A DNA stretch of 64,000 bases, from NCBI GenBank assembly GCA_019359675.1, contig JAHHGX010000065.1, forward strand, positions 248,001 through 312,000. The letters run 5' to 3'. The notes under the pieces are model-generated. The model saw nothing but the letters and a program-made list of their open reading frames with translations, did not search any database and was not told the origin of the DNA. Positions 1 to 64,000 of the stretch are shown here, one piece after another. The translations under genes were made by a program, and so were the position numbers. The stretch's first letter is position 1. Each line of letters opens with the position of its first letter. The stretch is from Calothrix sp. FI2-JRJ7. Its GTDB lineage: Bacteria > Cyanobacteriota > Cyanobacteriia > Cyanobacteriales > Nostocaceae.

Positions 1-910
1 TTGCTGACTTGAGTAAACTAATAACCTGTTCAGTGGGATTTTTACGATTAGTCGCAGAATTCCAAGCTGCTTCTAACTGGTCTGCAATGCGGTTAACATC
101 ACTTTTAGAGAAGTCAGTACGACTACTGATTAAATCTACAAGTGTTTCGCGGTTGACATTTTTTAGTAAATCACTATCACCAAGAGATTCAAAATCAACG
201 TCTTTCAGTAGTTTATCAAATTGACCGCGAATCTCGTTTAAATTTAGATTCGGCAATTGCAACGAGCTTAAAGAACTTTGCAGAGTATTTTTAATACTGT
301 TTGCGTCAAAACCAGAAGTTAGTTCTTTACGTACAGCAGCAGCAATATCTTCAGCAGTTGATACCGCTTGGTTTTTAGTAACGTTGGCGCCAATAGCAGC
401 AGAAGCGGTACCCATCAACCCTTTTAAACCAGAGTTAGCGGTATTGACAATTGCACCAATTAATGAACCAACTGCGTTGGAACCTAACCAGGTAATTAGC
501 GAAAAGAATGCAGCCCAAATGACTACACCAATGATTGAGCCGAGTAATGTGCTTTCGATTAAGCTGAGTTTAACAGCCAGAAAACAAGCAGCTCCCAAAG
601 CTAAACTAACAGTAAAAAGCGCCCAGATGCCTACTTTTGCTTCAACTGCACGAATTTGATTACCAACAGTATCAGCGTCATCATCACTAACATCTCCTCC
701 TCCAGCAGAAATACCTACTGCAACAGAAAAGTTAGTTAACAGCAATTGAAATGCAACTGCCATTAGCAAACCAGCAAACAAAGCTACTAAAAATTTTGGA
801 CCAGAAAACATGAGAGATGCTTGTTCTGGTGTAATATTCTCTGTAATAACAACAGAGAACAATCCTAACTGCAAACAGTAGGATTGAAGTAAATCTCCGA
901 ATTGGTACAT
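1..910 (-). CDS. Membrane protein with helical tail, 3' end cut by window edge
   Basis: I do not recognise a named family. Reading the complement from the ATG at 910 gives an open frame of 303 codons running off the window start without a stop, beginning MYQFGDLLQSYCLQ. Hydrophobic stretches near residues 33-60, 92-115 and 118-140 suggest an inner-membrane N-terminal half. The rest is hydrophilic and helical, with paired segments such as DLISSRTDFSKSDVNRIADQ. A GAGG ribosome-binding site lies about 8 bases before the ATG. It is divergent from the general-stress gene at 1379, so the two may share a regulatory region. The short plus-strand open frames here are shadows. Confidence 0.7.
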   Translation of the reverse strand, partial: MYQFGDLLQSYCLQLGLFSVVITENITPEQASLMFSGPKFLVALFAGLLMAVAFQLLLTNFSVAVGISAGGGDVSDDDADTVGNQIRAVEAKVGIWALFTVSLALGAACFLAVKLSLIESTLLGSIIGVVIWAAFFSLITWLGSNAVGSLIGAIVNTANSGLKGLMGTASAAIGANVTKNQAVSTAEDIAAAVRKELTSGFDANSIKNTLQSSLSSLQLPNLNLNEIRGQFDKLLKDVDFESLGDSDLLKNVNRETLVDLISSRTDFSKSDVNRIADQLEAAWNSATNRKNPTEQVISLLKSA

Positions 911-1378
911 GTTATAACCTCAATCTAGCTCAACTTGTAGATATTAGTGAAACCCTAGAAACCCGGTTTTTGTTTTTGCAACGCATTAAATTATTAACCG
1001 AGGAGACAGTCTTGCTTCGATTATATAATTCTATAGAATGATACTTACTCAACTAACCTAGCGACTGTAATTAATATTGATTACATCCTAAAGGAATAAA
1101 TTTAGGCTCGATATCAGCATCGAAAGTTAGATTTAACAATGATTATAATTAAAACTTGATAACGATTTATAAACAATATTAATTTAATAATTTAATTTGT
1201 TCAATCTACAAACAAAGAATTAACAAAACACAAAATATAACTTTAGATAGAGATAAAAACTCTAGCAATCGATTGATGAAAAAAAAACCAAAGCAAAGTA
1301 GAACTTAATTAGTAAGTCAAAAAGTTAAATAAGACTTAATTAAACCCAGTAAAACACAATTATAGTGGGGGAGCTAGC
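911..1378. other. Divergent intergenic region, AT-rich
   Basis: This 468-base gap separates two divergent genes and presumably holds both promoters. It is very AT-rich. Near 948-975 it has one arm of the GAAACCCGGTTT repeat seen again at 3268-3334 and 35430-35515. No coding sequence or RNA gene was recognised. A GGGGGAG ribosome-binding site precedes 1379. Confidence 0.5.
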
Positions 1379-2695
1379 ATGGTAGTAGGTTTACATAAAA
1401 GAGCCGTAGGTGTATTTTCTCATCGTCGGGATGCAGAAGATGCGCTACACGAGTTAAGAAATTCCGGTTTTGCGATGGATCGTGTCTCGGTTATTGCCCA
1501 AGATGTTGATGGTAAAGACAATATCGCAGGCGCCGAAGTTCACGACCGAGTAGGCAATAAAGCAGATGAAGGTGCATCACTCGGTGCTGTATCTGGTGGA
1601 ACATTAGGTGGTTTGACTGGTTTGTTAGTAGGTTTAGGAACCCTAGCAATACCAGGTGTAGGACCCATCATGCTCGCAGGCGCCGCAGCTACAACAATTG
1701 CAACTACACTAGCAGGAGCAGGTATTGGAGCAGCAGCAGGTTCTTTGCTCGGAGGTTTGGTAGGTTTAGGAATCCCCGAAGAAGAAGCACGTGGTTATAA
1801 TTCACGAGTAGAGCGCGGACACTATTTAGTAATTGTAGATGGCACTGCTTCAGAAATTGCTAAAGCTGAAGCAATTATGCGCCGTCGTGGTATTGAAGAT
1901 TTTCAAATTTACGACCAACCCGGACGTGAATATAATTCTTCAGATATTATACCACCAGCACCATCTGTAGCACCCGTAGTTACTCCCGTTTATAATACTG
2001 ACGTTCGTTCATCAAGCTCTTTGCATCGCGGTAAACGTATAGTTGGTGTATTTGAACACCGTCGCGATGCTGAAGCAGCTTTGACTGAGCTGCGCGATGC
2101 TGGTTTCTCAATGGATGAAGTTTCCATCATTGGTAAAGATGCAGGTGGTAATATTAACGCCCCTGGTACAGACTTACATGGTAATAAGGCTGATGATGGC
2201 GCCAAAGCAGGTGCAGCAACAGGCGCCGCTTTAGGTGGTTTGGGTGGTTTACTAGTGGGCTTGGGTGCGCTAGCAATTCCTGGAGTTGGACCAGTACTAT
2301 TAGGTGGAGCAGCAGCAACTGCACTCGCAACCGCAGCAACAGGTGCAGGTATTGGAGCAGCAGCTGGTGGTATCACTGGTGGACTAGTTGGTTTGGGAAT
2401 TCCTGAATACAAAGCGCAGGCTTATAACGACAAACTTAACCGAGGCGACTATATAGTTATGGTTGACGCCACCGATGATGAAGTTCGTCGTGCGGAAGTA
2501 ATCCTCAAGCGTCACAACATTCAAGACTACAATGTCTTCGATGCCACCGATGTTAGTTCATCGCGTCGTGAAAGACCTACTATGGACACCTCGCGTGTAA
2601 ACTACGCTGCTGATACTAGTACCACAACTAGAACTATCAACAGTGATGGTGATGCAGATGTAATCATCATCGACCGTCGCGAAGAAACAATCTAA
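1379..2695 (+). CDS. General stress protein with two YflT/GsiB17M-like repeats
   Basis: 438 residues made of two homologous halves, about 8-185 and 222-395. Each half has a leading motif (VGVFxHRRDAExALxELRxxGF), a long glycine/alanine-rich hydrophobic hairpin with GLGxLAIPGVGP, and a closing segment (GIPExxAxxYNxxxxRGxYxVxVD). This matches the heat-induced/general stress protein family (PF11181-like) found in cyanobacteria. The role is unproven but such proteins associate with stress response and membranes. The start is an ATG after a strong GGGGGAG site. The C-terminal tail is hydrophilic and serine/threonine-rich. It heads a run of stress-type genes (BON lipoprotein, CAAD protein, acidic protein). 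Confidence 0.85.
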   Translation: MVVGLHKRAVGVFSHRRDAEDALHELRNSGFAMDRVSVIAQDVDGKDNIAGAEVHDRVGNKADEGASLGAVSGGTLGGLTGLLVGLGTLAIPGVGPIMLAGAAATTIATTLAGAGIGAAAGSLLGGLVGLGIPEEEARGYNSRVERGHYLVIVDGTASEIAKAEAIMRRRGIEDFQIYDQPGREYNSSDIIPPAPSVAPVVTPVYNTDVRSSSSLHRGKRIVGVFEHRRDAEAALTELRDAGFSMDEVSIIGKDAGGNINAPGTDLHGNKADDGAKAGAATGAALGGLGGLLVGLGALAIPGVGPVLLGGAAATALATAATGAGIGAAAGGITGGLVGLGIPEYKAQAYNDKLNRGDYIVMVDATDDEVRRAEVILKRHNIQDYNVFDATDVSSSRRERPTMDTSRVNYAADTSTTTRTINSDGDADVIIIDRREETI

Positions 2696-2783
2696 CACAC
2701 AGAAATCCCCCTCCTCAACAAAAGTAAGTAGGGCTATGCCCTACCTACGCAAAAATCATTACCAACCAATAAACAATAAAAAA

Positions 2784-3251
2784 ATGAAAAAGTTAACTTT
2801 ACTCTTTATTAGTAGTGTTCTTGCTTTAGGTACTGCTGCGTGCCAACAACCTGCTAAAACCAGTGCAGATGCTCCTAACAATCCTGCAACAGATGTCAAT
2901 CAAGTTCAAGCACCAAACGCTGGGTCAACTGAAGCAGCTAAAGATGATGCTCAAAGCCAAACCCGACGCGATCAATTAGATGCTGATATTCGTGCCCGCG
3001 AACAACGAAACAATATCGCGAACGATGGCGCTGCTACAAACCGAGCAGCAGGTGACCTTGCAAGTCAAGTACGCTCTAAGTTAGAAGCAAATATCCCTAA
3101 CGGCGCCCTTGCTGTCAAAGGCGAAGATAATGGTACTGTAACAGTAACTGGAACTGTACCTAAAAAAGCCCAATTGGCAAAGATTGAACCTTTAGCTAAA
3201 GAAATTAAAGGTGTTACAAACGTAGTTGTGAATGCAAAAGCTACCGAATAA
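2784..3251 (+). CDS. BON-domain lipoprotein
   Basis: 155 residues from the ATG at 2784. A longer upstream start at 2736 would place residues before the signal peptide, so I reject it. The N-terminus MKKLTLLFISSVLALGTAAC is a lipoprotein signal with its cysteine at about residue 20. A linker rich in Ala, Asn, Gln and Asp follows. A BON domain occupies about 90-155 (LASQVRSKLEANIP, then GTVTVTGTVPKKAQ). BON domains bind phospholipid or other envelope components (family knowledge). The product is probably anchored in the outer or cytoplasmic membrane. It lies 88 bases after the stress gene and is followed by a terminator-like hairpin at 3347. Confidence 0.8.
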   Translation: MKKLTLLFISSVLALGTAACQQPAKTSADAPNNPATDVNQVQAPNAGSTEAAKDDAQSQTRRDQLDADIRAREQRNNIANDGAATNRAAGDLASQVRSKLEANIPNGALAVKGEDNGTVTVTGTVPKKAQLAKIEPLAKEIKGVTNVVVNAKATE

Positions 3252-3267
3252 ATGTATCAAAATCCTA

Positions 3268-3334
3268 AGAAACCGGGTTTCTACGCAAAATCGTCGTTGT
3301 TATTACAATATATCAACAAAGAAACCCGGTTTCT
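3268..3334. repeat. Inverted repeat pair AGAAACCGGGTTTCT
   Basis: Two 15-base arms at 3268-3282 and 3320-3334 are exact reverse complements, separated by 37 AT-rich bases. Related arms occur near 948 and 35430-35515. It looks like one of several dispersed palindromic repeat families in this genome. Confidence 0.7.
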
Positions 3335-3346
3335 AGGTTTCATATA

Positions 3347-3391
3347 CCGAACGGAAGAAAGGTAATATAGCTATCTTCCGGTCGGTTTTTC
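3347..3391 (+). terminator. Rho-independent-type terminator
   Basis: A 15-base stem (CCGAACGGAAGAAAG against CTATCTTCCGGTCGG, two mismatches) is followed directly by five T residues. It sits after the BON lipoprotein gene and before the CAAD gene, which has its own upstream region. Confidence 0.65.
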
Positions 3392-3459
3392 GTAATCTAT
3401 TTCCTATCGTTTGAATTAACATCTAGAATAGAAAAGTTGTAACCATTAGGGGAATTACT

Positions 3460-3927
3460 ATGGAAACTCAAGAACAACCGCAATATATTAACCCTGACAT
3501 CACTCCTGAAACAAATCCTACCACCGTAAATGGTATAGGAACAGTTGAAGTTGCTGTAAAAGATGAATTGCCAAAATTGCCACCAGCATCAATGTCAACT
3601 ACATCTACTCAATTACAGCAAATTAGTGATAAAATAGCAGTTTTTCTTGCGCGCTTACCCGATTATATCGGTAACTTCTTCAACGACTACAAGCCGCAAA
3701 TTACCACTGTAGCATTAATATTAGCAGCACTTCTTTCAGTCAAACTCGTATTTGCAGTACTCGATGCAGTTAATGACATTCCATTGTTTGCGACCATATT
3801 TGAGTTAGTTGGTATCGGTTACGCAACTTGGTTTGTTTCCCGTTACCTGCTTAAAGCTTCCACACGTCAGGAATTATCATCTGAAATTAACAATTTCAAA
3901 AATCAAATTTCCGGTAAACAAGTATAA
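3460..3927 (+). CDS. CAAD-domain membrane protein (CURT1-like)
   Basis: 155 residues. About 60 N-terminal residues are hydrophilic. A CAAD-type module follows: an amphipathic helix (LARLPDYIGNFFNDYKP) and two membrane helices around 83-103 and 107-130 (VALILAALLSVKLVFAVLDA, then FELVGIGYATWFVSRYLL). A short basic/acidic tail ends the protein. The cyanobacterial aminoacyl-tRNA-synthetase appended domain, related to plant CURT1, sits in thylakoid or other membranes and can bend them or anchor proteins (family knowledge). This is the stand-alone form, not fused to a tRNA synthetase. A GGGGA ribosome-binding site precedes the ATG. Confidence 0.85.
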   Translation: METQEQPQYINPDITPETNPTTVNGIGTVEVAVKDELPKLPPASMSTTSTQLQQISDKIAVFLARLPDYIGNFFNDYKPQITTVALILAALLSVKLVFAVLDAVNDIPLFATIFELVGIGYATWFVSRYLLKASTRQELSSEINNFKNQISGKQV

Positions 3928-3966
3928 ATTGCTTCGATAACAATTTACGTAAATAAACACAACGAT

Positions 3967-4016
3967 GTAGAGACGCGTTCACGGAGTGTCCCGCAGGGAA
4001 TATATTGCGTCTCTAC
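3967..4016. repeat. GTAGAGACGCG palindromic repeat, long form
   Basis: A 50-base element whose ends GTAGAGACGC and GCGTCTCTAC are inverted repeats. Inside is TTCACGGAGTGTCCCGCAGG. The same element in opposite orientation is at 13200-13249. Short forms are at 25512 and 35355, and a diverged one is at 47495. Confidence 0.8.
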
Positions 4017-4155
4017 ATTTTTATATACCTTTTGATTGATAACTTTAACCAAAAGCATCAATATAATTCCCCTCTCAAGATAGTGTATTTTACGCTACGA
4101 AAACTTTACTCTTATTTTATACATAAAAAAATTGTATCAATCAGGAGAGGTTACG

Positions 4156-4557
4156 ATGGGTAACGCTAATCAAGGCATTGATTCGCACGAGCGTGCAGAA
4201 AGAGACCAATACGATAGAGGTATTATCCCAGCAGAAACAGCAGCGCGCAAAGAACGTGAAGGTGAACTCTACAAAACAAAACCAACTGAAGAACGTGAAG
4301 CTGCTGCTCTTACTGATGACCAAACTGCATCAGATAGTATTCGGACAACAGATGGTTATACAGTAGACAATGAAGGTTTATTAAATAACTACGCAGTTGA
4401 ACCAGAAATGTACTACGAAACACCTGGTGACGCACGTCAAGTAATTGAAGAAGATAAACAGGCACGTCTTGAAGAATTGGCGGCAATCAAAGACCATAGC
4501 GAAGGCGAATTAACTATGGATGATGACAAGCGCGGTAGAGGTACTGGCGCCGTTTAG
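4156..4557 (+). CDS. Acidic hydrophilic protein of the stress cluster, unknown function
   Basis: 133 residues from the ATG at 4156, which follows AGGAGAGG. An upstream TTG start at 4132 would lie before that ribosome-binding site and is rejected. The sequence is strongly charged (many Glu, Asp, Arg, Lys), lacks hydrophobic segments, and is probably largely disordered. It has no motif I recognise. Its place after the general-stress, BON and CAAD genes, and a terminator directly downstream, suggest a stress-related role by context only. Confidence 0.65.
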   Translation: MGNANQGIDSHERAERDQYDRGIIPAETAARKEREGELYKTKPTEEREAAALTDDQTASDSIRTTDGYTVDNEGLLNNYAVEPEMYYETPGDARQVIEEDKQARLEELAAIKDHSEGELTMDDDKRGRGTGAV

Positions 4558-4587
4558 TTAGATAGGCAAAATTAAATACATCTTGTG

Positions 4588-4619
4588 GGACAGGCATCCT
4601 TGCCTGTCCTATCTTTTTA
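4588..4619 (+). terminator. Hairpin terminator of the GGACAGGCA repeat type
   Basis: The stem GGACAGGCA / TGCCTGTCC with a TCCT loop is followed by ATCTTTTT. It belongs to the dispersed family that also occurs near 10331, 13611, 28199, 45808, 54890 and 62366. These copies commonly sit just after genes. Confidence 0.7.
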
Positions 4620-4633
4620 CAAGAAAAATGTAA

Positions 4634-6202
4634 TCACCCACCCACAACAAACGGCGCCATCTCATACTTATTCCACTGTCGCTGATGCCATTCTGTAATC
4701 ATAGGACGCACTACAAATTTAGGCGCCTCTCCAGCTAAAACATCTATACGTAAACAAGAATATGGGCGCCGTTTTTGCGAAGCTTGTCCGTTACGACCAA
4801 CAAACAAACGCGAACTAGCAACCTTACGCTGTTGACCGTCAACTGTTTCCATCAAATCATTACCTTCTGGACGCTGACGACGCAAGCTAAAACCACTACC
4901 CCCACAAACTATCCAATTAATACCCCCATCACCATATCCAGTATCTTGGGTTTGTAAATATTCTAAACAATGGGCGTGACCGTTTAATACTAAATCAACG
5001 ATGGGACGGTCTTTCCTTAATGAATTTACTTGAACTGCTACTTTATTAAATACTTCACGTAACCGCTTACGAACAGCTAAAGTTTGTGCTTGCTGCCACT
5101 TTGTTGCCTCGGTTACATAAGGTGGATGGTGAAAAAATACTACTCTGCCCCTAACTTCTTTATTTTGCCAAGACTCAACTAACTTAGAAGCGAACCATTC
5201 GAGTTGTTCGGTGTCGGTGGCACTTCGATGTTTCGGCGCCAGTTGCTTTTCAATATCAAAAGCCATTTCATCTATTTGTGTAAGTCGTCCATGCAAATCA
5301 TCAAGTTCTTCAGCTTCGTTGGGTTTCGACGGGTCAAGCTGAGATATTCTAGCAACAATTTCCTCTTTTTGCTGTTCTAACTCTTGAAGATGCTGTTCAA
5401 GGTCTTGACGTTGTATCACACCTTCACTTGTTTTTGGTATTGGTAACGGGTCGTTAAATGTATTAGAATCAAGAGCAAAAAAATCTATATCACCATAACG
5501 AAACGTATAATACCGATTAGGTAAACGAGTAAATTTACCTGGTTCATACCTCAAACAATAACCACTATCCGTTTTTGCGTCGTAGTGGTTATCAAGGTGC
5601 TGTATTAATTGTTCGTCAGAGTTAAAAGCTTTGAGATAATCTATAAATGCTTTCGCATATGCATCACCTGCCCTCGAACCATGCCAGCCAACATCTAAAT
5701 CAAGCTTTGATTTAAGTAAACGCCGAATTGGCATTGTCCCTAAAGACACAATACCCCAAAATATAGGTAAATCATAATAATCGTGATTTCCAGGTACAGG
5801 GAGTATTGGTAGCTTGAAGGTCATTTTGTCGTAAGCAATATTTTTATAATGCTGGGCACCGACAAGAAACTCACGATAAGGTTGAATAAAGTTTTGCTGG
5901 TAGTATTCGCTTGACCCAACCAGATATATAACATCTCCTGTATGGAGCATAAACCGACATTCGTCATGATGAGGAAGCATTAATTCTGCAACTTGACGCT
6001 GCGGGTTGTGCGAAGTGTGCGAACCCGAACCGCTATCACCGACTACAAGAAACGAGAATTCCTGTTCCGAAGCCTTTCCATCATCGAATACAAACTTTGT
6101 TTGGTCAATATTTTTATTAACCAATAACGGGTGTTGCCACCGTACCCGTTGATTCATTCTACGAATTTTTTCGGCAATTCCAACTTCAGAGGCTAGTTTC
6201 AT
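4634..6202 (-). CDS. Calcineurin-like metallophosphoesterase
   Basis: 522 residues. The metal-binding motifs of the family are in order: GDSGSG (55-60), HTGD (87-90), GNHD (138-141), HH (358-359) and GHAH (408-411). The hydrolase core is therefore complete. Between the third and fourth motifs is a long insertion (about 255-325) with a Glu/Gln-rich predicted coiled coil. No signal peptide is visible, so it is probably cytoplasmic or peripheral. The substrate is unknown. It is convergent with the acidic stress protein gene and lies upstream of the lipid kinase on the same strand with a 73-base gap. No clear ribosome-binding site precedes the ATG; an internal Met near residue 17 is an alternative start. 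Confidence 0.8.
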   Translation of the reverse strand: MKLASEVGIAEKIRRMNQRVRWQHPLLVNKNIDQTKFVFDDGKASEQEFSFLVVGDSGSGSHTSHNPQRQVAELMLPHHDECRFMLHTGDVIYLVGSSEYYQQNFIQPYREFLVGAQHYKNIAYDKMTFKLPILPVPGNHDYYDLPIFWGIVSLGTMPIRRLLKSKLDLDVGWHGSRAGDAYAKAFIDYLKAFNSDEQLIQHLDNHYDAKTDSGYCLRYEPGKFTRLPNRYYTFRYGDIDFFALDSNTFNDPLPIPKTSEGVIQRQDLEQHLQELEQQKEEIVARISQLDPSKPNEAEELDDLHGRLTQIDEMAFDIEKQLAPKHRSATDTEQLEWFASKLVESWQNKEVRGRVVFFHHPPYVTEATKWQQAQTLAVRKRLREVFNKVAVQVNSLRKDRPIVDLVLNGHAHCLEYLQTQDTGYGDGGINWIVCGGSGFSLRRQRPEGNDLMETVDGQQRKVASSRLFVGRNGQASQKRRPYSCLRIDVLAGEAPKFVVRPMITEWHQRQWNKYEMAPFVVGG

Positions 6203-6275
6203 AATTATAAGGAGCTACTTTGAGAATAAAATGGGGTTATGAGCGAACCAGCAAAAATTCCCCATTATTATTTTC

Positions 6276-7232
6276 CTACTTTTCTTCAATTACCAAATTA
6301 GGTAATCCTTCCAATTTTTCCATCGGTTCTGGCTCATCGACGGTAGGAACAAAGATTTGTATAGCTTTAGGAAGACACTTAATCTCAACAGGTGTAGGAT
6401 CCATCACTTCCCCATCAACGACTACTTTTTGAGGAGGATTCGTTGTAATTTTGAATTGCTTCGCACGCATATAACCTACATCATCGCGTTCGGCACCATT
6501 TCCAGAAGATGCACTTTGAAATAAATGAATAGCTGTTGCGAGAGCGGCAGCTTTATTAGCAGGCGCCACAATTGTCATATCAAGCAACCCATCATCTACA
6601 ACTATACCACCACTACCTTGAGCAAGTACAGATGTTGGGGGTGCAGCGTTAGCAACGGTGACTGCTGATGCGGTTGTTTTAACTATCTTATCTTCGGTTT
6701 CTATTTCAACGTCAAAGCTTTCTAACTCGCGCAACTCCTTTAACCCCGCGAGTATGTATGCCATTACACCCAAACGATTTTTACTTTCGCGGTCAGCAGT
6801 TTCAACAGCCTCAGCTTCAAACCCAATACCTGCTAGCAACATCATTGGGCGCCCATTACAATCAGCAGCATCAATTGTTCGCGTTAATCCTTGTAAAATA
6901 ACTTCGCAGGCGCCTGGAATTGTATCAGGAATTCCCAATGCATTTGCAAAAGCATTTGCAGTACCGCGCGATATTATACCAAATTTAATATCAGTCCCAA
7001 TAACAGCTTCCGCAGCAGCACTAAGCGTCCCATCTCCTCCAGACGCAATAATTGCTTCAACTCCACGCTTTACCGCTTCTGCTGCAAGTTCGCCGGCGCC
7101 GACTTCTTTTGTAGTCAATTGAATATCAAGATTTATTTCAGGTTCTAAAATAGAACGAATCTGTGCTAGTTCAGACTCTGGGTTTCCTTGACCCGCAACC
7201 GGGTTAAATATAAGACAAGCTGAACGGCTCAT
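6276..7232 (-). CDS. YegS/BmrU-type lipid kinase (diacylglycerol kinase catalytic domain)
   Basis: 318 residues. The diacylglycerol-kinase catalytic fold is recognisable from NPVAGQGN (10-17), GGDGT (65-69, nucleotide binding) and SRGTANAFA (89-97). The C-terminal half carries the second lobe with VVDDGLLDMTIV and VVVDGEVMDPTPVEI. Enzymes of this family phosphorylate lipids with ATP at the membrane (family knowledge). The exact lipid cannot be told from sequence. Length is normal and the frame is intact. It lies on the complement just upstream of the phosphoesterase and is divergent from hemC. Confidence 0.85.
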   Translation of the reverse strand: MSRSACLIFNPVAGQGNPESELAQIRSILEPEINLDIQLTTKEVGAGELAAEAVKRGVEAIIASGGDGTLSAAAEAVIGTDIKFGIISRGTANAFANALGIPDTIPGACEVILQGLTRTIDAADCNGRPMMLLAGIGFEAEAVETADRESKNRLGVMAYILAGLKELRELESFDVEIETEDKIVKTTASAVTVANAAPPTSVLAQGSGGIVVDDGLLDMTIVAPANKAAALATAIHLFQSASSGNGAERDDVGYMRAKQFKITTNPPQKVVVDGEVMDPTPVEIKCLPKAIQIFVPTVDEPEPMEKLEGLPNLVIEEK

Positions 7233-7660
7233 AGGATATTTTAAGAATAAGAATATATTGTTAAATATAAAAACATTATTTACCTATATAGAGCATTCAG
7301 TCTTCCTTCTGACGATAGGTTTTGTTGTTTAGTAGGTTGGGTGGAGGAACGTAACCCAACGTAGAATCTTAGTTAACTTTTGTGAATATTAGTTAAGTGC
7401 ATAATACCCTGCTTCTGAAGTCGCTCTTATTAGTCCAAATCTTTACATACCTTGGTTCTCAGCCAATTGATATTAAATATACATGTTTACAATGTATAGA
7501 TATATAAACCAAGATGCTTGACTCTTTAACGTTACTTCGTAAAGATATATTAAAAAGTCAAAAATAAACTTGCCTCAAATCCACAAGGCATAGCTCAAAT
7601 GGGGCATTCACTGCGGTAGTCTAGATAAGTATTTAGTCTTCTGTTTTGATAAACCGCTTT
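7233..7660. other. Intergenic region between lipid kinase and hemC
   Basis: About 430 bases. Near 7329-7362 lies a GTTGGGTGGAGGAACGTAACCCAAC inverted repeat copy; the same family appears near 28243, 52857 and 57500. The remainder is AT-rich and presumably holds divergent promoters. No gene was recognised. Confidence 0.5.
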
Positions 7661-8632
7661 ATGACATCTGTTGTTTCCAGTCCCCAACGTACAATTCGCA
7701 TTGGTTCTCGTAAAAGTCAACTAGCCCTGGTGCAAACGTACTGGGTACAAGAACAACTCCAGAAGAGCTTTCCAGAAATAAAGTTTGAAGTTCACACAAT
7801 GGCAACTCAAGGAGACAAAATTCTTGATGTGGCTTTAGCAAAAATTGGTGACAAAGGACTTTTCACAAAAGAACTCGAACTGGGGATGATAAATCAGGAG
7901 ATTGACTTCGCGGTTCATTCGCTCAAAGATTTGCCAACTCGTTTACCCGAAGGTTTAGTGCTGGCAGCAATTACCGAGCGAGAAAATCCTGCTGATGCTT
8001 TGGTTGTTCACGAAAAATATAAAGATAAACAAATTGATACACTACCACAAGGCGCCATAGTTGGGTCTTCATCGCTGCGACGGTTAGCACAATTGCGCCA
8101 TCATTTCCCGCACTTAGAATTTAAAGACGTGCGTGGTAATTTGAATACTCGTTTAGCAAAATTAGACGCAGGTGAGTACGACGCGCTAATTTTGGCGGTA
8201 GCGGGGTTAGAGCGCTTAGGAATGGGTGACCGTGTACACCAAGTATTACCCAAAGAAATATCACTTCACGCAGTTGGTCAAGGTGCATTAGGTATCGAGT
8301 GTCGAGCCGACGATACTGATTTAATATCGATGCTTAAAGCAATCGAACATCCTCAAACAAGAGACCGTTGTCTTGCCGAACGCGCGTTTTTACGTGATTT
8401 AGAAGGTGGTTGTCAAGTTCCTATCGGTGTAAACACTGAAATAACTGGTAATACACTTACCCTTTCTGGAATTGTCGCCAGCGTTGATGGTCAAAGATTT
8501 GTAAAAGATAGCGTTTCTGGTGCTGCCGAAGATGCCGAAAAATTAGGAACACAATTGGCAGACCTTCTACGTACTCAAGGCGCCCAACCAATTCTCGAAG
8601 AAATCTTCCAAACCGTTCAACGTGGATCATAG
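7661..8632 (+). CDS. hemC: Porphobilinogen deaminase (hydroxymethylbilane synthase)
   Basis: 323 residues from the ATG at 7661, giving [20 protein letters not shown] as in cyanobacterial homologues. An upstream TTG at 7646 is less likely. It polymerises four porphobilinogen units into hydroxymethylbilane, an early step in haem and chlorophyll synthesis, in the cytoplasm. Family hallmarks are [12 protein letters not shown] at the N-terminus, [17 protein letters not shown], and [10 protein letters not shown], whose Cys (about residue 251) attaches the dipyrromethane cofactor. Length and motifs are complete. A palindromic repeat cluster follows. Confidence 0.97.
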
Positions 8633-8805
8633 TAGGGTGCGTGACGCCATCAACAATCCTAAAACGAAGTTAGCAATTTGGTAGCGTCACGCACCTTACC
8701 TACGAGGAGCGGAGGAGCTGGGCTTCTTTGCTCCAAAGGCGCCGGTGCGTGAAAGCACTTTAATATTCTGTTACATTGATAGATTCAAATAGCTTTCACG
8801 CACCC
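8633..8805. repeat. Double inverted repeat (GGTGCGTGACGC / GGTGCGTGAAAGC)
   Basis: Two consecutive hairpins lie between hemC and glgA. The first has arms at 8636-8647 and 8684-8695 (GGTGCGTGACGC / GCGTCACGCACC). The second has arms at 8744-8756 and 8792-8804 (GGTGCGTGAAAGC / GCTTTCACGCACC). A related hairpin is at 52742-52801. This looks like a dispersed non-coding element rather than a gene. Confidence 0.75.
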
Positions 8806-8840
8806 TACTCATAACTCATAACTCAATAACTAAAAAATAG

Positions 8841-10310
8841 ATGCGGATTTTATTTGTAGCAGCAGAAGCGGCGCCAGTAGCCAAAGTCGGCGGAATGGGC
8901 GATGTCGTCGGGGCATTACCAAAAATTTTGAGAAAGATGGGGCACGATGTCAGGATATTTTTGCCTTACTATGGCTTTTTACCTGACAAAATGGAAATTC
9001 CATCTGAACCAGTTTGGAAAGGATACGCCATGTTTCAAGACTTTCATGTTTATGAAAGTCTGTTACCTGGTACTGATGTTCCGTTATATTTATTTGGACA
9101 TCCAGCTTTTGACCCTCGTCGTGTTTATGCAGGAGAAGATGAAGCTTGGCGGTTTACTTTCTTTTCTAACGGCGCCGCAGAATTTTGTTGGAACTATTGG
9201 AAACCCGAAATTGTCCACTGTCACGATTGGCATACAGGCATGATACCCGTGTGGATGCACCAATCACCAGATATTAGTACAGTATTTACAATTCATAACC
9301 TAGCTTATCAAGGGCCGTGGCGTGGTTACTTAGAAAAAGTAACTTGGTGTCCGTGGTACATGCAAGGACATAACGTCATGGCGGCAGCAGTGCAATTTGC
9401 AGATAGAGTAAATACTGTATCTCCAACTTATGCCGAACAAATAAAAACAGCAGCTTACGGCGAAAAGATAGAAGGATTATTATCATTCATAAGCGGCAGA
9501 TTATCTGGTATTTTAAACGGTATAGATACTGAAGTATTTGACCCCAAAACAGATAAATATATACCTGAAAACTTCACTCCCGAAACTTTAGAAAAGCGCA
9601 ATAAAAATAAAGTCGCATTGCAAGAAGAAGTTGGCTTAGAAGTTAACAAAAATGCCTTTTTGATTGGTATGGTAACACGCCTAGTCGAGCAAAAAGGAAT
9701 AGATATAGTATTACAAATACTAGAAAAATTATTGTCTTATACTGACTCCCAATTAGTACTATTAGGCACAGGCGATAGAAATTATGAAAGCCAAATGTGG
9801 CAAATGGCATCGCGTTTTCCAGGACGGGTAGCCACCTACTTACTCTACAACGATGCATTAGCACGACGCATTTATGCAGGTAGCGACGGATTTTTGATGC
9901 CAAGTCGCTTTGAACCCTGCGGTATTAGTCAAATGATGGCATTACGCTACGGTTCGATTCCTATAGTTCGTCGTACAGGAGGATTGGTAGACACAGTACA
10001 ACATCATGAGCCAATGAATCAAACTGGCACGGGTTACTGTTTCGACCGCTACGAACCATTAGACTTATATACTTGTTTAATACGTGCGTGGGAAGGTTTC
10101 CGCTACAAACCCCAATGGCAAACATTACAGCAACGCGCAATGCAGCAAGACTTTAGTTGGTACCAATCAGCAAAGCAATACGTCAAGCTATACCGCTCAA
10201 TACTAGGTTTACCCGAAGAAGACGAACAAACATCACAACAACAAAACACAGAGCAAACAAAACCAGAAATTGCAACCGAAGTACAAGAACCAGTAGCCAG
10301 CCCCAGCTAA
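8841..10310 (+). CDS. glgA: Glycogen synthase, ADP-glucose type
   Basis: 489 residues. The N-terminal GT5 signature KVGGMGD (15-21) binds ADP-glucose. The C-terminal Rossmann lobe has [28 protein letters not shown] and RTGGLVDTV. It extends glycogen from ADP-glucose and uses photosynthetic carbon for storage. Length fits the family apart from a low-complexity Gln/Thr/Glu tail of about 30 residues. Cyanobacteria often have two isoforms; I cannot say which this is with certainty. Hairpin repeats lie on both sides, so it is probably a single-gene unit. Confidence 0.95.
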
Positions 10311-10330
10311 TTAATACAAAAATACACAAC

Positions 10331-10360
10331 TCTTGTGGAGTGGGCATTCCTGCCCGCCCC
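10331..10360 (+). terminator. TCTTGTGGAG hairpin repeat after glgA
   Basis: TCTTGTGGAG is followed by GGGCATTCCTGCCC, which forms a short stem. It belongs to the dispersed post-genic family also found at 4588. No strong T-run follows, so the terminator role is uncertain. Confidence 0.45.
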
Positions 10361-10517
10361 CATACAAATTACATAAAGATAGATAAATAAAATCTTAAAA
10401 GGTGCCATAAAAAGATTTCTTCAAGCTGTTATTTCAGAGTGTTTTGTGGGAACCCTAAATCCAGCAAGGGATTCAATCAATTGCTTACCACAGTAAACAC
10501 ATATCGAGAAGGAAATC

Positions 10518-10991
10518 ATGCCTAAGCCAAGTTTTTCCGGCAGTCGCAGTGCAAACCAAGTTGCACTTGAGACAGATGTAGCTATTGCAATAATTGGTAT
10601 TTTTTCAGCGTTTGCAGATGAAGAAGGTTTGAGCGCAGAAGAAAGCGAAGCTCTATGTGAAATGCTTTCTAGCACATCAGAATTTGAAGAATACTCAGAA
10701 GAAGACTTACAAAGCTTAGTAGACTCAGCAATGGAAGTTTACGAGCAAGAGGGTGTAGCAGGTGCAATAGAACTAGCAATTGCATCGTTAGATAGCAAAG
10801 AAGATAGAGAAGTTGCTTATATCACCGCAGTTTGTGTTGTTGCAGTTGATGGTGAAGTTCCCTCAAATGAAGAAGAATATATCAACGACCTTCAAAAGGC
10901 CTTAAAAATCTCTGACTCACGCTCATCTGAGATTTTAGATGAATTGTTCGGAGAAGGAGAAGACGAAGAATACGAAGAAGAGGAAGAGTAA
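10518..10991 (+). CDS. TerB-like tellurite-resistance-family protein
   Basis: 157 residues, all-helical and acidic. Two similar halves each carry an acidic helix pattern (AIIGIFSAFADEEGLSAEES and TAVCVVAVDGEVPSNEEEYI). This resembles the TerB fold, whose Asp/Glu-rich loops bind divalent metal (family knowledge). The C-terminus is a run of Glu and Asp. No membrane segment is present. The start follows GAAGGAAATC. Despite the family name, tellurite resistance is not implied. It is monocistronic, followed by a kinase remnant. Confidence 0.75.
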   Translation: MPKPSFSGSRSANQVALETDVAIAIIGIFSAFADEEGLSAEESEALCEMLSSTSEFEEYSEEDLQSLVDSAMEVYEQEGVAGAIELAIASLDSKEDREVAYITAVCVVAVDGEVPSNEEEYINDLQKALKISDSRSSEILDELFGEGEDEEYEEEEE

Positions 10992-11135
10992 AAATTTTTT
11001 TATAGACCTTTATCAAATTTGATGGTGGTGTGGCGCCTCTTTTAACTATAGAACGGATGTTACATCACCTCAAATTTATATATAACTCACGGTTGTTTCG
11101 TTTCCCTTGACCACCAGTTTTTGTATTATACACTA

Positions 11136-11349
11136 CTCGAACAAAGAGTTGCGGAACGAACTTCAGCACTACAATCAGCACAAGTACAATTAGTCCAACA
11201 AAAAAAATTTGCCACAATTGGACAATTAATAGCAGGGGTTGCCCATGAAATCAATAACCCTGTTGGCTGTATCGTTAATAATGTGACGCCTTAGTTGTTC
11301 TTCCCAGCTTGGACGCGGTACAGAATTTATTATCACCTTGCCCATATAA
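11136..11349 (+). pseudogene. Histidine kinase remnant with internal deletion
   Basis: The frame starting near 11136 reads LEQRVAERTSALQSAQVQLV and continues to the H-box IAGVAHEINNPVGC before a stop at 11292. In another frame the bases to 11349 read SQLGRGTEFIITLPI and a stop, the typical last residues of the HATPase domain. The remainder of the catalytic domain is missing. So only the phospho-acceptor helix and the extreme C-terminus of a hybrid-type histidine kinase remain, joined by a deletion. It is non-functional. Its promoter and sensor part are also absent. Confidence 0.75.
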
Positions 11350-11458
11350 TTTACCAAATGTACGGTGGGCAGTGCCCACCTTACCTTTACAAAGTGCGAA
11401 ACAGTAAGTATCTATATATAGTCAATCTAGTATCACATCTAAACATTACATTGGATTC

Positions 11459-12250
11459 ATGAAAAAAGGCGCCTTACTCCCTATTTATGGCTTGGTTGGA
11501 TTAATTTTGGCAATTATACTAAGTATTAGTACTCCTGCAAAAACACAAACCATTAATTCTACTTCAAGTTTTATTTATCCTGCACAAGGAATATTATCGC
11601 GCGGATTTCGTAAATATCAGCACGAAGGAATTGATATAGCAGGCGCCAGTGGCACACCAATTTATGCAGCAGCAGCAGGTAAAGTAATAAAAGCAGGTTG
11701 GGATGATTGGGGACTAGGTAACGCAATCACAATTCAACATCCAGATGGTCGAGTCACTCTCTATGGTCATAATCGGCGCCTTTTAGTAAACCTTGGGCAA
11801 CGAGTTAATCAAGGTCAAATAATAGCAGAGATGGGGTCTACAGGTAACAGTTCCGGACCCCATCTTCATTTTGAAATCCATACTAACAAGCGTACAGCAG
11901 TTGACCCCATTGCTTTTCTACCATCACAAAACACAGCAACTACAAACACTACACAGATAGCTGCTATCAATACCAATCAAAAAGCTCTTTGCAAAGGTAC
12001 AACATTAATTGCAGGTGAAACCAAAAACGCGCGCGTCAAAGTCTGCCAAGAGAATGGTCAATTGTTCTATATTGGCGAACTAAAACAAAACCCCAATCAA
12101 CCCGTTAAACTACCCGCTTGGAGCATTAGCAATTCCAAATACCGCGCAGAAAACGGTACTTTTTCATACTTCGTCACCCCACAAGGAGTTGAAATTTGGC
12201 GAAACGGGCGCCGCTTCCGTAACGATATATTTTACACAAATCAAAGTTGA
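11459..12250 (+). CDS. M23-family (LytM) peptidase, exported
   Basis: 263 residues. A hydrophobic N-terminal segment (about 8-25) is a signal peptide or anchor. The M23 core spans about 45-160, with the zinc-ligand motifs HEGIDIA and HLHFE plus STGNSSGPHLHFEI context. A C-terminal domain of about 90 residues, containing two Cys residues (in LCKGTT and VCQENGQ), is of unknown type. M23 enzymes cut peptidoglycan cross-bridges, so this one probably acts in the periplasm. The ligands appear intact, so it is likely active. It precedes an SH3/peptidoglycan-binding protein, a related cell-wall context, but with a repeat-filled 320-base gap. Confidence 0.88.
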   Translation: MKKGALLPIYGLVGLILAIILSISTPAKTQTINSTSSFIYPAQGILSRGFRKYQHEGIDIAGASGTPIYAAAAGKVIKAGWDDWGLGNAITIQHPDGRVTLYGHNRRLLVNLGQRVNQGQIIAEMGSTGNSSGPHLHFEIHTNKRTAVDPIAFLPSQNTATTNTTQIAAINTNQKALCKGTTLIAGETKNARVKVCQENGQLFYIGELKQNPNQPVKLPAWSISNSKYRAENGTFSYFVTPQGVEIWRNGRRFRNDIFYTNQS

Positions 12251-12362
12251 TTCCCCCTAGCCCCCCTTAATAAGGGGGGGACAAGAGTAAGATTTGAAGC
12301 CCGCCTATTAAGGCAGGGTAAGATTTAAAGCCTCCCTTCCACGCGGGGGGTTGGGGGGATTT
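12251..12362. repeat. CCCCCTAGCCCCCCTTAATAAGGGG hairpin repeat
   Basis: G/C-run palindromes: CCCCCCTTAATAAGGGGGG followed by a diverged second unit ending in GGGGGGTTGGGGGGAT. The same family appears at 54222-54250 after ltrA. It is intergenic and probably forms strong hairpins. No gene was seen between it and the next CDS. Confidence 0.7.
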
Positions 12363-12570
12363 CCCATCCGGAAGAATGTAACAAATTTTATATTTTCTTA
12401 ATTTCACTCTCAGTAACAACGTTTTAAGATAAACAGTAACCAAAGATACATCTAAGCAAATCGGCTTTCTGAATGAGAAATCAGGAGAAAGCTAAAGCAT
12501 TTCTAGATTTCTCATGTGTTAGAAACCCTATTTGTGACTTCAAAGAACTATTAATATTTAGGAGATCAAC

Positions 12571-13164
12571 ATGGAATATCTAGCTTATTCTTCGATGTTT
12601 GACGCGAACGAGACAGTAGAACCAGAATTAGGACTCCCCGAAATACAATTTAATTTCAAAACACTTTTCAACCAAAACCTATTTAAATCAACCAGCTTGG
12701 CACTAGCAAGTCTTGGTCTTGTATTTGCAACATTCTCTGAAGCACAAGCAGCAGTTACAGGATTTGTTCGCACGAGTGGCAGTTGTTTACGAGTACGTAC
12801 TCAACCAAGTTTGAATTCACGAGTCGTTGGATGTTTACCAAACGGTTTGCGAGTATCAGCTATTGTAGATACCGAAAACGGTTTTACTCGACTAAGTTCA
12901 GGTTACTACGTAGCAACCAGATTTATAAATGCTCGTGCAGGAGGAGGAGGAAACGTTTCTGGGCCTGGTGTTGGTGGACCAGTTACTCTCAGTGTTGGTT
13001 CAGCAGGCGCCCCAGTTTCACAAGTTCAGCGTCGTCTCGGAATAGCACCAACTGGATATTACGGTACAATAACAGAACGCGCAGTGCGTAACTTCCAACT
13101 TAATAACGGCTTACTCGCTGATGGTCGAGTTGGATCACAAACAAGAATCGCACTAGGTCTGTAG
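12571..13164 (+). CDS. SH3-like and peptidoglycan-binding domain protein
   Basis: 197 residues. About 50 hydrophilic residues precede a hydrophobic segment ending SEAQAA (about 48-64), which resembles a delayed signal peptide. An SH3b-type domain follows (TSGSCLRVRTQPSLNSRVVG). Then comes a glycine-rich linker and a C-terminal PG_binding_1 domain (GAPVSQVQRRLGIAPTGYYG, then TERAVRNFQLNNGLLADGRV). It most likely binds peptidoglycan in the periplasm without enzymatic activity. The start follows AGGAGATCAAC. The layout is common in cyanobacteria. Confidence 0.82.
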   Translation: MEYLAYSSMFDANETVEPELGLPEIQFNFKTLFNQNLFKSTSLALASLGLVFATFSEAQAAVTGFVRTSGSCLRVRTQPSLNSRVVGCLPNGLRVSAIVDTENGFTRLSSGYYVATRFINARAGGGGNVSGPGVGGPVTLSVGSAGAPVSQVQRRLGIAPTGYYGTITERAVRNFQLNNGLLADGRVGSQTRIALGL

Positions 13165-13666
13165 AATAATTCGTGCAATATTCGTAAAATACGTGCATTG
13201 TAGAGACGCGATATATTCCCTGCGGGACACCGCGTGAACGCGTCTCTACATTTGTTATTTTGATTCCACGACATTTAAAAATGATTTGCGGACACGTGTA
13301 CATTTAACTTCCCAAATCACAATTTGCCCTTGCTTAATAAGAAAAGAATCACCAGGCATGTTTTATCTACAAGCTATTTAGTGCTAAGTCTGAGTTTTTA
13401 CTGTTAATAAATTCGACAGGATGGTTATGTGTGCATATGAAAGCAGTTCATAAGTCCACTTCGAGAAAATTTTAAAAATTTATTCAACTACATAAAAAGC
13501 CTGTTTTTGCTGCTCCTCAGATCTCTTTGCAGTCTATGCGATTGGTTATCATACTACAAGGGATAGCTTGAAATACACAAATTCAATTTTTGGGCTGTTG
13601 CAAATTATAGGGCGGGCAGGGATGCCCGCTCCACAGGAGTTTTACAAGAGTTTTACAAGAGGTGTG
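13165..13666. other. Intergenic region with repeats
   Basis: About 500 bases. It holds the long GTAGAGACGCG element (13200-13249) and, near 13611-13645, a reverse-oriented GGGCGGGCAGGGATGCCCGC repeat copy. The segment between them shows no gene. Confidence 0.5.
13200..13249. repeat. GTAGAGACGCG palindromic repeat, long form (inverted copy)
   Basis: Same 50-base element as 3967-4016 but in the opposite orientation. The inner part reads ATATATTCCCTGCGGGACAC. Its ends GTAGAGACGC / GCGTCTCTAC are inverted repeats. Confidence 0.8.
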
Positions 13667-14779
13667 TTAGTTGTTTAGGAATTTTTTTACTATATCTAGG
13701 ATACGAGCGGAAGCTTTTCCATCACCGAATGGGTTAATAGCGTTTGCCATTGTTTCATACGCAGTTGCATTTGCTAATAGCTCGGCGCCTTCAATTACTA
13801 TTGAGTTTGAGTTTGTACCTATTAGCTTGGCTGTTCCTGCTGTTACTGCTTCCGGACGTTCGGTTGTTTCGCGTAGTACTAATACTGGTTTACCAAGACT
13901 TGGCGCCTCTTCTTGTAGTCCACCTGAGTCTGTTAATAATAGATATGAGCGCATTATTGCTCCAACGAGTTCGGCGTAGTCGAGTGGTTCGGTTAAAAAT
14001 ATACGCGGATGATTGCCGAGTATAGCTTGTAATGGCTCGCGAACTGTGGGGTTACGATGCAATGGAAGTAATAATGCGGTATCAGGGAATTTATCTAATA
14101 ATTGTAAAAATCCTTGGGCTATATGCTGTAATGGCTCTCCCCAATTTTCGCGACGGTGAACAGTCGATAAGAGAACGCGGTATTTATCCCACTCTAAACC
14201 TGGTATGTTACATGGGGGTTGCTTGGCTGCCACATCTAATAAGGCATCAATTACTGTATTCCCAGTTAAATGTATTTCACCTAATACACCACTTCGCTGT
14301 AAGTTTTCTAATGCTAAACTTGTTGGTGCAAAGTGTAACTGCGTAATTTGCGATATCAGGCGCCGATTTGCTTCTTCTGGATAAGGGTCATATAATTCAT
14401 CTGTTCTTAAACCAGCTTCAACATGTCCAACTGGAATTTTTTGATAAAAAGCTGCTAAAGAAGCGGCGAACGCGGTAGTTGTATCTCCCTGAACAATTAC
14501 TAAATCAGGCTTTTCTTGTTGAAATAATGTCTCTAACCCTTGCAAACTCCGAATTGTTATATCACTCAAAGATTGCTTGGGCTGCATAATCTCTAAGTCA
14601 TTATCTGCTTTAATATCAAACAACTGCATCACCTGTTCTACCATTTCGCGATGCTGTCCTGTCAATATCACCTTCGACTTAATACCTGCAACATTTTGAA
14701 ACACCTTAATTACAGGCGCCAGCTTTATCGCTTCAGGACGAGTACCCAAAATAATGTAAACACATTTATCAATAGTCAT
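13667..14779 (-). CDS. wecB: UDP-N-acetylglucosamine 2-epimerase (non-hydrolysing)
   Basis: 370 residues, complete. It interconverts UDP-GlcNAc and UDP-ManNAc for cell-surface polysaccharide synthesis in the cytoplasm. Family motifs are GTRPEAIKLAPV near the N-terminus, VQGDTTTAF, GHVEAGLRT, ITGN/LTGNTVIDAL, STVHRRENWG, and TDSGGLQEEAPSLGKPVLV near the C-terminus. No neighbouring polysaccharide genes are seen, so this is a stand-alone copy. Confidence 0.93.
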   Translation of the reverse strand: MTIDKCVYIILGTRPEAIKLAPVIKVFQNVAGIKSKVILTGQHREMVEQVMQLFDIKADNDLEIMQPKQSLSDITIRSLQGLETLFQQEKPDLVIVQGDTTTAFAASLAAFYQKIPVGHVEAGLRTDELYDPYPEEANRRLISQITQLHFAPTSLALENLQRSGVLGEIHLTGNTVIDALLDVAAKQPPCNIPGLEWDKYRVLLSTVHRRENWGEPLQHIAQGFLQLLDKFPDTALLLPLHRNPTVREPLQAILGNHPRIFLTEPLDYAELVGAIMRSYLLLTDSGGLQEEAPSLGKPVLVLRETTERPEAVTAGTAKLIGTNSNSIVIEGAELLANATAYETMANAINPFGDGKASARILDIVKKFLNN

Positions 14780-14960
14780 GCTTCAATAGTCAATAGTTTT
14801 AATTATCATTAACAGATAAATAGTTAATGCTTAATTCTAAATAGTCAACAGTCATCCATCACATTAATAATTTGGCGCCTATAACAAAGTCAGCACTCAG
14901 AATTCAGAATTTAGAATCCTAACTCCTGACACCTCCCCTCCTAACTCCTGACCATAAACA

Positions 14961-14984
14961 TGAAAAAACCCGGCTGAACCGGGC
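14961..14984 (-). terminator. Intrinsic terminator of the small membrane protein gene
   Basis: On the complement, CCCGGTTCAGCCGGG forms a perfect 5-base stem with a CAG-type loop region and is followed by TTTTTT. It lies about 40 bases after the stop of the gene at 15024-15395. This is a classic rho-independent signal. Confidence 0.8.
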
Positions 14985-15023
14985 AGATACACTGTTTATC
15001 GAGTAAAAAGCAGTAATATGCAA

Positions 15024-15395
15024 CTATTTGAGTTCGCAAGTCAAAGGACAAGCAGCATAAACAGTGGTCTGCATTTGTTCAGCCTCACCATGTAACCAGC
15101 TTAACCATTTCATATCGCTAGGATGAACGCCTTTAGCTGTCAATACACCCGCCGCAATCATAACTGCCATTACATTAAACAGAATTAATCCACCCGCAAC
15201 TAGTAAAACCGCACTAACTGGCATTACTGATTGCAAAACAATCGACAACAGACATCCAACCGTTGCCATCAAAACAACCAACGGAAAACCAACCACCAAC
15301 AAGCATACAGCCAATGTAAAAGTCCAAATTAGGAAGCTTTTAATCATTTGCAATGAGTCGGTTTGTCTTAAATCTGATGCAGTAGCTAAAGTCAT
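15024..15395 (-). CDS. Small membrane protein, unknown function
   Basis: 123 residues from the ATG at 15395, which follows TTGGGAGGAAAGG. The longer frame to 15452 has no ribosome-binding site. Two or three hydrophobic segments lie near 18-45 (FLIWTFTLAVCLLVVGFPLV), 45-60 and 62-85. The C-terminal 35 residues are soluble, with VHPSDMKWLSWLHGEAEQMQ and two Cys. I do not recognise the family. An intrinsic terminator follows, so it is a single-gene unit. Confidence 0.65.
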   Translation of the reverse strand: MTLATASDLRQTDSLQMIKSFLIWTFTLAVCLLVVGFPLVVLMATVGCLLSIVLQSVMPVSAVLLVAGGLILFNVMAVMIAAGVLTAKGVHPSDMKWLSWLHGEAEQMQTTVYAACPLTCELK

Positions 15396-16126
15396 AACCT
15401 TTCCTCCCAAATACACAGCGATAAATCCAAAGTGAGCGCAGAAATCAAACAAGTAACTGATAGCAACTCGTCGGGGATCGCTCTCCGATAGAAATTAAGT
15501 ATATAAAAACCGCCTCAAAAGATGAGCATTTGTTTAATAAACTTTACATTTAATCTTTCGTAATTATGGAAATAAACCCCAAATTCGGCGCCGTCAATCT
15601 TCCCTTGGGGGTATCTTATATAGTCAACAAAACCTCAAACAACGCTGATTTTATAGTTCAGGCCCCAAATCTGATTACTGAGAGCCTTAACATTTCTTAT
15701 CAAAACTCCTATCCATTCTCATAATTGCCAAATTGTCTGGAGCAATTATCTAGTAAACGGTTTGGACTAACTAAGAGAAGCAGCTGTAACTGAAAATTTC
15801 AAAAACCCTCTAATTTAACTAAACATCGGATTACACAGTCAAAATACATACATTTAATACATAAAAATTATAGTGTATTTACTGATAATAGTTATTCAGG
15901 TAGATATGTTAAACAAGTAATCAGAAGCAAGTGAGAATTATATTGGCTCACGCCATAATTAACCAGTGCAATATTTGATACTGGTATTTAAGATGTAATT
16001 GAATATCTTCTCAACATTTGTTTAAACATGTGTTGTTACTTTCCGCTTGAGGTGGGGGCGCTTTTTCCGCTCCTTCGTTTTAGAGGTAAATCTCAAGATT
16101 GAATATTGTTTAAAAAGTAAAGATAT
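15396..16126. other. Long intergenic region upstream of pilT-like gene
   Basis: About 730 bases, AT-rich, between divergent genes. A short open frame from an ATG near 15565 (about 50 codons) has no ribosome-binding site or recognisable motif and is not called. No RNA gene, repeat or terminator was recognised. It presumably holds the promoters of both flanking genes. Confidence 0.4.
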
Positions 16127-17443
16127 ATGACAGACACAATTCGTGCATCAAGCCCAGCCCCATCAGTACCTCGTGGTGTTCCTCCGGCGCCACCACCACC
16201 ACCAATGAGTACACAACGGCAGGCAACACAAACATTAGATATGTCAGCTGAGAGAAGCACAAGGGTTGCTCCTCTTGGGGCGCCTCCAGTACCAACGGCG
16301 CCACCACCAGTTTCGACGGTTGCAGCTAGACCCGGTACACCAGCAGCAGCACAGGGTAATGCACGCGCACAAAGTAATCCCAACAGATTGACAATGGCGC
16401 AAATAATTAAAGAAGCATACGATAAAGGATTTTCGGATGTCCATTTAGGTGTCGGGGAAGTACCGCGTTTCCGTAACCGAGGCGAAATTGAGAAAACCGA
16501 TTATCCTGTAACCGATAATGAAACCTTCATGTGTTGGTTACGCGAAATAATGACCGAAGAAGAAATTCGTCGCTTTCAAGAACACCTCGAATTTGATGGC
16601 GCCACACAATATGACTTTGCACGTGTGCGGATTAACGTTTTTGATTCAATGCTCGGCAACGCGATGGTGCTTCGATTGATTCCATTAAAAATCTTAACAA
16701 TGGAACAATTGCGTCTTCCCGCCATATTCCGCGATGTTTGCCATTACCATAAAGGTTTGATATTGGTGACAGGCCCTACAGGTTCAGGTAAATCGACGAC
16801 AATGGCGGCAATGATGGACTATATGAATAATGAAATGCCTCGCCACATTATCACCATCGAAGACCCGATTGAATTTGTTCACCAAAGTAAAAAAGCTTTA
16901 ATTAAGCAGCGCGAAGTGGGAATGCACACCCGCAAATTCGATAATGCCTTAAAAGCAGCATTACGGGAAGACCCAGATGTAATACTCGTGGGTGAAATGC
17001 GCGATAAAGAAACCGTAAACACAGCACTCAAAGCTGCTCAAACAGGTCACTTAGTAATGGGAACCCTGCACACCAACAGTGCAGTCAAAACAATTGAACG
17101 TATTTTGAACCTTTACTCAGCAGAAGAGCAAGATGCAATGCGTGTTGCGGTCGCAGAATCATTAGTTGCAGTAATTGCCCAAGGATTGTGTAGAACAACC
17201 GATGGTAAACGTGCAGCATTCCACGATATCCTAATTAACACAGATGCTGTTAAAGAATGGATAAAAGATGGTAAATACGATGAAATCGGCGAATTGATGA
17301 AGCAAGCCAGCTTTGACGGTATGATTACCATGAACCAAGCATTGCTCAATCTTTATCAAGAAGGACGAATCACCGAAGAAACCGCCTTAGAAATGTCGCC
17401 AACACCTAACGAAATGGCACAATTCCTCAGAGGTCGAGTTTAA
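16127..17443 (+). CDS. pilT: PilT-family twitching-motility ATPase with proline-rich N-terminus
   Basis: 438 residues. The first 85 are Pro/Ala-rich and absent from the canonical protein. The conserved core follows: Walker A GPTGSGKS (216-223), the Asp box TIEDPIEFVH (243-252), Walker B DPDVILVGEMRD (282-293) and the His box GHLVMGTLHTNSAVKTIERI (307-326). These hexameric ATPases power type IV pilus retraction at the inner membrane. All catalytic residues are present. It stands alone rather than in a pilB-pilT-pilC cluster, so it resembles the second PilT paralogue of cyanobacteria (PilT2-like). That assignment is inference. Confidence 0.9.
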   Translation: MTDTIRASSPAPSVPRGVPPAPPPPPMSTQRQATQTLDMSAERSTRVAPLGAPPVPTAPPPVSTVAARPGTPAAAQGNARAQSNPNRLTMAQIIKEAYDKGFSDVHLGVGEVPRFRNRGEIEKTDYPVTDNETFMCWLREIMTEEEIRRFQEHLEFDGATQYDFARVRINVFDSMLGNAMVLRLIPLKILTMEQLRLPAIFRDVCHYHKGLILVTGPTGSGKSTTMAAMMDYMNNEMPRHIITIEDPIEFVHQSKKALIKQREVGMHTRKFDNALKAALREDPDVILVGEMRDKETVNTALKAAQTGHLVMGTLHTNSAVKTIERILNLYSAEEQDAMRVAVAESLVAVIAQGLCRTTDGKRAAFHDILINTDAVKEWIKDGKYDEIGELMKQASFDGMITMNQALLNLYQEGRITEETALEMSPTPNEMAQFLRGRV

Positions 17444-17447
17444 ATCA

Positions 17448-17528
17448 TAGTTATGAGTTAGGAGTTATGAGTTATGAGTTTTTCATCATTCCTAACTCCT
17501 AACTCCTCACTCCTAACTCCTAACTTTT
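17448..17528. repeat. Tandem TAACTCC/GAGTTATGAGTTA repeats
   Basis: A run of GAGTTA-type units followed by an inverted run of CCTAACTCCTAACTCC units with a short loop between. Similar CTAACTCCTGAC tracts occur at 14925-14955 and ACTCATAACTCA at 8806-8826. They are typical short tandem repeats of filamentous cyanobacteria. Confidence 0.7.
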
Positions 17529-17535
17529 AACTCTC

Positions 17536-18297
17536 TTGACACAAAACCAACCGCTACCAAAATTGTTTAAAGGCATTGCGCTGTTTACACCTGGAGGAGA
17601 TATGCTTTATTGTATTGACCCCAGCAAACAGGGTAGATGGCATTCGCACTTATGTAGTACTTTACAAAGAATCTTAGATTTATCAGAACCGCCACATTTC
17701 TTAGTTCCTTGTTATACAGCTACAATTGACCATTGGTTAGACCCCAAAACTCAACAAATACAAACATTTGCAGAAGCGCATCCAGCAGTAATTCGATATC
17801 AACCCTTATTAAATGCAATTTTTGATACTCAAGGTTTAGTTTGGAAAAAGGCGCCGTGGAAAGAGGGGTTATGTGATAGCGTAGTATTATCTACATATCG
17901 TTCAACATTTCCTCAACTATGGGAAGACCATGATTTAATAGTTCGTGCAGACCTAGCAGAAAAAGAATTTAAGGCGCCGACTTTAACATTACCCATACAA
18001 GAAGAAAATACACAAGCATACGTACTCAGACTATTTGTAGCAGGACGAAGCCCCAACACCGAACGAATATTAAAATTTCTCTACGAATTACTCGAAAAAT
18101 ATCTAAGTCATCCTTATACACTCAAAGTAATAGACGTATTAAGTCATCCTGAACTAGCAGAAGCAAATCAAATATCTGCCACACCGACTTTATTAAAAGT
18201 TTACCCACAACCAATACGACGTGTTATAGGTGATTTAGATAACGCCGAACGCATTTTACACATGCTAGGCGCCAAAGAACAACCGTGGGATATTTAA
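17536..18297 (+). CDS. KaiB-like domain protein with extra N-terminal domain
   Basis: 253 residues. The C-terminal 95 (about 158-253) match the KaiB/SasA-sensor thioredoxin-like fold: AYVLRLFVAGRSPNTERILK, then YTLKVIDVLSHPELAEANQI, then ATPTLLKVYPQPIRRVIGDL. KaiB binds KaiC in the circadian clock. The N-terminal 150 residues are a different domain with LFTPGGDMLYCIDPSKQGRW, and I do not recognise it. There is no kaiA, kaiC or kinase gene nearby, so it is not the core kaiB. The start is a TTG; no better ATG exists upstream. Role is probably clock-related or a structural relative. Confidence 0.8.
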   Translation: MTQNQPLPKLFKGIALFTPGGDMLYCIDPSKQGRWHSHLCSTLQRILDLSEPPHFLVPCYTATIDHWLDPKTQQIQTFAEAHPAVIRYQPLLNAIFDTQGLVWKKAPWKEGLCDSVVLSTYRSTFPQLWEDHDLIVRADLAEKEFKAPTLTLPIQEENTQAYVLRLFVAGRSPNTERILKFLYELLEKYLSHPYTLKVIDVLSHPELAEANQISATPTLLKVYPQPIRRVIGDLDNAERILHMLGAKEQPWDI

Positions 18298-18346
18298 CCG
18301 TCTGTCCTAATATATATATATACCCAACATCCCCACATAATCTAAA

Positions 18347-18958
18347 ATGAGCATAAGTACTGTTACAGCTAAACGTTTTACGATAGAAGAATACGAGCGT
18401 TTAGCTAAACTCGGATTTTTTCAAGAAAATGACCGAGTTGAGCTAATTAAGGGAGAAATAATTTCAATGGCAGCAAAAGGTACACCTCATGCAGTTTGTG
18501 AAACACGGTTAGAACGAGAATTAAATAAACTTATTGGAGAACGTGCAACCTTACGCAGTCAACTACCAATCATTATTCCCGACTCTAGCGAACCCGAACC
18601 TGATAGAGTCATCGCCAAAAACCGAGATGATGACTATCTTAATTCTCATCCGACTCCAGAAGATATACTATTATTAATTGAAATTTCTGATTCAACTTTA
18701 AAATTTGACCAAGATGTAAAATTACCTCTTTATGCAGAAGCAGGCATTACATATTACTGGATAATTAATTTAGCTGATAATCATTTAGAAATGTATAGCG
18801 ACGCAATACAAGACCTTCAAGGTAAATTTACGTATCGCCGTAAAGAGATTTTATTACCGAATGAAACAGTAATTATTCCTTGTTTTCCAGATTTAACACT
18901 CGATTTATCTAAAGTATTTCCAAATACATCAAGCATCAAACATCAAACTAATATATGA
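18347..18958 (+). CDS. Uma2-family protein (DUF820, restriction-endonuclease-like fold)
   Basis: 203 residues. Family features include FTIEEYERLAKLGFFQENDR, VELIKGEIISMAAKGTPHA, EPEPDRVIAK, and ILLLIEISDSTLKFDQDVKL followed by YAEAGITYYWIINL. The PD-(D/E)xK-type residues (Asp in EPDRVI, the Glu in LLIEIS, Lys in DVKLPLY) are in place. Such proteins are abundant in cyanobacteria, but their substrate is unknown. The 3' end overlaps the convergent methyltransferase gene by 16 bases. Confidence 0.85.
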   Translation: MSISTVTAKRFTIEEYERLAKLGFFQENDRVELIKGEIISMAAKGTPHAVCETRLERELNKLIGERATLRSQLPIIIPDSSEPEPDRVIAKNRDDDYLNSHPTPEDILLLIEISDSTLKFDQDVKLPLYAEAGITYYWIINLADNHLEMYSDAIQDLQGKFTYRRKEILLPNETVIIPCFPDLTLDLSKVFPNTSSIKHQTNI

Positions 18959-19722
18959 ATGCTTGTTTGATACACCATTTCAACATAACCGCGTTCTGAA
19001 CGAAACTTTTGGTATAAGTCTTGTAAACCAGAAATAAGATGTTCATAACTTTCTCCTTCACTTGGAAGATAAGAAATACTCCGAGTGCGTCCTATCAAAG
19101 CTTCTAAATCTAATTCTTGGCGATATTTTGTTGTGCATTGATGTTGATAATAATTCGCGAAATATTGAGTTTGCTCTAATGTTTCTGCATATGTGTCTGG
19201 CCATTCACAGGGGTGGTCATTAGATACTGCGCGTATAAAACTGCTGTACTCAAGAGTAAAATCATCATTCTGATCACGATTATTCCATACCAGAGCCAAA
19301 CGACCATTCGGTTTCAAAATACGGCGAAATTCCATTAAAGTTGGTTCTGGGTCAAACCAGTGAAATGCTTGAAATGCTGTTACTAAATCAATTGATGCAT
19401 CTAGTAAATTAGTCGTTTCTGCACTACCATCGCGATATTCGACATTCGGGTGTGTTTGTGCAGCTTTCCGCATTGCTGCATTTGGTTCAACTGCAATAAC
19501 CTTTACTCCACGCTCTGCTAATAACCGTGATGCTATTCCTGTACCTGCACCAATGTCTGCTGCTAAAATTTGAGAAGCAGGCGCCAGTCCTTCCAAGACA
19601 ATATCAATCGCTTCTGCTGTATAACTGGGACGATATTTTACGTAATCATCCGCACGTTGTGTAAATCGATTTAGCGGGTCTAGTGTGTATAAGTCTGTAG
19701 CTGCACTTTGATTGTTTTGCAT
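18943..19722 (-). CDS. Class I SAM-dependent methyltransferase, duplicate copy A
   Basis: 259 residues. The Rossmann core has ILAADIGAGTGIASRLLAER (motif I), VIAVEPNAAMRKAAQ (motif II acidic residue), and LVTAFQAFHWFDPEPTLMEF typical of methyltransferase type 11 small-molecule enzymes. The substrate is unknown. It is a close paralogue of the gene at 20580-21368, nearly identical in the core, and differs most in the last 90 residues. The upstream bases (GGCGCCGAGCTTATTTTA type) are also shared, so the duplication includes the promoter region. Confidence 0.85.
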   Translation of the reverse strand: MQNNQSAATDLYTLDPLNRFTQRADDYVKYRPSYTAEAIDIVLEGLAPASQILAADIGAGTGIASRLLAERGVKVIAVEPNAAMRKAAQTHPNVEYRDGSAETTNLLDASIDLVTAFQAFHWFDPEPTLMEFRRILKPNGRLALVWNNRDQNDDFTLEYSSFIRAVSNDHPCEWPDTYAETLEQTQYFANYYQHQCTTKYRQELDLEALIGRTRSISYLPSEGESYEHLISGLQDLYQKFRSERGYVEMVYQTSIHILV

Positions 19723-19949
19723 GGGTTTAGGTCTAGTGGCGCCGAGCTTATTTTATAGCTAAAGAGAAAGCCTGTGTAGTCAAGTGTATAAAAATCTCAC
19801 TAATCCCATACATTCATCCTGTAAAATAGCGCCTTTTTTGCGTTCACGGAGTGTCTCCGGAGGAGAATAGTACGTAAAAAAATAAAATTAAAGTAACAAT
19901 ATTAACATTATTGAATCAGAGCGCCAACTCCTGATTAAATCTTAAATAG

Positions 19950-20453
19950 CTAACTAACTAACGCAGTAAATATCATCCATGTGATGGCAAGGATTAATAC
20001 ATTTAGTAAAAACGTCAATACGGCTTTTAGTTGTTGGTTTGAACTAACCCAACCAGTAAATAATAGATAAATTAGTAGCGAAAGCGAATATAATTGCAAT
20101 ACACAAAGCGGGAAAACAAACAATCCAATTATTGCAGCATTAAAAGCATCGTCTAAAATTTTATCATTTTTACTAGTAGAACTAGAATGGCGCCTTGAAG
20201 CTTCCTCATTCTCAGGTCTTTGTAAATTTTCATGCAAATTAACAGCGGTCAAAATATCGATAGCATTATCGACATCAGCTTGCATGACCTTAAGTTTAAT
20301 CCACCCTAAAGCAATAGTTAAATGCCAAGCCACACCAGCAGTATTATCATCCATCAAAAACGCAGGAATTCCTTCAGCTTCGAGTAGTTGCTGTGCCAGC
20401 GAAGCTTCGACGGAGTTCCCAAAAGTTGCGATTGTTACAAGTTTATTATTCAT
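19950..20453 (-). CDS. DUF2007-type signalling protein with membrane segments
   Basis: 167 residues. The N-terminal 75 match the DUF2007 pattern: VTIATFGNSVEASLAQQLLE, then EGIPAFLMDD, then GWIKLKVMQADVDNAIDIL. A charged linker (about 76-100) leads to two hydrophobic stretches (GLFVFPLCVLQLYSLSLLIY and LTFLLNVLILAITWMIFTAL). The DUF2007 domain is related to PII-like signal-transduction folds, but its ligand is unknown. It sits between the two duplicated methyltransferase genes. Confidence 0.75.
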   Translation of the reverse strand: MNNKLVTIATFGNSVEASLAQQLLEAEGIPAFLMDDNTAGVAWHLTIALGWIKLKVMQADVDNAIDILTAVNLHENLQRPENEEASRRHSSSTSKNDKILDDAFNAAIIGLFVFPLCVLQLYSLSLLIYLLFTGWVSSNQQLKAVLTFLLNVLILAITWMIFTALVS

Positions 20454-20579
20454 AGCATCGTAATTATCAAGCCTTGGCGCCGCTAATTACCTGCAAAATC
20501 ATCTTTTCTTAAGCTTGAAGTCACAAAAATTAAAATATTTAACTTAACCTCTTGTGGAATAAACATCTCTTGTGGAACT

Positions 20580-21368
20580 CTAATCCCTGCCCGTTTCTAA
20601 AACATAAACATTAGTCTGGTAAACTATATACACCAACCCATCCCTATCACAAAACCTTTCATACAAATCTCGCAACCCAGAAACAAGTAGCTCATAACCC
20701 TCTCCCTCACGTGGAACATAAGAAGTACTCATAGCACGTCCTATCAAACCATCAAAATCTAACTCTTGACGATATGGAATTGGTTCGTGTTCGTAATAAC
20801 TCGTAAAATATTGAGTTTGCCGTAATGGTTCTACTAACTCTAACCTTGACTTACTTGGATGGTTATTAGATAGCGCACGGACAAAATTATTATATTCTTC
20901 AGTAAAAGCATCATTTTTATTACGATTATTCCACACAACAGCCAAACGTCCGTCCGGTTTTAAAATACGGCGAAATTCCATTAAACTTGGTTCAGGGTTA
21001 AACCAGTGAAAAGCTTGAAATGCCGTTACCAAATCAACCGATGCATCTGGTAAATTAGTTGCTTCCGCACCACCATAACGATATTCGACATTCTTGTGTG
21101 TCTGTGCAGTTTCTCGCATTGCTGCATTTGGTTCAACTGCAATAACCTTAACTCCACGTTCTGCTAATAACCGTGATGCAATTCCTGTACCTGCGCCAAT
21201 GTCTGCTGCTAAAATTTGAGAAGCAGGCGCCAGTCCTTGAAGAATAAAATCAATTGCCTGCGCTGGGTAACTGGGACGATGCTTTACATAATCATCCGCG
21301 CGTTCTGTAAATCGCTCACGTGGATTTAAAGTATACAACGGTGTAGCTGCACTTGGATTGTCTTGCAT
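20580..21368 (-). CDS. Class I SAM-dependent methyltransferase, duplicate copy B
   Basis: 262 residues. Same motifs as copy A: ILAADIGAGTGIASRLLAER, VIAVEPNAAMRETAQ, LVTAFQAFHWFNPEPSLMEF. The two differ in scattered positions and diverge after about residue 165, for example DDFTLEYSSFIR versus DAFTEEYNNFVR. Both frames are intact. Intact paralogues this similar suggest recent tandem duplication with a DUF2007 gene between. The role is unknown. Confidence 0.85.
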   Translation of the reverse strand: MQDNPSAATPLYTLNPRERFTERADDYVKHRPSYPAQAIDFILQGLAPASQILAADIGAGTGIASRLLAERGVKVIAVEPNAAMRETAQTHKNVEYRYGGAEATNLPDASVDLVTAFQAFHWFNPEPSLMEFRRILKPDGRLAVVWNNRNKNDAFTEEYNNFVRALSNNHPSKSRLELVEPLRQTQYFTSYYEHEPIPYRQELDFDGLIGRAMSTSYVPREGEGYELLVSGLRDLYERFCDRDGLVYIVYQTNVYVLETGRD

Positions 21369-21453
21369 GAGTTTAGTTTGGTGGCGCCGTGCTTATTTTA
21401 AATTAACTCTCCTGAACGTACAACCCAAACAGGCGCCACAAACATGTAAACTA

Positions 21454-21783
21454 TCAAGGTAAATATTGGAATTCACCCCACAGTATTTCTTGAGCATTTC
21501 TAACTGTTTTCACACGTCGGGATGTCAGCGCTTCGCTTTCTTTTGCTAAAATTTTGAATCCTTTTCCCTCACGTTGGTAAACAATAGTTACAGGGAAAGG
21601 TTTAGCTCCTGTTCGGCCAATACCCGTGATATAGTCAGCTAAAACTAAAATACCATCTTCATTAGGGTCAGAAAAACCTAGCTGTATAAAAGACACAGCC
21701 TTTACATCATGAACTCTCCAACCAGCAGGTGTTAAATCCTCTGATTGTGGAAAAGTATAAACAACACGATTATTTTTGACCAA
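21454..21783 (-). CDS. Hypothetical protein, possibly N-terminally truncated
   Basis: 109 residues from a TTG at 21783, ending near ILWGEFQYLP. The same frame stays open and protein-like upstream (CFFVPALNNENTLGIYL) to a stop near 21883, with no ATG, GTG or TTG in it. Either translation begins at the TTG or the original start has been lost. No known domain was recognised. It has few charged repeats and no membrane segment. It is divergent from the toxin-antitoxin pair at 21889. Confidence 0.5.
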   Translation of the reverse strand: MVKNNRVVYTFPQSEDLTPAGWRVHDVKAVSFIQLGFSDPNEDGILVLADYITGIGRTGAKPFPVTIVYQREGKGFKILAKESEALTSRRVKTVRNAQEILWGEFQYLP

Positions 21784-21888
21784 ATATATTCCAAGTGTAT
21801 TTTCGTTGTTAAGAGCAGGGACAAAGAAACAATCTTGATTTATTATATATACTTGAGTAAGTTTGGTTATTACTAAAGAAAGTTAAGT

Positions 21889-22089
21889 ATGAAAACCCTT
21901 AAAGAAATTGAGCTTGCCATCAGTCAGCTTTCAGAAGAAGAGCTTGCAAGTTTCCGTACATGGTTTGCTTCCTTCGACGCTGCTATATGGGATAAGCAAT
22001 TTGAGGCAGATGTAGCAGCAGGTAAATTAAATACACTAGCTAAAAAAGCATTACAACATTTGAGAGAAGGACGTTGTACTGACTTGTGA
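21889..22089 (+). CDS. Antitoxin of a RelE/ParE-type toxin-antitoxin pair
   Basis: 66 residues, helical and acidic: MKTLKEIELAISQLSEEELA, then FRTWFASFDAAIWDKQFEAD. It matches small antitoxins that pair with RelE-superfamily toxins in cyanobacteria. The stop TGA overlaps the GTG start of the toxin (GTGA), so they are translationally coupled. The antitoxin itself is intact. Confidence 0.75.
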   Translation: MKTLKEIELAISQLSEEELASFRTWFASFDAAIWDKQFEADVAAGKLNTLAKKALQHLREGRCTDL

Positions 22090-22341
22090 AACATCGAGCA
22101 ACACCAGACTTTTGGTATTTTTACCGACAATTGCCAAGTGATATCCAAGAACTTGCAGACAGATGCTACGAACTGCTTAAACAAGACCCAAAATATCCAT
22201 CACTTCATTTTAAGAAAGCGGGTCAGTTTTGGTCAGTACGGGTTGGTCTACACTATCGTGCGCTCGCTGTGGAAGATAATGATGACATTGCTTGGTTTTA
22301 GGATTGGGTCACATGCAGAATATGACAAGTTGTTAGGTTAA
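22086..22341 (+). pseudogene. RelE/ParE-type toxin with C-terminal frameshift
   Basis: From the GTG the frame reads MKHRATPDFWYFYRQLPSDI and on to DDIAWF, then a TAG at about 22301. In the next frame the bases continue as RIGSHAEYDKLLG and a stop at 22341, the normal C-terminal end of this toxin family. A single extra base in TGGTTTTAGG explains the break. The toxin therefore lacks its conserved His-containing tail and is probably inactive, unless this is a sequencing error. Confidence 0.7.
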
Positions 22342-22439
22342 AAGAAAATGGACTTACAAAGAGTTTGAGTTATAAAGCTTGCGTAGTTTGGGTTTCACAA
22401 ACTAACTTCTAAGCTTTTTATTTAAACATCTTCTAAAAG

Positions 22440-23210
22440 TTACCGATTCAAATATTGCGTTAGATACTGGCGCCCCATTTTACTAATTTCCCAAACACCT
22501 CGTGGGGAATCTTTCTTGACAAGTCCCTCTGCGATTAAATCGTAGCGAACCCATTTGGCTCTTTTCTGCCAACGAGTTTCTGAGCGGCTTGAAGAACCAG
22601 CTTTCTGATAATCTACCTTTTTCAAAACTCCTTTCATCAGCTTTTTAACTACAGCTAGTACATCCTTAGTTTTAGCTGAACCACCTAACAAATCAAGAGC
22701 TTGTAAAATTGGTAGTTTGTAAGCTTCTTCAGGTGTACAAATTCCGTTAGGTAAGCGACCGAGGAAACGGCGTTTACTGAAGAAGTTATTTTCATTTATA
22801 TTATAATCGCAGTCAGGGAGTCCAGGAATGTCATCGTCGTCAGGGAGTTCGGGAAGATCATCGTCTGAGTCATTTAAATCGTAATCGTAGTCCGGGAGTT
22901 CGGGAAGATCATCGTCTGGGTCATCCAGATCGTATCTTTCACCAGTTTCTAGCACACCGAGCAGCAAATTACAAGGCTCAACAGTAATACATCCCCATGC
23001 GCTATAGAAATCAGGTATTGTGTAGTGGACTACTCTAGTTAACCTAAATGCCTCTGTTTCTACATCGTTACCAAGCTCAATTATTTCTCCAACGCAAGGA
23101 ATTCTAGTGACTTCAAAAACCAATGCGTCTGAAAACCTTTTTGTGAGTTTCCTGATAAATTTATCAATTATCTCAGTTGCTCCTACAATTTGTATTTTAA
23201 TTAAGTCCAT
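22440..23210 (-). CDS. Protein with acidic repeats and Mrr-N-like winged helix
   Basis: 256 residues. The N-terminal 85 are an unknown alpha/beta domain (MDLIKIQIVGATEIIDKFIR). The middle, about 88-140, has tandem Asp/Pro-rich repeats of DDDLPELPD type, visible also as DNA repeats. The C-terminal 90 (PILQALDLLGGSAKTKDVLA, then RYDLIAEGLVKKDSPRGVWE, then ISKMGRQYL) match the winged-helix N-domain of Mrr-type restriction enzymes. No nuclease domain is present, so it may be a DNA-binding regulator rather than a restriction enzyme. Function is unknown. Confidence 0.7.
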   Translation of the reverse strand: MDLIKIQIVGATEIIDKFIRKLTKRFSDALVFEVTRIPCVGEIIELGNDVETEAFRLTRVVHYTIPDFYSAWGCITVEPCNLLLGVLETGERYDLDDPDDDLPELPDYDYDLNDSDDDLPELPDDDDIPGLPDCDYNINENNFFSKRRFLGRLPNGICTPEEAYKLPILQALDLLGGSAKTKDVLAVVKKLMKGVLKKVDYQKAGSSSRSETRWQKRAKWVRYDLIAEGLVKKDSPRGVWEISKMGRQYLTQYLNR

Positions 23211-23490
23211 CGATCTATTCTTGAAAGCTGGTTAGTTAGTGGTGTACCCAATATGTCCAAGGTTCCCCTACTAAACTAAGCGCAGACAATCTAATTAACA
23301 CTTAGTAAATTCACTGATTTTTTTGGTAGTGCAAATAAACTAAAAGCAGAGTAAACTAATATTTAAAAATTACTATCTTGAAATAATATATTATCTTGCT
23401 ATAGCAATCCTAAATCATTCATAAAATTTATAATTCAATAACGAACCGCAAAGGACGCAAAGGGAGCAAAGGAAGAAGAGGTTTTACAAC
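23211..23490. other. Intergenic region with repeats
   Basis: 280 AT-rich bases. Near 23399 is a copy of the GCTATAGCAATCCTAAATCAT repeat, also seen inverted near 39955. At 23440-23480 is an AACCGCAAAGGACGCAAAGG tract. No gene was seen. Confidence 0.45.
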
Positions 23491-23694
23491 TCATATAAGA
23501 ATACTATATCTAATGTTATCCCAGTTTATCACGGCAACCCAAATATTTTCCTCAGTAGAATATTCAACAACTCCATCGGCTTCTAAATCTTCGCTATACA
23601 AAATTAAATTTTCACCATCTTTTAGCCAAACTTTATGACGAGCTAACTCTTCAATCGTTCCTAATGCAATTAAGACGTAATCTGCCTTGAGCAT
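23491..23694 (-). CDS. Small hypothetical protein
   Basis: 67 residues, MLKADYVLIALGTIEELARH start. It alternates hydrophobic and acidic residues and has no recognised motif. Codon pattern is plausible and it lies in the same direction as its neighbours. It may be real but evidence is weak. Confidence 0.4.
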   Translation of the reverse strand: MLKADYVLIALGTIEELARHKVWLKDGENLILYSEDLEADGVVEYSTEENIWVAVINWDNIRYSILI

Positions 23695-23838
23695 CAGTCA
23701 CTATCTATAGTTACAATCCAAAGATACCTTCTACGCGCTCAAGCCAGCATAGTTAACTATGCTGGCTTCTGGTTGCGGAAACTTATCTACGCCGTTTATA
23801 TTCAATGTTCTAAACTTATTTAATGCACTCGTTCCCAT

Positions 23839-24057
23839 TTACCTGTGGATTATGTGCTTTGCGTCACAAACCTTATTTGCTGATTCATCACAATCTTCAG
23901 ATGAGGGCTGTGGTAGCACTTGAGAAACTCCTAGCAGTTTTCCTAAAGGTGATTGCTTTAAAAAAGCTTGCCTTTCTGCATGAGTCATTATAACACTAGT
24001 TCCAGCTCTAACTTCTTTATGTTCCATAGCTTTCAGGTACTCCCCATGTGCTTTCAT
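23839..24057 (-). CDS. Small hypothetical protein with MTHAERQAFL motif
   Basis: 72 residues from the ATG at 24057. A start at 24111 would give 90 residues but would overlap the upstream gene by 95 bases. The core reads AGTSVIMTHAERQAFLKQSP, then LGKLLG. The ATG at 24027, which has GGGGAG about 12 bases upstream, is another possible start. Function is unknown. The overlap implies co-transcription with the gene at 24017-24586. Confidence 0.45.
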   Translation of the reverse strand: MKAHGEYLKAMEHKEVRAGTSVIMTHAERQAFLKQSPLGKLLGVSQVLPQPSSEDCDESANKVCDAKHIIHR

Positions 24058-24586
24058 GTCTTTGGCAGAATTGCTTGGCTTCTCGATCAAAAAATCGAAA
24101 ACCGAATCCATCCTCTCCTGGTGCTATTGTAACAGTTCCTAAATACTCCATTTGGATTTTATCTCTGTAGTATGACACAGCATCATCTAAAGATACAAGT
24201 GCAACTAGAGGTACTCCGGGTTGTATTACGCAAAATTTAATTCCGACTTGAATCGCATACCATATTAGCCATTTACCAACGGGTTCTATAAATCTTTTCT
24301 CTAAGCTTCCACGACTTATGGGATTCGCTTCTAATTGCTCTATCTCTATATACATGGGTTCACCCGGATATGGATAAATGCCGTACCTTACCAAACCCCA
24401 TATTTGATTGCCGTAAGATAGTTTAACTATATTCTGGCACTCAAAATCTGTGTTTTCCCATAATCGGCGCCAGCGAAACGTCCAGTTAGTTGGCATATCT
24501 TGCTCTGTCGCGGATGAAAGCAGAGCTAATTGCCGTTGTGTTGATTCAATTTGTACGTTAACTTGATAAGAACCGATAGTAGTCAA
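24017..24586 (-). CDS. Unknown protein, possibly GNAT-like
   Basis: 189 residues from a TTG at 24586 (an internal Met near residue 30 is an alternative). The central part (FIEPVGKWLIWYAIQVGIKF, then VPLVALVSLDDAVSYYRDKI) has a strand-helix pattern like acetyltransferases, and the C-terminus is EDGFGFRFFDREAKQF. The resemblance is weak and I would not assign a function. It overlaps the next small gene by 41 bases. Confidence 0.45.
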   Translation of the reverse strand: MTTIGSYQVNVQIESTQRQLALLSSATEQDMPTNWTFRWRRLWENTDFECQNIVKLSYGNQIWGLVRYGIYPYPGEPMYIEIEQLEANPISRGSLEKRFIEPVGKWLIWYAIQVGIKFCVIQPGVPLVALVSLDDAVSYYRDKIQMEYLGTVTIAPGEDGFGFRFFDREAKQFCQRHESTWGVPESYGT

Positions 24587-24847
24587 TTTAACTGTAAAGT
24601 GATTTTTGTAAAGTTTATTGCTTTACAGATTATAAAGCTACGGTTAAATTAAATAGCATCTGATACCAAAATTTTTATACTTGATTTATTTCAAATTTTT
24701 TTGGAATCAGAATTAGGTGTCTAGAGGCACTCAAAGATAATTTAAAGCTCAAATAAAATGAAAGCTATATTTGTTACATTAAATCTAACTTTTTCGTTAT
24801 TCGCTTACGCTTAAAATGTACCTTTAACACAATATCTTAGCCTACTT
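24587..24847. other. AT-rich intergenic region
   Basis: 260 bases with no recognised gene, repeat or terminator. It separates the small unknown genes from the acyltransferase gene's 3' end. Confidence 0.4.
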
Positions 24848-26254
24848 TTAAATCAATCCCTCTAAACTTACTTGTAAGTCCTTTGTCAAATCAGCTACCG
24901 CAAGTCTGGCGCCACTACGACTGCCTTTATATTCTGGATATTTATCAGAAACAGATATTGGTGTGCCGATAATAATATTAGCTTTTTGCTTACCTAAATT
25001 TGGGCGCCTTTGAGTATCGCTTCCAATGATTCGTGTTACCATTTCCCATAAAATTAGAAGAGTTTCAGCGAAGCGTTCGGGTGTGGGATTTTCTCGTACA
25101 TAACTGCCTGTAACAGCAACGAAACTTTCAACTACGCGCATGTGCCACATTCGCATATTGGCTTCTTCGGCAGCACGATTGCCTAAACCTTTTTCTACAA
25201 CAGATAATGTTTTAATATCTTTAAAGTCTTCTCTAAAAATGCAGTTCCAACCAGCTTGCTCGACTCTTCGACATCTATCGTTTAAACTACCTTTGGGTTG
25301 TAATTTAAAAAAGTCTTCTGCTACTTGTAATATTACATCTAATAATGCACGTAACCGCGCGGCTATAGCTTCATTTTTATCGCTTGGTAGTTCGGCGCCA
25401 TCGTTTGTTGATAATTTACAGTGGTAAAATTTAGTGTAAAAATTTTCCATTATTGACAGTAAATGCTCTGCTAAATGCAACAGTCGAGCATATAAAGAAT
25501 GTTTATCGGTTGTAGAGACGCGATTAATCGCGTCTCTACGTTCATGATTACATTCGTCATTAGGTAAACCGCTTTTTACTTCGAGTTCGGTGAGTAAATC
25601 ATTAATGGCATCCCACGGTTCGGTTACGTAACTATATTTAATTCCAACTGGTAGTATTACAACTTGTTCGGTGCGTCCTGCTTTGTGTAAATCTTCAGCA
25701 CACCAAAACGCCATTTGCGAAATTCCTGGTTCAAGTGGACTAACTATCTCTGAAAGACCATTTGTAGCACCTTCCGGCGCCGCTGCCATTGGAAAAGCTC
25801 CGTTTACAAACAAATCACGTGCGCTTCTAAGTCCCGTCCAATCTGCTTTGCCACGTTGTATTGGTGTTCCTCCCAAATGCTGCAATATCCAACCCATGTG
25901 GGCGCCTGCCCAAAGTGGAATGCCTCGGTCATAGATACAATGAGCATGAATAGGCGCCGTGAATTTAATGCCTTTATGACGTGCAACTTCTGGTACGATT
26001 CGAGAAAACAAGTACCCCAATGCTATCGGGTCATCGGTTTTGGGGTGGCGAAATGCTAACATAAAACGGATTTTACCCGCTTGAAACTGATTGTACAAAT
26101 CTACTAATGTTTCAACATTTTCTGCTTCAACCTGGGTGAGTGAGGTTTGCGCGCGCATCCACAGTGGTAGCAGCAAATGAGTAAGACGCAAAAACTGGGG
26201 ATTATACTTTGGCTGGATAAATTCGAGAGGTGGTTGTGCTTGGTACATAAACAT
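24848..26254 (-). CDS. Glycerolipid acyltransferase-like protein (PlsC fold)
   Basis: 468 residues. The acyltransferase motifs are FRHPKTDD (HxxxxD, about 68-75), GGTPIQRGK and FPMAAAPEGATNG. Such enzymes transfer an acyl group to a glycerolipid at the membrane (family knowledge); the acceptor is unknown. Unusually, a 28-base palindromic repeat (25512-25539) lies within the gene and adds about ten residues, reading ERRDAINRVST, at about residues 238-248. The frame stays open through it. The C-terminal half (about 250-468) is helical with ETLLILWEMVTRII. No close genes suggest an operon. Confidence 0.8.
   Translation of the reverse strand: MFMYQAQPPLEFIQPKYNPQFLRLTHLLLPLWMRAQTSLTQVEAENVETLVDLYNQFQAGKIRFMLAFRHPKTDDPIALGYLFSRIVPEVARHKGIKFTAPIHAHCIYDRGIPLWAGAHMGWILQHLGGTPIQRGKADWTGLRSARDLFVNGAFPMAAAPEGATNGLSEIVSPLEPGISQMAFWCAEDLHKAGRTEQVVILPVGIKYSYVTEPWDAINDLLTELEVKSGLPNDECNHERRDAINRVSTTDKHSLYARLLHLAEHLLSIMENFYTKFYHCKLSTNDGAELPSDKNEAIAARLRALLDVILQVAEDFFKLQPKGSLNDRCRRVEQAGWNCIFREDFKDIKTLSVVEKGLGNRAAEEANMRMWHMRVVESFVAVTGSYVRENPTPERFAETLLILWEMVTRIIGSDTQRRPNLGKQKANIIIGTPISVSDKYPEYKGSRSGARLAVADLTKDLQVSLEGLI
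25512..25539. repeat. 28-base perfect palindrome inside a coding region
   Basis: The sequence GTAGAGACGCGATT is followed by its exact reverse complement, 28 bases in all. An identical copy is at 35355-35382. Here it lies in frame within the acyltransferase gene and is translated. Confidence 0.9.
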
Positions 26255-26292
26255 TGGGGAAAGGGTAAAGGGGAAAATATCTTAGTCTGGAT

Positions 26293-26329
26293 AATCTAAA
26301 ATCCAAAATCTAAAATCTAAAATCTAAAA
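26293..26329. repeat. Heptanucleotide tandem repeat (AAAATCT)
   Basis: About five copies of the 7-base unit AAAATCT (one diverged to AAAATCC) lie between the acyltransferase and proS. This is the short tandemly repeated repetitive (STRR) style known from heterocystous cyanobacteria. Confidence 0.75.
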
Positions 26330-26376
26330 TTGTTCTAACCGAGAACGAAATCAACTATAGCTAAAAGGGGACAACG

Positions 26377-28182
26377 ATGCGACTGTCACAAATGTTATTC
26401 GTCACGCTTAGAGATGACCCAGCGGATGCTGAGATTCCTAGTCATAAATTGTTACTTCGCGCAGGTTATATTCGTCGCATCGGTGCTGGTCTTTATGCGT
26501 ACATGCCGCTCATGTGGCGGGTATTGCAAAAAGTATCCCAGATAGTGCGCGAAGAAATGAATGCTACTGGCGCCCAAGAGTGTCTTTTACCACAATTGCA
26601 GCCTGCGGAATTATGGAAAGAGTCGGGACGTTGGGATACATACACTAAAGCTGAGGGTATCATGTTTGCGCTCACTGATAGACGCGAACAGCAGGTAGCT
26701 TTGGGTCCGACGCACGAGGAAGTAATTACGTATGTAGCGCGCGATATGATTCGCTCGTACCGTCAGTTACCTCAGCACCTTTATCAAATACAAACTAAGT
26801 TCCGCGATGAAATTCGTCCTCGCTTTGGGTTAATGCGGGGACGCGAGTTTATTATGAAGGATGGGTACTCGTTCCACGCTGACGAGGAAAGTTTGAAAAA
26901 AACCTATCAAGATATGTACCAAGCGTACAGTAATATGCTGCGTCGCTCTGGTTTAGCGTTTCGTCCTGTAGAAGCAGACTCAGGCGCCATTGGTGGAAGT
27001 GGTTCAACCGAATTTATGGTACTCGCCGAAGCTGGAGAGGACGAAGTACTTTACACTGAAGATGGGCAATATGCTGCAAACGTAGAAAAAGCAGTTTCAT
27101 TACCTGCCGATGCAGAACCTTCACCTTTTACAAATTACGAAAAAGTCGAAACACCAGGAACCGAGACAATAGAAAAAATGTGTACGTTCCTCAAGTGTTC
27201 ACCTACTAACGTCGTCAAAAACGTTTTATATCAAGCTTCTTACGACAACGGCATGACGGTACTGGTATTAGTTAATATCCGTGGCGACCAAGAAGTTAAC
27301 GAAGTCAAATTACAAAACGAATTAACCAAGGTAGCTTCCCAATATGGCGCCAGTGCATTATTAAAGCTAGTCGTTCCCGATGCCGATTCACAATCAAAAT
27401 GGGCTGCAAAAGCTTTACCATTGGGTTATATTGCACCTGATATCACCGATGACCATATTAAATCAGCCAAAGATATTGCGCCGAAGTTTTTACGCCTAGT
27501 CGATAAAACCGCTGTTGACTTAAAAAACTTTGCCACAGGCGCCGATACTGCTGGGTATCATGTTGTAGGCGCCAATTGGAACGAGCAAATTAAATTACCA
27601 GACATCACCGTAGATGTGCGTAAAGCGAGACCCGGAGACAGGGCAGTACATAACCCACAGCAAACAATTCAAAGCGCGCGGGGTATAGAAGTAGGTCATA
27701 TATTCCAACTAGGAACTAAATACTCACAAGTAATGGGCGCCACATTCACCAACGAACAAGGAGAAGAAAAACCCCTTATTATGGGATGTTACGGTGTGGG
27801 AGTTTCCCGACTGGCACAAGCAGCAGTCGAACAATCTTATGATAAAGACGGAATAATTTTCCCCGTAGCAATAGCACCTTATCACGCCATTATTTGCATA
27901 CCCAACATTAGCGACGCCAAACAAGTCGAAGCAGCAGAACAACTCTACACAGAACTTAATAAAGCAGGTATAGAAACATTGCTTGATGATAGAAACGAAC
28001 GCGCGGGTGTTAAATTCAAAGACGCCGACTTAATAGGCATCCCTTATAGAATAGTCACAGGTAAAGCATTAGCAAACGGCAAAGTTGAACTAGTCCAGCG
28101 CAAAACCAAAGAATCACAAGAAATTCCAGTTGAAGATGTCGTATCAACCTTAAAACAATGGGTTGAAGAAGCAATCAAATAA
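26377..28182 (+). CDS. proS: Prolyl-tRNA synthetase, bacterial type
   Basis: 601 residues. It charges tRNA-Pro with proline in the cytoplasm. The class II core has [18 protein letters not shown], the motif 2 region [20 protein letters not shown], and motif 3 [10 protein letters not shown]. The inserted editing domain lies at about 230-400 with [14 protein letters not shown]. The anticodon-binding domain is at the C-terminus ([10 protein letters not shown], then [20 protein letters not shown]). Length fits the bacterial type. An AAAAGGGG ribosome-binding site precedes the ATG. It contains many GGCGCC sites, as other core genes here do. Confidence 0.97.
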
Positions 28183-28198
28183 CATCTTGTTGAGATAT

Positions 28199-28226
28199 CT
28201 TGTGGAACAGGCATCCCTGCCTGTTC
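28199..28226 (+). terminator. GAACAGGCA hairpin after proS
   Basis: TCTTGTG is followed by GAACAGGCA / TGCCTGTTC with a TCCC loop, then AATTTATTT. It is a post-genic repeat that may act as a terminator. A GTTGGGT / ACCCAAC inverted repeat follows at 28243-28275. Confidence 0.5.
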
Positions 28227-28347
28227 AATTTATTTGAATTGTAGGTTGGGTGAAGCTAAGAGCGCAACCCAACACAATAATATACAATTTGAACGAAGAA
28301 AGGCGACATTAGAAAAGATATGGCACCTTATTTACAAGTCCTTCATT

Positions 28348-29229
28348 TCAGCTAAACCATTTTAAAAACTGCTTTTTATACATGAATGCAAAAAGGCAAA
28401 ATATACCTGCTACCCCTAAAGAAATAAAAGCGATTTCTCGTTTATCGTAAATATAAGCCATAATTAAGCCATTTATAATACCTAATAAACCAATAATCAA
28501 AATCCCCATACTATAAACAAATGAAACAAAAGCGTTTTTAGCCTCTGAAACTGTGCCAACAACCCTTTCTCCAGCTTTGGTTACATTTTCTGTCACAGCT
28601 TTTGTTGCTTGTGAAGTTGTGTTGACGACTCCTTCTTTAACTCCTACAACTGTTCCAACTATTACATTTCCACCATATGCGACGGCGCCACCAATTGTTT
28701 CTCCTGTCTTGACTGCGGTAGTAGCAACAGCTTTTGTCGCTTGTGAAGCTGTATTTACAACTCCCTCCCCAATACCTGCTGCTGTTCCAACTACAGCTTG
28801 TCCACTGCCTACAACTACACTACCTACAGTCTCTCCCGCTTTAACTGCGGTAGTAGCAACAGCTTTTGTCGCTTGTGAAGTTGTGTTAATAACTCCTTCT
28901 CCAACACCTGCTGCTGTTCTAGCTATTGCATTTCCACCATATGCGACGGCGCCACCTAGCATTTCTCCTGTCTTTACAGCAGTGTGCGCTACAGCTTGCC
29001 CTGTATACACTGCTGCCTCACCAACTGCTCCACCAACTCCAACTGCTGTTCCAACTACAGCTTGCCCAGCACATGTGGCTGCTTCACCAACTGCCCCACC
29101 AACTCCAACTGCTGTTCCAACTACAGTTTCAGTAGCTTGTGATGCTGCATTACCAACTGCTTCCCCTGCCTGGGCTGCTGTTTTTGTAACAGATTCAAAG
29201 GCGCCTTGAGTTAATTTGAAAAAATCCAT
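28348..29229 (-). CDS. LEA-like tandem-repeat protein with C-terminal membrane segments
   Basis: 293 residues. Residues about 10-225 are built of tandem Ala/Gly/Val/Thr-rich units of 11 or 22 to 44 residues (such as TAVKTGETIGGAVAYGGN and ATKAVATTAVKAGETVG), forming a long amphipathic helix like group-3 late-embryogenesis proteins. Two membrane helices follow (about 232-255 and 263-282), so the repeat faces one side of a membrane. LEA-like proteins protect membranes in desiccation (family knowledge); this role is inference. DNA-level repeats in this region (for example near 28716 and 28852) show recent repeat copying. Confidence 0.75.
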   Translation of the reverse strand: MDFFKLTQGAFESVTKTAAQAGEAVGNAASQATETVVGTAVGVGGAVGEAATCAGQAVVGTAVGVGGAVGEAAVYTGQAVAHTAVKTGEMLGGAVAYGGNAIARTAAGVGEGVINTTSQATKAVATTAVKAGETVGSVVVGSGQAVVGTAAGIGEGVVNTASQATKAVATTAVKTGETIGGAVAYGGNVIVGTVVGVKEGVVNTTSQATKAVTENVTKAGERVVGTVSEAKNAFVSFVYSMGILIIGLLGIINGLIMAYIYDKREIAFISLGVAGIFCLFAFMYKKQFLKWFS

Positions 29230-29394
29230 TGTTAATTACGAAGTAAAAACTTATGCTTTACTTACATGATTCCCTTCAAAACAATAAAATTAATATAGTT
29301 CTGAAAATTATTAAAAGTTACGTAATACTACTTAATTATAAGTAAAATTACTAACAATCATGGTAGATTAGACAATTGATAATTGGTAAAAAAT

Positions 29395-29639
29395 ATGACA
29401 CAAATATTATTTTTGGTTGAAGATAATCCAGAAGACGGCTATACGGCGAAAGCTTATCGGAGATGTCTAATGAATCAATTTTTACTCAAGCTTCAGATAT
29501 TGAAACTTTACGTGAGATGATTCGTGATGCGGTTCATTGTCATTTCCCATTCAAGGAAAGTCGTCCGAAAATCATCTGTTTGCATATAGTTGGAGATGAG
29601 GTAGTAACATCACATAATTATTGTTTGCTTGATTCTTAG
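29395..29639 (+). pseudogene. HicB-like small antitoxin with one-base frameshift
   Basis: From the ATG the frame reads MTQILFLVEDNPEDGYTAKA and then shifts. In a second frame it continues LSEMSNESIFTQASDIETLR, then EMIRDAVHCHF and KIICLHIVGDEVV, to a stop at 29639. Joined, this is one small protein of the HicB-like family. One missing T at GCT(T)TATCGG accounts for the break. The first residues resemble a response-regulator start (VEDNPED), but the joined reading is better explained as an antitoxin-like protein. No toxin partner was recognised next to it. Confidence 0.6.
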
Positions 29640-29671
29640 AACTTAGCCAAACTTAACTGAGAATTAACATC

Positions 29672-29972
29672 CTAAATTTCGATATTCTCTTGTGATGAGT
29701 GCCAAAACCTTGCAATGCTGATCTGTTTTTTATCTTCTTCTACTCTATATACAATACGATATGGTCTAAGAATCAGTTGACGGATATTAGGGTCATCAAA
29801 TTCAAGTACTTTTTGACCTTGAAACGGAAATAAGCTTAATTCCTTGGTTTTATCTAGTAGACGCTGACCCAATTTTGCAGCAGCTTCAGGATTGATTGTT
29901 CAAAGCAACGTACCTGACAATGGCTTCCAAATCCCTAACCGCTTTTGGAGAAATAATTACTTGGTAGTCCAT
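29672..29972 (-). pseudogene. ParE/RelE-type toxin broken by a 4-base duplication
   Basis: The complement from the ATG at 29972 reads MDYQVIISPKAVRDLEAIVR, then YVALNN, then a stop. Shifting frame after an AATCAATC duplication, it continues EAAAKLGQRLLDKTKELSLF and RPYRIVYRVEEDKKQISIAR to 29672. Deleting one AATC restores a full ParE-like toxin. The start overlaps the end of the antitoxin gene by 16 bases, as in an intact pair. The toxin is therefore almost certainly dead. Confidence 0.75.
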
Positions 29973-30163
29973 CCTTCTATCATCTGCTCTACTGCTTCAA
30001 TTGACACACCTTTACCTTGGTCAATCTCTTGAATACCATCTTTAACAGCAGCAATAAACTCAATTTTTTTTATAATGCCGCGAAATGATATGTCTGGGGG
30101 TAAGCCCTTGACAAGCTCAAGCACTGCTTTTTTATCGCTCATGGCATTTCTATACTTTTGCAT
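29957..30163 (-). CDS. Antitoxin partner of the broken ParE-type toxin
   Basis: 68 residues (possibly 61 from an internal Met, MSDKKAVLEL). It has the short helical antitoxin pattern VKGLPPDISFRGIIKKIEFI, ending MIEGWTTK. Its stop overlaps the toxin start. The frame is intact although its toxin partner is frameshifted. Confidence 0.65.
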   Translation of the reverse strand: MQKYRNAMSDKKAVLELVKGLPPDISFRGIIKKIEFIAAVKDGIQEIDQGKGVSIEAVEQMIEGWTTK

Positions 30164-30183
30164 CTAAGTACCTTAATTTTAAC

Positions 30184-30444
30184 TTACTCATACACTTTAC
30201 TACGATGGTCTATCAATAAAATAGTTACTATTTTTTTCGCTTCATCGACCTCATAAACAACTCGCCAGTCACCGACTCGATAACGAAGAAGTCCTACCAA
30301 GTCACCTTTAAGTCGCTTAATATTCGGATGCTTATAAGGGCTTTCTCGCAATCTATCAAAGCAACGGTTAAGACGTTCTGCTAAGGTAATGTCCGCTTCC
30401 TCATAAAATTCTTGTGCTTCACGAGTAAGTACTAATTCATACAT
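30184..30444 (-). CDS. RelE-family toxin
   Basis: 86 residues from the ATG at 30444. The longer frame to 30501 runs into the antitoxin gene without a ribosome-binding site and is rejected. RelE-type motifs are MYELVLTREAQEFYEEADIT, RLKGDLVGLLRYRVGDWRVV and YEVDEAKKIVTILLIDHRSK. RelE toxins cleave mRNA at the ribosome (family knowledge). The start overlaps the antitoxin's stop by 8 bases, indicating a pair. Basic residues near the C-terminus are retained, so it may be active. Confidence 0.85.
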   Translation of the reverse strand: MYELVLTREAQEFYEEADITLAERLNRCFDRLRESPYKHPNIKRLKGDLVGLLRYRVGDWRVVYEVDEAKKIVTILLIDHRSKVYE

Positions 30445-30679
30445 GGCGCCGTATACTATCAAATTTTCCAACTTCTCCGGCTTGTGCTTGCTGTTTAGCA
30501 CGCTGTAGCTTTTCTTGAAAGCCAGGAATACTTAATAGTTCAGAGGTTGCCTCATTCTCTTCTCTTTCTTCTAAGTAGCTAATAAAATCTACTACTACCC
30601 GTAATCTATCTGGAGAAAGTCGCAACAAACGTTCTTGTGCTTCTTGGAGCATTGCATCGTCTTCGGACATTGAATTCAT
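30437..30679 (-). CDS. Antitoxin for the RelE toxin
   Basis: 80 residues (or 77 from Met-4), acidic at the N-terminus: MNSMSEDDAMLQEAQERLLR, then LSPDRLRVVVDFISYLEERE. This matches small DUF2281-like antitoxins. It precedes the RelE toxin with an 8-base overlap. Likely autoregulates the pair. Confidence 0.75.
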   Translation of the reverse strand: MNSMSEDDAMLQEAQERLLRLSPDRLRVVVDFISYLEEREENEATSELLSIPGFQEKLQRAKQQAQAGEVGKFDSIRRHV

Positions 30680-30822
30680 TTTCCTGTACCTCTTGTTTAC
30701 GCTAGCCTAGATATACTATTTATTAAGCTATCCTTATCTTATTGTAGTTCTAGCTCAACGATACAGGAATATGCGGCAGGATATGATTGTAGGAACATTT
30801 GGCAAGAACGGCGAGCTTTTTT

Positions 30823-31659
30823 ATGACAGATTTCAAAGAAGCGTTAAAGAGTTGTTATAGCAAAGACCTAGAAGAGCGCAAAACTTGGTATTCTCCTGCT
30901 GCTGAGGCTTACAATAAAGCAAGACCCCGCTATCCTCAACAGCTAATTGAGCGCGCGGTTGAGTTAACCCAACTTCAAGACCATGCAAAGATTTTAGAAG
31001 TAGGATGTGGGCCTGGTATTGCTACCGTTGCTTTTGCTAAATTAGGTTATTCCATGCTTTGTGTGGAACCAAACCCAGATTTTTGTTCTTTAGTACAGCA
31101 AAATTGCCAAGAATATCCTAATGTAGAAATTCTTAATACGTCTTTTGAAGAATCGCAACTCGAAACCAATAAATTTGATGCTGTTTTAGCTGCTACATCG
31201 TTTCATTGGATACCTGCCGAAGTTGGATACCCAAAAGCTGCTTCATGTTTGAAAGATAATGGTTATTTGATTTTACTCTGGAATATGAGGCTAGAGCCTA
31301 GCGATGAAATATACAAGAACTTTATTAAGATATATGAACAATATGCTCCCTCGTTGCTAGAAAAATACGAAGGTGAATATGAAGGTAGGGAGAAACAGGA
31401 AGAAAATTTAAAAAGTTTTGGAGAAATAGTTCTCGAATCTGGTCAATTTCAAGATTTAGTCACTGAATATATTCCTTGTGAACTAACTTATAGTATTGAT
31501 GATTATTTTGCACTATTAAATTCTTACTCACCGTACTTGAGTTTGGAAGCACAAGCAAAAGAAGCTTTGTTTGCTGCTTTACGTGAGAAAATAGAAGAAG
31601 ACGGCACCAGTATTCAGCTTTCGTTCTTATCGGGTTTTAATATAGCCCGGAAAATATAG
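30823..31659 (+). CDS. Class I SAM-dependent methyltransferase
   Basis: 278 residues from the ATG at 30823 (a TTG at 30799 would extend it). Motif I is ILEVGCGPGIATVAFAKLGY, the acidic motif II is LCVEPNPDF, and AATSFHWIPAEVGYPKAA matches the methyltransferase type 11 loop seen also in the two copies at 18.9-21.4 kb, but this protein is only distantly related to them. The substrate is unknown. It lies between the toxin-antitoxin cluster and a TetR gene. Confidence 0.82.
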   Translation: MTDFKEALKSCYSKDLEERKTWYSPAAEAYNKARPRYPQQLIERAVELTQLQDHAKILEVGCGPGIATVAFAKLGYSMLCVEPNPDFCSLVQQNCQEYPNVEILNTSFEESQLETNKFDAVLAATSFHWIPAEVGYPKAASCLKDNGYLILLWNMRLEPSDEIYKNFIKIYEQYAPSLLEKYEGEYEGREKQEENLKSFGEIVLESGQFQDLVTEYIPCELTYSIDDYFALLNSYSPYLSLEAQAKEALFAALREKIEEDGTSIQLSFLSGFNIARKI

Positions 31660-31673
31660 CTAATTTGATAAAA

Positions 31674-32255
31674 TCAGCAGTTGGACGTTGTACTTGCATC
31701 AATTAATACTGAAAGCGCGCTTTGAGCAAATGTTGCACCATCGGGTGATTGCTCAATTGTTGCCATTAAACTGGCGCCACCAATTAAAAGTAAATACTGT
31801 CTAGAAAAAGCATCAGGATTTTGAATTCCTGTTTCTGCTGCCAAACGCATAATAATTTGGCGAATCGATTCTCGTAGATTTACTGAAACATGATGTGCCT
31901 TATGCGAAGCGTCTGCAATTTCTAATACTGCATTAATAAACGGACAACCACGAAATCCAGGTGATGCATACCACTCTCGCAGCACATCAAACGTTGCTAA
32001 GAGTCGCTCTTTCGGTGTATTGCCACGTTCACTTACTGCGTTTTCAAACCATTCAATCCAAGAAAGCGCGCGGTGTTCCATTACAGATTCAATTAACTTG
32101 TCTTTAGAGGGAAACCAACGATATAGCGTTCGTTTGGCAACTCCAGACTCTGCGATAACTTCATTGATACCAACATGCTGAATCCCTTTTTGATAAAAGA
32201 GTTCAGACGCGGTTTCTAAAATTTTTAGTCGAGCAGCACTGTTATCAGTAGTCAT
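31674..32255 (-). CDS. TetR-family transcriptional regulator
   Basis: 193 residues. The N-terminal helix-turn-helix is KILETASELFYQKGIQHVGI, then NEVIAESGVAKRTLYRWFPS. The C-terminal ligand domain is helical (ISWIEWFENAVSE-like region and FRGCPFINAVLEIAD). TetR repressors bind palindromes near their own gene. It is divergent from the AhpD-like gene, and two copies of AGACAAGTTTGTCT lie in between, so it probably represses both. The ligand is unknown. Confidence 0.9.
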   Translation of the reverse strand: MTTDNSAARLKILETASELFYQKGIQHVGINEVIAESGVAKRTLYRWFPSKDKLIESVMEHRALSWIEWFENAVSERGNTPKERLLATFDVLREWYASPGFRGCPFINAVLEIADASHKAHHVSVNLRESIRQIIMRLAAETGIQNPDAFSRQYLLLIGGASLMATIEQSPDGATFAQSALSVLIDASTTSNC

Positions 32256-32271
32256 ATTTTTAAATTCAGGT

Positions 32272-32285
32272 AGACAAGTTTGTCT
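32272..32285. promoter_or_regulatory. Putative TetR operator, copy 1
   Basis: AGACAAGTTTGTCT is palindromic apart from its centre (AGACAA / TTGTCT). It lies just upstream of the TetR start. An identical copy lies 45 bases away, facing the AhpD-like gene. Binding is inferred from position and symmetry. Confidence 0.7.
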
Positions 32286-32316
32286 CCATCTGTATATACT
32301 AGCATTTACTGCATGT

Positions 32317-32330
32317 AGACAAGTTTGTCT
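32317..32330. promoter_or_regulatory. Putative TetR operator, copy 2
   Basis: Identical to copy 1, with flanks GT before and CC after also shared. It is 45 bases (about four helical turns) from copy 1 and about 30 bases before the AhpD-like start. Confidence 0.7.
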
Positions 32331-32359
32331 CCCTCAAATTGAAAAGCGAGGAAAAACAC

Positions 32360-32917
32360 ATGGAATTTACAGTCCACACGATTGAAACGGCACCAGAAGC
32401 ATCAAAAGAAATGCTTGCTCATGCTCAAGCTACTTTTGGTTTAATTCCCAATCTTGAAGGAATTTTGGCTTCGGCGCCCGCAGTATTGAAAGGTGGAATG
32501 GTATTATGGGATTTATTCGAGACAACTAGCTTTACACCTACTGAGCGGCAAGTTATATATTTAACAGCTAATTACGTACATGAATGCCACTATTGTATGG
32601 CTGCACATTCTGCACTAGCAGCTAGTTGTATGTTACCGAGCGATATTGATTTACTTCGTGATGGTAAAATCCTAAAAAATCCGAAATTACAAGCATTGCA
32701 GAAATTTACTCGGCGCCTGATTGAAGCACGAGGTTGGTTAGAAGATAAAGAGGTTGAAGAATTTATTAATTCTGGTTATACAAAGCAGCAGGTTTTAGAA
32801 GTGATTTTGGGAGTTGCAATTAAAGTTATTCATAATTACACAAATCATATTGCGAAAACAACTTTAGATAAACAATTTCAACCTTTTATATGGGATAATA
32901 GGGAAAAACATATGTAA
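32360..32917 (+). CDS. Carboxymuconolactone decarboxylase/AhpD-like protein
   Basis: 185 residues from the ATG at 32360, after GCGAGGAAAAACAC. The AhpD-type thiol motif ECHYCMAAHS (CxxC plus His) is present at about 84-93. Such proteins are peroxidase partners or antioxidant enzymes. The gene is divergent from a TetR regulator and shares its operator region. Its 3' end overlaps the convergent azoreductase-like gene by 40 bases. Confidence 0.85.
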   Translation: MEFTVHTIETAPEASKEMLAHAQATFGLIPNLEGILASAPAVLKGGMVLWDLFETTSFTPTERQVIYLTANYVHECHYCMAAHSALAASCMLPSDIDLLRDGKILKNPKLQALQKFTRRLIEARGWLEDKEVEEFINSGYTKQQVLEVILGVAIKVIHNYTNHIAKTTLDKQFQPFIWDNREKHM

Positions 32918-33393
32918 CATAAAGGTTCGCAAAAATCTGTTTCAGGGGTTGGAGTTGCTGCACTAGGGGTAATAAGCAAAGATTTCTTTCCTGTAGCAAG
33001 TCCAGAGAGTGTAAATGCTTCTCTGTTAAAAGCAAAGGTACATCCAATGCGAACAATATTGTCAATATACGCTTTAAAATTAGCTGGCACGCTCAGGTTA
33101 TACATGGGAACCGCTAGAACTATATAGTCGGCGCCGAGAAATTCATCAATTAAAGCATCAGATGGGGCAAGATAGTCTATCATCTCCTGGGTTCTATTTT
33201 CTGGAAGCGTGTAATTCGCCTTTACCCAAAAATCATCTGGCATCGCAGGAGGGTTGACTCCAACATCACGAACAATGTGCTGTACATCAGGATGATGCAA
33301 ACACCATGCATCTACAAATAAGCTAGAGAGTTGACTGGAAATAGAATCTTGTTGACGAACGCTCGTTCTTACTTCTAACAATCTTACTGCTTT
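32878..33393 (-). CDS. FMN-dependent NADH-azoreductase-like protein, C-terminally truncated
   Basis: 171 residues from the ATG at 33393, preceded by TTGGGAAAAG (a longer frame to 33471 has no such site). It matches AcpD/AzoR flavodoxin-like reductases: MKAVRLLEVRTSVRQQDSIS, then ADYIVLAVPMYNLSVPANFK, then AYIDNIVRIGCTFAFNREAF. The family usually has about 200 residues; here the sequence diverges after KKSLLIT and ends ICFSLLSHIKG. The 3' end overlaps the AhpD-like gene. So a deletion probably removed the C-terminus, and activity is doubtful. Confidence 0.7.
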   Translation of the reverse strand, partial: KAVRLLEVRTSVRQQDSISSQLSSLFVDAWCLHHPDVQHIVRDVGVNPPAMPDDFWVKANYTLPENRTQEMIDYLAPSDALIDEFLGADYIVLAVPMYNLSVPANFKAYIDNIVRIGCTFAFNREAFTLSGLATGKKSLLITPSAATPTPETDFCEPLCYICFSLLSHIKG

Positions 33394-33574
33394 CATAGAC
33401 TTTTCCCATGCCAGTATATTAATTTCACTACTAGACAGACGAGAAAGACTCAAATTCTGTGACAAATTCAAGAATAACTAAAATTTTTAGTACTTTTGCT
33501 CTCGAAGAATGAAGTAACCAGTACCTCTGATATGTTTATAAAACACCAATAAAAGAGCAAAACTTGAGAAAAAT

Positions 33575-33868
33575 ATGAAAACACCCGGCGAATGCCAAAA
33601 TATGACAGATATTAGAGCAGAAATAGATACTATCGACCGTCAAGTTATTAAACTGCTAGGTCAGCGTTTCGCTTATGTTAAAGCTGCATCCAAATTTAAG
33701 ACAAGCGAAACCAGTGTTAAGGCGCCTGAACGTTTTCAAGCTATGTTACAACAGCGTCGTGTTTGGGCACAAGAAGAAGGTTTGAATCCTAATGTAATTG
33801 AGAAAATGTATACAGACTTGGTTACTTACTTCATCGAAGAAGAAATGAAGCATTGGCAAAATAAATAA
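33575..33868 (+). CDS. Chorismate mutase / isochorismate pyruvate lyase-like protein
   Basis: 97 residues, the single-domain all-helical AroQ fold. Conserved features are NMTDIRAEIDTIDRQVIKLL, the arginine in GQRFAYVKAA, and VKAPERFQAMLQQRR. The closest known type is PchB-like (isochorismate lyase with weak mutase activity). A siderophore or salicylate gene partner is not present. The start follows only a weak ribosome-binding site. Length is normal for the family. Confidence 0.8.
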   Translation: MKTPGECQNMTDIRAEIDTIDRQVIKLLGQRFAYVKAASKFKTSETSVKAPERFQAMLQQRRVWAQEEGLNPNVIEKMYTDLVTYFIEEEMKHWQNK

Positions 33869-33916
33869 ATATTTCGGATTTATCCAATTTATTAAAGAGT
33901 ATACTTTGTCTTAAAA

Positions 33917-34615
33917 TCAGTCTTTTTTCCAAATTTGCCAGTCAATATTGGGTGTTTCACAGGGTTGATATAAATCAATATTACCAGTTGCCAAAACTTG
34001 AGCTATCATCTGCATTGACATGGCATCACTGGGTCTGAAATGCCTGTTGGCTTTTTGGTTCCATTGTAAAATATCAGGATGATACCAGTTATCAAGCAAT
34101 ATTATTTGTTCTAGCGCACTTGGCAGTATAGCTTGAATTTCGTTGTCTGTAGCGAGCATTTTATCACGATAAGTCGGTAGTAAGTAAATTAAAAGATTAA
34201 ACCCTAAATTCCAATTACTATGCTTCTTAATTGAGTTGTATTCAACTGTAACAAGTTTGCCACGGATGGTTAAAAATAGTAAATTTTGATTGATTATTTC
34301 CTCATTTTTTAACTCCCATTCAGTTTGATTTTGAATTTCTACTGGAAAGAAACTTTCTTGAATCCAGTTTTGTTTATTTGAAAAACAGTTACCTATAGCA
34401 TCTATTATAAGTATTGGTTGAATTCCCTCTGCTGCATAGCAGTTCACAAGCTGCTCAAACAAAATTACCCAGGTAGTTTGACTACGAAAACCCCTTAATC
34501 TCGCAGTTACTATATTTATTTTAAAATTACTAAAAGCAGGAAAACCGCAATCTATATTTTGAGCATCTAAACATTTTAAAATGTCAGCAGATGTATATTT
34601 TGTCATATCGCTCAA
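33917..34615 (-). CDS. Hypothetical protein, DUF7003-like
   Basis: 232 residues. The C-terminal region PSALEQIILLDNWYHPDILQ, then MIAQVLATGNIDLYQPCETP, resembles a small unknown-function family that I tentatively link to DUF7003. There is no membrane segment or known catalytic motif. It is in the same orientation as the gene at 34634, with a gap of 18 bases, so the two form an operon. Confidence 0.5.
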   Translation of the reverse strand: MSDMTKYTSADILKCLDAQNIDCGFPAFSNFKINIVTARLRGFRSQTTWVILFEQLVNCYAAEGIQPILIIDAIGNCFSNKQNWIQESFFPVEIQNQTEWELKNEEIINQNLLFLTIRGKLVTVEYNSIKKHSNWNLGFNLLIYLLPTYRDKMLATDNEIQAILPSALEQIILLDNWYHPDILQWNQKANRHFRPSDAMSMQMIAQVLATGNIDLYQPCETPNIDWQIWKKD

Positions 34616-34633
34616 GTTATAACAGCTTCGCGG

Positions 34634-35200
34634 TTAACGTGCTATTGATACTTTTGTATCTCTAGCTAAAATTTTCTTATCTTTCTCCTGAAAGCATGAT
34701 GAACTTATGACAGAAGATAAAATATATTTAGCAAATTTTAAATTTTCAATTTCGGATATTTTTACATAATCGTGTACTCCTGAAGTCTGTTCTGCTAAAG
34801 GACTTAATTCTTTACTAAAAAGAGCAAATTCTTCAGGGCTAACATAAAAAATAACTCTAACATCAGATATTAAATTAGTATCTTTTGAATTTTCAGCAGC
34901 CGAGGCAAGAGTAATTATTTCTTGTTGTCCCTTTTTGAGCGAATTAGGTGTAATTGTATAATCAGAAAAACACAGTGTGAAAAGTCTGGCTTCAGCCTCT
35001 GAACTAACGTTGTCTATATTTTCTGGAAAAATGAGAGAATTGTTCACATTTATTTCAAATTCAGGCACAAACATTACATTTACTAAAAAGTTTAATGTCA
35101 CAGAGTATATTCCCTGATAAAATTCAGCAACTTCTGGTGGTTCCTCCCATGATTGATGTCTAACAGAGACAGTAAAATCACTTGACAAAGACGGTTTCAT
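34634..35200 (-). CDS. Hypothetical protein
   Basis: 188 residues, MKPSLSSDFTVSVRHQSWEE start. It is mixed alpha/beta with no motif I recognise. It is probably co-transcribed with the DUF7003-like gene downstream. The local DNA lacks GGCGCC for nearly 3 kb, so this pair may be recently acquired. Confidence 0.5.
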   Translation of the reverse strand: MKPSLSSDFTVSVRHQSWEEPPEVAEFYQGIYSVTLNFLVNVMFVPEFEINVNNSLIFPENIDNVSSEAEARLFTLCFSDYTITPNSLKKGQQEIITLASAAENSKDTNLISDVRVIFYVSPEEFALFSKELSPLAEQTSGVHDYVKISEIENLKFAKYILSSVISSSCFQEKDKKILARDTKVSIAR

Positions 35201-35310
35201 TATTTTATACCTCTAAACTTTTTGTGACAATTATAGTTTTTTACAAAGCTATTATTCTATAGTTTTTACTACATCAAAGTAACGTGATTGAAGTTCAACT
35301 ATATCTGGAT

Positions 35311-35530
35311 AGGACTTATATCATGTCCGGTTGCTTGCCCATAATTCCAATAATGTAGAGACGCGATTAATCGCGTCTCTACGAGGATTTTATTATGGTT
35401 ATGTACCCGGACATGATATTACGCTGCATAAACCTGGTTTCTACGCATTCATTGTCACAGACAAATCGTTATTTCTATTACATGCTATCAACGTATATTC
35501 CAGGTTTCTAGGTTTTCATGCGTAAGTCCT
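35311..35530. mobile_element. MITE-like element with nested palindromes
   Basis: About 220 bases bounded by AGGACTTATATCA and ATGCGTAAGTCCT, inverted ends of the AGGACTTACGCA type common in cyanobacteria. Inside are an outer pair ATATCATGTCCGG (35318-35330) / CCGGACATGATAT (35407-35419), the 28-base palindrome (35355-35382), and a GGTTTCTACGCA / TTCTAGGTTTTC pair (35430-35515). It has no transposase. The 35331 plus-strand open frame within it is not a gene. Confidence 0.7.
35355..35382. repeat. 28-base perfect palindrome, intergenic copy
   Basis: Identical to the copy inside the acyltransferase gene at 25512-25539. It is nested within a MITE-like element and breaks its outer stem. Confidence 0.85.
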
Positions 35531-35774
35531 GCTGGAAAATACTTTTGACTCCATTGTTTCTGAGTTTGACTATATCCATCTCTTAAACCTTTTTTTCGAT
35601 ATTCGGACGCTACCTTCACGAATAGTCTCAGGTGTAGGACTTTTCCCTGTTGTTGCTGCAGTAGCCAGTTTCGACTGCCTGGTGGTAGATTCGTCAAATT
35701 TCTCCATTTCTAAGGATAAATATGTTTTAATATTGAATTATGCCTTAATTTAGTACTAAATTTAATACTTTTGT
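35531..35774. other. Region with a possible decayed gene next to the MITE
   Basis: On the complement an open frame (35697-35488) runs from here into the MITE, and a 45-codon frame from about 35708 reads STTRQSKLATAATTGKSPTP. Neither can be assigned, and the MITE may have truncated a gene. Nothing else was seen. Confidence 0.3.
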
Positions 35775-36122
35775 ATGATTAATTTAGAAAATATTCATCC
35801 TCTAACAGATTTTAAGCGTAATGTCAAGCAATTTATAGAGCGCACCAAGGCAACAAAATCTCCTCTTGTGCTTACCGTTAATGGGAAAGCAGAAATTGTT
35901 ATCCAGGATGCAATTAGCTTTCAAGAAACTCAAAAGCGACTGGAGCAAGCAGAAGCAGAAGTACGGAAACTTAAGCTAGAAGCTTTGCAGCGTGACATTC
36001 ACCTTGGTGCAGAACAATTACGCAATGGACAGTACACTGAGTATAGTGATGAAACTCTGCCTGATTTGCTACAAAAAATTAAAGAGCGAGGAGAACGTAG
36101 GTTGAATTCCCAGAAAGATTAA
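35775..36122 (+). CDS. Phd/YefM-family antitoxin
   Basis: 115 residues. The N-terminal 50 match Phd/YefM: IHPLTDFKRNVKQFIERTKA, then SPLVLTVNGKAEIVIQD. A long helix follows (about 50-115, Glu/Lys-rich) that would wrap the toxin. It ends directly at the toxin start (TAA then ATG), so the two are co-translated. No GGCGCC sites lie in this pair. Confidence 0.88.
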   Translation: MINLENIHPLTDFKRNVKQFIERTKATKSPLVLTVNGKAEIVIQDAISFQETQKRLEQAEAEVRKLKLEALQRDIHLGAEQLRNGQYTEYSDETLPDLLQKIKERGERRLNSQKD

Positions 36123-36419
36123 ATGAATACCTATAGACTTTCCGAACTTGCCGAACAAGACCTTGAAGATATTTGGGTTTATATTACTGGGCAAAATCCA
36201 CTTGCTTCTGACAAACAAATCGCTCAAATTCTTGACCGCTTGCCCATGTTAGCGCAATTTTCTGACATGGGCAAGAAGCAAGATGCTTTACTTCAGGGAC
36301 TTAGAAGCTTTCCAGTTAAACCATATATTGTTTTTTACGTCAAAGTTGAAGATGGCATTGAGATATTACGAATTTTGCATCAATCAAGAGATTTTGAAAG
36401 TCAGTTTGGAAACGAATAA
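36123..36419 (+). CDS. ParE/RelE-family toxin
   Basis: 98 residues. Family pattern: YRLSELAEQDLEDIWVYITG, then LRSFPVKPYIVFYVKVEDGI, then EILRILHQSRDFES. This is the usual ParE fold and it follows a Phd/YefM antitoxin without a gap. ParE toxins act on gyrase and RelE toxins on mRNA; which applies is unclear. The frame is intact, unlike several other toxin genes in the window. Confidence 0.85.
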   Translation: MNTYRLSELAEQDLEDIWVYITGQNPLASDKQIAQILDRLPMLAQFSDMGKKQDALLQGLRSFPVKPYIVFYVKVEDGIEILRILHQSRDFESQFGNE

Positions 36420-36472
36420 TTTGTAGTCTATGTTTGTTTATTAAGTCCTCTTTCAAAGGAGTTAGGTTATTA

Positions 36473-36497
36473 GCATGGGGGTTTTTAACCCCATGCG
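36473..36497. terminator. Hairpin GCATGGGG / CCCCATGC between convergent genes
   Basis: GCATGGGG, a GTTTTTAA loop and CCCCATGC form an eight-base stem between the ParE-type toxin gene and the convergent P450 gene. It may act as a terminator in either direction, though no clear T-run follows. Confidence 0.4.
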
Positions 36498-36519
36498 GGT
36501 ATGAAACAAATAGATAAAT

Positions 36520-37881
36520 TTACCTTTTACAAAGCGTCATCTTAATTCCATGTTTGGGACGGAGCGTAAAAGCAGGCCAAGGTGTAATTTCTTGTCCCGG
36601 CGCCAATTCAAGGTGATACTTTTGGGTAATGGTAGCTAATAGCAATACAGCTTCCATCATTGCAAACGATTTACCAATACAAATTCTTGAACCTCCACCA
36701 AAGGGAAAATATGCAAATTTTGGTAGTTTTTTCGCAAAGTCTCCTTCCCAGCGTTCGGGTTTGAATGCTTCGGGGTCTTCAAAATAACGTGCGTCACGTT
36801 GCATTACCCATTGACTGACAATTACTGCATCTCCTGCACGCAAGTTATATCCACCTATTTCACAATCTTGTAATGCTTGACGACCTATTGCCCATGCAGC
36901 AGGATATAATCGCATTACTTCCATTATGACTTGTTCGGTGTAACGTAAAGCAGGTAAATCAGCAAAAGTAGGCGCCTTTTCTCCCAATACTGCGTTAATT
37001 TCTTCAAGTAACTTTGCTTCAACTTCAGGATGTTGCGATAGTAGATATAATCCCCACGATAAAGTTAAAGCTGTAGTCTCATGTCCCGCAAACATTAGCG
37101 TCATCACTTCGTCACGCAATTGTTTGTCTGTCATGCGGGCGCCGTCTTCGTCTTGGATATGCAGTAACATTGATAGCAAATCGCCCTTATCTTGATTACT
37201 AACGCGACGTTGATTGATAATGGAGTAAAGCATTTCATCCATCTGCTGCATCGCGCGTATATATGCTAAGTTTTTGCGAGTAGGGAACCAATCAGGAAGT
37301 AAATACACTAATAAATTTGTATTGCGTACTTCATAATATTCAATGCTGGTTTCCAATGCTTTGCCTACAATTTCTACTTGCTGCTTAACATCAGCTTCAA
37401 ATAGGGTCTTAGCAACAATTTCTAGCGTTAACCCCATCATCTCATCATGAATATCACGCTCTTGACCATCTTCCCAACTATTAAGCATAGCAAAAGCATA
37501 ATCAACCATCACCTTGCCGTAACCAACAATCCGTTCTTGATGAAATGCTGGTTGTATCATTCTTCGTTGACGTTGCCAAAATTCGCCATCGCTACTGACT
37601 AACCCATTTCCAAGAAGTCGTTTGAATATGTTTAAACTTTGATGTTTGCCAAATAAGTTACTTCTACTTACTAGTACTTCCTCTATATAATCAGGGTGGT
37701 TAAGTTGAAACGCACGGAATAACGGCCCCTGCCACAGCACGATATCACCGTATTCTTTAGCACATCGGGTTGTAAACTCTAAGGCGCCGTCTCTATAATC
37801 TGGCAAAACACCAAATACAGGGTGTCCTTTTGGCCCAGGTGGAAGATTCAGCTGTGTTTTTGGCTTTGTAATAGTAACCAT
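36520..37881 (-). CDS. Cytochrome P450
   Basis: 453 residues, complete. Signature motifs: the I-helix AGHETT (about 265-270), the ExxR of EVMRLYP, and the haem loop FPFGGGSRICIGKSFA with its Cys ligand near the C-terminus. It starts with a proline-rich segment (LNLPPGPKGHPVFGVLPDYR) and lacks a clear N-terminal anchor, as usual for bacterial P450s. The substrate is unknown; no ferredoxin or reductase is adjacent. Downstream on its strand is the toxin pair, separated by a hairpin. Confidence 0.93.
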   Translation of the reverse strand: MVTITKPKTQLNLPPGPKGHPVFGVLPDYRDGALEFTTRCAKEYGDIVLWQGPLFRAFQLNHPDYIEEVLVSRSNLFGKHQSLNIFKRLLGNGLVSSDGEFWQRQRRMIQPAFHQERIVGYGKVMVDYAFAMLNSWEDGQERDIHDEMMGLTLEIVAKTLFEADVKQQVEIVGKALETSIEYYEVRNTNLLVYLLPDWFPTRKNLAYIRAMQQMDEMLYSIINQRRVSNQDKGDLLSMLLHIQDEDGARMTDKQLRDEVMTLMFAGHETTALTLSWGLYLLSQHPEVEAKLLEEINAVLGEKAPTFADLPALRYTEQVIMEVMRLYPAAWAIGRQALQDCEIGGYNLRAGDAVIVSQWVMQRDARYFEDPEAFKPERWEGDFAKKLPKFAYFPFGGGSRICIGKSFAMMEAVLLLATITQKYHLELAPGQEITPWPAFTLRPKHGIKMTLCKR

Positions 37882-38084
37882 AGCTAGATATAGATAATAT
37901 AAAAAATTTTAGGATATTATTATATTAACCAATCATAATCAACACCCAGTTCATCTATTTTCGCTCTCAGGTGCTTAAAATGCTTAGACGCGAACCATTT
38001 TTGAGACTCGATAGATTACAGCATCAGGCAGAATATTTAATATTTTCTTTACACATGCAAGGATTTAGTGAATGAGCAATAATC
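37882..38084. other. Intergenic region, no gene recognised
   Basis: About 200 AT-rich bases upstream of the P450 gene. Nothing specific was seen except a remnant-like stretch discussed for 38085-38390. Confidence 0.35.
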
Positions 38085-38390
38085 TTAGTAGCTGTGTTTC
38101 GAGATGATTTTATTTCCTGATGCAAGGGAGGCGCCAGTTAATTCGCCACATAAATTATAATCAAGAGAAATAATATCAAAATCATAGGCATTTAAAAGCA
38201 TAATGGCACGGCGCCTAGTATTAACTAACATCCAGGCATGAGAACGATAAAGAGCGGTATTTGCCGTCGGATTATTTCTTGCAAATTTAGCTTTTAGTGT
38301 TATTACCGCTTCTGGTAATGGTCAAGCCCAGATTTTAGGACAAATCGCGGATGTTTCTAGCAGCTTGGGAATTCCTTTGTAACTCTTCAA
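38085..38390 (-). pseudogene. Decayed receiver-like (cREC) domain fragment
   Basis: On the complement a frame ending at 38085 reads KFARNNPTANTALYRSHAWM, then RRRAIMLLNAYDFDIISLDY, then NLCGELTG. The FDIISLDY pattern resembles cyclic-phosphate-processing receiver domains. No start codon is present and the frame is preceded by stops (one right before PLPEAVITLK). It is therefore a fragment. The assignment is tentative. Confidence 0.4.
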
Positions 38391-38789
38391 TCAAATAAAT
38401 AACCCTGAATCAACCTGAAAAAACTCGCCCAAAGCTTTAGCTTGAGCTTTGCTAATCTCTCGCTTTCCATTCACAACTTCAGAAGTCACGCCACTCGAAC
38501 CGAGAATTCCAACTAAATCAGCCTGTTTTAAACCACGAGCTTCCATTAAATGCAGGAGCATAGAGTGAGGACTTGATTCACCCATTGGGTATTGTTCATC
38601 CTCATATTTTTCGATTAAAGCAATCAAAAGCTCAAACAAAGCAGATTCCTCTGCTGTTTTGTTTTGACGATGTGCTAGTTCTTCAGCTAGTGCAATAGCT
38701 CGCTCATTTTCTTCGTCACTTTTAATTACCTTGGGTTGATATTCAGCCAGTAAATTGGCATAAATTTCAGGATTAATAGTAAAGGTCAT
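38391..38789 (-). CDS. higA: HigA-family antitoxin with helix-turn-helix
   Basis: 132 residues from the ATG at 38789 (MTFTINPEIYANLLAEYQPK), preferred over a longer frame to 38819. The helix-turn-helix is at the C-terminus: GLKQADLVGILGSSGVTSEV, then VNGKREISKAQAKALGEFFQ. HigA neutralises HigB and represses the operon. Its start overlaps the toxin's end by 17 bases. The gene order, toxin first, is typical of higBA. Confidence 0.88.
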   Translation of the reverse strand: MTFTINPEIYANLLAEYQPKVIKSDEENERAIALAEELAHRQNKTAEESALFELLIALIEKYEDEQYPMGESSPHSMLLHLMEARGLKQADLVGILGSSGVTSEVVNGKREISKAQAKALGEFFQVDSGLFI

Positions 38790-39072
38790 TTTTCCACTTG
38801 TCTCTATCATATTCGGCATGAGTTAAAACATATTTAATAAAAATTGTGGCTTCGGCATAAACGATATCTACTACTAAGCGGTACTTGTTACCTTTAATAT
38901 TAAAAACTGTAAAATTACCTACTGCCTCCGCTGTTGAGTAAATTTCTTGTACTTCTGCCAGACTAGACCACTTAGCTCTACTTGCTGCCTTGTACCAATT
39001 ATCGAGTGCATCATAGGAATCCGCATGTTTCTCCCAGAATTCTCTCAGCTTTTTACGACTGATGACGTGCAT
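38773..39072 (-). CDS. higB: HigB-family toxin
   Basis: 99 residues. Features: MHVISRKKLREFWEKHADSY, YKAASRAKWSSLAEVQEIYS, and VFNIKGNKYRLVVDIVYAEA followed by IKYVLTHAEYDRDKW. HigB is a ribosome-dependent mRNA interferase. The His/Tyr pattern near the C-terminus (HAEYD) is intact. It precedes higA in one operon, and a palindrome upstream may be the operator. Confidence 0.88.
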   Translation of the reverse strand: MHVISRKKLREFWEKHADSYDALDNWYKAASRAKWSSLAEVQEIYSTAEAVGNFTVFNIKGNKYRLVVDIVYAEATIFIKYVLTHAEYDRDKWKNDLYY

Positions 39073-39101
39073 TGAACTATTAAACTATATTTTTTATCTT
39101 A

Positions 39102-39120
39102 TGCTCTCATTATGAGAGTA
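39102..39120. promoter_or_regulatory. Putative HigA operator
   Basis: TGCTCTCAT-TATGAGAGTA is an almost perfect palindrome about 30 bases upstream of higB. On the complement an AT-rich -10-like stretch (TATAGT) lies between it and the start. Autoregulation by HigA is inferred. Confidence 0.55.
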
Positions 39121-39217
39121 TAAAGTCAAAAAGTCAAGAAACTTTGCTTAGAGTGCGCGTAAACAGTACAAGTACAGGTAAAATAATAGGCGCCTACCCA
39201 CAAAAGCAGGACGCGAG

Positions 39218-39457
39218 ATGAAAGCTGTAATTCAATACTTTTATAGTTTATTTGACCGTAAATTTGCGCCGACAGCGTTTAAAGTAGCTGCAATTATTGG
39301 TACGCTTTTGTTTGTAATTAATCATGGTTGGGCATTACTAAACGGTCAAATGAATTCAGGACGCTGGATTTCTGCTGGTCTGACTTATGTTGTTCCTTAC
39401 ATGGTGAGTACTCACGGGCAATATATTAGTCGCGCAAGGATGAGTAAAAAATGTTAG
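39218..39457 (+). CDS. nrtS: NrtS-like nitrate/nitrite transport protein
   Basis: 79 residues with two membrane helices. The family pattern INHGWALLNGQMNSGRW, then LTYVVPYMVSTHGQY, is clear. NrtS is a small membrane protein, first described from marine cyanobacteria, that transports nitrate and nitrite, usually as two subunits (family knowledge). Only one gene is here, so it may act as a homo-oligomer or with a distant partner. It is flanked by broken genes on the downstream side. Confidence 0.75.
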   Translation: MKAVIQYFYSLFDRKFAPTAFKVAAIIGTLLFVINHGWALLNGQMNSGRWISAGLTYVVPYMVSTHGQYISRARMSKKC

Positions 39458-39540
39458 ATTTTGATAATTACGTTAAAGCACCCGCGACTTGAGTATTATA
39501 AAGCAACTCAATCAAAGTGTATGTTTTCTGATATGGTACT

Positions 39541-39614
39541 TTACGCTTGTAATGCTCTAAATTGGGCGTACATACCATTAGACTTTTGTATAAGTTGATG
39601 ATGATTACCGATTT
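39541..39614 (-). pseudogene. Remnant of the 3' end of an ABC transporter gene
   Basis: The complement reads GNHHQLIQKSNGMYAQFRAL, ending QA and stop. It matches the last residues of the intact ABC exporter at 43404 (GNHHQLLQDPNGMYAKFRAL). So a second, paralogous exporter gene once ended here and was lost, leaving only its last 24 codons. Confidence 0.75.
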
Positions 39615-39622
39615 ATTTGGCA

Positions 39623-39712
39623 CAAGCTATTGAAATAGCGTTTAATAAAGTTTCCCTAAAAGATATTCGTAATTGCTTGACACATTGTTATTATTGTACC
39701 TCACTAGATTAG
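39623..39712 (+). pseudogene. IS630-type transposase C-terminal remnant
   Basis: The frame reads QAIEIAFNKVSLKDIRNCLT, then HCYYCTSLD, stop. This matches the end of IS630-type transposases that finish with a KDI-xx-W/C-FTHC segment. It begins 9 bases after the ABC remnant, so an IS insertion may have destroyed that gene. No terminal inverted repeats were found. Confidence 0.55.
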
Positions 39713-40067
39713 GAATTGCTATAAACCTACTGGCAGTAGTTCAAGCAAAATCTCCGCAAGACATTATTAAGTTAATTACACAAACGCGCACAAGTTCCGT
39801 TACGGGATAAGAGCGAACATCGAAGTCAAGGGCGATTATTTGACCCTTGGTTTCCCTATCATTGTCTTATGCTATGGCAATCCTATCTGAGTTGTGAAAA
39901 TCGCGCATACAAGATTCCCGACCTCTTTGAGAAGTCGGAAATCTTATTTTTCACAAATGATTTAGGACTGCTATAGTTAATTAATAAATGATTAATAATT
40001 AATAACTTTGCTTAATAAAAATTTAATCATTTTTTATAAGAGTATATTCGTGTTTACGCAAAATACT
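39713..40067. other. Decayed DNA between IS remnant and DUF262 gene
   Basis: Includes coding-like pieces (LLAVVQAKSPQDIIKLITQT, then PLRDKSEHRSQGRLFDPW in another frame) that I cannot assign, and a hairpin ATTTCCGACTT-type repeat bounded by GCTATGGCAATCCTA and TAGGACTGCTATAG at 39873-39977. No intact gene. Confidence 0.4.
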
Positions 40068-42491
40068 TTAAGAATTGTTCTCAGAAAATTTTGCTCCCTT
40101 GCCCCTATTACTATCTTTGTGAGCAATTTGAAGATTACCTAGAGAATCTTCACCTCCTATACTGATAGGTTTATTATGGTCTACTTCAATATCATCACCT
40201 ATGAAAATAAGTGTTCCTGAAATAGCACAGCGATTACCTTGCTCCCTAAGCATTTCAATTTTATCTGCTTCAGAAAGTTTAATTTCTCTCTTATCTGTAG
40301 AATATTTTGCATGAAATTCTTGCACTTTTTTCAGAAAAGTTTCTCTATAAATTTCAGAGTTATTTCTCAAAATATGGAAAAAGTTTTGTAGGTCTTGTTT
40401 TATCTCTAATCTATGATACTGAACCATCTTTATATTAAGTGGAGCTAAGAGATACCAAAGAATATAAAAGTCTTGTTTTGTACGTCTAAAAGAACGAATC
40501 TGTCTTTGAGCTTTGAAAAGTGAATTTAACTCATCTGTGAAAAACTTTTCTAATATACTTTTATCCTGGCTAACATCTCTATCTAGTAAAACCGTTTTAA
40601 TTTTTTTTATAAAATACTCTACAGCCTTAATTCCTTTTATAAAATTAGCTTTTACTTCTTCGTCTTCCGATACATTTTGCAATAATTTGGTAATATCTTG
40701 GGATGACCCAATCCTTACGCTAATACCATCATTTTTACTATAAATATACAAATATTTTTCAGAGTTGTTACTTTTCATTCTTTGAAATTCCAGATATACA
40801 AGAGACATATAAAGCTCTTCATTTTCCATCCTATCTCTATCGTTACGTCCTTTAAATATCTTCGTATAAAACCACTCTCTGTGTTTTTTTACATTATCCC
40901 TAATAGTTGCAATAACTTCTCTATCCACGCATGAATTCCACATTTCAAATGAATTCTCACGAATTGGATATGGCTTGTTATTTAATCTAACAAATAAATC
41001 AACTGGATTAAATTGTGGGTTTAAGTCTTCTCTGATTTCGACTACAAATAGCTCAAAATCTAAAATTTTATCTTGTAAGGAAGAATTGAAATCTTTCAAA
41101 TCTTTATAGCTTTTATTGTTTAATTTTTCTAATATCTGTAATCCTTTTAGTGAAAAACCAGAGTTTTTAGTTGTACATTGGCTATTGTTCTCGTCCACAT
41201 ATTTTTCACCTATAAAGCCTAATATTGTCAATAATCTTTGTTGACCATCTATAACTTCTGAAATTCCATCATTCCGTTTATAAATAAATATTGGAGGTAA
41301 GCTAATATCTAATAGTATACTTTCAATAATCGAAGATGCCTTAGATACACTTATAACTTCCGACCTTTGATAAGAAGGCCGCACAAGAAACATATTACGT
41401 CCCATGACTCTAGCAATATCATCAATTGAATTACGAGATGGTTCTGGTTTTGTCACTCTCAAAGACGCAAGCTCGCCTAATTTCGTAACAGTATCATTAC
41501 TCTCGCTCATTCTTAGCTTCTTCAAATCATCTCTTACTTTCTTATCCCCATCAATATAAGCACGAAGAATAATATCAAATTCCTCTTCTAGCAAGCTTGC
41601 AGTAAAAAAGAATCGCTCATAAACTTGACTATAATAATTTGACTCTATTTCTGTATATTTTCCAATATTACTCGATATCTTATTGCACAAACGATGAATT
41701 AAGTCAGTCTCATTTAAATTAGAAATACTGCATCCTTCTGATTCTAAAACTTGTAAGCCCCATAGTAAACATTCAAAAACTAAACGATTATGTTGTAACT
41801 GAAGCTCTATAAAAGTATCTTTTATTTTACGAATAATAGATATTTTTTTAAGAAAATTATCAGTTAATTGATCTACATCCTCAGTCTGAGTAACAAAAAA
41901 TTCATATAGCTTATCTAGAGTTTCTGTCCGATTATTTCCCCATGCATAATATTTAATAGGAAATTGATGTAAAACTAAATATCTTCTTATAAATTGTAGA
42001 ATCTTGCCGGCATCTGAATCTTTACTACTTTCTCTTGGAGATAAAAATATGTCGATGATAGTCTTAGAGAAATCTGTATTATTTTTTATGATTTTTTTAA
42101 AGTTTTGAAACAGTGGGCCAGCATCATAAACAGCATTATCTATCTCTGGCTTTTTCAAGGGTGTTATACCAGAATTATATCGACCAAATATTTCTTTCTT
42201 TACCTTATCTTCCAAAGATGAATCTAATTTTGGTTCGTTGACGATTTCAAATTCAATAATTCTAATTTTAGCATCTAAAAATAAATCTATAATACCTGTT
42301 GTTTCCTGATTATTCTGTAAAGAATGATAAGTCGACTTTGCTAGTTGCTTAAGAGCAGCTAATCCATTTCTTGTAAGAGAAAAATCATTTTCCTTAAAGC
42401 GTTTTATAGTTTCAAATCTCTGCCTTCCATCAATAACTTCTATTTTAGTACCATTATTAAAAAATATAAGTGGTGGAATTTCTGTTCCCAA
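40068..42491 (-). CDS. Tandem DUF262 (ParB-like) protein with C-terminal HNH nuclease
   Basis: At least 807 residues. It has two DUF262 modules with motifs EVIDGRQRF (18-26) and RPSYQR...EVIDGQQRL (371-420), a helical region (about 500-740), and a C-terminal HNH nuclease (IEVDHNKPISIGGEDSLGNL). DUF262 domains bind nucleotides; GmrS/BrxU-type restriction proteins combine one with a nuclease. A role in phage defence is therefore plausible but inferred. The called TTG is probably not the real start: the frame stays homologous upstream (KPYYQRNYVWDDHKATYFIE) and a 5' part lies beyond a repeat up to an ATG at 42801. The gene has no GGCGCC sites. Confidence 0.8.
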   Translation of the reverse strand: MGTEIPPLIFFNNGTKIEVIDGRQRFETIKRFKENDFSLTRNGLAALKQLAKSTYHSLQNNQETTGIIDLFLDAKIRIIEFEIVNEPKLDSSLEDKVKKEIFGRYNSGITPLKKPEIDNAVYDAGPLFQNFKKIIKNNTDFSKTIIDIFLSPRESSKDSDAGKILQFIRRYLVLHQFPIKYYAWGNNRTETLDKLYEFFVTQTEDVDQLTDNFLKKISIIRKIKDTFIELQLQHNRLVFECLLWGLQVLESEGCSISNLNETDLIHRLCNKISSNIGKYTEIESNYYSQVYERFFFTASLLEEEFDIILRAYIDGDKKVRDDLKKLRMSESNDTVTKLGELASLRVTKPEPSRNSIDDIARVMGRNMFLVRPSYQRSEVISVSKASSIIESILLDISLPPIFIYKRNDGISEVIDGQQRLLTILGFIGEKYVDENNSQCTTKNSGFSLKGLQILEKLNNKSYKDLKDFNSSLQDKILDFELFVVEIREDLNPQFNPVDLFVRLNNKPYPIRENSFEMWNSCVDREVIATIRDNVKKHREWFYTKIFKGRNDRDRMENEELYMSLVYLEFQRMKSNNSEKYLYIYSKNDGISVRIGSSQDITKLLQNVSEDEEVKANFIKGIKAVEYFIKKIKTVLLDRDVSQDKSILEKFFTDELNSLFKAQRQIRSFRRTKQDFYILWYLLAPLNIKMVQYHRLEIKQDLQNFFHILRNNSEIYRETFLKKVQEFHAKYSTDKREIKLSEADKIEMLREQGNRCAISGTLIFIGDDIEVDHNKPISIGGEDSLGNLQIAHKDSNRGKGAKFSENNS

Positions 42492-42590
42492 TAAAATACT
42501 TTCTATAAAATATGTTGCTTTATGATCGTCCCATACATAATTTCTCTGGTAATAGGGTTTATAGTCTATTTTATGTAAGCTTCGTAACTT

Positions 42591-42695
42591 ACATCTTGCA
42601 CCTTGCGCTTATTGAGAATAAAAGAGCTTGTAACCTTTATTTTTGCGTAGGGTGGGCACTGCCCACCTTACCCTTGTTGAGAAGGTGCAAGATGT
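42591..42695. mobile_element. Dispersed repeat inserted in the 5' end of the DUF262 gene
   Basis: About 105 bases bounded by ACATCTTGCACCTT (42591-42604) and its reverse complement AAGGTGCAAGATGT (42682-42695). A GGTGGGCACTGCCCACC hairpin lies within and is also found near 11360. On the complement, coding-like sequence ends at 42696 (SIDSLFTLPD) and resumes at about 42590 (KIDYKPYYQRNYVW) in another frame. The repeat therefore splits the gene. Confidence 0.75.
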
Positions 42696-42801
42696 CAGGT
42701 AAGGTGAATAGAGAGTCTATAGATTTTGAGTAAGTTTCAATCTTTAAGTGCGAAGTAAAAATTCTTTCAAAATCACTAGGAGTTAAAAATAAACTACTCA
42801 T
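42696..42801 (-). pseudogene. Detached 5' end of the DUF262 gene
   Basis: From the ATG at 42801 the complement reads MSSLFLTPSDFERIFTSHLK, then IETYSKSIDSLFTLPD, before entering the repeat. SIDSLFT followed by the KIDYKPYYQRNYVW beyond the repeat fits the usual start of DUF262 proteins. The 310-base distance between the ATG and the TTG at 42491 would be in frame only if a length of 1 mod 3 were removed, consistent with an insertion. Confidence 0.55.
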
Positions 42802-42897
42802 GTTACAATTTATATATTCAGTATACTCATTTGATAATATACGACCTTTTGAATAATTTATCAGCAGTTTAAAAAAATATACATTCAAATCTCTCAC

Positions 42898-43403
42898 GTT
42901 TTGTATTGAGAAAGGTTAAAAATCTATCTTAGATAATCCAGGCAAACTAACTGTGGCTATGCAATTATGGCACCTCCCTATCAAGTGAGGTACGAGAACC
43001 CCACCCCCAATCCCCTCCTTACTTGCGAGGCTACGGTGTATACACATCTTTTAATCAACCCTTACATTCCCCTATGCAGCGTCCTTCGCGTTCTTTGCGG
43101 TTATTTTTTTAACAAACCGCTAAGGGTGCCCTTCGGGTTCATCAGTTTGCCACGCACGCAAACCGAGACGTGGCAACTGATTCACAAAGAACGCAAAGAA
43201 AGAGAAAAAAGGTTACTTTTAGAGAATTGTGTGTACACCATAGGCTTGCGAGGAGGGGGCTTTTGATGTACGTTATGCAATTAGGAAACGCTATAATTCT
43301 TAGGATTTTCAATAAAAATCAATCTTCCAGTAGGATAGGTAGGACAGCCTGTTACGAATGAATATAAGACAGGCGAGACGCCTATCCTACGGAATAATTT
43401 ATT
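42898..43403. repeat. Repeat-rich intergenic region before ABC exporter
   Basis: Contains a TTCGGGTTCATCAGTTTGCC / GGCAACTGATTC pair around 43130-43185, runs of AAAGAACGCAAAGA, and a TAGGATAGGTAGGACAGCC / AGACGCCTATCCTA inverted pair near 43333-43390. No protein was recognised; open frames here are repeats. Confidence 0.5.
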
Positions 43404-45167
43404 TTATGCTTGTAATGCTCTAAACTTTGCGTACATACCATTAGGATCTTGTAAAAGTTGATGATGATTACCGATTTCTACGATTTTTCCTTTCTCTAAT
43501 ACTACAATTCGGTTGGCTTTACGAATAGTCGAAAGTCGGTGAGCTACTACAAAGGTTGTACGGTTTTTCATTAAGCGTTCGAGTGCTTGTTGAATTAATG
43601 CTTCGGTTGCGGTGTCTACTGATGCTGTAGCTTCGTCTAATATTAATACTTTGGGATTACGAATTAATGCGCGTGCGATGGCTAGTCTTTGACGTTGACC
43701 TCCCGAAAGTTTAACGCCATTTTCACCAATAAGGGTATCTAGTTGTTGCGGTAAATTAATAATAAATTCTAATGCGTTGGCATCAATAAGGGTTTGTTCT
43801 AGTTGCTTGTCACTAACTCCTTGTAACCCGTAAAGAATATTCTCGCGCACTGTGCCTTCAAAAAGTATCGTTTCTTGGGGGACTATTGAGATAAACTGAC
43901 GATAAGTTCGTAAGTCTAAGTCGCTCATGTCCTGCCCATCTAAATAAATTCTTCCTGCGGTTGGTCGTAAAAAACCAATTATCAGATTTAGCAAGGTAGA
44001 CTTTCCGGCGCCGCTCGAACCGATAATAGCAATTGTCTCATTAGTATTTACTTGAAGAGAAAGATTATCAATCGCTTTATGGTAACAATGGGGATAAGCA
44101 AAACTAACTGCATCGAATAAAAACTCTCCCCGTACTTGGTCAACTATACGCTTACCTTGATTAAGTTCTATATCTGGACATTCTAATATTTCACCTATCG
44201 ACCGAATTGACTCAAACCCCGTACCCATTTGCGGTAGCACTGTGAGTATTTGGACTACAGAGCCAGTAAGTGTATCAAAGTACCCTGCAAGTAACACTAC
44301 ATCACCTGCGGTAATTCCTCCGTAACCTGTATAAGCTAAATAACCTGACGTTACAAGACACACTGCATGAAACAACCGCAATATTACCCAACTTGAGGCG
44401 CCCGTAATTGCATTAATTCCATCTAACCGCATTGCAGCTTTTTTGACTGAGATTAAATGCGAACTTGTACGTTCCATCTCAGTTGCTTCTACTCCATGCG
44501 CGCGCGTCACAGGTACTAGCTTTATCATCTCTATTAAGTGCGCGGACATTACTTCGATTTTTCGCCGAAAATTATGGTTACGCTCAGTTATCGGCGCCTT
44601 CAATACCTGTACTAAAATTACTGCAATTGGAATTGTAATCACAAAGAATAACAAAAACCACGGCGCCCGCATCGCAGTAACTACCACAGAAACTAAAATC
44701 GTTAATAATGCCGCAGGTACAAGCTGAAAAATATAGGTAGTAAGTATTTGAATTTCTTCTACATCTCGCAAAAGCTTAGACTGCAATACACCAGTACTGC
44801 GTTGCTTATAAAATCCAATGCTGAGTTGCTGTAAGTGCTGCGTCAAACTATACCGTAAATTAACTTCCATTTGGCGAGTTGCTGCGCTCATTGCCATAAT
44901 ATGCCAGTAATGAGTTGGTATATTTTGAACAATAGATACAGCTAAAACGGCGCCGTTAAGCCAAAGCTCAGTTAACTCATGTTGTTGAGGTCGAGAAATA
45001 ATATCAACAATATTGGCAAAAACTACGGGACGTATCCACTCTGGACTGTGCTTGATTACATAAAACAGTAGTGATAGTAAAAGCTTGTGCCAATCATGGC
45101 GATATAACAAAAGTAGCGTTTTGAATGGCGCATTACTGCGGTAAAAATTTAAGTTTAACCTAGTCAT
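43404..45167 (-). CDS. ABC transporter (exporter type, fused membrane and ATPase domains)
   Basis: 587 residues. An N-terminal membrane domain with about six helices (20-330) is followed by an ATPase with Walker A GSSGAGKST, the LSGGQRQR signature, Walker B ILDEATASVD and the switch His in VVAHRLSTIRKANR. This is a half-transporter like MsbA/multidrug exporters and works as a homodimer or with a partner in the inner membrane. The substrate is unknown. A truncated paralogue end lies at 39541. The gene holds several GGCGCC sites. Confidence 0.93.
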   Translation of the reverse strand: MTRLNLNFYRSNAPFKTLLLLYRHDWHKLLLSLLFYVIKHSPEWIRPVVFANIVDIISRPQQHELTELWLNGAVLAVSIVQNIPTHYWHIMAMSAATRQMEVNLRYSLTQHLQQLSIGFYKQRSTGVLQSKLLRDVEEIQILTTYIFQLVPAALLTILVSVVVTAMRAPWFLLFFVITIPIAVILVQVLKAPITERNHNFRRKIEVMSAHLIEMIKLVPVTRAHGVEATEMERTSSHLISVKKAAMRLDGINAITGASSWVILRLFHAVCLVTSGYLAYTGYGGITAGDVVLLAGYFDTLTGSVVQILTVLPQMGTGFESIRSIGEILECPDIELNQGKRIVDQVRGEFLFDAVSFAYPHCYHKAIDNLSLQVNTNETIAIIGSSGAGKSTLLNLIIGFLRPTAGRIYLDGQDMSDLDLRTYRQFISIVPQETILFEGTVRENILYGLQGVSDKQLEQTLIDANALEFIINLPQQLDTLIGENGVKLSGGQRQRLAIARALIRNPKVLILDEATASVDTATEALIQQALERLMKNRTTFVVAHRLSTIRKANRIVVLEKGKIVEIGNHHQLLQDPNGMYAKFRALQA

Positions 45168-45203
45168 GGAGTAGTAACAATATATTTACCCATAGGATAG
45201 CGG

Positions 45204-45746
45204 ATGCTGCCAAAATTACGTTTAGCCAAAATGGACGATATAAGTGCTTTACAAGAACTTATTCCTCGCTCTGTTCGCCAATTACAAAAAGATTATTATT
45301 CTCATGAGCTTCGAGAAGGTGCCTTGGGTTCTGTTTTTGGTGTTGATAGCCAGCTTATTAAAGATGGTACTTATTTTGTAGTAGAAAACAATACTGCTAT
45401 AATTGGATGCGGTGGATGGAGTTATCGCAAATTGTTATATGGTAGTGACCAACTCCATACTATAGATGAATTTTCTTTACTTGACCCAAAACTTGACGCA
45501 GCGAGGGTTCGTGCATTTTTCGTAGACCCTAACTATGTTCGCAAAGGTATTGGTACAGCTATTTTAAAAGCTTGCGAAGAAGCTATTATTGTAAATGGTT
45601 ATACCCGTGCTGAGTTGGTCGCTACGTTGACAGGCGAGCCTTTATATACATCATATGGGTATATTGCTGTAGAGCGCTATGATATTGGATTAAAGAATGG
45701 GCTATTTTTGCCTGTTGTGCGAATGTTGAAAAGCTTGGACGTGTGA
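45204..45746 (+). CDS. GNAT-family N-acetyltransferase
   Basis: 180 residues, divergent from the ABC exporter. The acetyl-CoA loop is RAFFVDPNYVRKGIGTAILK, containing the R-x-x-G-I-G pattern. Upstream motifs are LRLAKMDDISALQELIPRSV and YFVVENNTAIIGCGGWSYRK. The acceptor is unknown; GNAT proteins modify small amines or proteins. The frame is intact and of normal length. Confidence 0.88.
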   Translation: MLPKLRLAKMDDISALQELIPRSVRQLQKDYYSHELREGALGSVFGVDSQLIKDGTYFVVENNTAIIGCGGWSYRKLLYGSDQLHTIDEFSLLDPKLDAARVRAFFVDPNYVRKGIGTAILKACEEAIIVNGYTRAELVATLTGEPLYTSYGYIAVERYDIGLKNGLFLPVVRMLKSLDV

Positions 45747-46013
45747 GCAATTTAAACGTATAGGCGCCAAAATCTTCAAATAAATACAAAAACCTCTGTA
45801 AGATAGCTTCTTGTGGGATAAACTCTTGTGGGATGCGCGGTTCGGGATGCCCGCTCCACAAGAGAGATAATTTTTGTGGGTTTACTGCTTTGTTCGGAAT
45901 CAAGCTTAAACATAATGAAGTAGTATATATCCCCTCGCCTCAACTTGATATTTTAATTATTAGTGCTACTCTACTGGAGGCTATATGTAATAAAAAGCAC
46001 GTATTAACTGAAT
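45747..46013. other. Intergenic region with post-genic repeat
   Basis: Near 45808-45864 lies a TCTTGTGGGATGCGCGG type repeat with GGGATGCCCGCTCCACAAGAG, in the usual family. The rest is AT-rich and precedes the DUF2993 gene. No gene. Confidence 0.45.
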
Positions 46014-46811
46014 ATGGAATTGTTGACTATACTTTTGTCTGGGTTACTGGGTTTAATAACTCCTGTTGGACTTGTTGTTGACCGCACCGCAGAAAAGGCA
46101 ATTCGTTCGCAGTTAACTTCTGGACAATTACAAGTGCGTGTGGACAATGCGCCAACGCATCAATTGCTACAAGGGAAAGTTAATCGCGTCAGAATTGCTG
46201 GACGTTCGCTACAATTAAGGCGCCAGGATTTTCGCATCGCAGCGTTGGAGTTAGAAACCGACGCAATTAAATTTAATCTTCAAAGCAGAGGGAAACGACC
46301 TTTTCTTAAGGAGCCTTTGCAAGCTGGTTTTAGGGTGGTTCTTACCGAAGCCGATGTCAATAAGCTTTTACAGTCAGAAACATTCTTATCGCGCATTAGT
46401 AAACTGAACATAGCTTCTATGGGTTCAGTCAATACGGTATCGAACCCTATATACCGTATTGTTAATCCTAGAGTAAAATTTTTAGCCAATCAGCGTGTCA
46501 AGTTACAAGTAGAAATACTGGAGGAGGGTAATAATCAACCACTACTGGTAACGGTAGAAACAGGAATTACGGTAGCAGCAGGAAAAATCCAGCTAATTAA
46601 TCCAGTTGCGCTGATGAACTCAGAACAAGTCCCAGCTCGATTTTTAAATGTTATAGTAAATAACCTTAACCAACGCTTAAACTTACGTAACTTGGAAGCT
46701 GACGGTTTTATAATGCGAATTCTGAAATTTAATATGAACGCTAGTGAGTTAGAAATAGGTGCTTTTGTAAGAATTGAACCTTCTTCAAAATGGTTGAATG
46801 TCAGGTTATAA
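46014..46811 (+). CDS. DUF2993 (LmeA-family) envelope protein
   Basis: 265 residues. A hydrophobic N-terminus (MELLTILLSGLLGLITPVGL) is a signal or anchor. The DUF2993 domain follows: LQVRVDNAPTHQLLQGKVNR, then VRIAGRSLQLR, then FRVVLTEADVNKLLQSE and later LNVIVNNLNQRLNLRNLEAD. LmeA homologues in other bacteria act in cell-envelope lipid or glycolipid assembly; the cyanobacterial role is unknown. It is 64 bases upstream of a GerMN gene, so the two may form an operon. Confidence 0.82.
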   Translation: MELLTILLSGLLGLITPVGLVVDRTAEKAIRSQLTSGQLQVRVDNAPTHQLLQGKVNRVRIAGRSLQLRRQDFRIAALELETDAIKFNLQSRGKRPFLKEPLQAGFRVVLTEADVNKLLQSETFLSRISKLNIASMGSVNTVSNPIYRIVNPRVKFLANQRVKLQVEILEEGNNQPLLVTVETGITVAAGKIQLINPVALMNSEQVPARFLNVIVNNLNQRLNLRNLEADGFIMRILKFNMNASELEIGAFVRIEPSSKWLNVRL

Positions 46812-46875
46812 GTTTCGTCTTCGTGCGGTAAATAGTCATTGTACTCATGGTTCAAAGCGACAAGGAAGGTAAGAA

Positions 46876-47490
46876 ATGAGAGAAGAGCCAAGAAATAAAC
46901 GTATCTCTTCTGGTGTAATTGCGGCAGTCTCCGCTGCGGTTGTAGCTGTCAGTTCTGGCGTAGCTTGGATAACATGGCAAGCCACAAATAATACTCAGCC
47001 TGTCAATCCTCCTAAAAACGGAGTTAGCCAGAATGATACTAAACCGCCAGCGACAAGAGAGCAAACTGCCGAAATCTACTTGCTTAGAGATACTGGTAAA
47101 AATTTAGAATTAGTACCAATACCTGTAAAGGTATCAGCATCTAAAGATAAACCGTCGGAATTTCTACAAGCTGCATTCAATGGTTTATTGACTGCAAAAA
47201 ACGATGGAGACACCAGTAGCACCATTCCATTAGGAACAAAAGTATTAGAAGTCAAAATAGAGAACGATGCTGTTCGGGTAAATTTATCTGAGGAATTTAC
47301 CAGTGGTGGTGGAAGCGCGTCGATGACAGGACGTGTGGGACAAGTTTTGTATACTGCCACTAGCCTGAACCCCAATGCTAAAGTCTACATTGATGTAAAC
47401 GGCAAGCAATTGGATGTTCTAGGTGGGGAAGGTTTAGAATTAGACCAGCCCTTGACTCGTGACAGTTTTGCTAAAAATTACCAGTTGTAA
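46876..47490 (+). CDS. GerMN-domain protein
   Basis: 204 residues. One membrane helix (about 12-34: GVIAAVSAAVVAVSSGVAWI) precedes a linker with Pro/Asn. The GerMN domain (about 65-190) has EIYLLRDTGKNLELVPIPVK, then PLGTKVLEVKIENDAVRVNL and GRVGQVLYTAT. Spore or germination function is not expected in cyanobacteria; the domain is a general envelope module. It follows the DUF2993 gene. Confidence 0.85.
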   Translation: MREEPRNKRISSGVIAAVSAAVVAVSSGVAWITWQATNNTQPVNPPKNGVSQNDTKPPATREQTAEIYLLRDTGKNLELVPIPVKVSASKDKPSEFLQAAFNGLLTAKNDGDTSSTIPLGTKVLEVKIENDAVRVNLSEEFTSGGGSASMTGRVGQVLYTATSLNPNAKVYIDVNGKQLDVLGGEGLELDQPLTRDSFAKNYQL

Positions 47491-47494
47491 CTAT

Positions 47495-47520
47495 GTAGAG
47501 ACGTGACATGTCGCGTCTCT
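47495..47520. repeat. Diverged GTAGAGACG palindrome
   Basis: GTAGAGACGTGACATGTCGC followed by GTCTCT. It is a diverged member of the family at 25512 and 35355, located directly after the GerMN gene. Confidence 0.7.
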
Positions 47521-47544
47521 CCATATACCTACACCCATAATTTT

Positions 47545-47889
47545 TCACTTTGTATTTAAGACGCGAAAGTTTTTGGCTTGCTGTTCGAGTCTGGTCGCGA
47601 GACGGTCACAGACTCGGTTGCAAAGTTCAAAAATCATTTCATCCTCTACCCGGTAGTAGGCACAGGTGCCTTCACTACGACGGCTAAGAATTCCGGCTTG
47701 CCACATCACCTTCAGGTGTTTTGAGACATTCGCCTGAGACGTCTGTGTTGCCTCCACCAATTCTTGTACGCATTTTTCTTCATCCCGCAATAGATGCAAC
47801 AACCTTAGCCGCATTGGTTCACTCAGCAAGCTGAAATATTCCGCGACTTGTTGCACAACTTCTGGCGGTACAGGCAACATTTGTTTCAT
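47545..47889 (-). CDS. ArsR/SmtB-family transcriptional regulator
   Basis: 114 residues. Winged helix-turn-helix: FSLLSEPMRLRLLHLLRDEE, then VQELVEATQTSQANVSKHLK, then QAGILSRRSEGTCAYYRV. Five Cys are spread through it (in EKCVQ, GTCAY, ELCNRVC), which may bind metal or sense redox, but no canonical ELCVCDL site is seen. Targets are unknown. It is convergent with the GerMN gene. Confidence 0.85.
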   Translation of the reverse strand: MKQMLPVPPEVVQQVAEYFSLLSEPMRLRLLHLLRDEEKCVQELVEATQTSQANVSKHLKVMWQAGILSRRSEGTCAYYRVEDEMIFELCNRVCDRLATRLEQQAKNFRVLNTK

Positions 47890-47954
47890 CAGGTTTGACC
47901 CGCAAGACTACACTGAATTAGTGAAAATTACATCTCCGTTATATAGATTAATAC

Positions 47955-48485
47955 CTAATCGGGATTTATTCGCACCAGAGGTTGACCATATTCTACAGGT
48001 TCGCCATTTTGCACCAGAATTTCCATCACAGAGCCAGATATTTCGGCTTCGATTTCATTCATTAGCTTCATGGCTTCGATGATACAAACTGTATCACCTT
48101 TACGTACTCGACCACCGACTTCGATGAAAGGAGCTTCCCCAGGTGCAGACGCGCGATAAAATGTGCCTACCATTGGGGACGTTACTTCAACGAGTTTGGA
48201 ATCGTTGGACGGGAGTGGATTTGTTGGGGGTGCGGTTGCACCATCCACGCGATTAGCAACAGATTCTACCACAGGAGGTGACACTATTACCTGGGGTGTG
48301 GCGGGGTGTGAAATTAATCCTGTGCTGCCTAACCCTGCTTGACCTATCGACAACATTTGATGAGGAGTGCTAACAGCTTTACGTACTGTTATCTCAAAGT
48401 CGTCGCTTTTAAGCGTTACTTCGGCAATATCTGTTTGTGCAATTGTTGTTAATAATAGGCGGATTTCACCAAAGTCCAATGCCAC
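47955..48485 (-). CDS. accB: Biotin carboxyl carrier protein of acetyl-CoA carboxylase
   Basis: 176 residues from a GTG at 48485, giving [20 protein letters not shown] as in cyanobacterial AccB. A longer frame to 48632 is not supported by homology. It carries biotin on the lysine of [12 protein letters not shown] for malonyl-CoA formation in fatty-acid synthesis. A Pro/Thr-rich linker (about 55-95) precedes the biotinyl domain ([20 protein letters not shown]). It lies on the same strand just downstream of efp, the usual cyanobacterial pairing. Confidence 0.93.
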
Positions 48486-48693
48486 AGTTTTTATTACCTC
48501 ATCTAAAATATTCTGTTTGAATGTAGAAATCGCATTTTGAAATGGCGCCATTCCAAATATGTATCGCCTGAAAGTGAGCGAAATTGCACAGACGGTAGGG
48601 AACCGTCCGGGCACATTCGCAGCTAGACACATAACAGGAGCGTACTAGAGTTGACCTATTTTTTTAAATAGAATCTGTACTAAGGCATTTACC

Positions 48694-49251
48694 TTATTCT
48701 CTACCTAAGTACTTATCTTCGCGTGTATCAATGCGGATGCGCTCTCCTTGTGCAATAAACAAGGGAACCATTACCGTGGCGCCTGTTTCTAACTTTGCTG
48801 GTTTACTACCACCAGTAGCTGTATCACCTTTAACACCTGGGTCGGTTTCGATGACTTCGAGTACTACCGAGTTAGGAAGTTCAACATCAAGCACTTGCTC
48901 ATTCCAACGCACAACATTCGCTTCCATACCTTCCTTAAGGTACTTGACTTTATCGCCAATTTGTTGTGCAGTTAATCTACCCTCTTCGTAGGTTTCCATA
49001 TCCATAAACACGTACTCCTCACCTTCTTTATAGGTGTGCTGCATCGTGCTTTTTTCAAGGTTTGCCTGCGGTACGGTTTCACCAGCACGGAAGGTTCGTT
49101 CTACGGTGTTACCACTTTGAGCATTTTTGAGCTTAGTCCGTACAAAAGCGGCGCCTTTACCTGGTTTAACGTGGAGGAACTCCACAACCCGCCATACAGA
49201 CCCGTCTAGTACAATTGAGACACCAGGGCGAAAATCGTTACTGGAAATCAT
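48694..49251 (-). CDS. efp: Translation elongation factor P
   Basis: 185 residues. It relieves ribosome stalling at polyproline stretches. The three-domain protein has the tip loop KPGKGAAF; Lys-32 is the site modified in some bacteria. The middle and C-terminal OB-fold motifs are [20 protein letters not shown] and [20 protein letters not shown]. Length is normal. It precedes accB by about 210 bases, on the same strand. Confidence 0.96.
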
Positions 49252-49721
49252 GAAACATTCAAATTTTCAAGACAATCGGCATTTATTGTACCCCTCATAA
49301 GGAGAAAATTGTTAATTAGTTGGCAACAAGAGTGTGAGAGTAGGGGGCTATCATTAACTACGGCTAAAAAATACAGCAGCCAGGATAATCAAACTTAATA
49401 GCACTAAAGGCGCCCATAGGTTGGGTATGTCAGATACACTCATAAAGTAATAATTTTTACATCAGTCAAAAAACACCAATTTATAAAGATAATCGATGAA
49501 ATGTAGTACAAAAAAACGTAATCTGATAAGAAGATAGGCAACCGAATTACTGAAGCAACACAGTTAGTTAGAACGCCTAACCATAAATTAATATTACAGA
49601 ATGCGGCGCCTGTAGTTTACAGCGTTGCTGAGGCACAAATTTGTAATCTATAATATTTTATGCCCAATTAAACCTGGCTAGTTCATAATGGTAGTAATAT
49701 TAAAACAATAAAAAATTTTCA
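49252..49721. other. Intergenic region with one possible small ORF
   Basis: About 470 AT-rich bases before the decayed hicBA. It holds a possible 29-residue membrane ORF (49354-49443, complement) and a GGCGCC site at about 49604. Nothing else was seen. Confidence 0.4.
49354..49443 (-). CDS. Possible 29-residue single-membrane-helix protein
   Basis: The complement from the ATG at 49443 gives MSVSDIPNLWAPLVLLSLII, then LAAVFFSRS and a stop. One membrane helix with short polar ends resembles small photosystem or cytochrome subunits, but I cannot match it to a named one. No ribosome-binding site is obvious. It may be real; evidence is limited to its composition. Confidence 0.35.
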   Translation of the reverse strand: MSVSDIPNLWAPLVLLSLIILAAVFFSRS

Positions 49722-49938
49722 ATGACTAAAGAATTTAACGTAATCATACAACGTGACAGTGATGGCTATTTTGTCGCCTCAGTCCCTAATCTTGCTGGAT
49801 GTCATACCCAAGCAAAATCGTGATAACGAACTTATGGAGCGTATTAAAGAAGCTATTGAACTTTGTCTAGAATTTGAACAGGAACAAAGTGAGATATTAG
49901 AATTTGTAGGTGTCCAGAAAGTTTTAGTTCAAGTATGA
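49722..49938 (+). pseudogene. hicB: hicB antitoxin, frameshifted
   Basis: From the ATG it reads MTKEFNVIIQRDSDGYFVAS, then VPNLAGCHTQAKS and a stop. In the next frame it continues NELMERIKEAIELCLEFEQE to 49938. HicB normally runs through this point. One inserted base near TCGTGATAACG breaks it. Its end overlaps the HicA start by 4 bases (ATGA), the usual coupling. Confidence 0.8.
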
Positions 49939-50159
49939 GTAAATTACCCAGTTAAAATGGACGTGAAGTAATTACAGCGTTAGGAAAAGCTGGTTTTAAC
50001 GTTGCAAGAATTCGAGGTAGTCATCATATTCTTATACATAGTGATGGTCGTAGAACCGTTGTCCCGATGCATTCTGGTGAAACAATTGGTACTGGCTGAT
50101 TGTCCCAAATACTGAGTGACTGTCAAATTAGTCGTGAGGAATTTAGACAATTGCTGTAG
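49935..50159 (+). pseudogene. hicA: hicA toxin with two in-frame stops
   Basis: Reading from the ATG gives MSKLPS, a stop, then NGREVITALGKAGFNVARIR, then GSHHILIHSDGRRTVVPMHS, GETIGTG, a stop, and LSQILSDCQISREEFRQLL. HicA has a double-stranded RNA-binding-like fold with the catalytic GSHHI His, still visible. Two nonsense changes make it non-functional. Both members of the pair are therefore dead. Confidence 0.85.
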
Positions 50160-50224
50160 CAAAAAGGTTATGTACTATTGGTTCGTTATATAATTTTTCT
50201 GATACACCAGCGCGCGAAAGCATT

Positions 50225-52741
50225 ATGATATCTCCTGATACTGCGATATGGTTACAGGAACGCACAGCTTTAGGTATTTTATCCCCTACGGTATTGGATG
50301 CTATTGCCGAAGTCATCGAAGAACAAGTTGTACCTGAGCAAACCCAACTTGTAAAAGAAGGAACGGCGCCAACGGCACTGTATATTATTAAAGAAGGTCG
50401 TATTGAAACAAGCAGTACTTCTAATAATGCGGCGCCTTGTTGTGGTTTACTTCCTGGTACTGTTATTAATCTCAAAGACTTTTTACTTCAACAAGATACT
50501 CAATACACAATTACTACTCTAAGTGAATGTGATTTATGGGTAGTTCCAGGGGAGAAATTCCGCGAAATAATTAATCAACATCCAGAAATTGCCCAAGCTG
50601 GAAATATACTACTAAAAGACGAGCTAGCGCAGTTAGCTTCTGCTTTATCTTACGAACAGGAACGTTCGTTAGAATTGCGTCCATACTTAGTAACTAAAGC
50701 TAAACGTGGTATAGTTGGCGCCAGTAGATACGCAACAAAACTACGCTCTCAAATTCGCGAAGCAGCAAATAACCGTAAGTCGGTGTTAGTTTTTGGTGAA
50801 CCTGGTTTAGAAAAAGATAATATTGCCGCTTTAATTCACTACGGCTCAAATTATCGCCGTGAGCCTATTATTAAAATTAATTGTGGTATTCTCCAAACTA
50901 GCGGCGCCGATTTGTTTGGCAGGTATGGTGGTAAACCAGGACTATTAGAATATTTGGGCAATGGAACTTTAGTTCTAAATAATATTCAAGAATTACCAAA
51001 AGAACTTTTTCCAAGTATAAATAATTTAATTAAGAATGGGACTTATAAACCTGTCAACCGCTCTGAAAATATAGAAATCGAATCTAGAGTCAGTAATGCC
51101 CGCATTATTATTGTTTCAGAAAAATCACTACCGCAAGTTGAGCGCGCAGTAGGGACAATAATAAAAGTACCACCGTTACGGGTACGCAAAGCTGATATCA
51201 AAGCGCAGGTTGATTACTATATTAGTTTGTACACAAGCGCACGAGGAATTCCCAAAGCGCGCGTTACACCCGAAGCACTACGTCGGTTACAGTCATATGA
51301 CTTTCCTGGCAACTTAAAAGAGTTAGAAAACTTAGTTGAACGGGCAATAGTTCAAGCACAAGATGAAAATGAACTTACCGAAGAAATCTTTTGGTCAGCA
51401 GACACCAAGAAAAAACGCTTTCGAGTCAATCTATTAAATATATATCCGAATTTACGAAAATTTCTTCGCAGTGACTGGTATCCAGACCGAATAAACTATG
51501 GTTTTACGACTTTTGTTTTTGCTTTTATCGTCCTGGTATTATTTCTCGGACCACAAACGCGCGATAAAAACTTTGTATTAAATTTTTTCTGGTCGTGGTG
51601 GTGGATGGGGTTTTTATTTTTATTTCCTTTCCTTGGACGTATATGGTGCGCGTTTTGCCCGTTCATGATTTATGGTGAAATTACGCAAAAACTCTCACTT
51701 AAATTGTTCCCAAGACAACTTAAAAAATGGCCACGTGAAAAAGCCGAAAAATGGGGAGGTTGGTTTCTATATGGTTTATTTACTCTCATATTTTTGTGGG
51801 AAGAACTTTGGCATTTAGAAAACACCGCGTATTTATCTGGGTGCTTGCTGCTACTTATTACTGCTGGCGCCATGATTTTTTCAGCTATCTTTGAAAGAAG
51901 GTTTTGGTGTCGCTATCTTTGTCCGATTGGAGGAATGAACGGGTTATTCGCAAAACTCTCCATGACCGAACTGCGCGCCCAACAAGGTATTTGTTCAGCA
52001 ACTTGCACCACCTACCAATGCTATAAAGGTGGGCCGCAAAAAGGTGAAGGAATGGAAACGAACGGTTGCCCACTATATTCCCATCCTGCCCAACTCGAAG
52101 ATAACCGTGACTGCGTTTTGTGCATGACCTGTTTAAAAGCATGTCCACACCGTTCAGTTGAATTTAACTTGCGTCCTCCAGGTGTAGAACTATGGACTTC
52201 TCACATACCCCATACATATGAAGTCGCTTTGCTATTTTTAATGTTAGGAGGAGTATATTTACACCGCTTACCCGAAATACAAGCAAAACTTGGTGTAATA
52301 ATTGACTTCAGTCAATTTTGGCAGCATCTAGGATTTTCACTACTAGCTTTAATAGTGCCTGTATTAATCCCCTTTGCTGCATACGGCATAATTAAACTTC
52401 AAAAAATAATTAAAAATCGTAGATTTATTGAACTTGCCTATGGATACTTACCATTAGTTCTAGCAGGTAACTTAGCACATTATCTACGTTTAGGTTTAGG
52501 AGAAGGTGGACGCATATTACCTGTAGCATTTGCAACGTTCGGTTTAAACGGCGAATTTTTACCCGTTGTAGTCGCACATCCTGCGGTAATTGCCTTTTTA
52601 CAAGGTTTTACATTAATATTAGGAGCATTCTTAGCCTTTGTACTGACACAGAAAATAGGGCGCCAACCCATACAAGTATTAATTTGGCAACACCTAGCCA
52701 CAGTAATTTTAACAGTAACCCTGTGGCAGATAATCGTGTAG
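50225..52741 (+). CDS. cNMP-binding / degenerate sigma-54-type AAA / membrane polyferredoxin fusion
   Basis: 838 residues in three parts. 1-140: a cyclic-nucleotide-binding-like domain (ALYIIKEGRI, 51-60). 155-395: an NtrC-type AAA domain in which Walker A is GEPGLEKD (191-198, no GKT/S), Walker B is LVLNNI (249-254, acidic pair lost), and the GAFTGA loop is missing; LPPLRVRKADI-type and PGNLKELENL motifs remain. 420-838: a NapH/NosR/RdxA-like membrane domain with 4Fe-4S motifs CAFCP (475), CRYLCP (562), CSATC and CVLCMTCLKACP (630-641). Cyanobacteria lack sigma-54, so transcription activation is not expected. It probably is a redox membrane protein with a regulatory head. No operon partner is seen. 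Confidence 0.85.
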   Translation: MISPDTAIWLQERTALGILSPTVLDAIAEVIEEQVVPEQTQLVKEGTAPTALYIIKEGRIETSSTSNNAAPCCGLLPGTVINLKDFLLQQDTQYTITTLSECDLWVVPGEKFREIINQHPEIAQAGNILLKDELAQLASALSYEQERSLELRPYLVTKAKRGIVGASRYATKLRSQIREAANNRKSVLVFGEPGLEKDNIAALIHYGSNYRREPIIKINCGILQTSGADLFGRYGGKPGLLEYLGNGTLVLNNIQELPKELFPSINNLIKNGTYKPVNRSENIEIESRVSNARIIIVSEKSLPQVERAVGTIIKVPPLRVRKADIKAQVDYYISLYTSARGIPKARVTPEALRRLQSYDFPGNLKELENLVERAIVQAQDENELTEEIFWSADTKKKRFRVNLLNIYPNLRKFLRSDWYPDRINYGFTTFVFAFIVLVLFLGPQTRDKNFVLNFFWSWWWMGFLFLFPFLGRIWCAFCPFMIYGEITQKLSLKLFPRQLKKWPREKAEKWGGWFLYGLFTLIFLWEELWHLENTAYLSGCLLLLITAGAMIFSAIFERRFWCRYLCPIGGMNGLFAKLSMTELRAQQGICSATCTTYQCYKGGPQKGEGMETNGCPLYSHPAQLEDNRDCVLCMTCLKACPHRSVEFNLRPPGVELWTSHIPHTYEVALLFLMLGGVYLHRLPEIQAKLGVIIDFSQFWQHLGFSLLALIVPVLIPFAAYGIIKLQKIIKNRRFIELAYGYLPLVLAGNLAHYLRLGLGEGGRILPVAFATFGLNGEFLPVVVAHPAVIAFLQGFTLILGAFLAFVLTQKIGRQPIQVLIWQHLATVILTVTLWQIIV

Positions 52742-52801
52742 GGTGCGTTACGCCACGCAAAATCGTCATTTCAAACGAAAAATAAAGTGGCGTAACGCAC
52801 C
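52742..52801. repeat. GGTGCGTTACGCCAC inverted repeat
   Basis: GGTGCGTTACGCCAC (52742-52756) and GTGGCGTAACGCACC (52787-52801) are a perfect 15-base inverted repeat directly after the fusion gene. It is related to the hairpins at 8633-8805. A GTTGGGTGGAGCGGC / CGCAACCCAAC copy follows near 52857-52885. Confidence 0.8.
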
Positions 52802-53041
52802 ATCAATATTTTAGTTATCAGAGACCTTATCCCTTATCTCATCATAAAGTAGCGTAGGTTGGGTGGAGCGGCAGCGCAACCCAACATAAATCTTATTAAT
52901 ATAGTAGTACCTTGGAACGTTTACTTAAAGATAATATGTTAGGAAAATTACATAGCTGAACTCAGTAGTTAGCAAGATGCGTTTTTAACCATTTTTGTGT
53001 CTAAATATTAAAAAATAAAAAACTACTAGCAATTTGGCACA

Positions 53042-54220
53042 ATGGCAAATATTCTAGAACCACCGCGTTTGCGTACTGGCGAAGAAGAATCGGAACGACG
53101 TGCAACTTGGCTCGAACTGTTCTATGATTTAGTTTTTGTAGTAGCAGTCTCACAGCTTGCTCACAATCTTAAAGAAGATATTTCGATATCAGGTTTTCTA
53201 GGATTTGTTTTTCTGTTTATACCTGTGTGGTGGTCGTGGATAGGGACGACGATGTACGCGAATCGCTTTGATAACGATGATATTGGGCGCCGTTTACTCG
53301 TTGGTTTACAAATGCTTACAGCCGCAGCGATGGCTGTAAATATACACCACGGTTTAAATGAAAACTCGGCGGGATTTGCGATATCTTATGCTTTGAGTAG
53401 AATTGTACTGGTAATTGAATATGTACGCGCGGGCAGCTATATACCAGAAGCGCGTCCTTTAACTACGCGGTATGCTGCTGGGTTTGCGATAGCTGCTGCT
53501 ATTTGGATAATTTCTGATTTTGTTGCTTTGCCTTGGCGGTTTGCTTTTTGGGGTGTGGGAATTATTGTAGACTTGGTGACACCTTTTACCGCACGCCAAT
53601 ATCAATTAAGGTTACTTCCCCATGCGTCGCATTTACCCGAACGGTTTGGACTATTTACAATGATTGTTTTAGGTGAAGCAATTATAGCTGTCATCGATGG
53701 TGTTTCCGAACAACGTTGGGATATTTATAGCACTATGGGCGCCGTTTTAGCTTTGACTACCGCATTTAGTTTGTGGTGGGTTTACTTCGATAACCTTGGC
53801 GGTACTCCTATTGTAGCTGCGAAGTCTGAAGGGCGAATTCGGAAAATGTTACTATGGCTGTACACACATTTTCCCTTAGTAATTGGTATTGCAGCTGCGG
53901 GTGTGGGTGTTGAGGAAATATTATTAAGCGAACAAACCCAACCTTTACCAGATAAAATCCGTTACTTAATGTGCGGTTCCATTGCTTTATGCTGGTTAGC
54001 ACTAGCAATTTTACATCGTACTGGGATTATTCGCTACTGTAAAATGCGCGCCAAATATCGACTTGGTGGCACCATCGCAGCAATTGCACTTTTATTTTTT
54101 GGCAAAGGTTTGTCACCTGTTGCCGTAATTGCAATTATTGCAGCAATTGCAGTTTTTCAAGTAGTGCAAGATTTAAGTGGCGCCCGTCCTACAACTCGTA
54201 TTGCTGACGCTGATATTTGA
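53042..54220 (+). CDS. ltrA: Low temperature requirement protein A family membrane protein
   Basis: 392 residues with about ten to eleven membrane helices. The LtrA signature is clear: ATWLELFYDLVFVVAVSQLA at about 21-40, then VWWSWIGTTMYANRFDNDD, and later ERFGLFTMIVLGEAIIAVID. The function of the family is not settled (named for cold-sensitive Listeria). It is intact and of normal length. A G/C-run hairpin repeat follows its stop. Confidence 0.92.
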   Translation: MANILEPPRLRTGEEESERRATWLELFYDLVFVVAVSQLAHNLKEDISISGFLGFVFLFIPVWWSWIGTTMYANRFDNDDIGRRLLVGLQMLTAAAMAVNIHHGLNENSAGFAISYALSRIVLVIEYVRAGSYIPEARPLTTRYAAGFAIAAAIWIISDFVALPWRFAFWGVGIIVDLVTPFTARQYQLRLLPHASHLPERFGLFTMIVLGEAIIAVIDGVSEQRWDIYSTMGAVLALTTAFSLWWVYFDNLGGTPIVAAKSEGRIRKMLLWLYTHFPLVIGIAAAGVGVEEILLSEQTQPLPDKIRYLMCGSIALCWLALAILHRTGIIRYCKMRAKYRLGGTIAAIALLFFGKGLSPVAVIAIIAAIAVFQVVQDLSGARPTTRIADADI

Positions 54221-54321
54221 TCCCCTGCCCCCCTTGATAAGGGGGGAACAAGATTAAGATTTAAAGTTATTAATTATAGAATTTTTATGAGTTACATCAA
54301 ATGACATTAATAAAAATTTAC

Positions 54322-54792
54322 TTAAAATTGACGTTTAAATTCCTTAAACCATGTACCTTGAGAATAAAGGGTTCCTTTATCACCTTCTGCAATTAAAGCA
54401 TATTCACGACCGCTCAAGCCTAATTCTTCGCGACTGCTATCAGTAAATTCAAAAGTAATGTAGTAACTAGTTGATGTACTGCCGTTACCTCCTCCTCCCG
54501 AAACATGCTGACGTTTACTTACTACTTTTGCTTCTCTAGAAATTATTGGCTGTTTACGATTATATGCTGCGGTGGATATGCCTTTATAAATTGCAAAACC
54601 AAGTAAACCAAAAACTGTAGCGAATATACCAATGACAAATATTGGGAAAATTAGAGAGAAAATTGGAACTATATCAGAGCTAGAGGGTTGGGTTGGTTGA
54701 GTATTTACCTGAGAAAGTATAATTGTTTCTGTATTAGTTTTATCATTGGTAACAATATACTTAGGGTTATTATGTATAAATAAATTTGGCAT
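54322..54792 (-). CDS. DUF2500-like membrane protein
   Basis: 156 residues. One membrane helix (about 42-66, IVPIFSLIFPIFVIGIFATV) is preceded by a Thr/Asn-rich head. The soluble C-terminal part has SREAKVVSKRQHVSGGGGNG, then TSYYITFEFTDSSREELGLS, then GREYALIAEGDKGTLYSQGT, typical of DUF2500. The function is unknown. It is convergent with ltrA. Confidence 0.7.
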   Translation of the reverse strand: MPNLFIHNNPKYIVTNDKTNTETIILSQVNTQPTQPSSSDIVPIFSLIFPIFVIGIFATVFGLLGFAIYKGISTAAYNRKQPIISREAKVVSKRQHVSGGGGNGSTSTSYYITFEFTDSSREELGLSGREYALIAEGDKGTLYSQGTWFKEFKRQF

Positions 54793-55114
54793 ATTGTTTA
54801 TGTGCTTATATTTATATGTATATAATTATATACAATATGCGGAAACTTGATTCCGCAATAAGAATGCTATTTTTACAGATGCTCTTGTGGAGCGGGCTTA
54901 AGATTGCCCACCCTCTTGAAATCAACTATCAAGCTACTGTTTCAAATTAACTATCAAGCTACTGTTTTAAGTGACGGGCAAGGATGCCCGTTCCACGAGA
55001 GAAATTGACCCTTTTATATTAAGTGTTTGCAGTTACAGTAAGCTGATTGAGAAACAAGTAAAAATATTAATAATCAATATTTGAGGCAGCTTCTCTTTAC
55101 TATTGCTGCTGATT
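54793..55114. repeat. Repeat-rich intergenic region
   Basis: Direct repeats of AACTATCAAGCTACTGTTT at about 54923-54945 and 54946-54968 are embedded in TCTTGTGGAGCGGGC / GACGGGCAAGGATGCCCGTTCC post-genic repeats. No gene was seen. Confidence 0.55.
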
Positions 55115-56797
55115 ATGAAACCACGTATTATTGTTTGTGGCTTAGGACGCACTGGATATAAAGTGTTTCGTTTACTCCGTCAGCAGGGTGCAATGGTGGT
55201 GGGTATTCATCAGCGCCCTATTCCTGGTGAAACGGGACATGATGTGATTATTGGTAATTTACATACTGCTGCGACGTTGAAAGCAGCGGGTATTGAAAGC
55301 GCACACACTTTGGTGATAGCTGGCCCCGATGATGCTATTAATTTGTCGGTGACTATGCAAGCGCGCGTTTTAAATCCTAATATTCGTATTATTAATCGAT
55401 TTTTTAATACTAGTTTGGGTGAACGTCTTGACCAAACTTTGCCCAACCACATGAGTATGAGTGTCGCAGGTTTGGCGGCGCCTGTATTTGCTTTTACTGC
55501 ATTAGGTAGTAAAACGCTTGGACATATCAAACTGTTTGAACAAACTTGGCCTATTCACGAAGAATATATAGATAACAAACATCCTTGGCACGGGCGCCAG
55601 ATAGATGATTTGTGGGAAAATCGTTCGCGAATGCTAATTTATTATCTGCCTGTAGATGGCGACAAAGATTTAGTCTCAGCAGTTTTAGAAAGACGACGTT
55701 TGCGCGAAGGGGACAGAATTATTGTTGGCACTAAACCAAAAGTACGCTCTACCCGCAGGTCAATAATTGCTAAATTTCTCAAAATCATCACTAACATACA
55801 GCGCTTCCAAGAACATGCTAGCCCGCTAATTGCGATGACCGCAGCACTTGTAGCTATTGTTCTGTTTGCCACGTTTATCTATACGTATACCAGTACAAAT
55901 GTTTCGATTATTGATGCGTTGTATTTTGCCGTGGGGATGATAACAGGTGCCGGTGGTAACGATAAAGTTGTTGAACACGCTTCTATTAGCATTAAATTAT
56001 TTACTGTAATTATGATGCTTGTAGGCGCCGGTGTAATTGGTTTACTATACGCGCTTCTCAATGACTTTGTTTTGGGTACTAGGTTTCGAGAATTCTTAGA
56101 TGCAGCGCGCGTACCTCCACGTAACCACTATATAGTATGTGGACTCAGCGGTACTGGTATAAAAATTGTTCAAACTCTGCATGAAAGCGGACACGAAGTA
56201 GTTGTTATTGAACCCGACGCAAACAACCGCTTTGTTAATAATGCTCGCAGATGGGGAATACCAGTAATTAACGGTGATGCAACTTTTCCAACGATGTTGC
56301 TTGGCGCCAATTTAGAAACAGCAGCAGCACTATTAGCAGCTAGCGGTAATGATGCCACTAATCTAGAAATAGCTCTAAATGCTAAAGGTATTAAACCAAC
56401 TGTACCAATAATAGTTCGCTACGCAGACCCAGACTTTGCGAGAATGGCACAACAGGTGTTTGACTTTGACGCAGTACTCAGTCCCGCAGAACTCGCGGCG
56501 CCTGCATTTGCTGCTGCTAGTTTGGGTGGACGTATACTTGGTAACGGTATTACGGGAGATAGTCTTTGGGTCGCTTTAGCAACTTCGATATCTATTACAC
56601 ATCCCTTCTGCTGTCTAAAAGTTCAAGATGCTGCAATGTTAGCCGACTGTGTACCCCTATACCTTGAAACCAATAATCAAACATTACACGGTTGGGATTT
56701 ACTCAATACAAATTTATGCCCAGGAGACATACTATACTTAACAATGCCCGCCACTAAATTACACATGCTTTGGCGCCATACCTCCCACGTAGCATAG
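55115..56797 (+). CDS. Double-RCK (TrkA-N) channel-like protein with unusual pore
   Basis: 560 residues from the ATG at 55115 (a TTG at 55103 would add four). A first TrkA-N domain (1-120: IIVCGLGRTGYKVFRLLRQQ) and a TrkA-C-like part lead to two membrane helices around 240-265 and 290-320, separated by a pore-loop segment FAVGMITGAGGNDKVV. A second TrkA-N domain follows (about 345-470: HYIVCGLSGTGIKIVQTLHE). This is the layout of RCK-gated potassium channels, but the selectivity sequence TVGYGD is replaced by ITGAGGND. It may be a non-selective or different cation channel. Both nucleotide-binding GxGxxG motifs are intact. Confidence 0.85.
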   Translation: MKPRIIVCGLGRTGYKVFRLLRQQGAMVVGIHQRPIPGETGHDVIIGNLHTAATLKAAGIESAHTLVIAGPDDAINLSVTMQARVLNPNIRIINRFFNTSLGERLDQTLPNHMSMSVAGLAAPVFAFTALGSKTLGHIKLFEQTWPIHEEYIDNKHPWHGRQIDDLWENRSRMLIYYLPVDGDKDLVSAVLERRRLREGDRIIVGTKPKVRSTRRSIIAKFLKIITNIQRFQEHASPLIAMTAALVAIVLFATFIYTYTSTNVSIIDALYFAVGMITGAGGNDKVVEHASISIKLFTVIMMLVGAGVIGLLYALLNDFVLGTRFREFLDAARVPPRNHYIVCGLSGTGIKIVQTLHESGHEVVVIEPDANNRFVNNARRWGIPVINGDATFPTMLLGANLETAAALLAASGNDATNLEIALNAKGIKPTVPIIVRYADPDFARMAQQVFDFDAVLSPAELAAPAFAAASLGGRILGNGITGDSLWVALATSISITHPFCCLKVQDAAMLADCVPLYLETNNQTLHGWDLLNTNLCPGDILYLTMPATKLHMLWRHTSHVA

Positions 56798-56866
56798 GCA
56801 TCCTTGCCTGTGCTTGGCATCATTTTCTTATTTGCTGCGGATTATAACAACATCCAACCGAAACAT

Positions 56867-57361
56867 TCAAAGCCACACTCTCCCCCCTCTATCTAGATTA
56901 AACTTCAACACCGAATCAAGCCCACTAGACTGAATAGCATTTTGCACCTGCTTAACATTACTCACATTATTCTCATTAATACTAACTATCACATCTCCTG
57001 GCTTAACACCACTTCGAGAAGCTGTAGAATTAGCATTTACACTCACAACCAAAACACCACTATCTCTAGTTATTAGAGGTAAATTATTCTTTCGATTTAT
57101 TTCGCTTCGTTTCTCAGGTGTAAGTTCTACCATATTAATGCCAATAGAAGGATAACCAAGAAACTTTCTTTCTACAGGAGACTCAGTTAGTGATTTATTG
57201 GCGCCACTTAGCGAGTAATTACGGAGAACAACCGAATTATCAGGTCGTGTGGCAATTAAAAAATTATCAGGTGCGTAAGTTGGACTGGAAGTGTTAGTTT
57301 TAACATCAATTGGGTTATTACCTACTAAAACTAATCCCTTCGCAGAAGACCAAAGCGTCAT
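56867..57361 (-). CDS. PDZ-domain protein, probably N-terminally truncated
   Basis: 164 residues. The C-terminal half is a PDZ domain (SGVLVVSVNANSTASRSGVK, then PGDVIVSINENNVSNVKQVQ). The N-terminal half (NFLIATRPDNSVVLRNYSLS) is not the trypsin-like domain of HtrA proteases. The same frame stays open upstream of the ATG (NSGDNGVTQTVRQN) to a stop with no start codon, so the 5' end may be lost. The ending is shorter than in HhoA/HtrA. It may be a remnant or a small adaptor. Confidence 0.55.
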   Translation of the reverse strand: MTLWSSAKGLVLVGNNPIDVKTNTSSPTYAPDNFLIATRPDNSVVLRNYSLSGANKSLTESPVERKFLGYPSIGINMVELTPEKRSEINRKNNLPLITRDSGVLVVSVNANSTASRSGVKPGDVIVSINENNVSNVKQVQNAIQSSGLDSVLKFNLDRGGRVWL

Positions 57362-57527
57362 ATTTTGTCGGACAGTTTGAGTTACACCGTTATCACCAGA
57401 GTTTATTTTTTAAATACAACACAAATACTAATACACAGATAGTACCGTGTTTTTATTCAGATGATTGCTAAGTTTTTATAAATTCTCGCGCTCTTGTTGG
57501 GTTCCGTTCCTCCACCCAACCTACACA

Positions 57528-58112
57528 CTACACACGTTGTTGTATCGGCAAGCTAATAACAAACTCTGTATCTTGCCCTAAAGCAGAATGGCAACTAATT
57601 TGACCGTGATGTGCATCTGAAATGATTTTATAACAAATCGATAAACCTAAACCTGTTCCTTGTCCCGGCGCCTTTGTTGTAAAAAATGGGTCAAATATTT
57701 TAGATATAATTTCCGTTTTGATGATGGCGCCATTGTTAGAGATTCTAATCACAGCATGTTTATCTGTAACCTGTGTGAGGATGCGAATAAATGGGTGTAT
57801 GCTTTTTTCTATACTATTTTTTATACTCTCTTCAATCGCATCAATTGCGTTTGCGATTATGCTGAGAAATACCTGCGTAATTTGACCTGGGTAGCATTCG
57901 ACACTTGTTTTTAAGTTGTATTCTTTAATTATTTGAATCGATGGACGGTGTGGTTGTGCTTGGAGACGATGTTGCAAAAGCTGTATTACGCTGTCAATGC
58001 TTTCATGTATATTAATTTTATTATACTTAGGGCTATCTGTGCTAGAAAAAGCCTGTAATAACTTAACTATTTTACTAATACGCTCGGCGCCTTCTTGGAT
58101 TGAACCAAGCAA
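57528..58112 (-). pseudogene. Histidine kinase, 3' part (HATPase) split by frameshift
   Basis: 194 residues in a separate frame: LGSIQEGAERISKIVKLLQA, then VSSIIANAIDAIEE-like N-box region, the G1-type ISNNGAIIKTEIISKIFDPF, and G2 GQGTGLGLSICYKI. It is the catalytic domain of the kinase whose start is at 58075-59661. It has no own ribosome-binding site. The two parts overlap around 58075-58112 in different frames, so they were one gene. Confidence 0.75.
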
Positions 58113-59661
58113 TTTTGGAAAATCTTGGGTGATATTGATACAATTTTACTAAGTTGAGAAGTTCTTGGACATATTCATTCGCTGGTTGAATATTGGCATA
58201 GATAAAATTATTGGGGTTATTAATTTCGTGAGCAATACCTCCGACCATGCGACCTAACGAAGCCATTTTTTCATCTAAAACTAATTTAACTTCTGCACGC
58301 TTAAGTTCGGTTAAAGCAACTTCAAGTTGTTGTGCTTTTTCACGTTCTTGGGTTTCACTAATTTGTAAAGCAACTTCAAGATATTTATGTCTGCTAATGT
58401 CGCGCGCTACCCATAAAACTTTATTTTCTGCAATTGGAGAAATATTGGCACTAAACCATCTTTCGCTATTATCACACTGTAAGCTATAATCGAAATTGAT
58501 AATTTGCTTTTTTCGTAATGCTTCGGAAACTTTTGCTAACCACAAAGGCGCCGTTTGTTGCTGATGAAAGCATTCAACCATTTCAGCAGCTAAATTAATT
58601 TTAAATTCTTCTTCATAGCCGTAATAAGTTGGTAGTATTTGAACTGTTCCAACTTTGGTGCCGTCAATATTCACTAACAGTATAATATCACTCATCGCCT
58701 CAAACAATGCCCGCATTTGCTCTTCAGAAGAGCGTAACTTAGCTTCATAAAGCTTGCGATGCTTGACTTCGCGCTGCAATTGCTCGTTTAATTTGTTTAA
58801 TTCTGATGTCTTTTCTTCTACAATATCTTGTAATGTTTCTACTGTTTGTAAAATTTCTACATAATTAATTGCTTCCAATATTTTGGTTTGAGTAATGAGT
58901 CCAACTAAATAATTTTTTTCGTCTGTAACAATCAAATGCTGAACTTGACGTGTTTGCATAATTTTATTCGCATTCCACATCGAATCAAAAGCTTTAACAC
59001 TTAGTACTGGAATATTTATCAACGCTGAGGCTTTAATTGTTAAATCCAATGTCTGATTACAAAACTCGACAATATCGTGTTCGGTAATAATTCCAAGTGG
59101 AATTTGAGTAACTTTATCTTCAACAATTACAACACAACTAACTTGTTGTTGAGCCATAATTTGCGTTAATTCCAAAATAGAAGTGTTTGCAGTTAAGCTA
59201 ACTACATTAGGTGTCATCACTTCTGAAACCCGCTTTTGCCTAAGTAAATCGAGTGGTTGAATAATTTCTCGAATGCTTTGCGGGGTAATTACTCCAATTA
59301 AATTATTTTCGTTATCTACCACAGGAAGATGGTGAATTTTGTGGTTACGAAACTTAGTCAGCGCTATAAATATATCTTGTGATTCGATTTCTGTAATCGT
59401 GACTATTTTTTGATTCATCACGTTATTGATTGTGATGCTATTTAAATTCATTTGGTTTGCAGCGAGTCGTACCAAATCTCTTTCTGTAAATATTCCTATT
59501 AATTTTCTAGCTGATGCATTGCTTGCTTGATTTTGATTAACTATAAATAAATAATCACTGTGGTTATAGCTCATCAAACTCAGCGCCTCAAATACCGTAA
59601 TATTTGGTGTAGCGGTGAGTACATGATGGTTAACAACCGAACGTTTTTCGTAACCTATCAT
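58075..59661 (-). pseudogene. CBS-PAS sensor histidine kinase, 5' part, frameshifted at HisKA/HATPase junction
   Basis: 528 residues. Four CBS motifs in two pairs (about 8-130 and 145-265: VLTATPNITVFEALSLMSYN, GIITEHDIVEF) are followed by a coiled segment (274-310), a PAS domain (about 315-430, MRALFEAMSDIILLVNIDGT) and the HisKA helix with the H-box GGIAHEINNPNNFIY. After LVKLYQY the frame diverges into KIAWFNPRRRRAY and stops. In the other frame the same DNA reads QDFPKLLGSIQEG, the expected continuation, though about 20 residues are missing at the junction. A deletion with frameshift split the kinase. Confidence 0.75.
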
Positions 59662-60126
59662 AAAGCATTTATATTAATTTCATTTGAGTTTTCAACGCAC
59701 CCGAACTATTTAAAATAACTTGCGTTCTTGATGTTAATTTTATTGCTTAATATAGACAATTGTTATTACCAAAATAAATATTAATAGGAAACATCACACT
59801 TTAAATGTCTGTATAGCTTATCACAATATATAAAAATTGTGTAACCCGTTTCATACAAAAAATATAATATATCATTAATTCTTTGAAGTAGGCGCCTATC
59901 TTAAACCTCTCTTCTCTGTGCCCTCTGCAACTCTGTGGTAATAATGTTTACCAGAAAAATGAATGGTACGGTAGAGTAAGTTGGGTTGCGCCTACCCTAC
60001 CCTACGGGAAAACTACCCTGCGGGAAAACTACGTTTACGTTAACGGGATATGCTACCCTGCGGGAAAACTCCGTTTACGGATAACGGCACACTACGTGGG
60101 CGCAAAGCCTTCACCCAACCTACAAG
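59662..60126. repeat. Intergenic region with tandem CTACCCTGCGGGAAAAC units
   Basis: After an AT-rich part, several CTACCCTGCGGGAAAACTA-type units (about 59991-60072) are interspersed with TTTACGTTAACGGG. They lie within a GTTGGGTTGCGCCTACC ... CACCCAACCTAC inverted frame. No gene was seen. Confidence 0.6.
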
Positions 60127-61002
60127 CTACGGTGTTTCCATCCAGGTTAGGCATTTTTGCATCTGAGAAAGCATTGTTTCTGGGTCTGCATGATACCTAC
60201 GACCGTGACCAGGTAAAACCCATTCAAATGTATACTCTGCTAACTTCCGCATTGATTTAATTTGTTCCGAGTACGAATACCAGCAGAAGTCACGAAAAGC
60301 TATGAGTTGATGATTTTTTTCTGACCATGCTAGGTGGTCGCCAGTAAATAGGAACTTGTTCTTGTATAGTAAGACTGTATGCCCTTTACTATGACCAGGT
60401 ACAGGGATAATTAGTAAATCCTGCGGCGCCAACTCTATTGGTTCCGTACCTGTAAGCTGAATTTCCACATCCCTTGTATCGGATGTAATATCATCACTAT
60501 GAAGAATCCGCTCACACTTGAAATGTTCGGCAAACTTTTTATGGTCAGCAACATCATCACGGTGTGTTAAATACATGTAGCGAATTCCTCCCAGTTCCTC
60601 AAGTCGCTTGACCAACGGTGGAGTAAACCGAGGTGAGTCTACTAATATATTTCCCTCTGGTAACTGAATCAAATAACTCGCGGCGCCGTAGGAATTTTCC
60701 GAATGATACCCACAATGGTAAACATTATCTTCTACAAGTATAGGAAAACTCTGTTGTGCCTCTTTAATATCTCGCGGTTTTTCTACAGTCCCTATCGAAC
60801 CCGTAGGACAAGCTAACAAAGCCTGAAGCGCCATTCTTCTTTCAGCTTCATTTTCAGGCTGATGATAAACAGCCGACTGTTCACTATCTTCTACAAATAC
60901 ACTAGGCACCATCCACCTACAAGTATCGCAATCAATACAGCTAGTATCAACATAAAAATCACCACTGACATTTTGCGGACGCCTTCCTTCCAAATGTGCC
61001 AT
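60127..61002 (-). CDS. Ferredoxin-fused metallo-beta-lactamase-fold hydrolase
   Basis: 291 residues. The N-terminal 70 are a ferredoxin-like domain with Cys motif CIDCDTCRWMVP and a second Cys in ACPTGSIG. The C-terminal MBL fold (about 85-291) has THRDDVADHKKFAEHF (the HxHxDH site is HRDDVADH), VPGHSKGHTV, FTGDHLAW and PGHGRRYH. Such fusions suggest a redox-linked hydrolase or oxidoreductase. The substrate is unknown; the first metal motif is a variant (HxDxxxDH), so activity may differ. Confidence 0.85.
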   Translation of the reverse strand: MAHLEGRRPQNVSGDFYVDTSCIDCDTCRWMVPSVFVEDSEQSAVYHQPENEAERRMALQALLACPTGSIGTVEKPRDIKEAQQSFPILVEDNVYHCGYHSENSYGAASYLIQLPEGNILVDSPRFTPPLVKRLEELGGIRYMYLTHRDDVADHKKFAEHFKCERILHSDDITSDTRDVEIQLTGTEPIELAPQDLLIIPVPGHSKGHTVLLYKNKFLFTGDHLAWSEKNHQLIAFRDFCWYSYSEQIKSMRKLAEYTFEWVLPGHGRRYHADPETMLSQMQKCLTWMETP

Positions 61003-61203
61003 CTCGGTATTAAGGACTTCAGTCCTTTCTTAAAAATCCATCCTAACAAAACCAAACTCATAACGACATTGTATTGAATTCCAAAATCTATCTAAAAGTA
61101 CAGACACAGCTATGCGAAAAGGGGTGAACATTTGCAATACAGAACTATGTAGGCTGAGAATAAAGTTAGCTCGTTGCCAAAGAAGGTTAAAAATTGATTA
61201 AGT

Positions 61204-62346
61204 ATGCAAATTTATCTAGACTATAGTGCTACCACTCCGACTCGAATTGAAGTCATAACACTTATTCAATCTGTTTTAGCGCAACAGTGGGGCAATCCTT
61301 CCAGCTTACACGAATGGGGGCAGCGGGCTGCAACAGTAATGGAAACCGCGCGCTTACAAGTAGCCTCCTTAATAAATGCCACAGAACCAGAGTCCATCGT
61401 ATTTACATCAGGTGGAACAGAAGCCGATAATTTAGCAATAATGGGAGTAGCACGTTTATACAGCCAGCCTCAACACATAATAATTTCCAGCGTCGAACAT
61501 TCAGCAATTACCGAACCAGCGCGCATGTTGGAACTATGGGGATGGCAAGTAACACGCTTAGGAGTTGATGCCAAAGGGCAAGTAAACCCCGAAGATTTAA
61601 AAGCAGCAATAAAAGAAAACACCGTATTAATATCTATAGTTTACGGGCAAAGCGAAGTCGGAACCGTTCAACCAATAGCCCAACTAAATCAAATCGCGCG
61701 TGAAAAAGGCGTATTATTTCATACCGATGCAGTGCAAGCCGCAGGTCGTTTACCTATTGACGTGCAAGCAATGCCTGTAGATTTACTTAGCTTATCGAGT
61801 CATAAAATATATGGCGCCCAAGGAGCAGGCGCCTTGTATATACGTCCAGGTGTAGAAATAGTGCCACTAGTATTAGGTGGTGGACAAGAAACACGACTAC
61901 GTTCAGGAACACAAGCAGTTGCCATGATAGCTGGGTTTGGGTTAGCAGCATCACTCGCAGCAGAAGAAATTACCAAAGAGGCGCCGAGACTAGTAAAATT
62001 GCGTGATAGGTTATTTTCACAAATATTAGATATACCTGGCTTAATGCCAACAGGAGATTTATTGCATCGTTTACCACATCACGTTAGCGTTTGTATAGAA
62101 ACAGGAGATAAAGAAAAAACTAATGGAAGAAATTTAGTTAGACAAATGAACTTAGCAGGAATAGCAATTAGTGCAGGTTCAGCATGTAGCAGCGGCAAAA
62201 TTAGCCCCAGTCCCATACTTTTAGCAATGGGCTATTCAGAAAAAGCAGCCGTCGCAGGTATTAGAATGACACTAGGAAAAGACACCACACAACAAGACAT
62301 AGATTGGGCAGCAATGGTATTAAAACAAATTTTATCAAGACTCTAA
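61204..62346 (+). CDS. Cysteine desulfurase (NifS/IscS type)
   Basis: 380 residues. It is PLP-dependent and moves sulfur from cysteine to Fe-S cluster scaffolds. The PLP lysine is in SSHKIYG (K201). The catalytic cysteine is in SAGSACSSGK (C328). The N-terminus MQIYLDYSATTPT and VEHSAITEP are standard. It is divergent from the ferredoxin-MBL gene with about 200 bases between, and no iscU or suf genes are adjacent. It is one of several isoforms usual in cyanobacteria. Confidence 0.93.
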   Translation: MQIYLDYSATTPTRIEVITLIQSVLAQQWGNPSSLHEWGQRAATVMETARLQVASLINATEPESIVFTSGGTEADNLAIMGVARLYSQPQHIIISSVEHSAITEPARMLELWGWQVTRLGVDAKGQVNPEDLKAAIKENTVLISIVYGQSEVGTVQPIAQLNQIAREKGVLFHTDAVQAAGRLPIDVQAMPVDLLSLSSHKIYGAQGAGALYIRPGVEIVPLVLGGGQETRLRSGTQAVAMIAGFGLAASLAAEEITKEAPRLVKLRDRLFSQILDIPGLMPTGDLLHRLPHHVSVCIETGDKEKTNGRNLVRQMNLAGIAISAGSACSSGKISPSPILLAMGYSEKAAVAGIRMTLGKDTTQQDIDWAAMVLKQILSRL

Positions 62347-62365
62347 AAATTGAGACTCTAAAAAT

Positions 62366-62391
62366 TGTGGAACAGGCATCCCTGCCTGTCC
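62366..62391 (+). terminator. GGAACAGGCATCC hairpin repeat after cysteine desulfurase
   Basis: TGTGGAACAGGCATCCCTGCCTGTCC forms a short stem after the gene. It is another member of the post-genic repeat family. No strong T-run. Confidence 0.45.
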
Positions 62392-62409
62392 ATACTATAA
62401 GGGAAGTAT

Positions 62410-63054
62410 TTAAGAAGCTTCAAGTAAAGAAACATCTATATTTTGATTTTCATTCTTATCGACAATTTCCCACGCACTCTTAACAGCAGTATTTAACCAC
62501 CAAGACCAAAATTCTAAACGCTTTGCAGAATCTGATTTTCCAGAAATACTTTCCCATACAGCACCATTAGCATATGCACAAGCCGCAAAGAAAGCAGCAT
62601 CATTACCTTCTGTATCTAGACTATCTGTCAAACTTAAATTAATCTCATCCAAGTCAAAAATTTCATCATCAATAGCAGTATAAAGTGATGCAACTGCTGC
62701 ACACCCAACAGTAAAAGCCATACCCGAACCTTCATAACCCAATTGTTGCATTTCTCGCCACAGACGTTCGGCTTCTTTTTCAGCAAAAGCTTTACTAACA
62801 TCTCCAGAAATTACTTCTTCTGCGAGGGTAAGAACTTGTTGCGGCCTATCATCATGAGGAAATTTTTGATTCCAAATGGGGAGTACATGACGAACTGTGG
62901 AGAGTGCCAATACTGTACGCTTCAAATGACCATTATCACCAAATGCTGCCCAAATAGCTTGACGATAACCTAAATATAAATCATGTTGAGGATGATGATA
63001 CACTGACTCTAAAGCCTCTTGAATCAGTTTTTGTAGCTGAGAGGGAACCGCCAT
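62410..63054 (-). CDS. Imm5-like immunity protein
   Basis: 214 residues, helical. The pattern PSQLQKLIQEALESVYHHPQ, then LYLGYRQAIWAAFGDNGHLK, then LALSTVRHVLPIWNQKF resembles Imm5 immunity proteins of polymorphic toxin systems. It sits 29 bases downstream of a deaminase-like gene on the same strand, the normal toxin then immunity order. The frame is intact. Assignment is by remembered family pattern. Confidence 0.65.
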   Translation of the reverse strand: MAVPSQLQKLIQEALESVYHHPQHDLYLGYRQAIWAAFGDNGHLKRTVLALSTVRHVLPIWNQKFPHDDRPQQVLTLAEEVISGDVSKAFAEKEAERLWREMQQLGYEGSGMAFTVGCAAVASLYTAIDDEIFDLDEINLSLTDSLDTEGNDAAFFAACAYANGAVWESISGKSDSAKRLEFWSWWLNTAVKSAWEIVDKNENQNIDVSLLEAS

Positions 63055-63083
63055 AAAGCACCTTCCTTTACTTAACTATATAT

Positions 63084-63686
63084 TTATAGTAGACGATAAA
63101 CGAATTTAACTTGACCATGAGGATAAAAGACCCAGATACCGTTAGGGTCAGCAATAATAATATTTTTTTGTCTTATTTGCGCGGCAGCATAAAAATAAGG
63201 ATAACAGTCTTCTTCACACATACCCCTTGACACACCAACAGGCTTATCAAGATTGATAACTGATATTTGTTTTTCAGCATGAGAACGATAGTGCTTTCCC
63301 AAATCGTCTTTAGGGTCTAAATCCCATACTCTTGTTTGATAACCATATTGATTAAATTCTGTTTTTAAATTTAGATAATAATTTTTAACTTTACTTTCAT
63401 CCTGTTCCAAAGATATACCATTATTTTGTTTAATAGCCTGCTTCCATTTTATATTTAAAGAATCCCAACCACTAATCGTGGCAATATCGTCACTTACTGC
63501 AATAGTTTTGCGCTTACTCATTTTTGGCTTAACTAATTCACCACTGGTCAAAATAGAATATATTTCTTGAGCCTTTTTTTGAAAAAGCACTGCTTTCTCA
63601 ATATGTGTAACTATTTGTGCAGCAACAACTACATCAAGATTGAACACTAAATCTTGAATATTTGCTACAACTTCTATACTCGGCAT
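63084..63686 (-). CDS. Deaminase-fold toxin-like protein
   Basis: 200 residues. The C-terminal 80 carry HAE (136-138) followed after about 20 residues by C157 and C161 (GMCEEDCYPYF), the zinc-ligand layout of nucleic-acid or nucleotide deaminases. It then reads NIIIADPNGIWVFYP. The Cys spacing is C-x3-C. The N-terminal 120 residues are helical with no signal peptide or secretion domain. It is followed by the Imm5-like gene. I infer a toxin-immunity pair. The region has no GGCGCC sites. A bacterial metabolic deaminase is less likely because no such family match was seen. Confidence 0.6.
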   Translation of the reverse strand: MPSIEVVANIQDLVFNLDVVVAAQIVTHIEKAVLFQKKAQEIYSILTSGELVKPKMSKRKTIAVSDDIATISGWDSLNIKWKQAIKQNNGISLEQDESKVKNYYLNLKTEFNQYGYQTRVWDLDPKDDLGKHYRSHAEKQISVINLDKPVGVSRGMCEEDCYPYFYAAAQIRQKNIIIADPNGIWVFYPHGQVKFVYRLL

Positions 63687-63795
63687 GTCTAAAAAATATT
63701 TTATTATACTAAAATATAGATTATCACTAATTCAGGTACAAATTAATAAAGAATAAAAACATTTTTTAACAATTCTTAATTTTGGAGTTTTAAAA

Positions 63796-64000
63796 ATGAC
63801 TAAACCTGACTTCAACAAAATGACCAGGCAAGAAATAAGAGCTTATTTACTAGCTAATCGAGATGACGATGATGCTACTGATGAAGCCATTGATGTACTC
63901 GTTAAAACGGGAAATTTTAGCGAGAAGTATCCATACCCTCAAACCGATGAAGATTTAAAAAATATGAATGAAATCTTAAAAAATTATCTCAAAAAAAGCA
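63796..64000 (+). CDS. DUF6887-like small protein, 3' end cut by window edge
   Basis: 68 codons from the ATG at 63796 run to the window end without a stop. The N-terminus MTKPDFNKMTRQEIRAYLLA, then NRDDDDATDEAIDVLV, matches the DUF6887 pattern common in cyanobacteria, often next to a DUF6888 gene. A GGAG ribosome-binding site is 9 bases upstream. The function is unknown. It is divergent from the deaminase-like gene. Confidence 0.65.
   Translation, partial: MTKPDFNKMTRQEIRAYLLANRDDDDATDEAIDVLVKTGNFSEKYPYPQTDEDLKNMNEILKNYLKKS

Follow-up and report, generated by a model that had tools for sequence, protein, structure and literature searches.

According to the accessible parts of the sources, cyclic electron flow in Synechococcus sp. 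PCC 7002 was reported to need FesM (Xu, Liu and Zhao 2005, Plant Physiol 138:1586), and this work is cited for the regulation of the plastoquinone pool (PMC9324425). A 2026 review considers cyclic flow in cyanobacteria to be most likely exclusively NDH-1-dependent, other pathways not being ruled out, and FesM has no occurrence in its accessible text (PMC13331136).

Like FesM, the protein described here is a cyanobacterial membrane iron-sulfur protein. It is encoded in a 64,000-nucleotide stretch of Calothrix sp. FI2-JRJ7 DNA, the whole of which is called the window below. Membrane polyferredoxins of the NapH, NosR and CcoG type carry membrane-edge CxnCP motifs followed by two ferredoxin-type cysteine motifs; the window protein has the same arrangement and is set apart by an additional CNB/AAA part and by one more helix region at the C-terminus. 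Sigma-54 enhancer-binding proteins such as NtrC, NorR and PspF share with it the AAA core and the lid; unlike them, it has no GAFTGA motif, no Walker B acid pair, no full arginine-finger segment, no HTH and no accompanying Sigma54_DBD gene. VpsR, TyrR and DhaR are soluble transcription factors, whereas the window protein is a membrane iron-sulfur protein; the feature that they have in common with it is an activator-type AAA domain with a damaged GAFTGA motif. The accessible part of one survey (PMC3162934) describes the damaged motif in these sigma-54-independent relatives and reports that sigma-54 and its activators were absent from all 29 cyanobacteria then sequenced.

We read the whole protein as a FesM-type electron-transfer protein with a non-hydrolysing CNB/AAA scaffold or sensor, with a probability of about 0.6.

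Domain layout and spread of the family

The FesM-type gene is a single intact open reading frame in a genome of 8.66 Mb whose closest named relatives are of Calothrix type. Of 57 aligned relatives, trimmed to the start of their TBLASTN matches, at least 90% have Met at position 1. A preliminary description, made from the DNA letters and their translations, had proposed a fusion of a cNMP domain, a sigma-54-type AAA domain and a membrane polyferredoxin, and Pfam indeed places the corresponding domains on this one 838-aa frame (Table 1). A search of Rfam at positions 49000-53100 (E up to 0.5) gave no match. Among solved structures searched by sequence, the AAA part strongly matched NifA, VpsR (second-best), NtrX/FleQ-type proteins and PspF, and a fold search with the predicted model of this part agreed; the NCBIfam models that it matched (NorR, NtrX and PspF-type) were all far under cut-off. 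The CNB part gave weak matches to kinase regulatory domains.

Table 1. Positions of the FesM-type gene and its features in the window, and of two class III loci (divergent paralogues) in their own sequences
Feature	Position	Strand	Details
Whole gene, FesM-type protein	50225..52741	+	838 aa + stop; CNB-like, pseudo-AAA, lid, membrane polyferredoxin
cNMP-binding-type (CNB) domain	50327..50581	+	residues 35-119; Pfam cNMP_binding, E 1.4e-11
Sigma-54-activator-type AAA core	50711..51100	+	residues 163-292; Pfam Sigma54_activat, E 8.1e-15; without GAFTGA
Degenerate Walker A, GEPGLEKD	50795..50818	+	residues 191-198; P-loop Gly replaced by Glu
Degenerate Walker B, LVLNNI	50969..50986	+	residues 249-254; ends NN instead of DE
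AAA lid domain	51179..51385	+	residues 319-387; Pfam AAA_lid_14, E 4.6e-14
Membrane module	51422..52738	+	residues 400-838; nine transmembrane helices, placed by hand; evidence: hydropathy and K+R counts
CxxCP motif	51647..51661	+	residues 475-479; Cys invariant
CxxxCP motif	51908..51925	+	residues 562-567; Cys invariant
Atypical [4Fe-4S]-type motif	51992..52072	+	Cys 590, 594, 599, 615; invariant; putative cluster
Canonical [4Fe-4S] motif, CxxCxxCxxxCP	52112..52147	+	residues 630-641; Cys 630, 633, 636, 640; putative cluster
C-terminal helix region	52211..52732	+	residues 663-836; five proposed helices; no Pfam family
Class III locus L184, intact P-loop	8887-12524		Pseudanabaena galeata plasmid pPg_03
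Class III locus L185, intact P-loop	8875-12566		Aulosira laxa NIES-50 plasmid2

The name "cNMP domain" is a fold assignment only, because the canonical contact residues are missing: Leu83 and Thr92 of the window protein stand where the phosphate-binding cassette has its Glu and Arg. Among the 120 class I members with this domain, 118 carry Leu at the Glu place, and most have Thr, Ala or Ser at the Arg place.

In the membrane part, Pfam finds Fer4_5 in two stretches (best 542-578, E 1.1e-8) and ferredoxin-type matches below cut-off at about 625-642. The likeness to NapH that had been suggested extends to the Fer4_5 membrane cysteine motifs and two 4Fe-4S motifs (the first atypical, the Fer4 matches being below cut-off) and stops short of the curated NapH score: the NapH/MauN model (TIGR02163) matches residues 467-648 at E 1.6e-13 with 50.8 bits, the cut-off being 213. 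At least three Cys clusters had been claimed, and at the level of motifs they are there, all 12 Cys of the four motifs being invariant in 139 of 139 aligned members. In the nine-helix layout set by hand for the window protein from hydropathy and the predicted models, 35 K+R fall in the loops facing the N-terminal domains and four in those of the opposite side. Two of the nine proposed helices, residues 510-528 and 735-757, stay below the hydropathy threshold, which the other seven pass. By these motifs and this topology, the 12 invariant Cys would all lie on the cytoplasmic side.

Structure prediction gave usable soluble domains in the full-length model and a poor iron-sulfur part (mean pLDDT 60); a membrane-only model was no better (mean pLDDT 58), and a fold search with it gave no match at E 0.001. 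Helices in the membrane part are present in both of these low-confidence models. A profile search of the membrane part against solved structures gave four weak matches, the best at E 0.0095, all in the ferredoxin-motif stretch. Binding of heme b by the C-terminal helices was considered and rejected, as no set of His ligands common to all classes was seen: class I commonly has His 701, 785 and 823, which classes II and III do not keep, His 752 is not kept in class II, and the only nearly universal His of the membrane module are His 620 and 680.

Standalone relatives of the membrane module also occur outside cyanobacteria: a 452-aa protein on Deinococcus ficus plasmid pDFI1 (L186, 5965-7320; 32% identical over query residues 402-752), and a relative on a haloarchaeal plasmid among metal-transport genes.

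The proposed search for the domain order across cyanobacteria shows that the protein is not a one-off and belongs to a widespread cyanobacterial family. Among named genomes, relatives are encoded in 319 stretches, the best 80 of which each cover at least residues 1-834. Some match at E 0.001 was found in 180 of 386 sampled genomes of the phylum: 104 of them (counted by hand) have a strong match, at E 4e-78 or better, and all belong to the taxonomic class of the window's genome or closer, while the matches in the remaining 76 are far weaker, none better than 3e-25. In several genera of the same taxonomic family the gene was not found in the sampled genomes, also at E up to 10; its distribution is therefore patchy, and it is not generally essential.

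TBLASTN matches at 151 loci were reduced to 141 proteins plus the query by removing two loci of the own genome, L143 and L154 (less than 600 aa) and repeated identical proteins; setting aside L133-L135, which have an activator-type AAA domain and lie outside the family, left 139 aligned members, weighted to close relatives of the window's genome. These fall into three classes: class I with 123 rows, 120 of them with the CNB domain; class II (TBLASTN identity 40-46%) without the CNB domain in eight of eight rows; and class III, eight divergent paralogues (37-40%), seven of them with the CNB domain.

Lost motifs and selection in the AAA domain

Both Walker motifs had been described as having lost key residues and the GAFTGA loop as missing, and the alignment bears this out for the window protein and beyond it. 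A GAFTGA-type motif was found in 0 of 139 aligned members, as was the second-place Glu of Walker B, which reads NN in 121 of the 123 class I members. The stretch 230-245 comprises 16 residues in 128 of 139 members and 7 to 23 in the others (23 in one), against 23-24 in the three intact relatives L133-L135, and the arginine-finger segment comprises 16-19 residues against 28 in the same three; in the window protein this segment, residues 299-315 preceding the lid, is about 11 residues shorter than in them. With GAFTGA and the Walker B Glu missing and the arginine-finger segment short, ATP hydrolysis and sigma-54 contact by this pseudo-AAA domain are very unlikely.

The P-loop is more varied: it reads EKD in 111 members, DKD in four, GKD in 16 and GKT in eight, GKT being the class III form. 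Gly is thus replaced by Glu or Asp in the window protein and 114 others, and Gly-Lys is kept in 24 of 139 (15 of 123 in class I, one of eight in class II, eight of eight in class III). A quick tree of 53 rows, from which those columns were left out and in which the two long branches of classes II and III meet, requires at least eight changes of the trait. Homologues with intact Walker motifs had been named as the finding that would speak against a dead AAA domain; such homologues exist as regards the P-loop, and none has the Walker B Glu. The word "dead" therefore fits hydrolysis and does not extend to nucleotide binding across the family, since, judged by these residues, binding may be possible in class III and the GKD members and is unlikely in the window protein.

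That the AAA domain acts as a non-hydrolysing switch, still able to bind ATP or another messenger, is a doubtful, though conceivable, reading. The 24 members with an intact P-loop, including all of class III, speak for it, as do Lys197 and Asp198 of the altered P-loop, which are invariant across the 57 aligned relatives, and loss of the Walker B Glu commonly permits binding without hydrolysis; the replaced P-loop Gly of the window protein and the 114 others speaks against it. So does the Arg-Asn pair that follows Walker A in FleQ, which we take to be the c-di-GMP contact: it is Ala-Leu in the aligned window protein, and a FleQ-type c-di-GMP site was rejected on this ground.

Sigma-54 had been said to be lacking in cyanobacteria. 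The search for rpoN, which covered the Sigma54_DBD domain, found it neither in the own genome nor in any of 30 further genomes, with control matches in four of 14 named genomes. In the FesM-type protein itself Pfam (E up to 1) finds no DNA-binding domain, and no HTH was found. A true sigma-54 activator was rejected on the lost motifs and on these negative searches for a Sigma54_DBD gene and a DNA-binding domain, and by the last two the protein does not look like an obvious transcription factor. Sigma-54-type AAA domains with an intact P-loop and a GAxT-type loop do occur in the phylum, at L133 (4252-6210, minus strand; two AAA domains according to Pfam), L134 and L135, in three deep-branching genomes in which Sigma54_DBD was undetected.

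The AAA part is present in 139 of 139 aligned members, proteins of less than 600 aa having been removed beforehand, and contains stretches such as PPxRxRKxD that are invariant across the 57 relatives. We calculated dN/dS for the window gene against three close relatives (L007, L009 and L010): the ratios are 0.05-0.17 for the AAA core, 0.08-0.20 for the lid, 0.15-0.34 for the CNB part and 0.01-0.04 for the iron-sulfur core; in three more distant pairs tried, synonymous sites were near or at saturation. The idea that an AAA domain has been retained on a membrane iron-sulfur protein agrees with this purifying selection, which suggests that the AAA part is probably a scaffold or sensor.

Relation to FesM and gene neighbourhood

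FesM of PCC 7002 probably has the CNB-AAA-Fer4_5 architecture of the window protein. The comparison was made through a near relative of PCC 7002: pAQ7 DNA of that strain occurs in six genomes of one family, with all 6778 bases at 96% in G058 and fragments only in the others. In G058 Fer4_5 is found in one ORF only, a full-length class I member 62% identical to the window protein and with the CNB-AAA-Fer4_5 order. Since the only Fer4_5 gene of this relative belongs to the family, the family is most probably FesM. In the own genome, too, Fer4_5 is confined to the FesM-type gene, as it is to this family in G083; the argument is weakened by the remaining four genomes, G387 having a second Fer4_5 ORF beside the family member, G211 and G386 having Fer4_5 only in another ORF (EF-hand type), and G388 having none.

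Cyanobacteria have a second family of membrane Fer4_5 proteins, about 730 aa long and with an EF-hand pair at the C-terminus (L181, 826-3000, plus strand; L182, 1270-3465, plus strand; L180, 1-2178, minus strand). In L181 and L182 Pfam finds one Fer4_5 stretch, the EF-hand pair and no Fer4 motif, so they fit the description "iron-sulfur protein" less well. Longer Fer4_5 frames (925-1071 aa) occur in G387, G346, G270 and G011.

Judged by title and start of abstract, no paper listed in literature searches described the domain set or the phenotype with cAMP. As the family is most probably FesM, the idea of electron transfer is not new; the surprising parts are the conserved double pseudo-domain and the divergent paralogue clade near cysK, petC and psbA.

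For class I, clustering of the neighbours in the best 80 of 319 named loci showed none conserved in most loci. The commonest is an LtrA homologue, near the FesM-type gene in 26 of these 80; in the window, a gene for an LtrA-type membrane protein lies 300 bases downstream of the FesM-type gene (53042-54220, plus strand).

The class III members on the two named plasmids (Table 1) stand directly before cysK, with petC and psbA copies within 10 kb and thiol-redox genes also nearby on both. Of eight further class III loci, four have cysK nearby (L127, L128, L130 and L132), one of them also psbA, and cysK is near the partial locus L143. As counter-checks, L139 (55%) and L140 (37%), both of class I, also have a cysK homologue in their flanks, and three class III loci have no gene of the plasmid cluster or a rhodanese only. 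The class III surroundings look like a mobile cluster for sulfide or low-oxygen photosynthesis, from which we infer support for a role of the family in photosynthetic electron transport.

Proposed function and rival readings

As a FesM-type electron-transfer protein, the window protein would carry its two [4Fe-4S]-type motifs and both membrane-edge CxnCP motifs on the cytoplasmic side of the membrane module, and electrons would most likely pass from a soluble reductant (ferredoxin or the NADPH side) through this module to the plastoquinone pool. It would probably take part in this way in the recycling of electrons around photosystem I. The CNB-like and AAA domains, predicted from their motifs to be unable to hydrolyse ATP or contact sigma-54 and kept by selection, would form a cytoplasmic scaffold or sensor that may oligomerise the protein, dock a partner or gate electron entry.

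Alternatively, the protein might move no electrons in bulk: the iron-sulfur module might read the redox state of quinone or ferredoxin, and the CNB/AAA part might relay this to a soluble partner. The build of the cytoplasmic part, CNB plus activator-type AAA, is that of signalling proteins, and TyrR and VpsR, activator relatives with damaged GAFTGA, are regulators according to the accessible part of PMC3162934. We nevertheless consider a pure membrane redox sensor or regulator rather unlikely: Pfam finds no DNA-binding or known output domain, all eight class II rows do without the CNB domain, and the most conserved part is the iron-sulfur core, whose mean identity within class I is 0.87, compared with 0.73 in the AAA core and 0.57 in the CNB part.

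Still less probable is a metal reductase or assembly factor that, like CcoG, matures a redox enzyme. Fer4_5 is common to NapH, NosR and CcoG-type proteins, and the haloarchaeal relative of the membrane part lies among metal-transport genes; the class I loci, however, have no neighbour conserved in most of them, and the reported FesM phenotype, in the accessible part of the source, concerns cyclic electron flow. That the AAA part is a functionless, decaying relic, as its lost catalytic motifs might suggest, is scarcely credible given its low dN/dS in core and lid, its invariant stretches and its presence in every aligned member.

Returning to the electron-transfer protein with a non-hydrolysing scaffold or sensor, we tentatively offer a more specific picture, which is itself more likely wrong than right: in cyanobacteria, a bacterial enhancer-binding AAA domain, preceded by a CNB domain that lost its ligand site, may have been turned into a non-hydrolysing oligomeric collar on a ferredoxin-to-plastoquinone protein, ring assembly or some ligand gating cyclic flow. 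The sister clade, its P-loop intact, might work likewise when sulfide is present or oxygen is low, next to special copies of psbA and petC.

Whether electrons in cyanobacteria reach plastoquinone from ferredoxin by routes besides NDH-1 is unsettled, as the accessible part of PMC13331136 presents it, and a conserved membrane iron-sulfur protein whose AAA/CNB half is catalytically dead offers a concrete candidate for such a route. It is also an apt example of how bioenergetics may reuse the ATPase of a transcription activator, and through the sister clade, which lies beside copies of cysK, petC and psbA, the family is tied to photosynthesis under alternative conditions.
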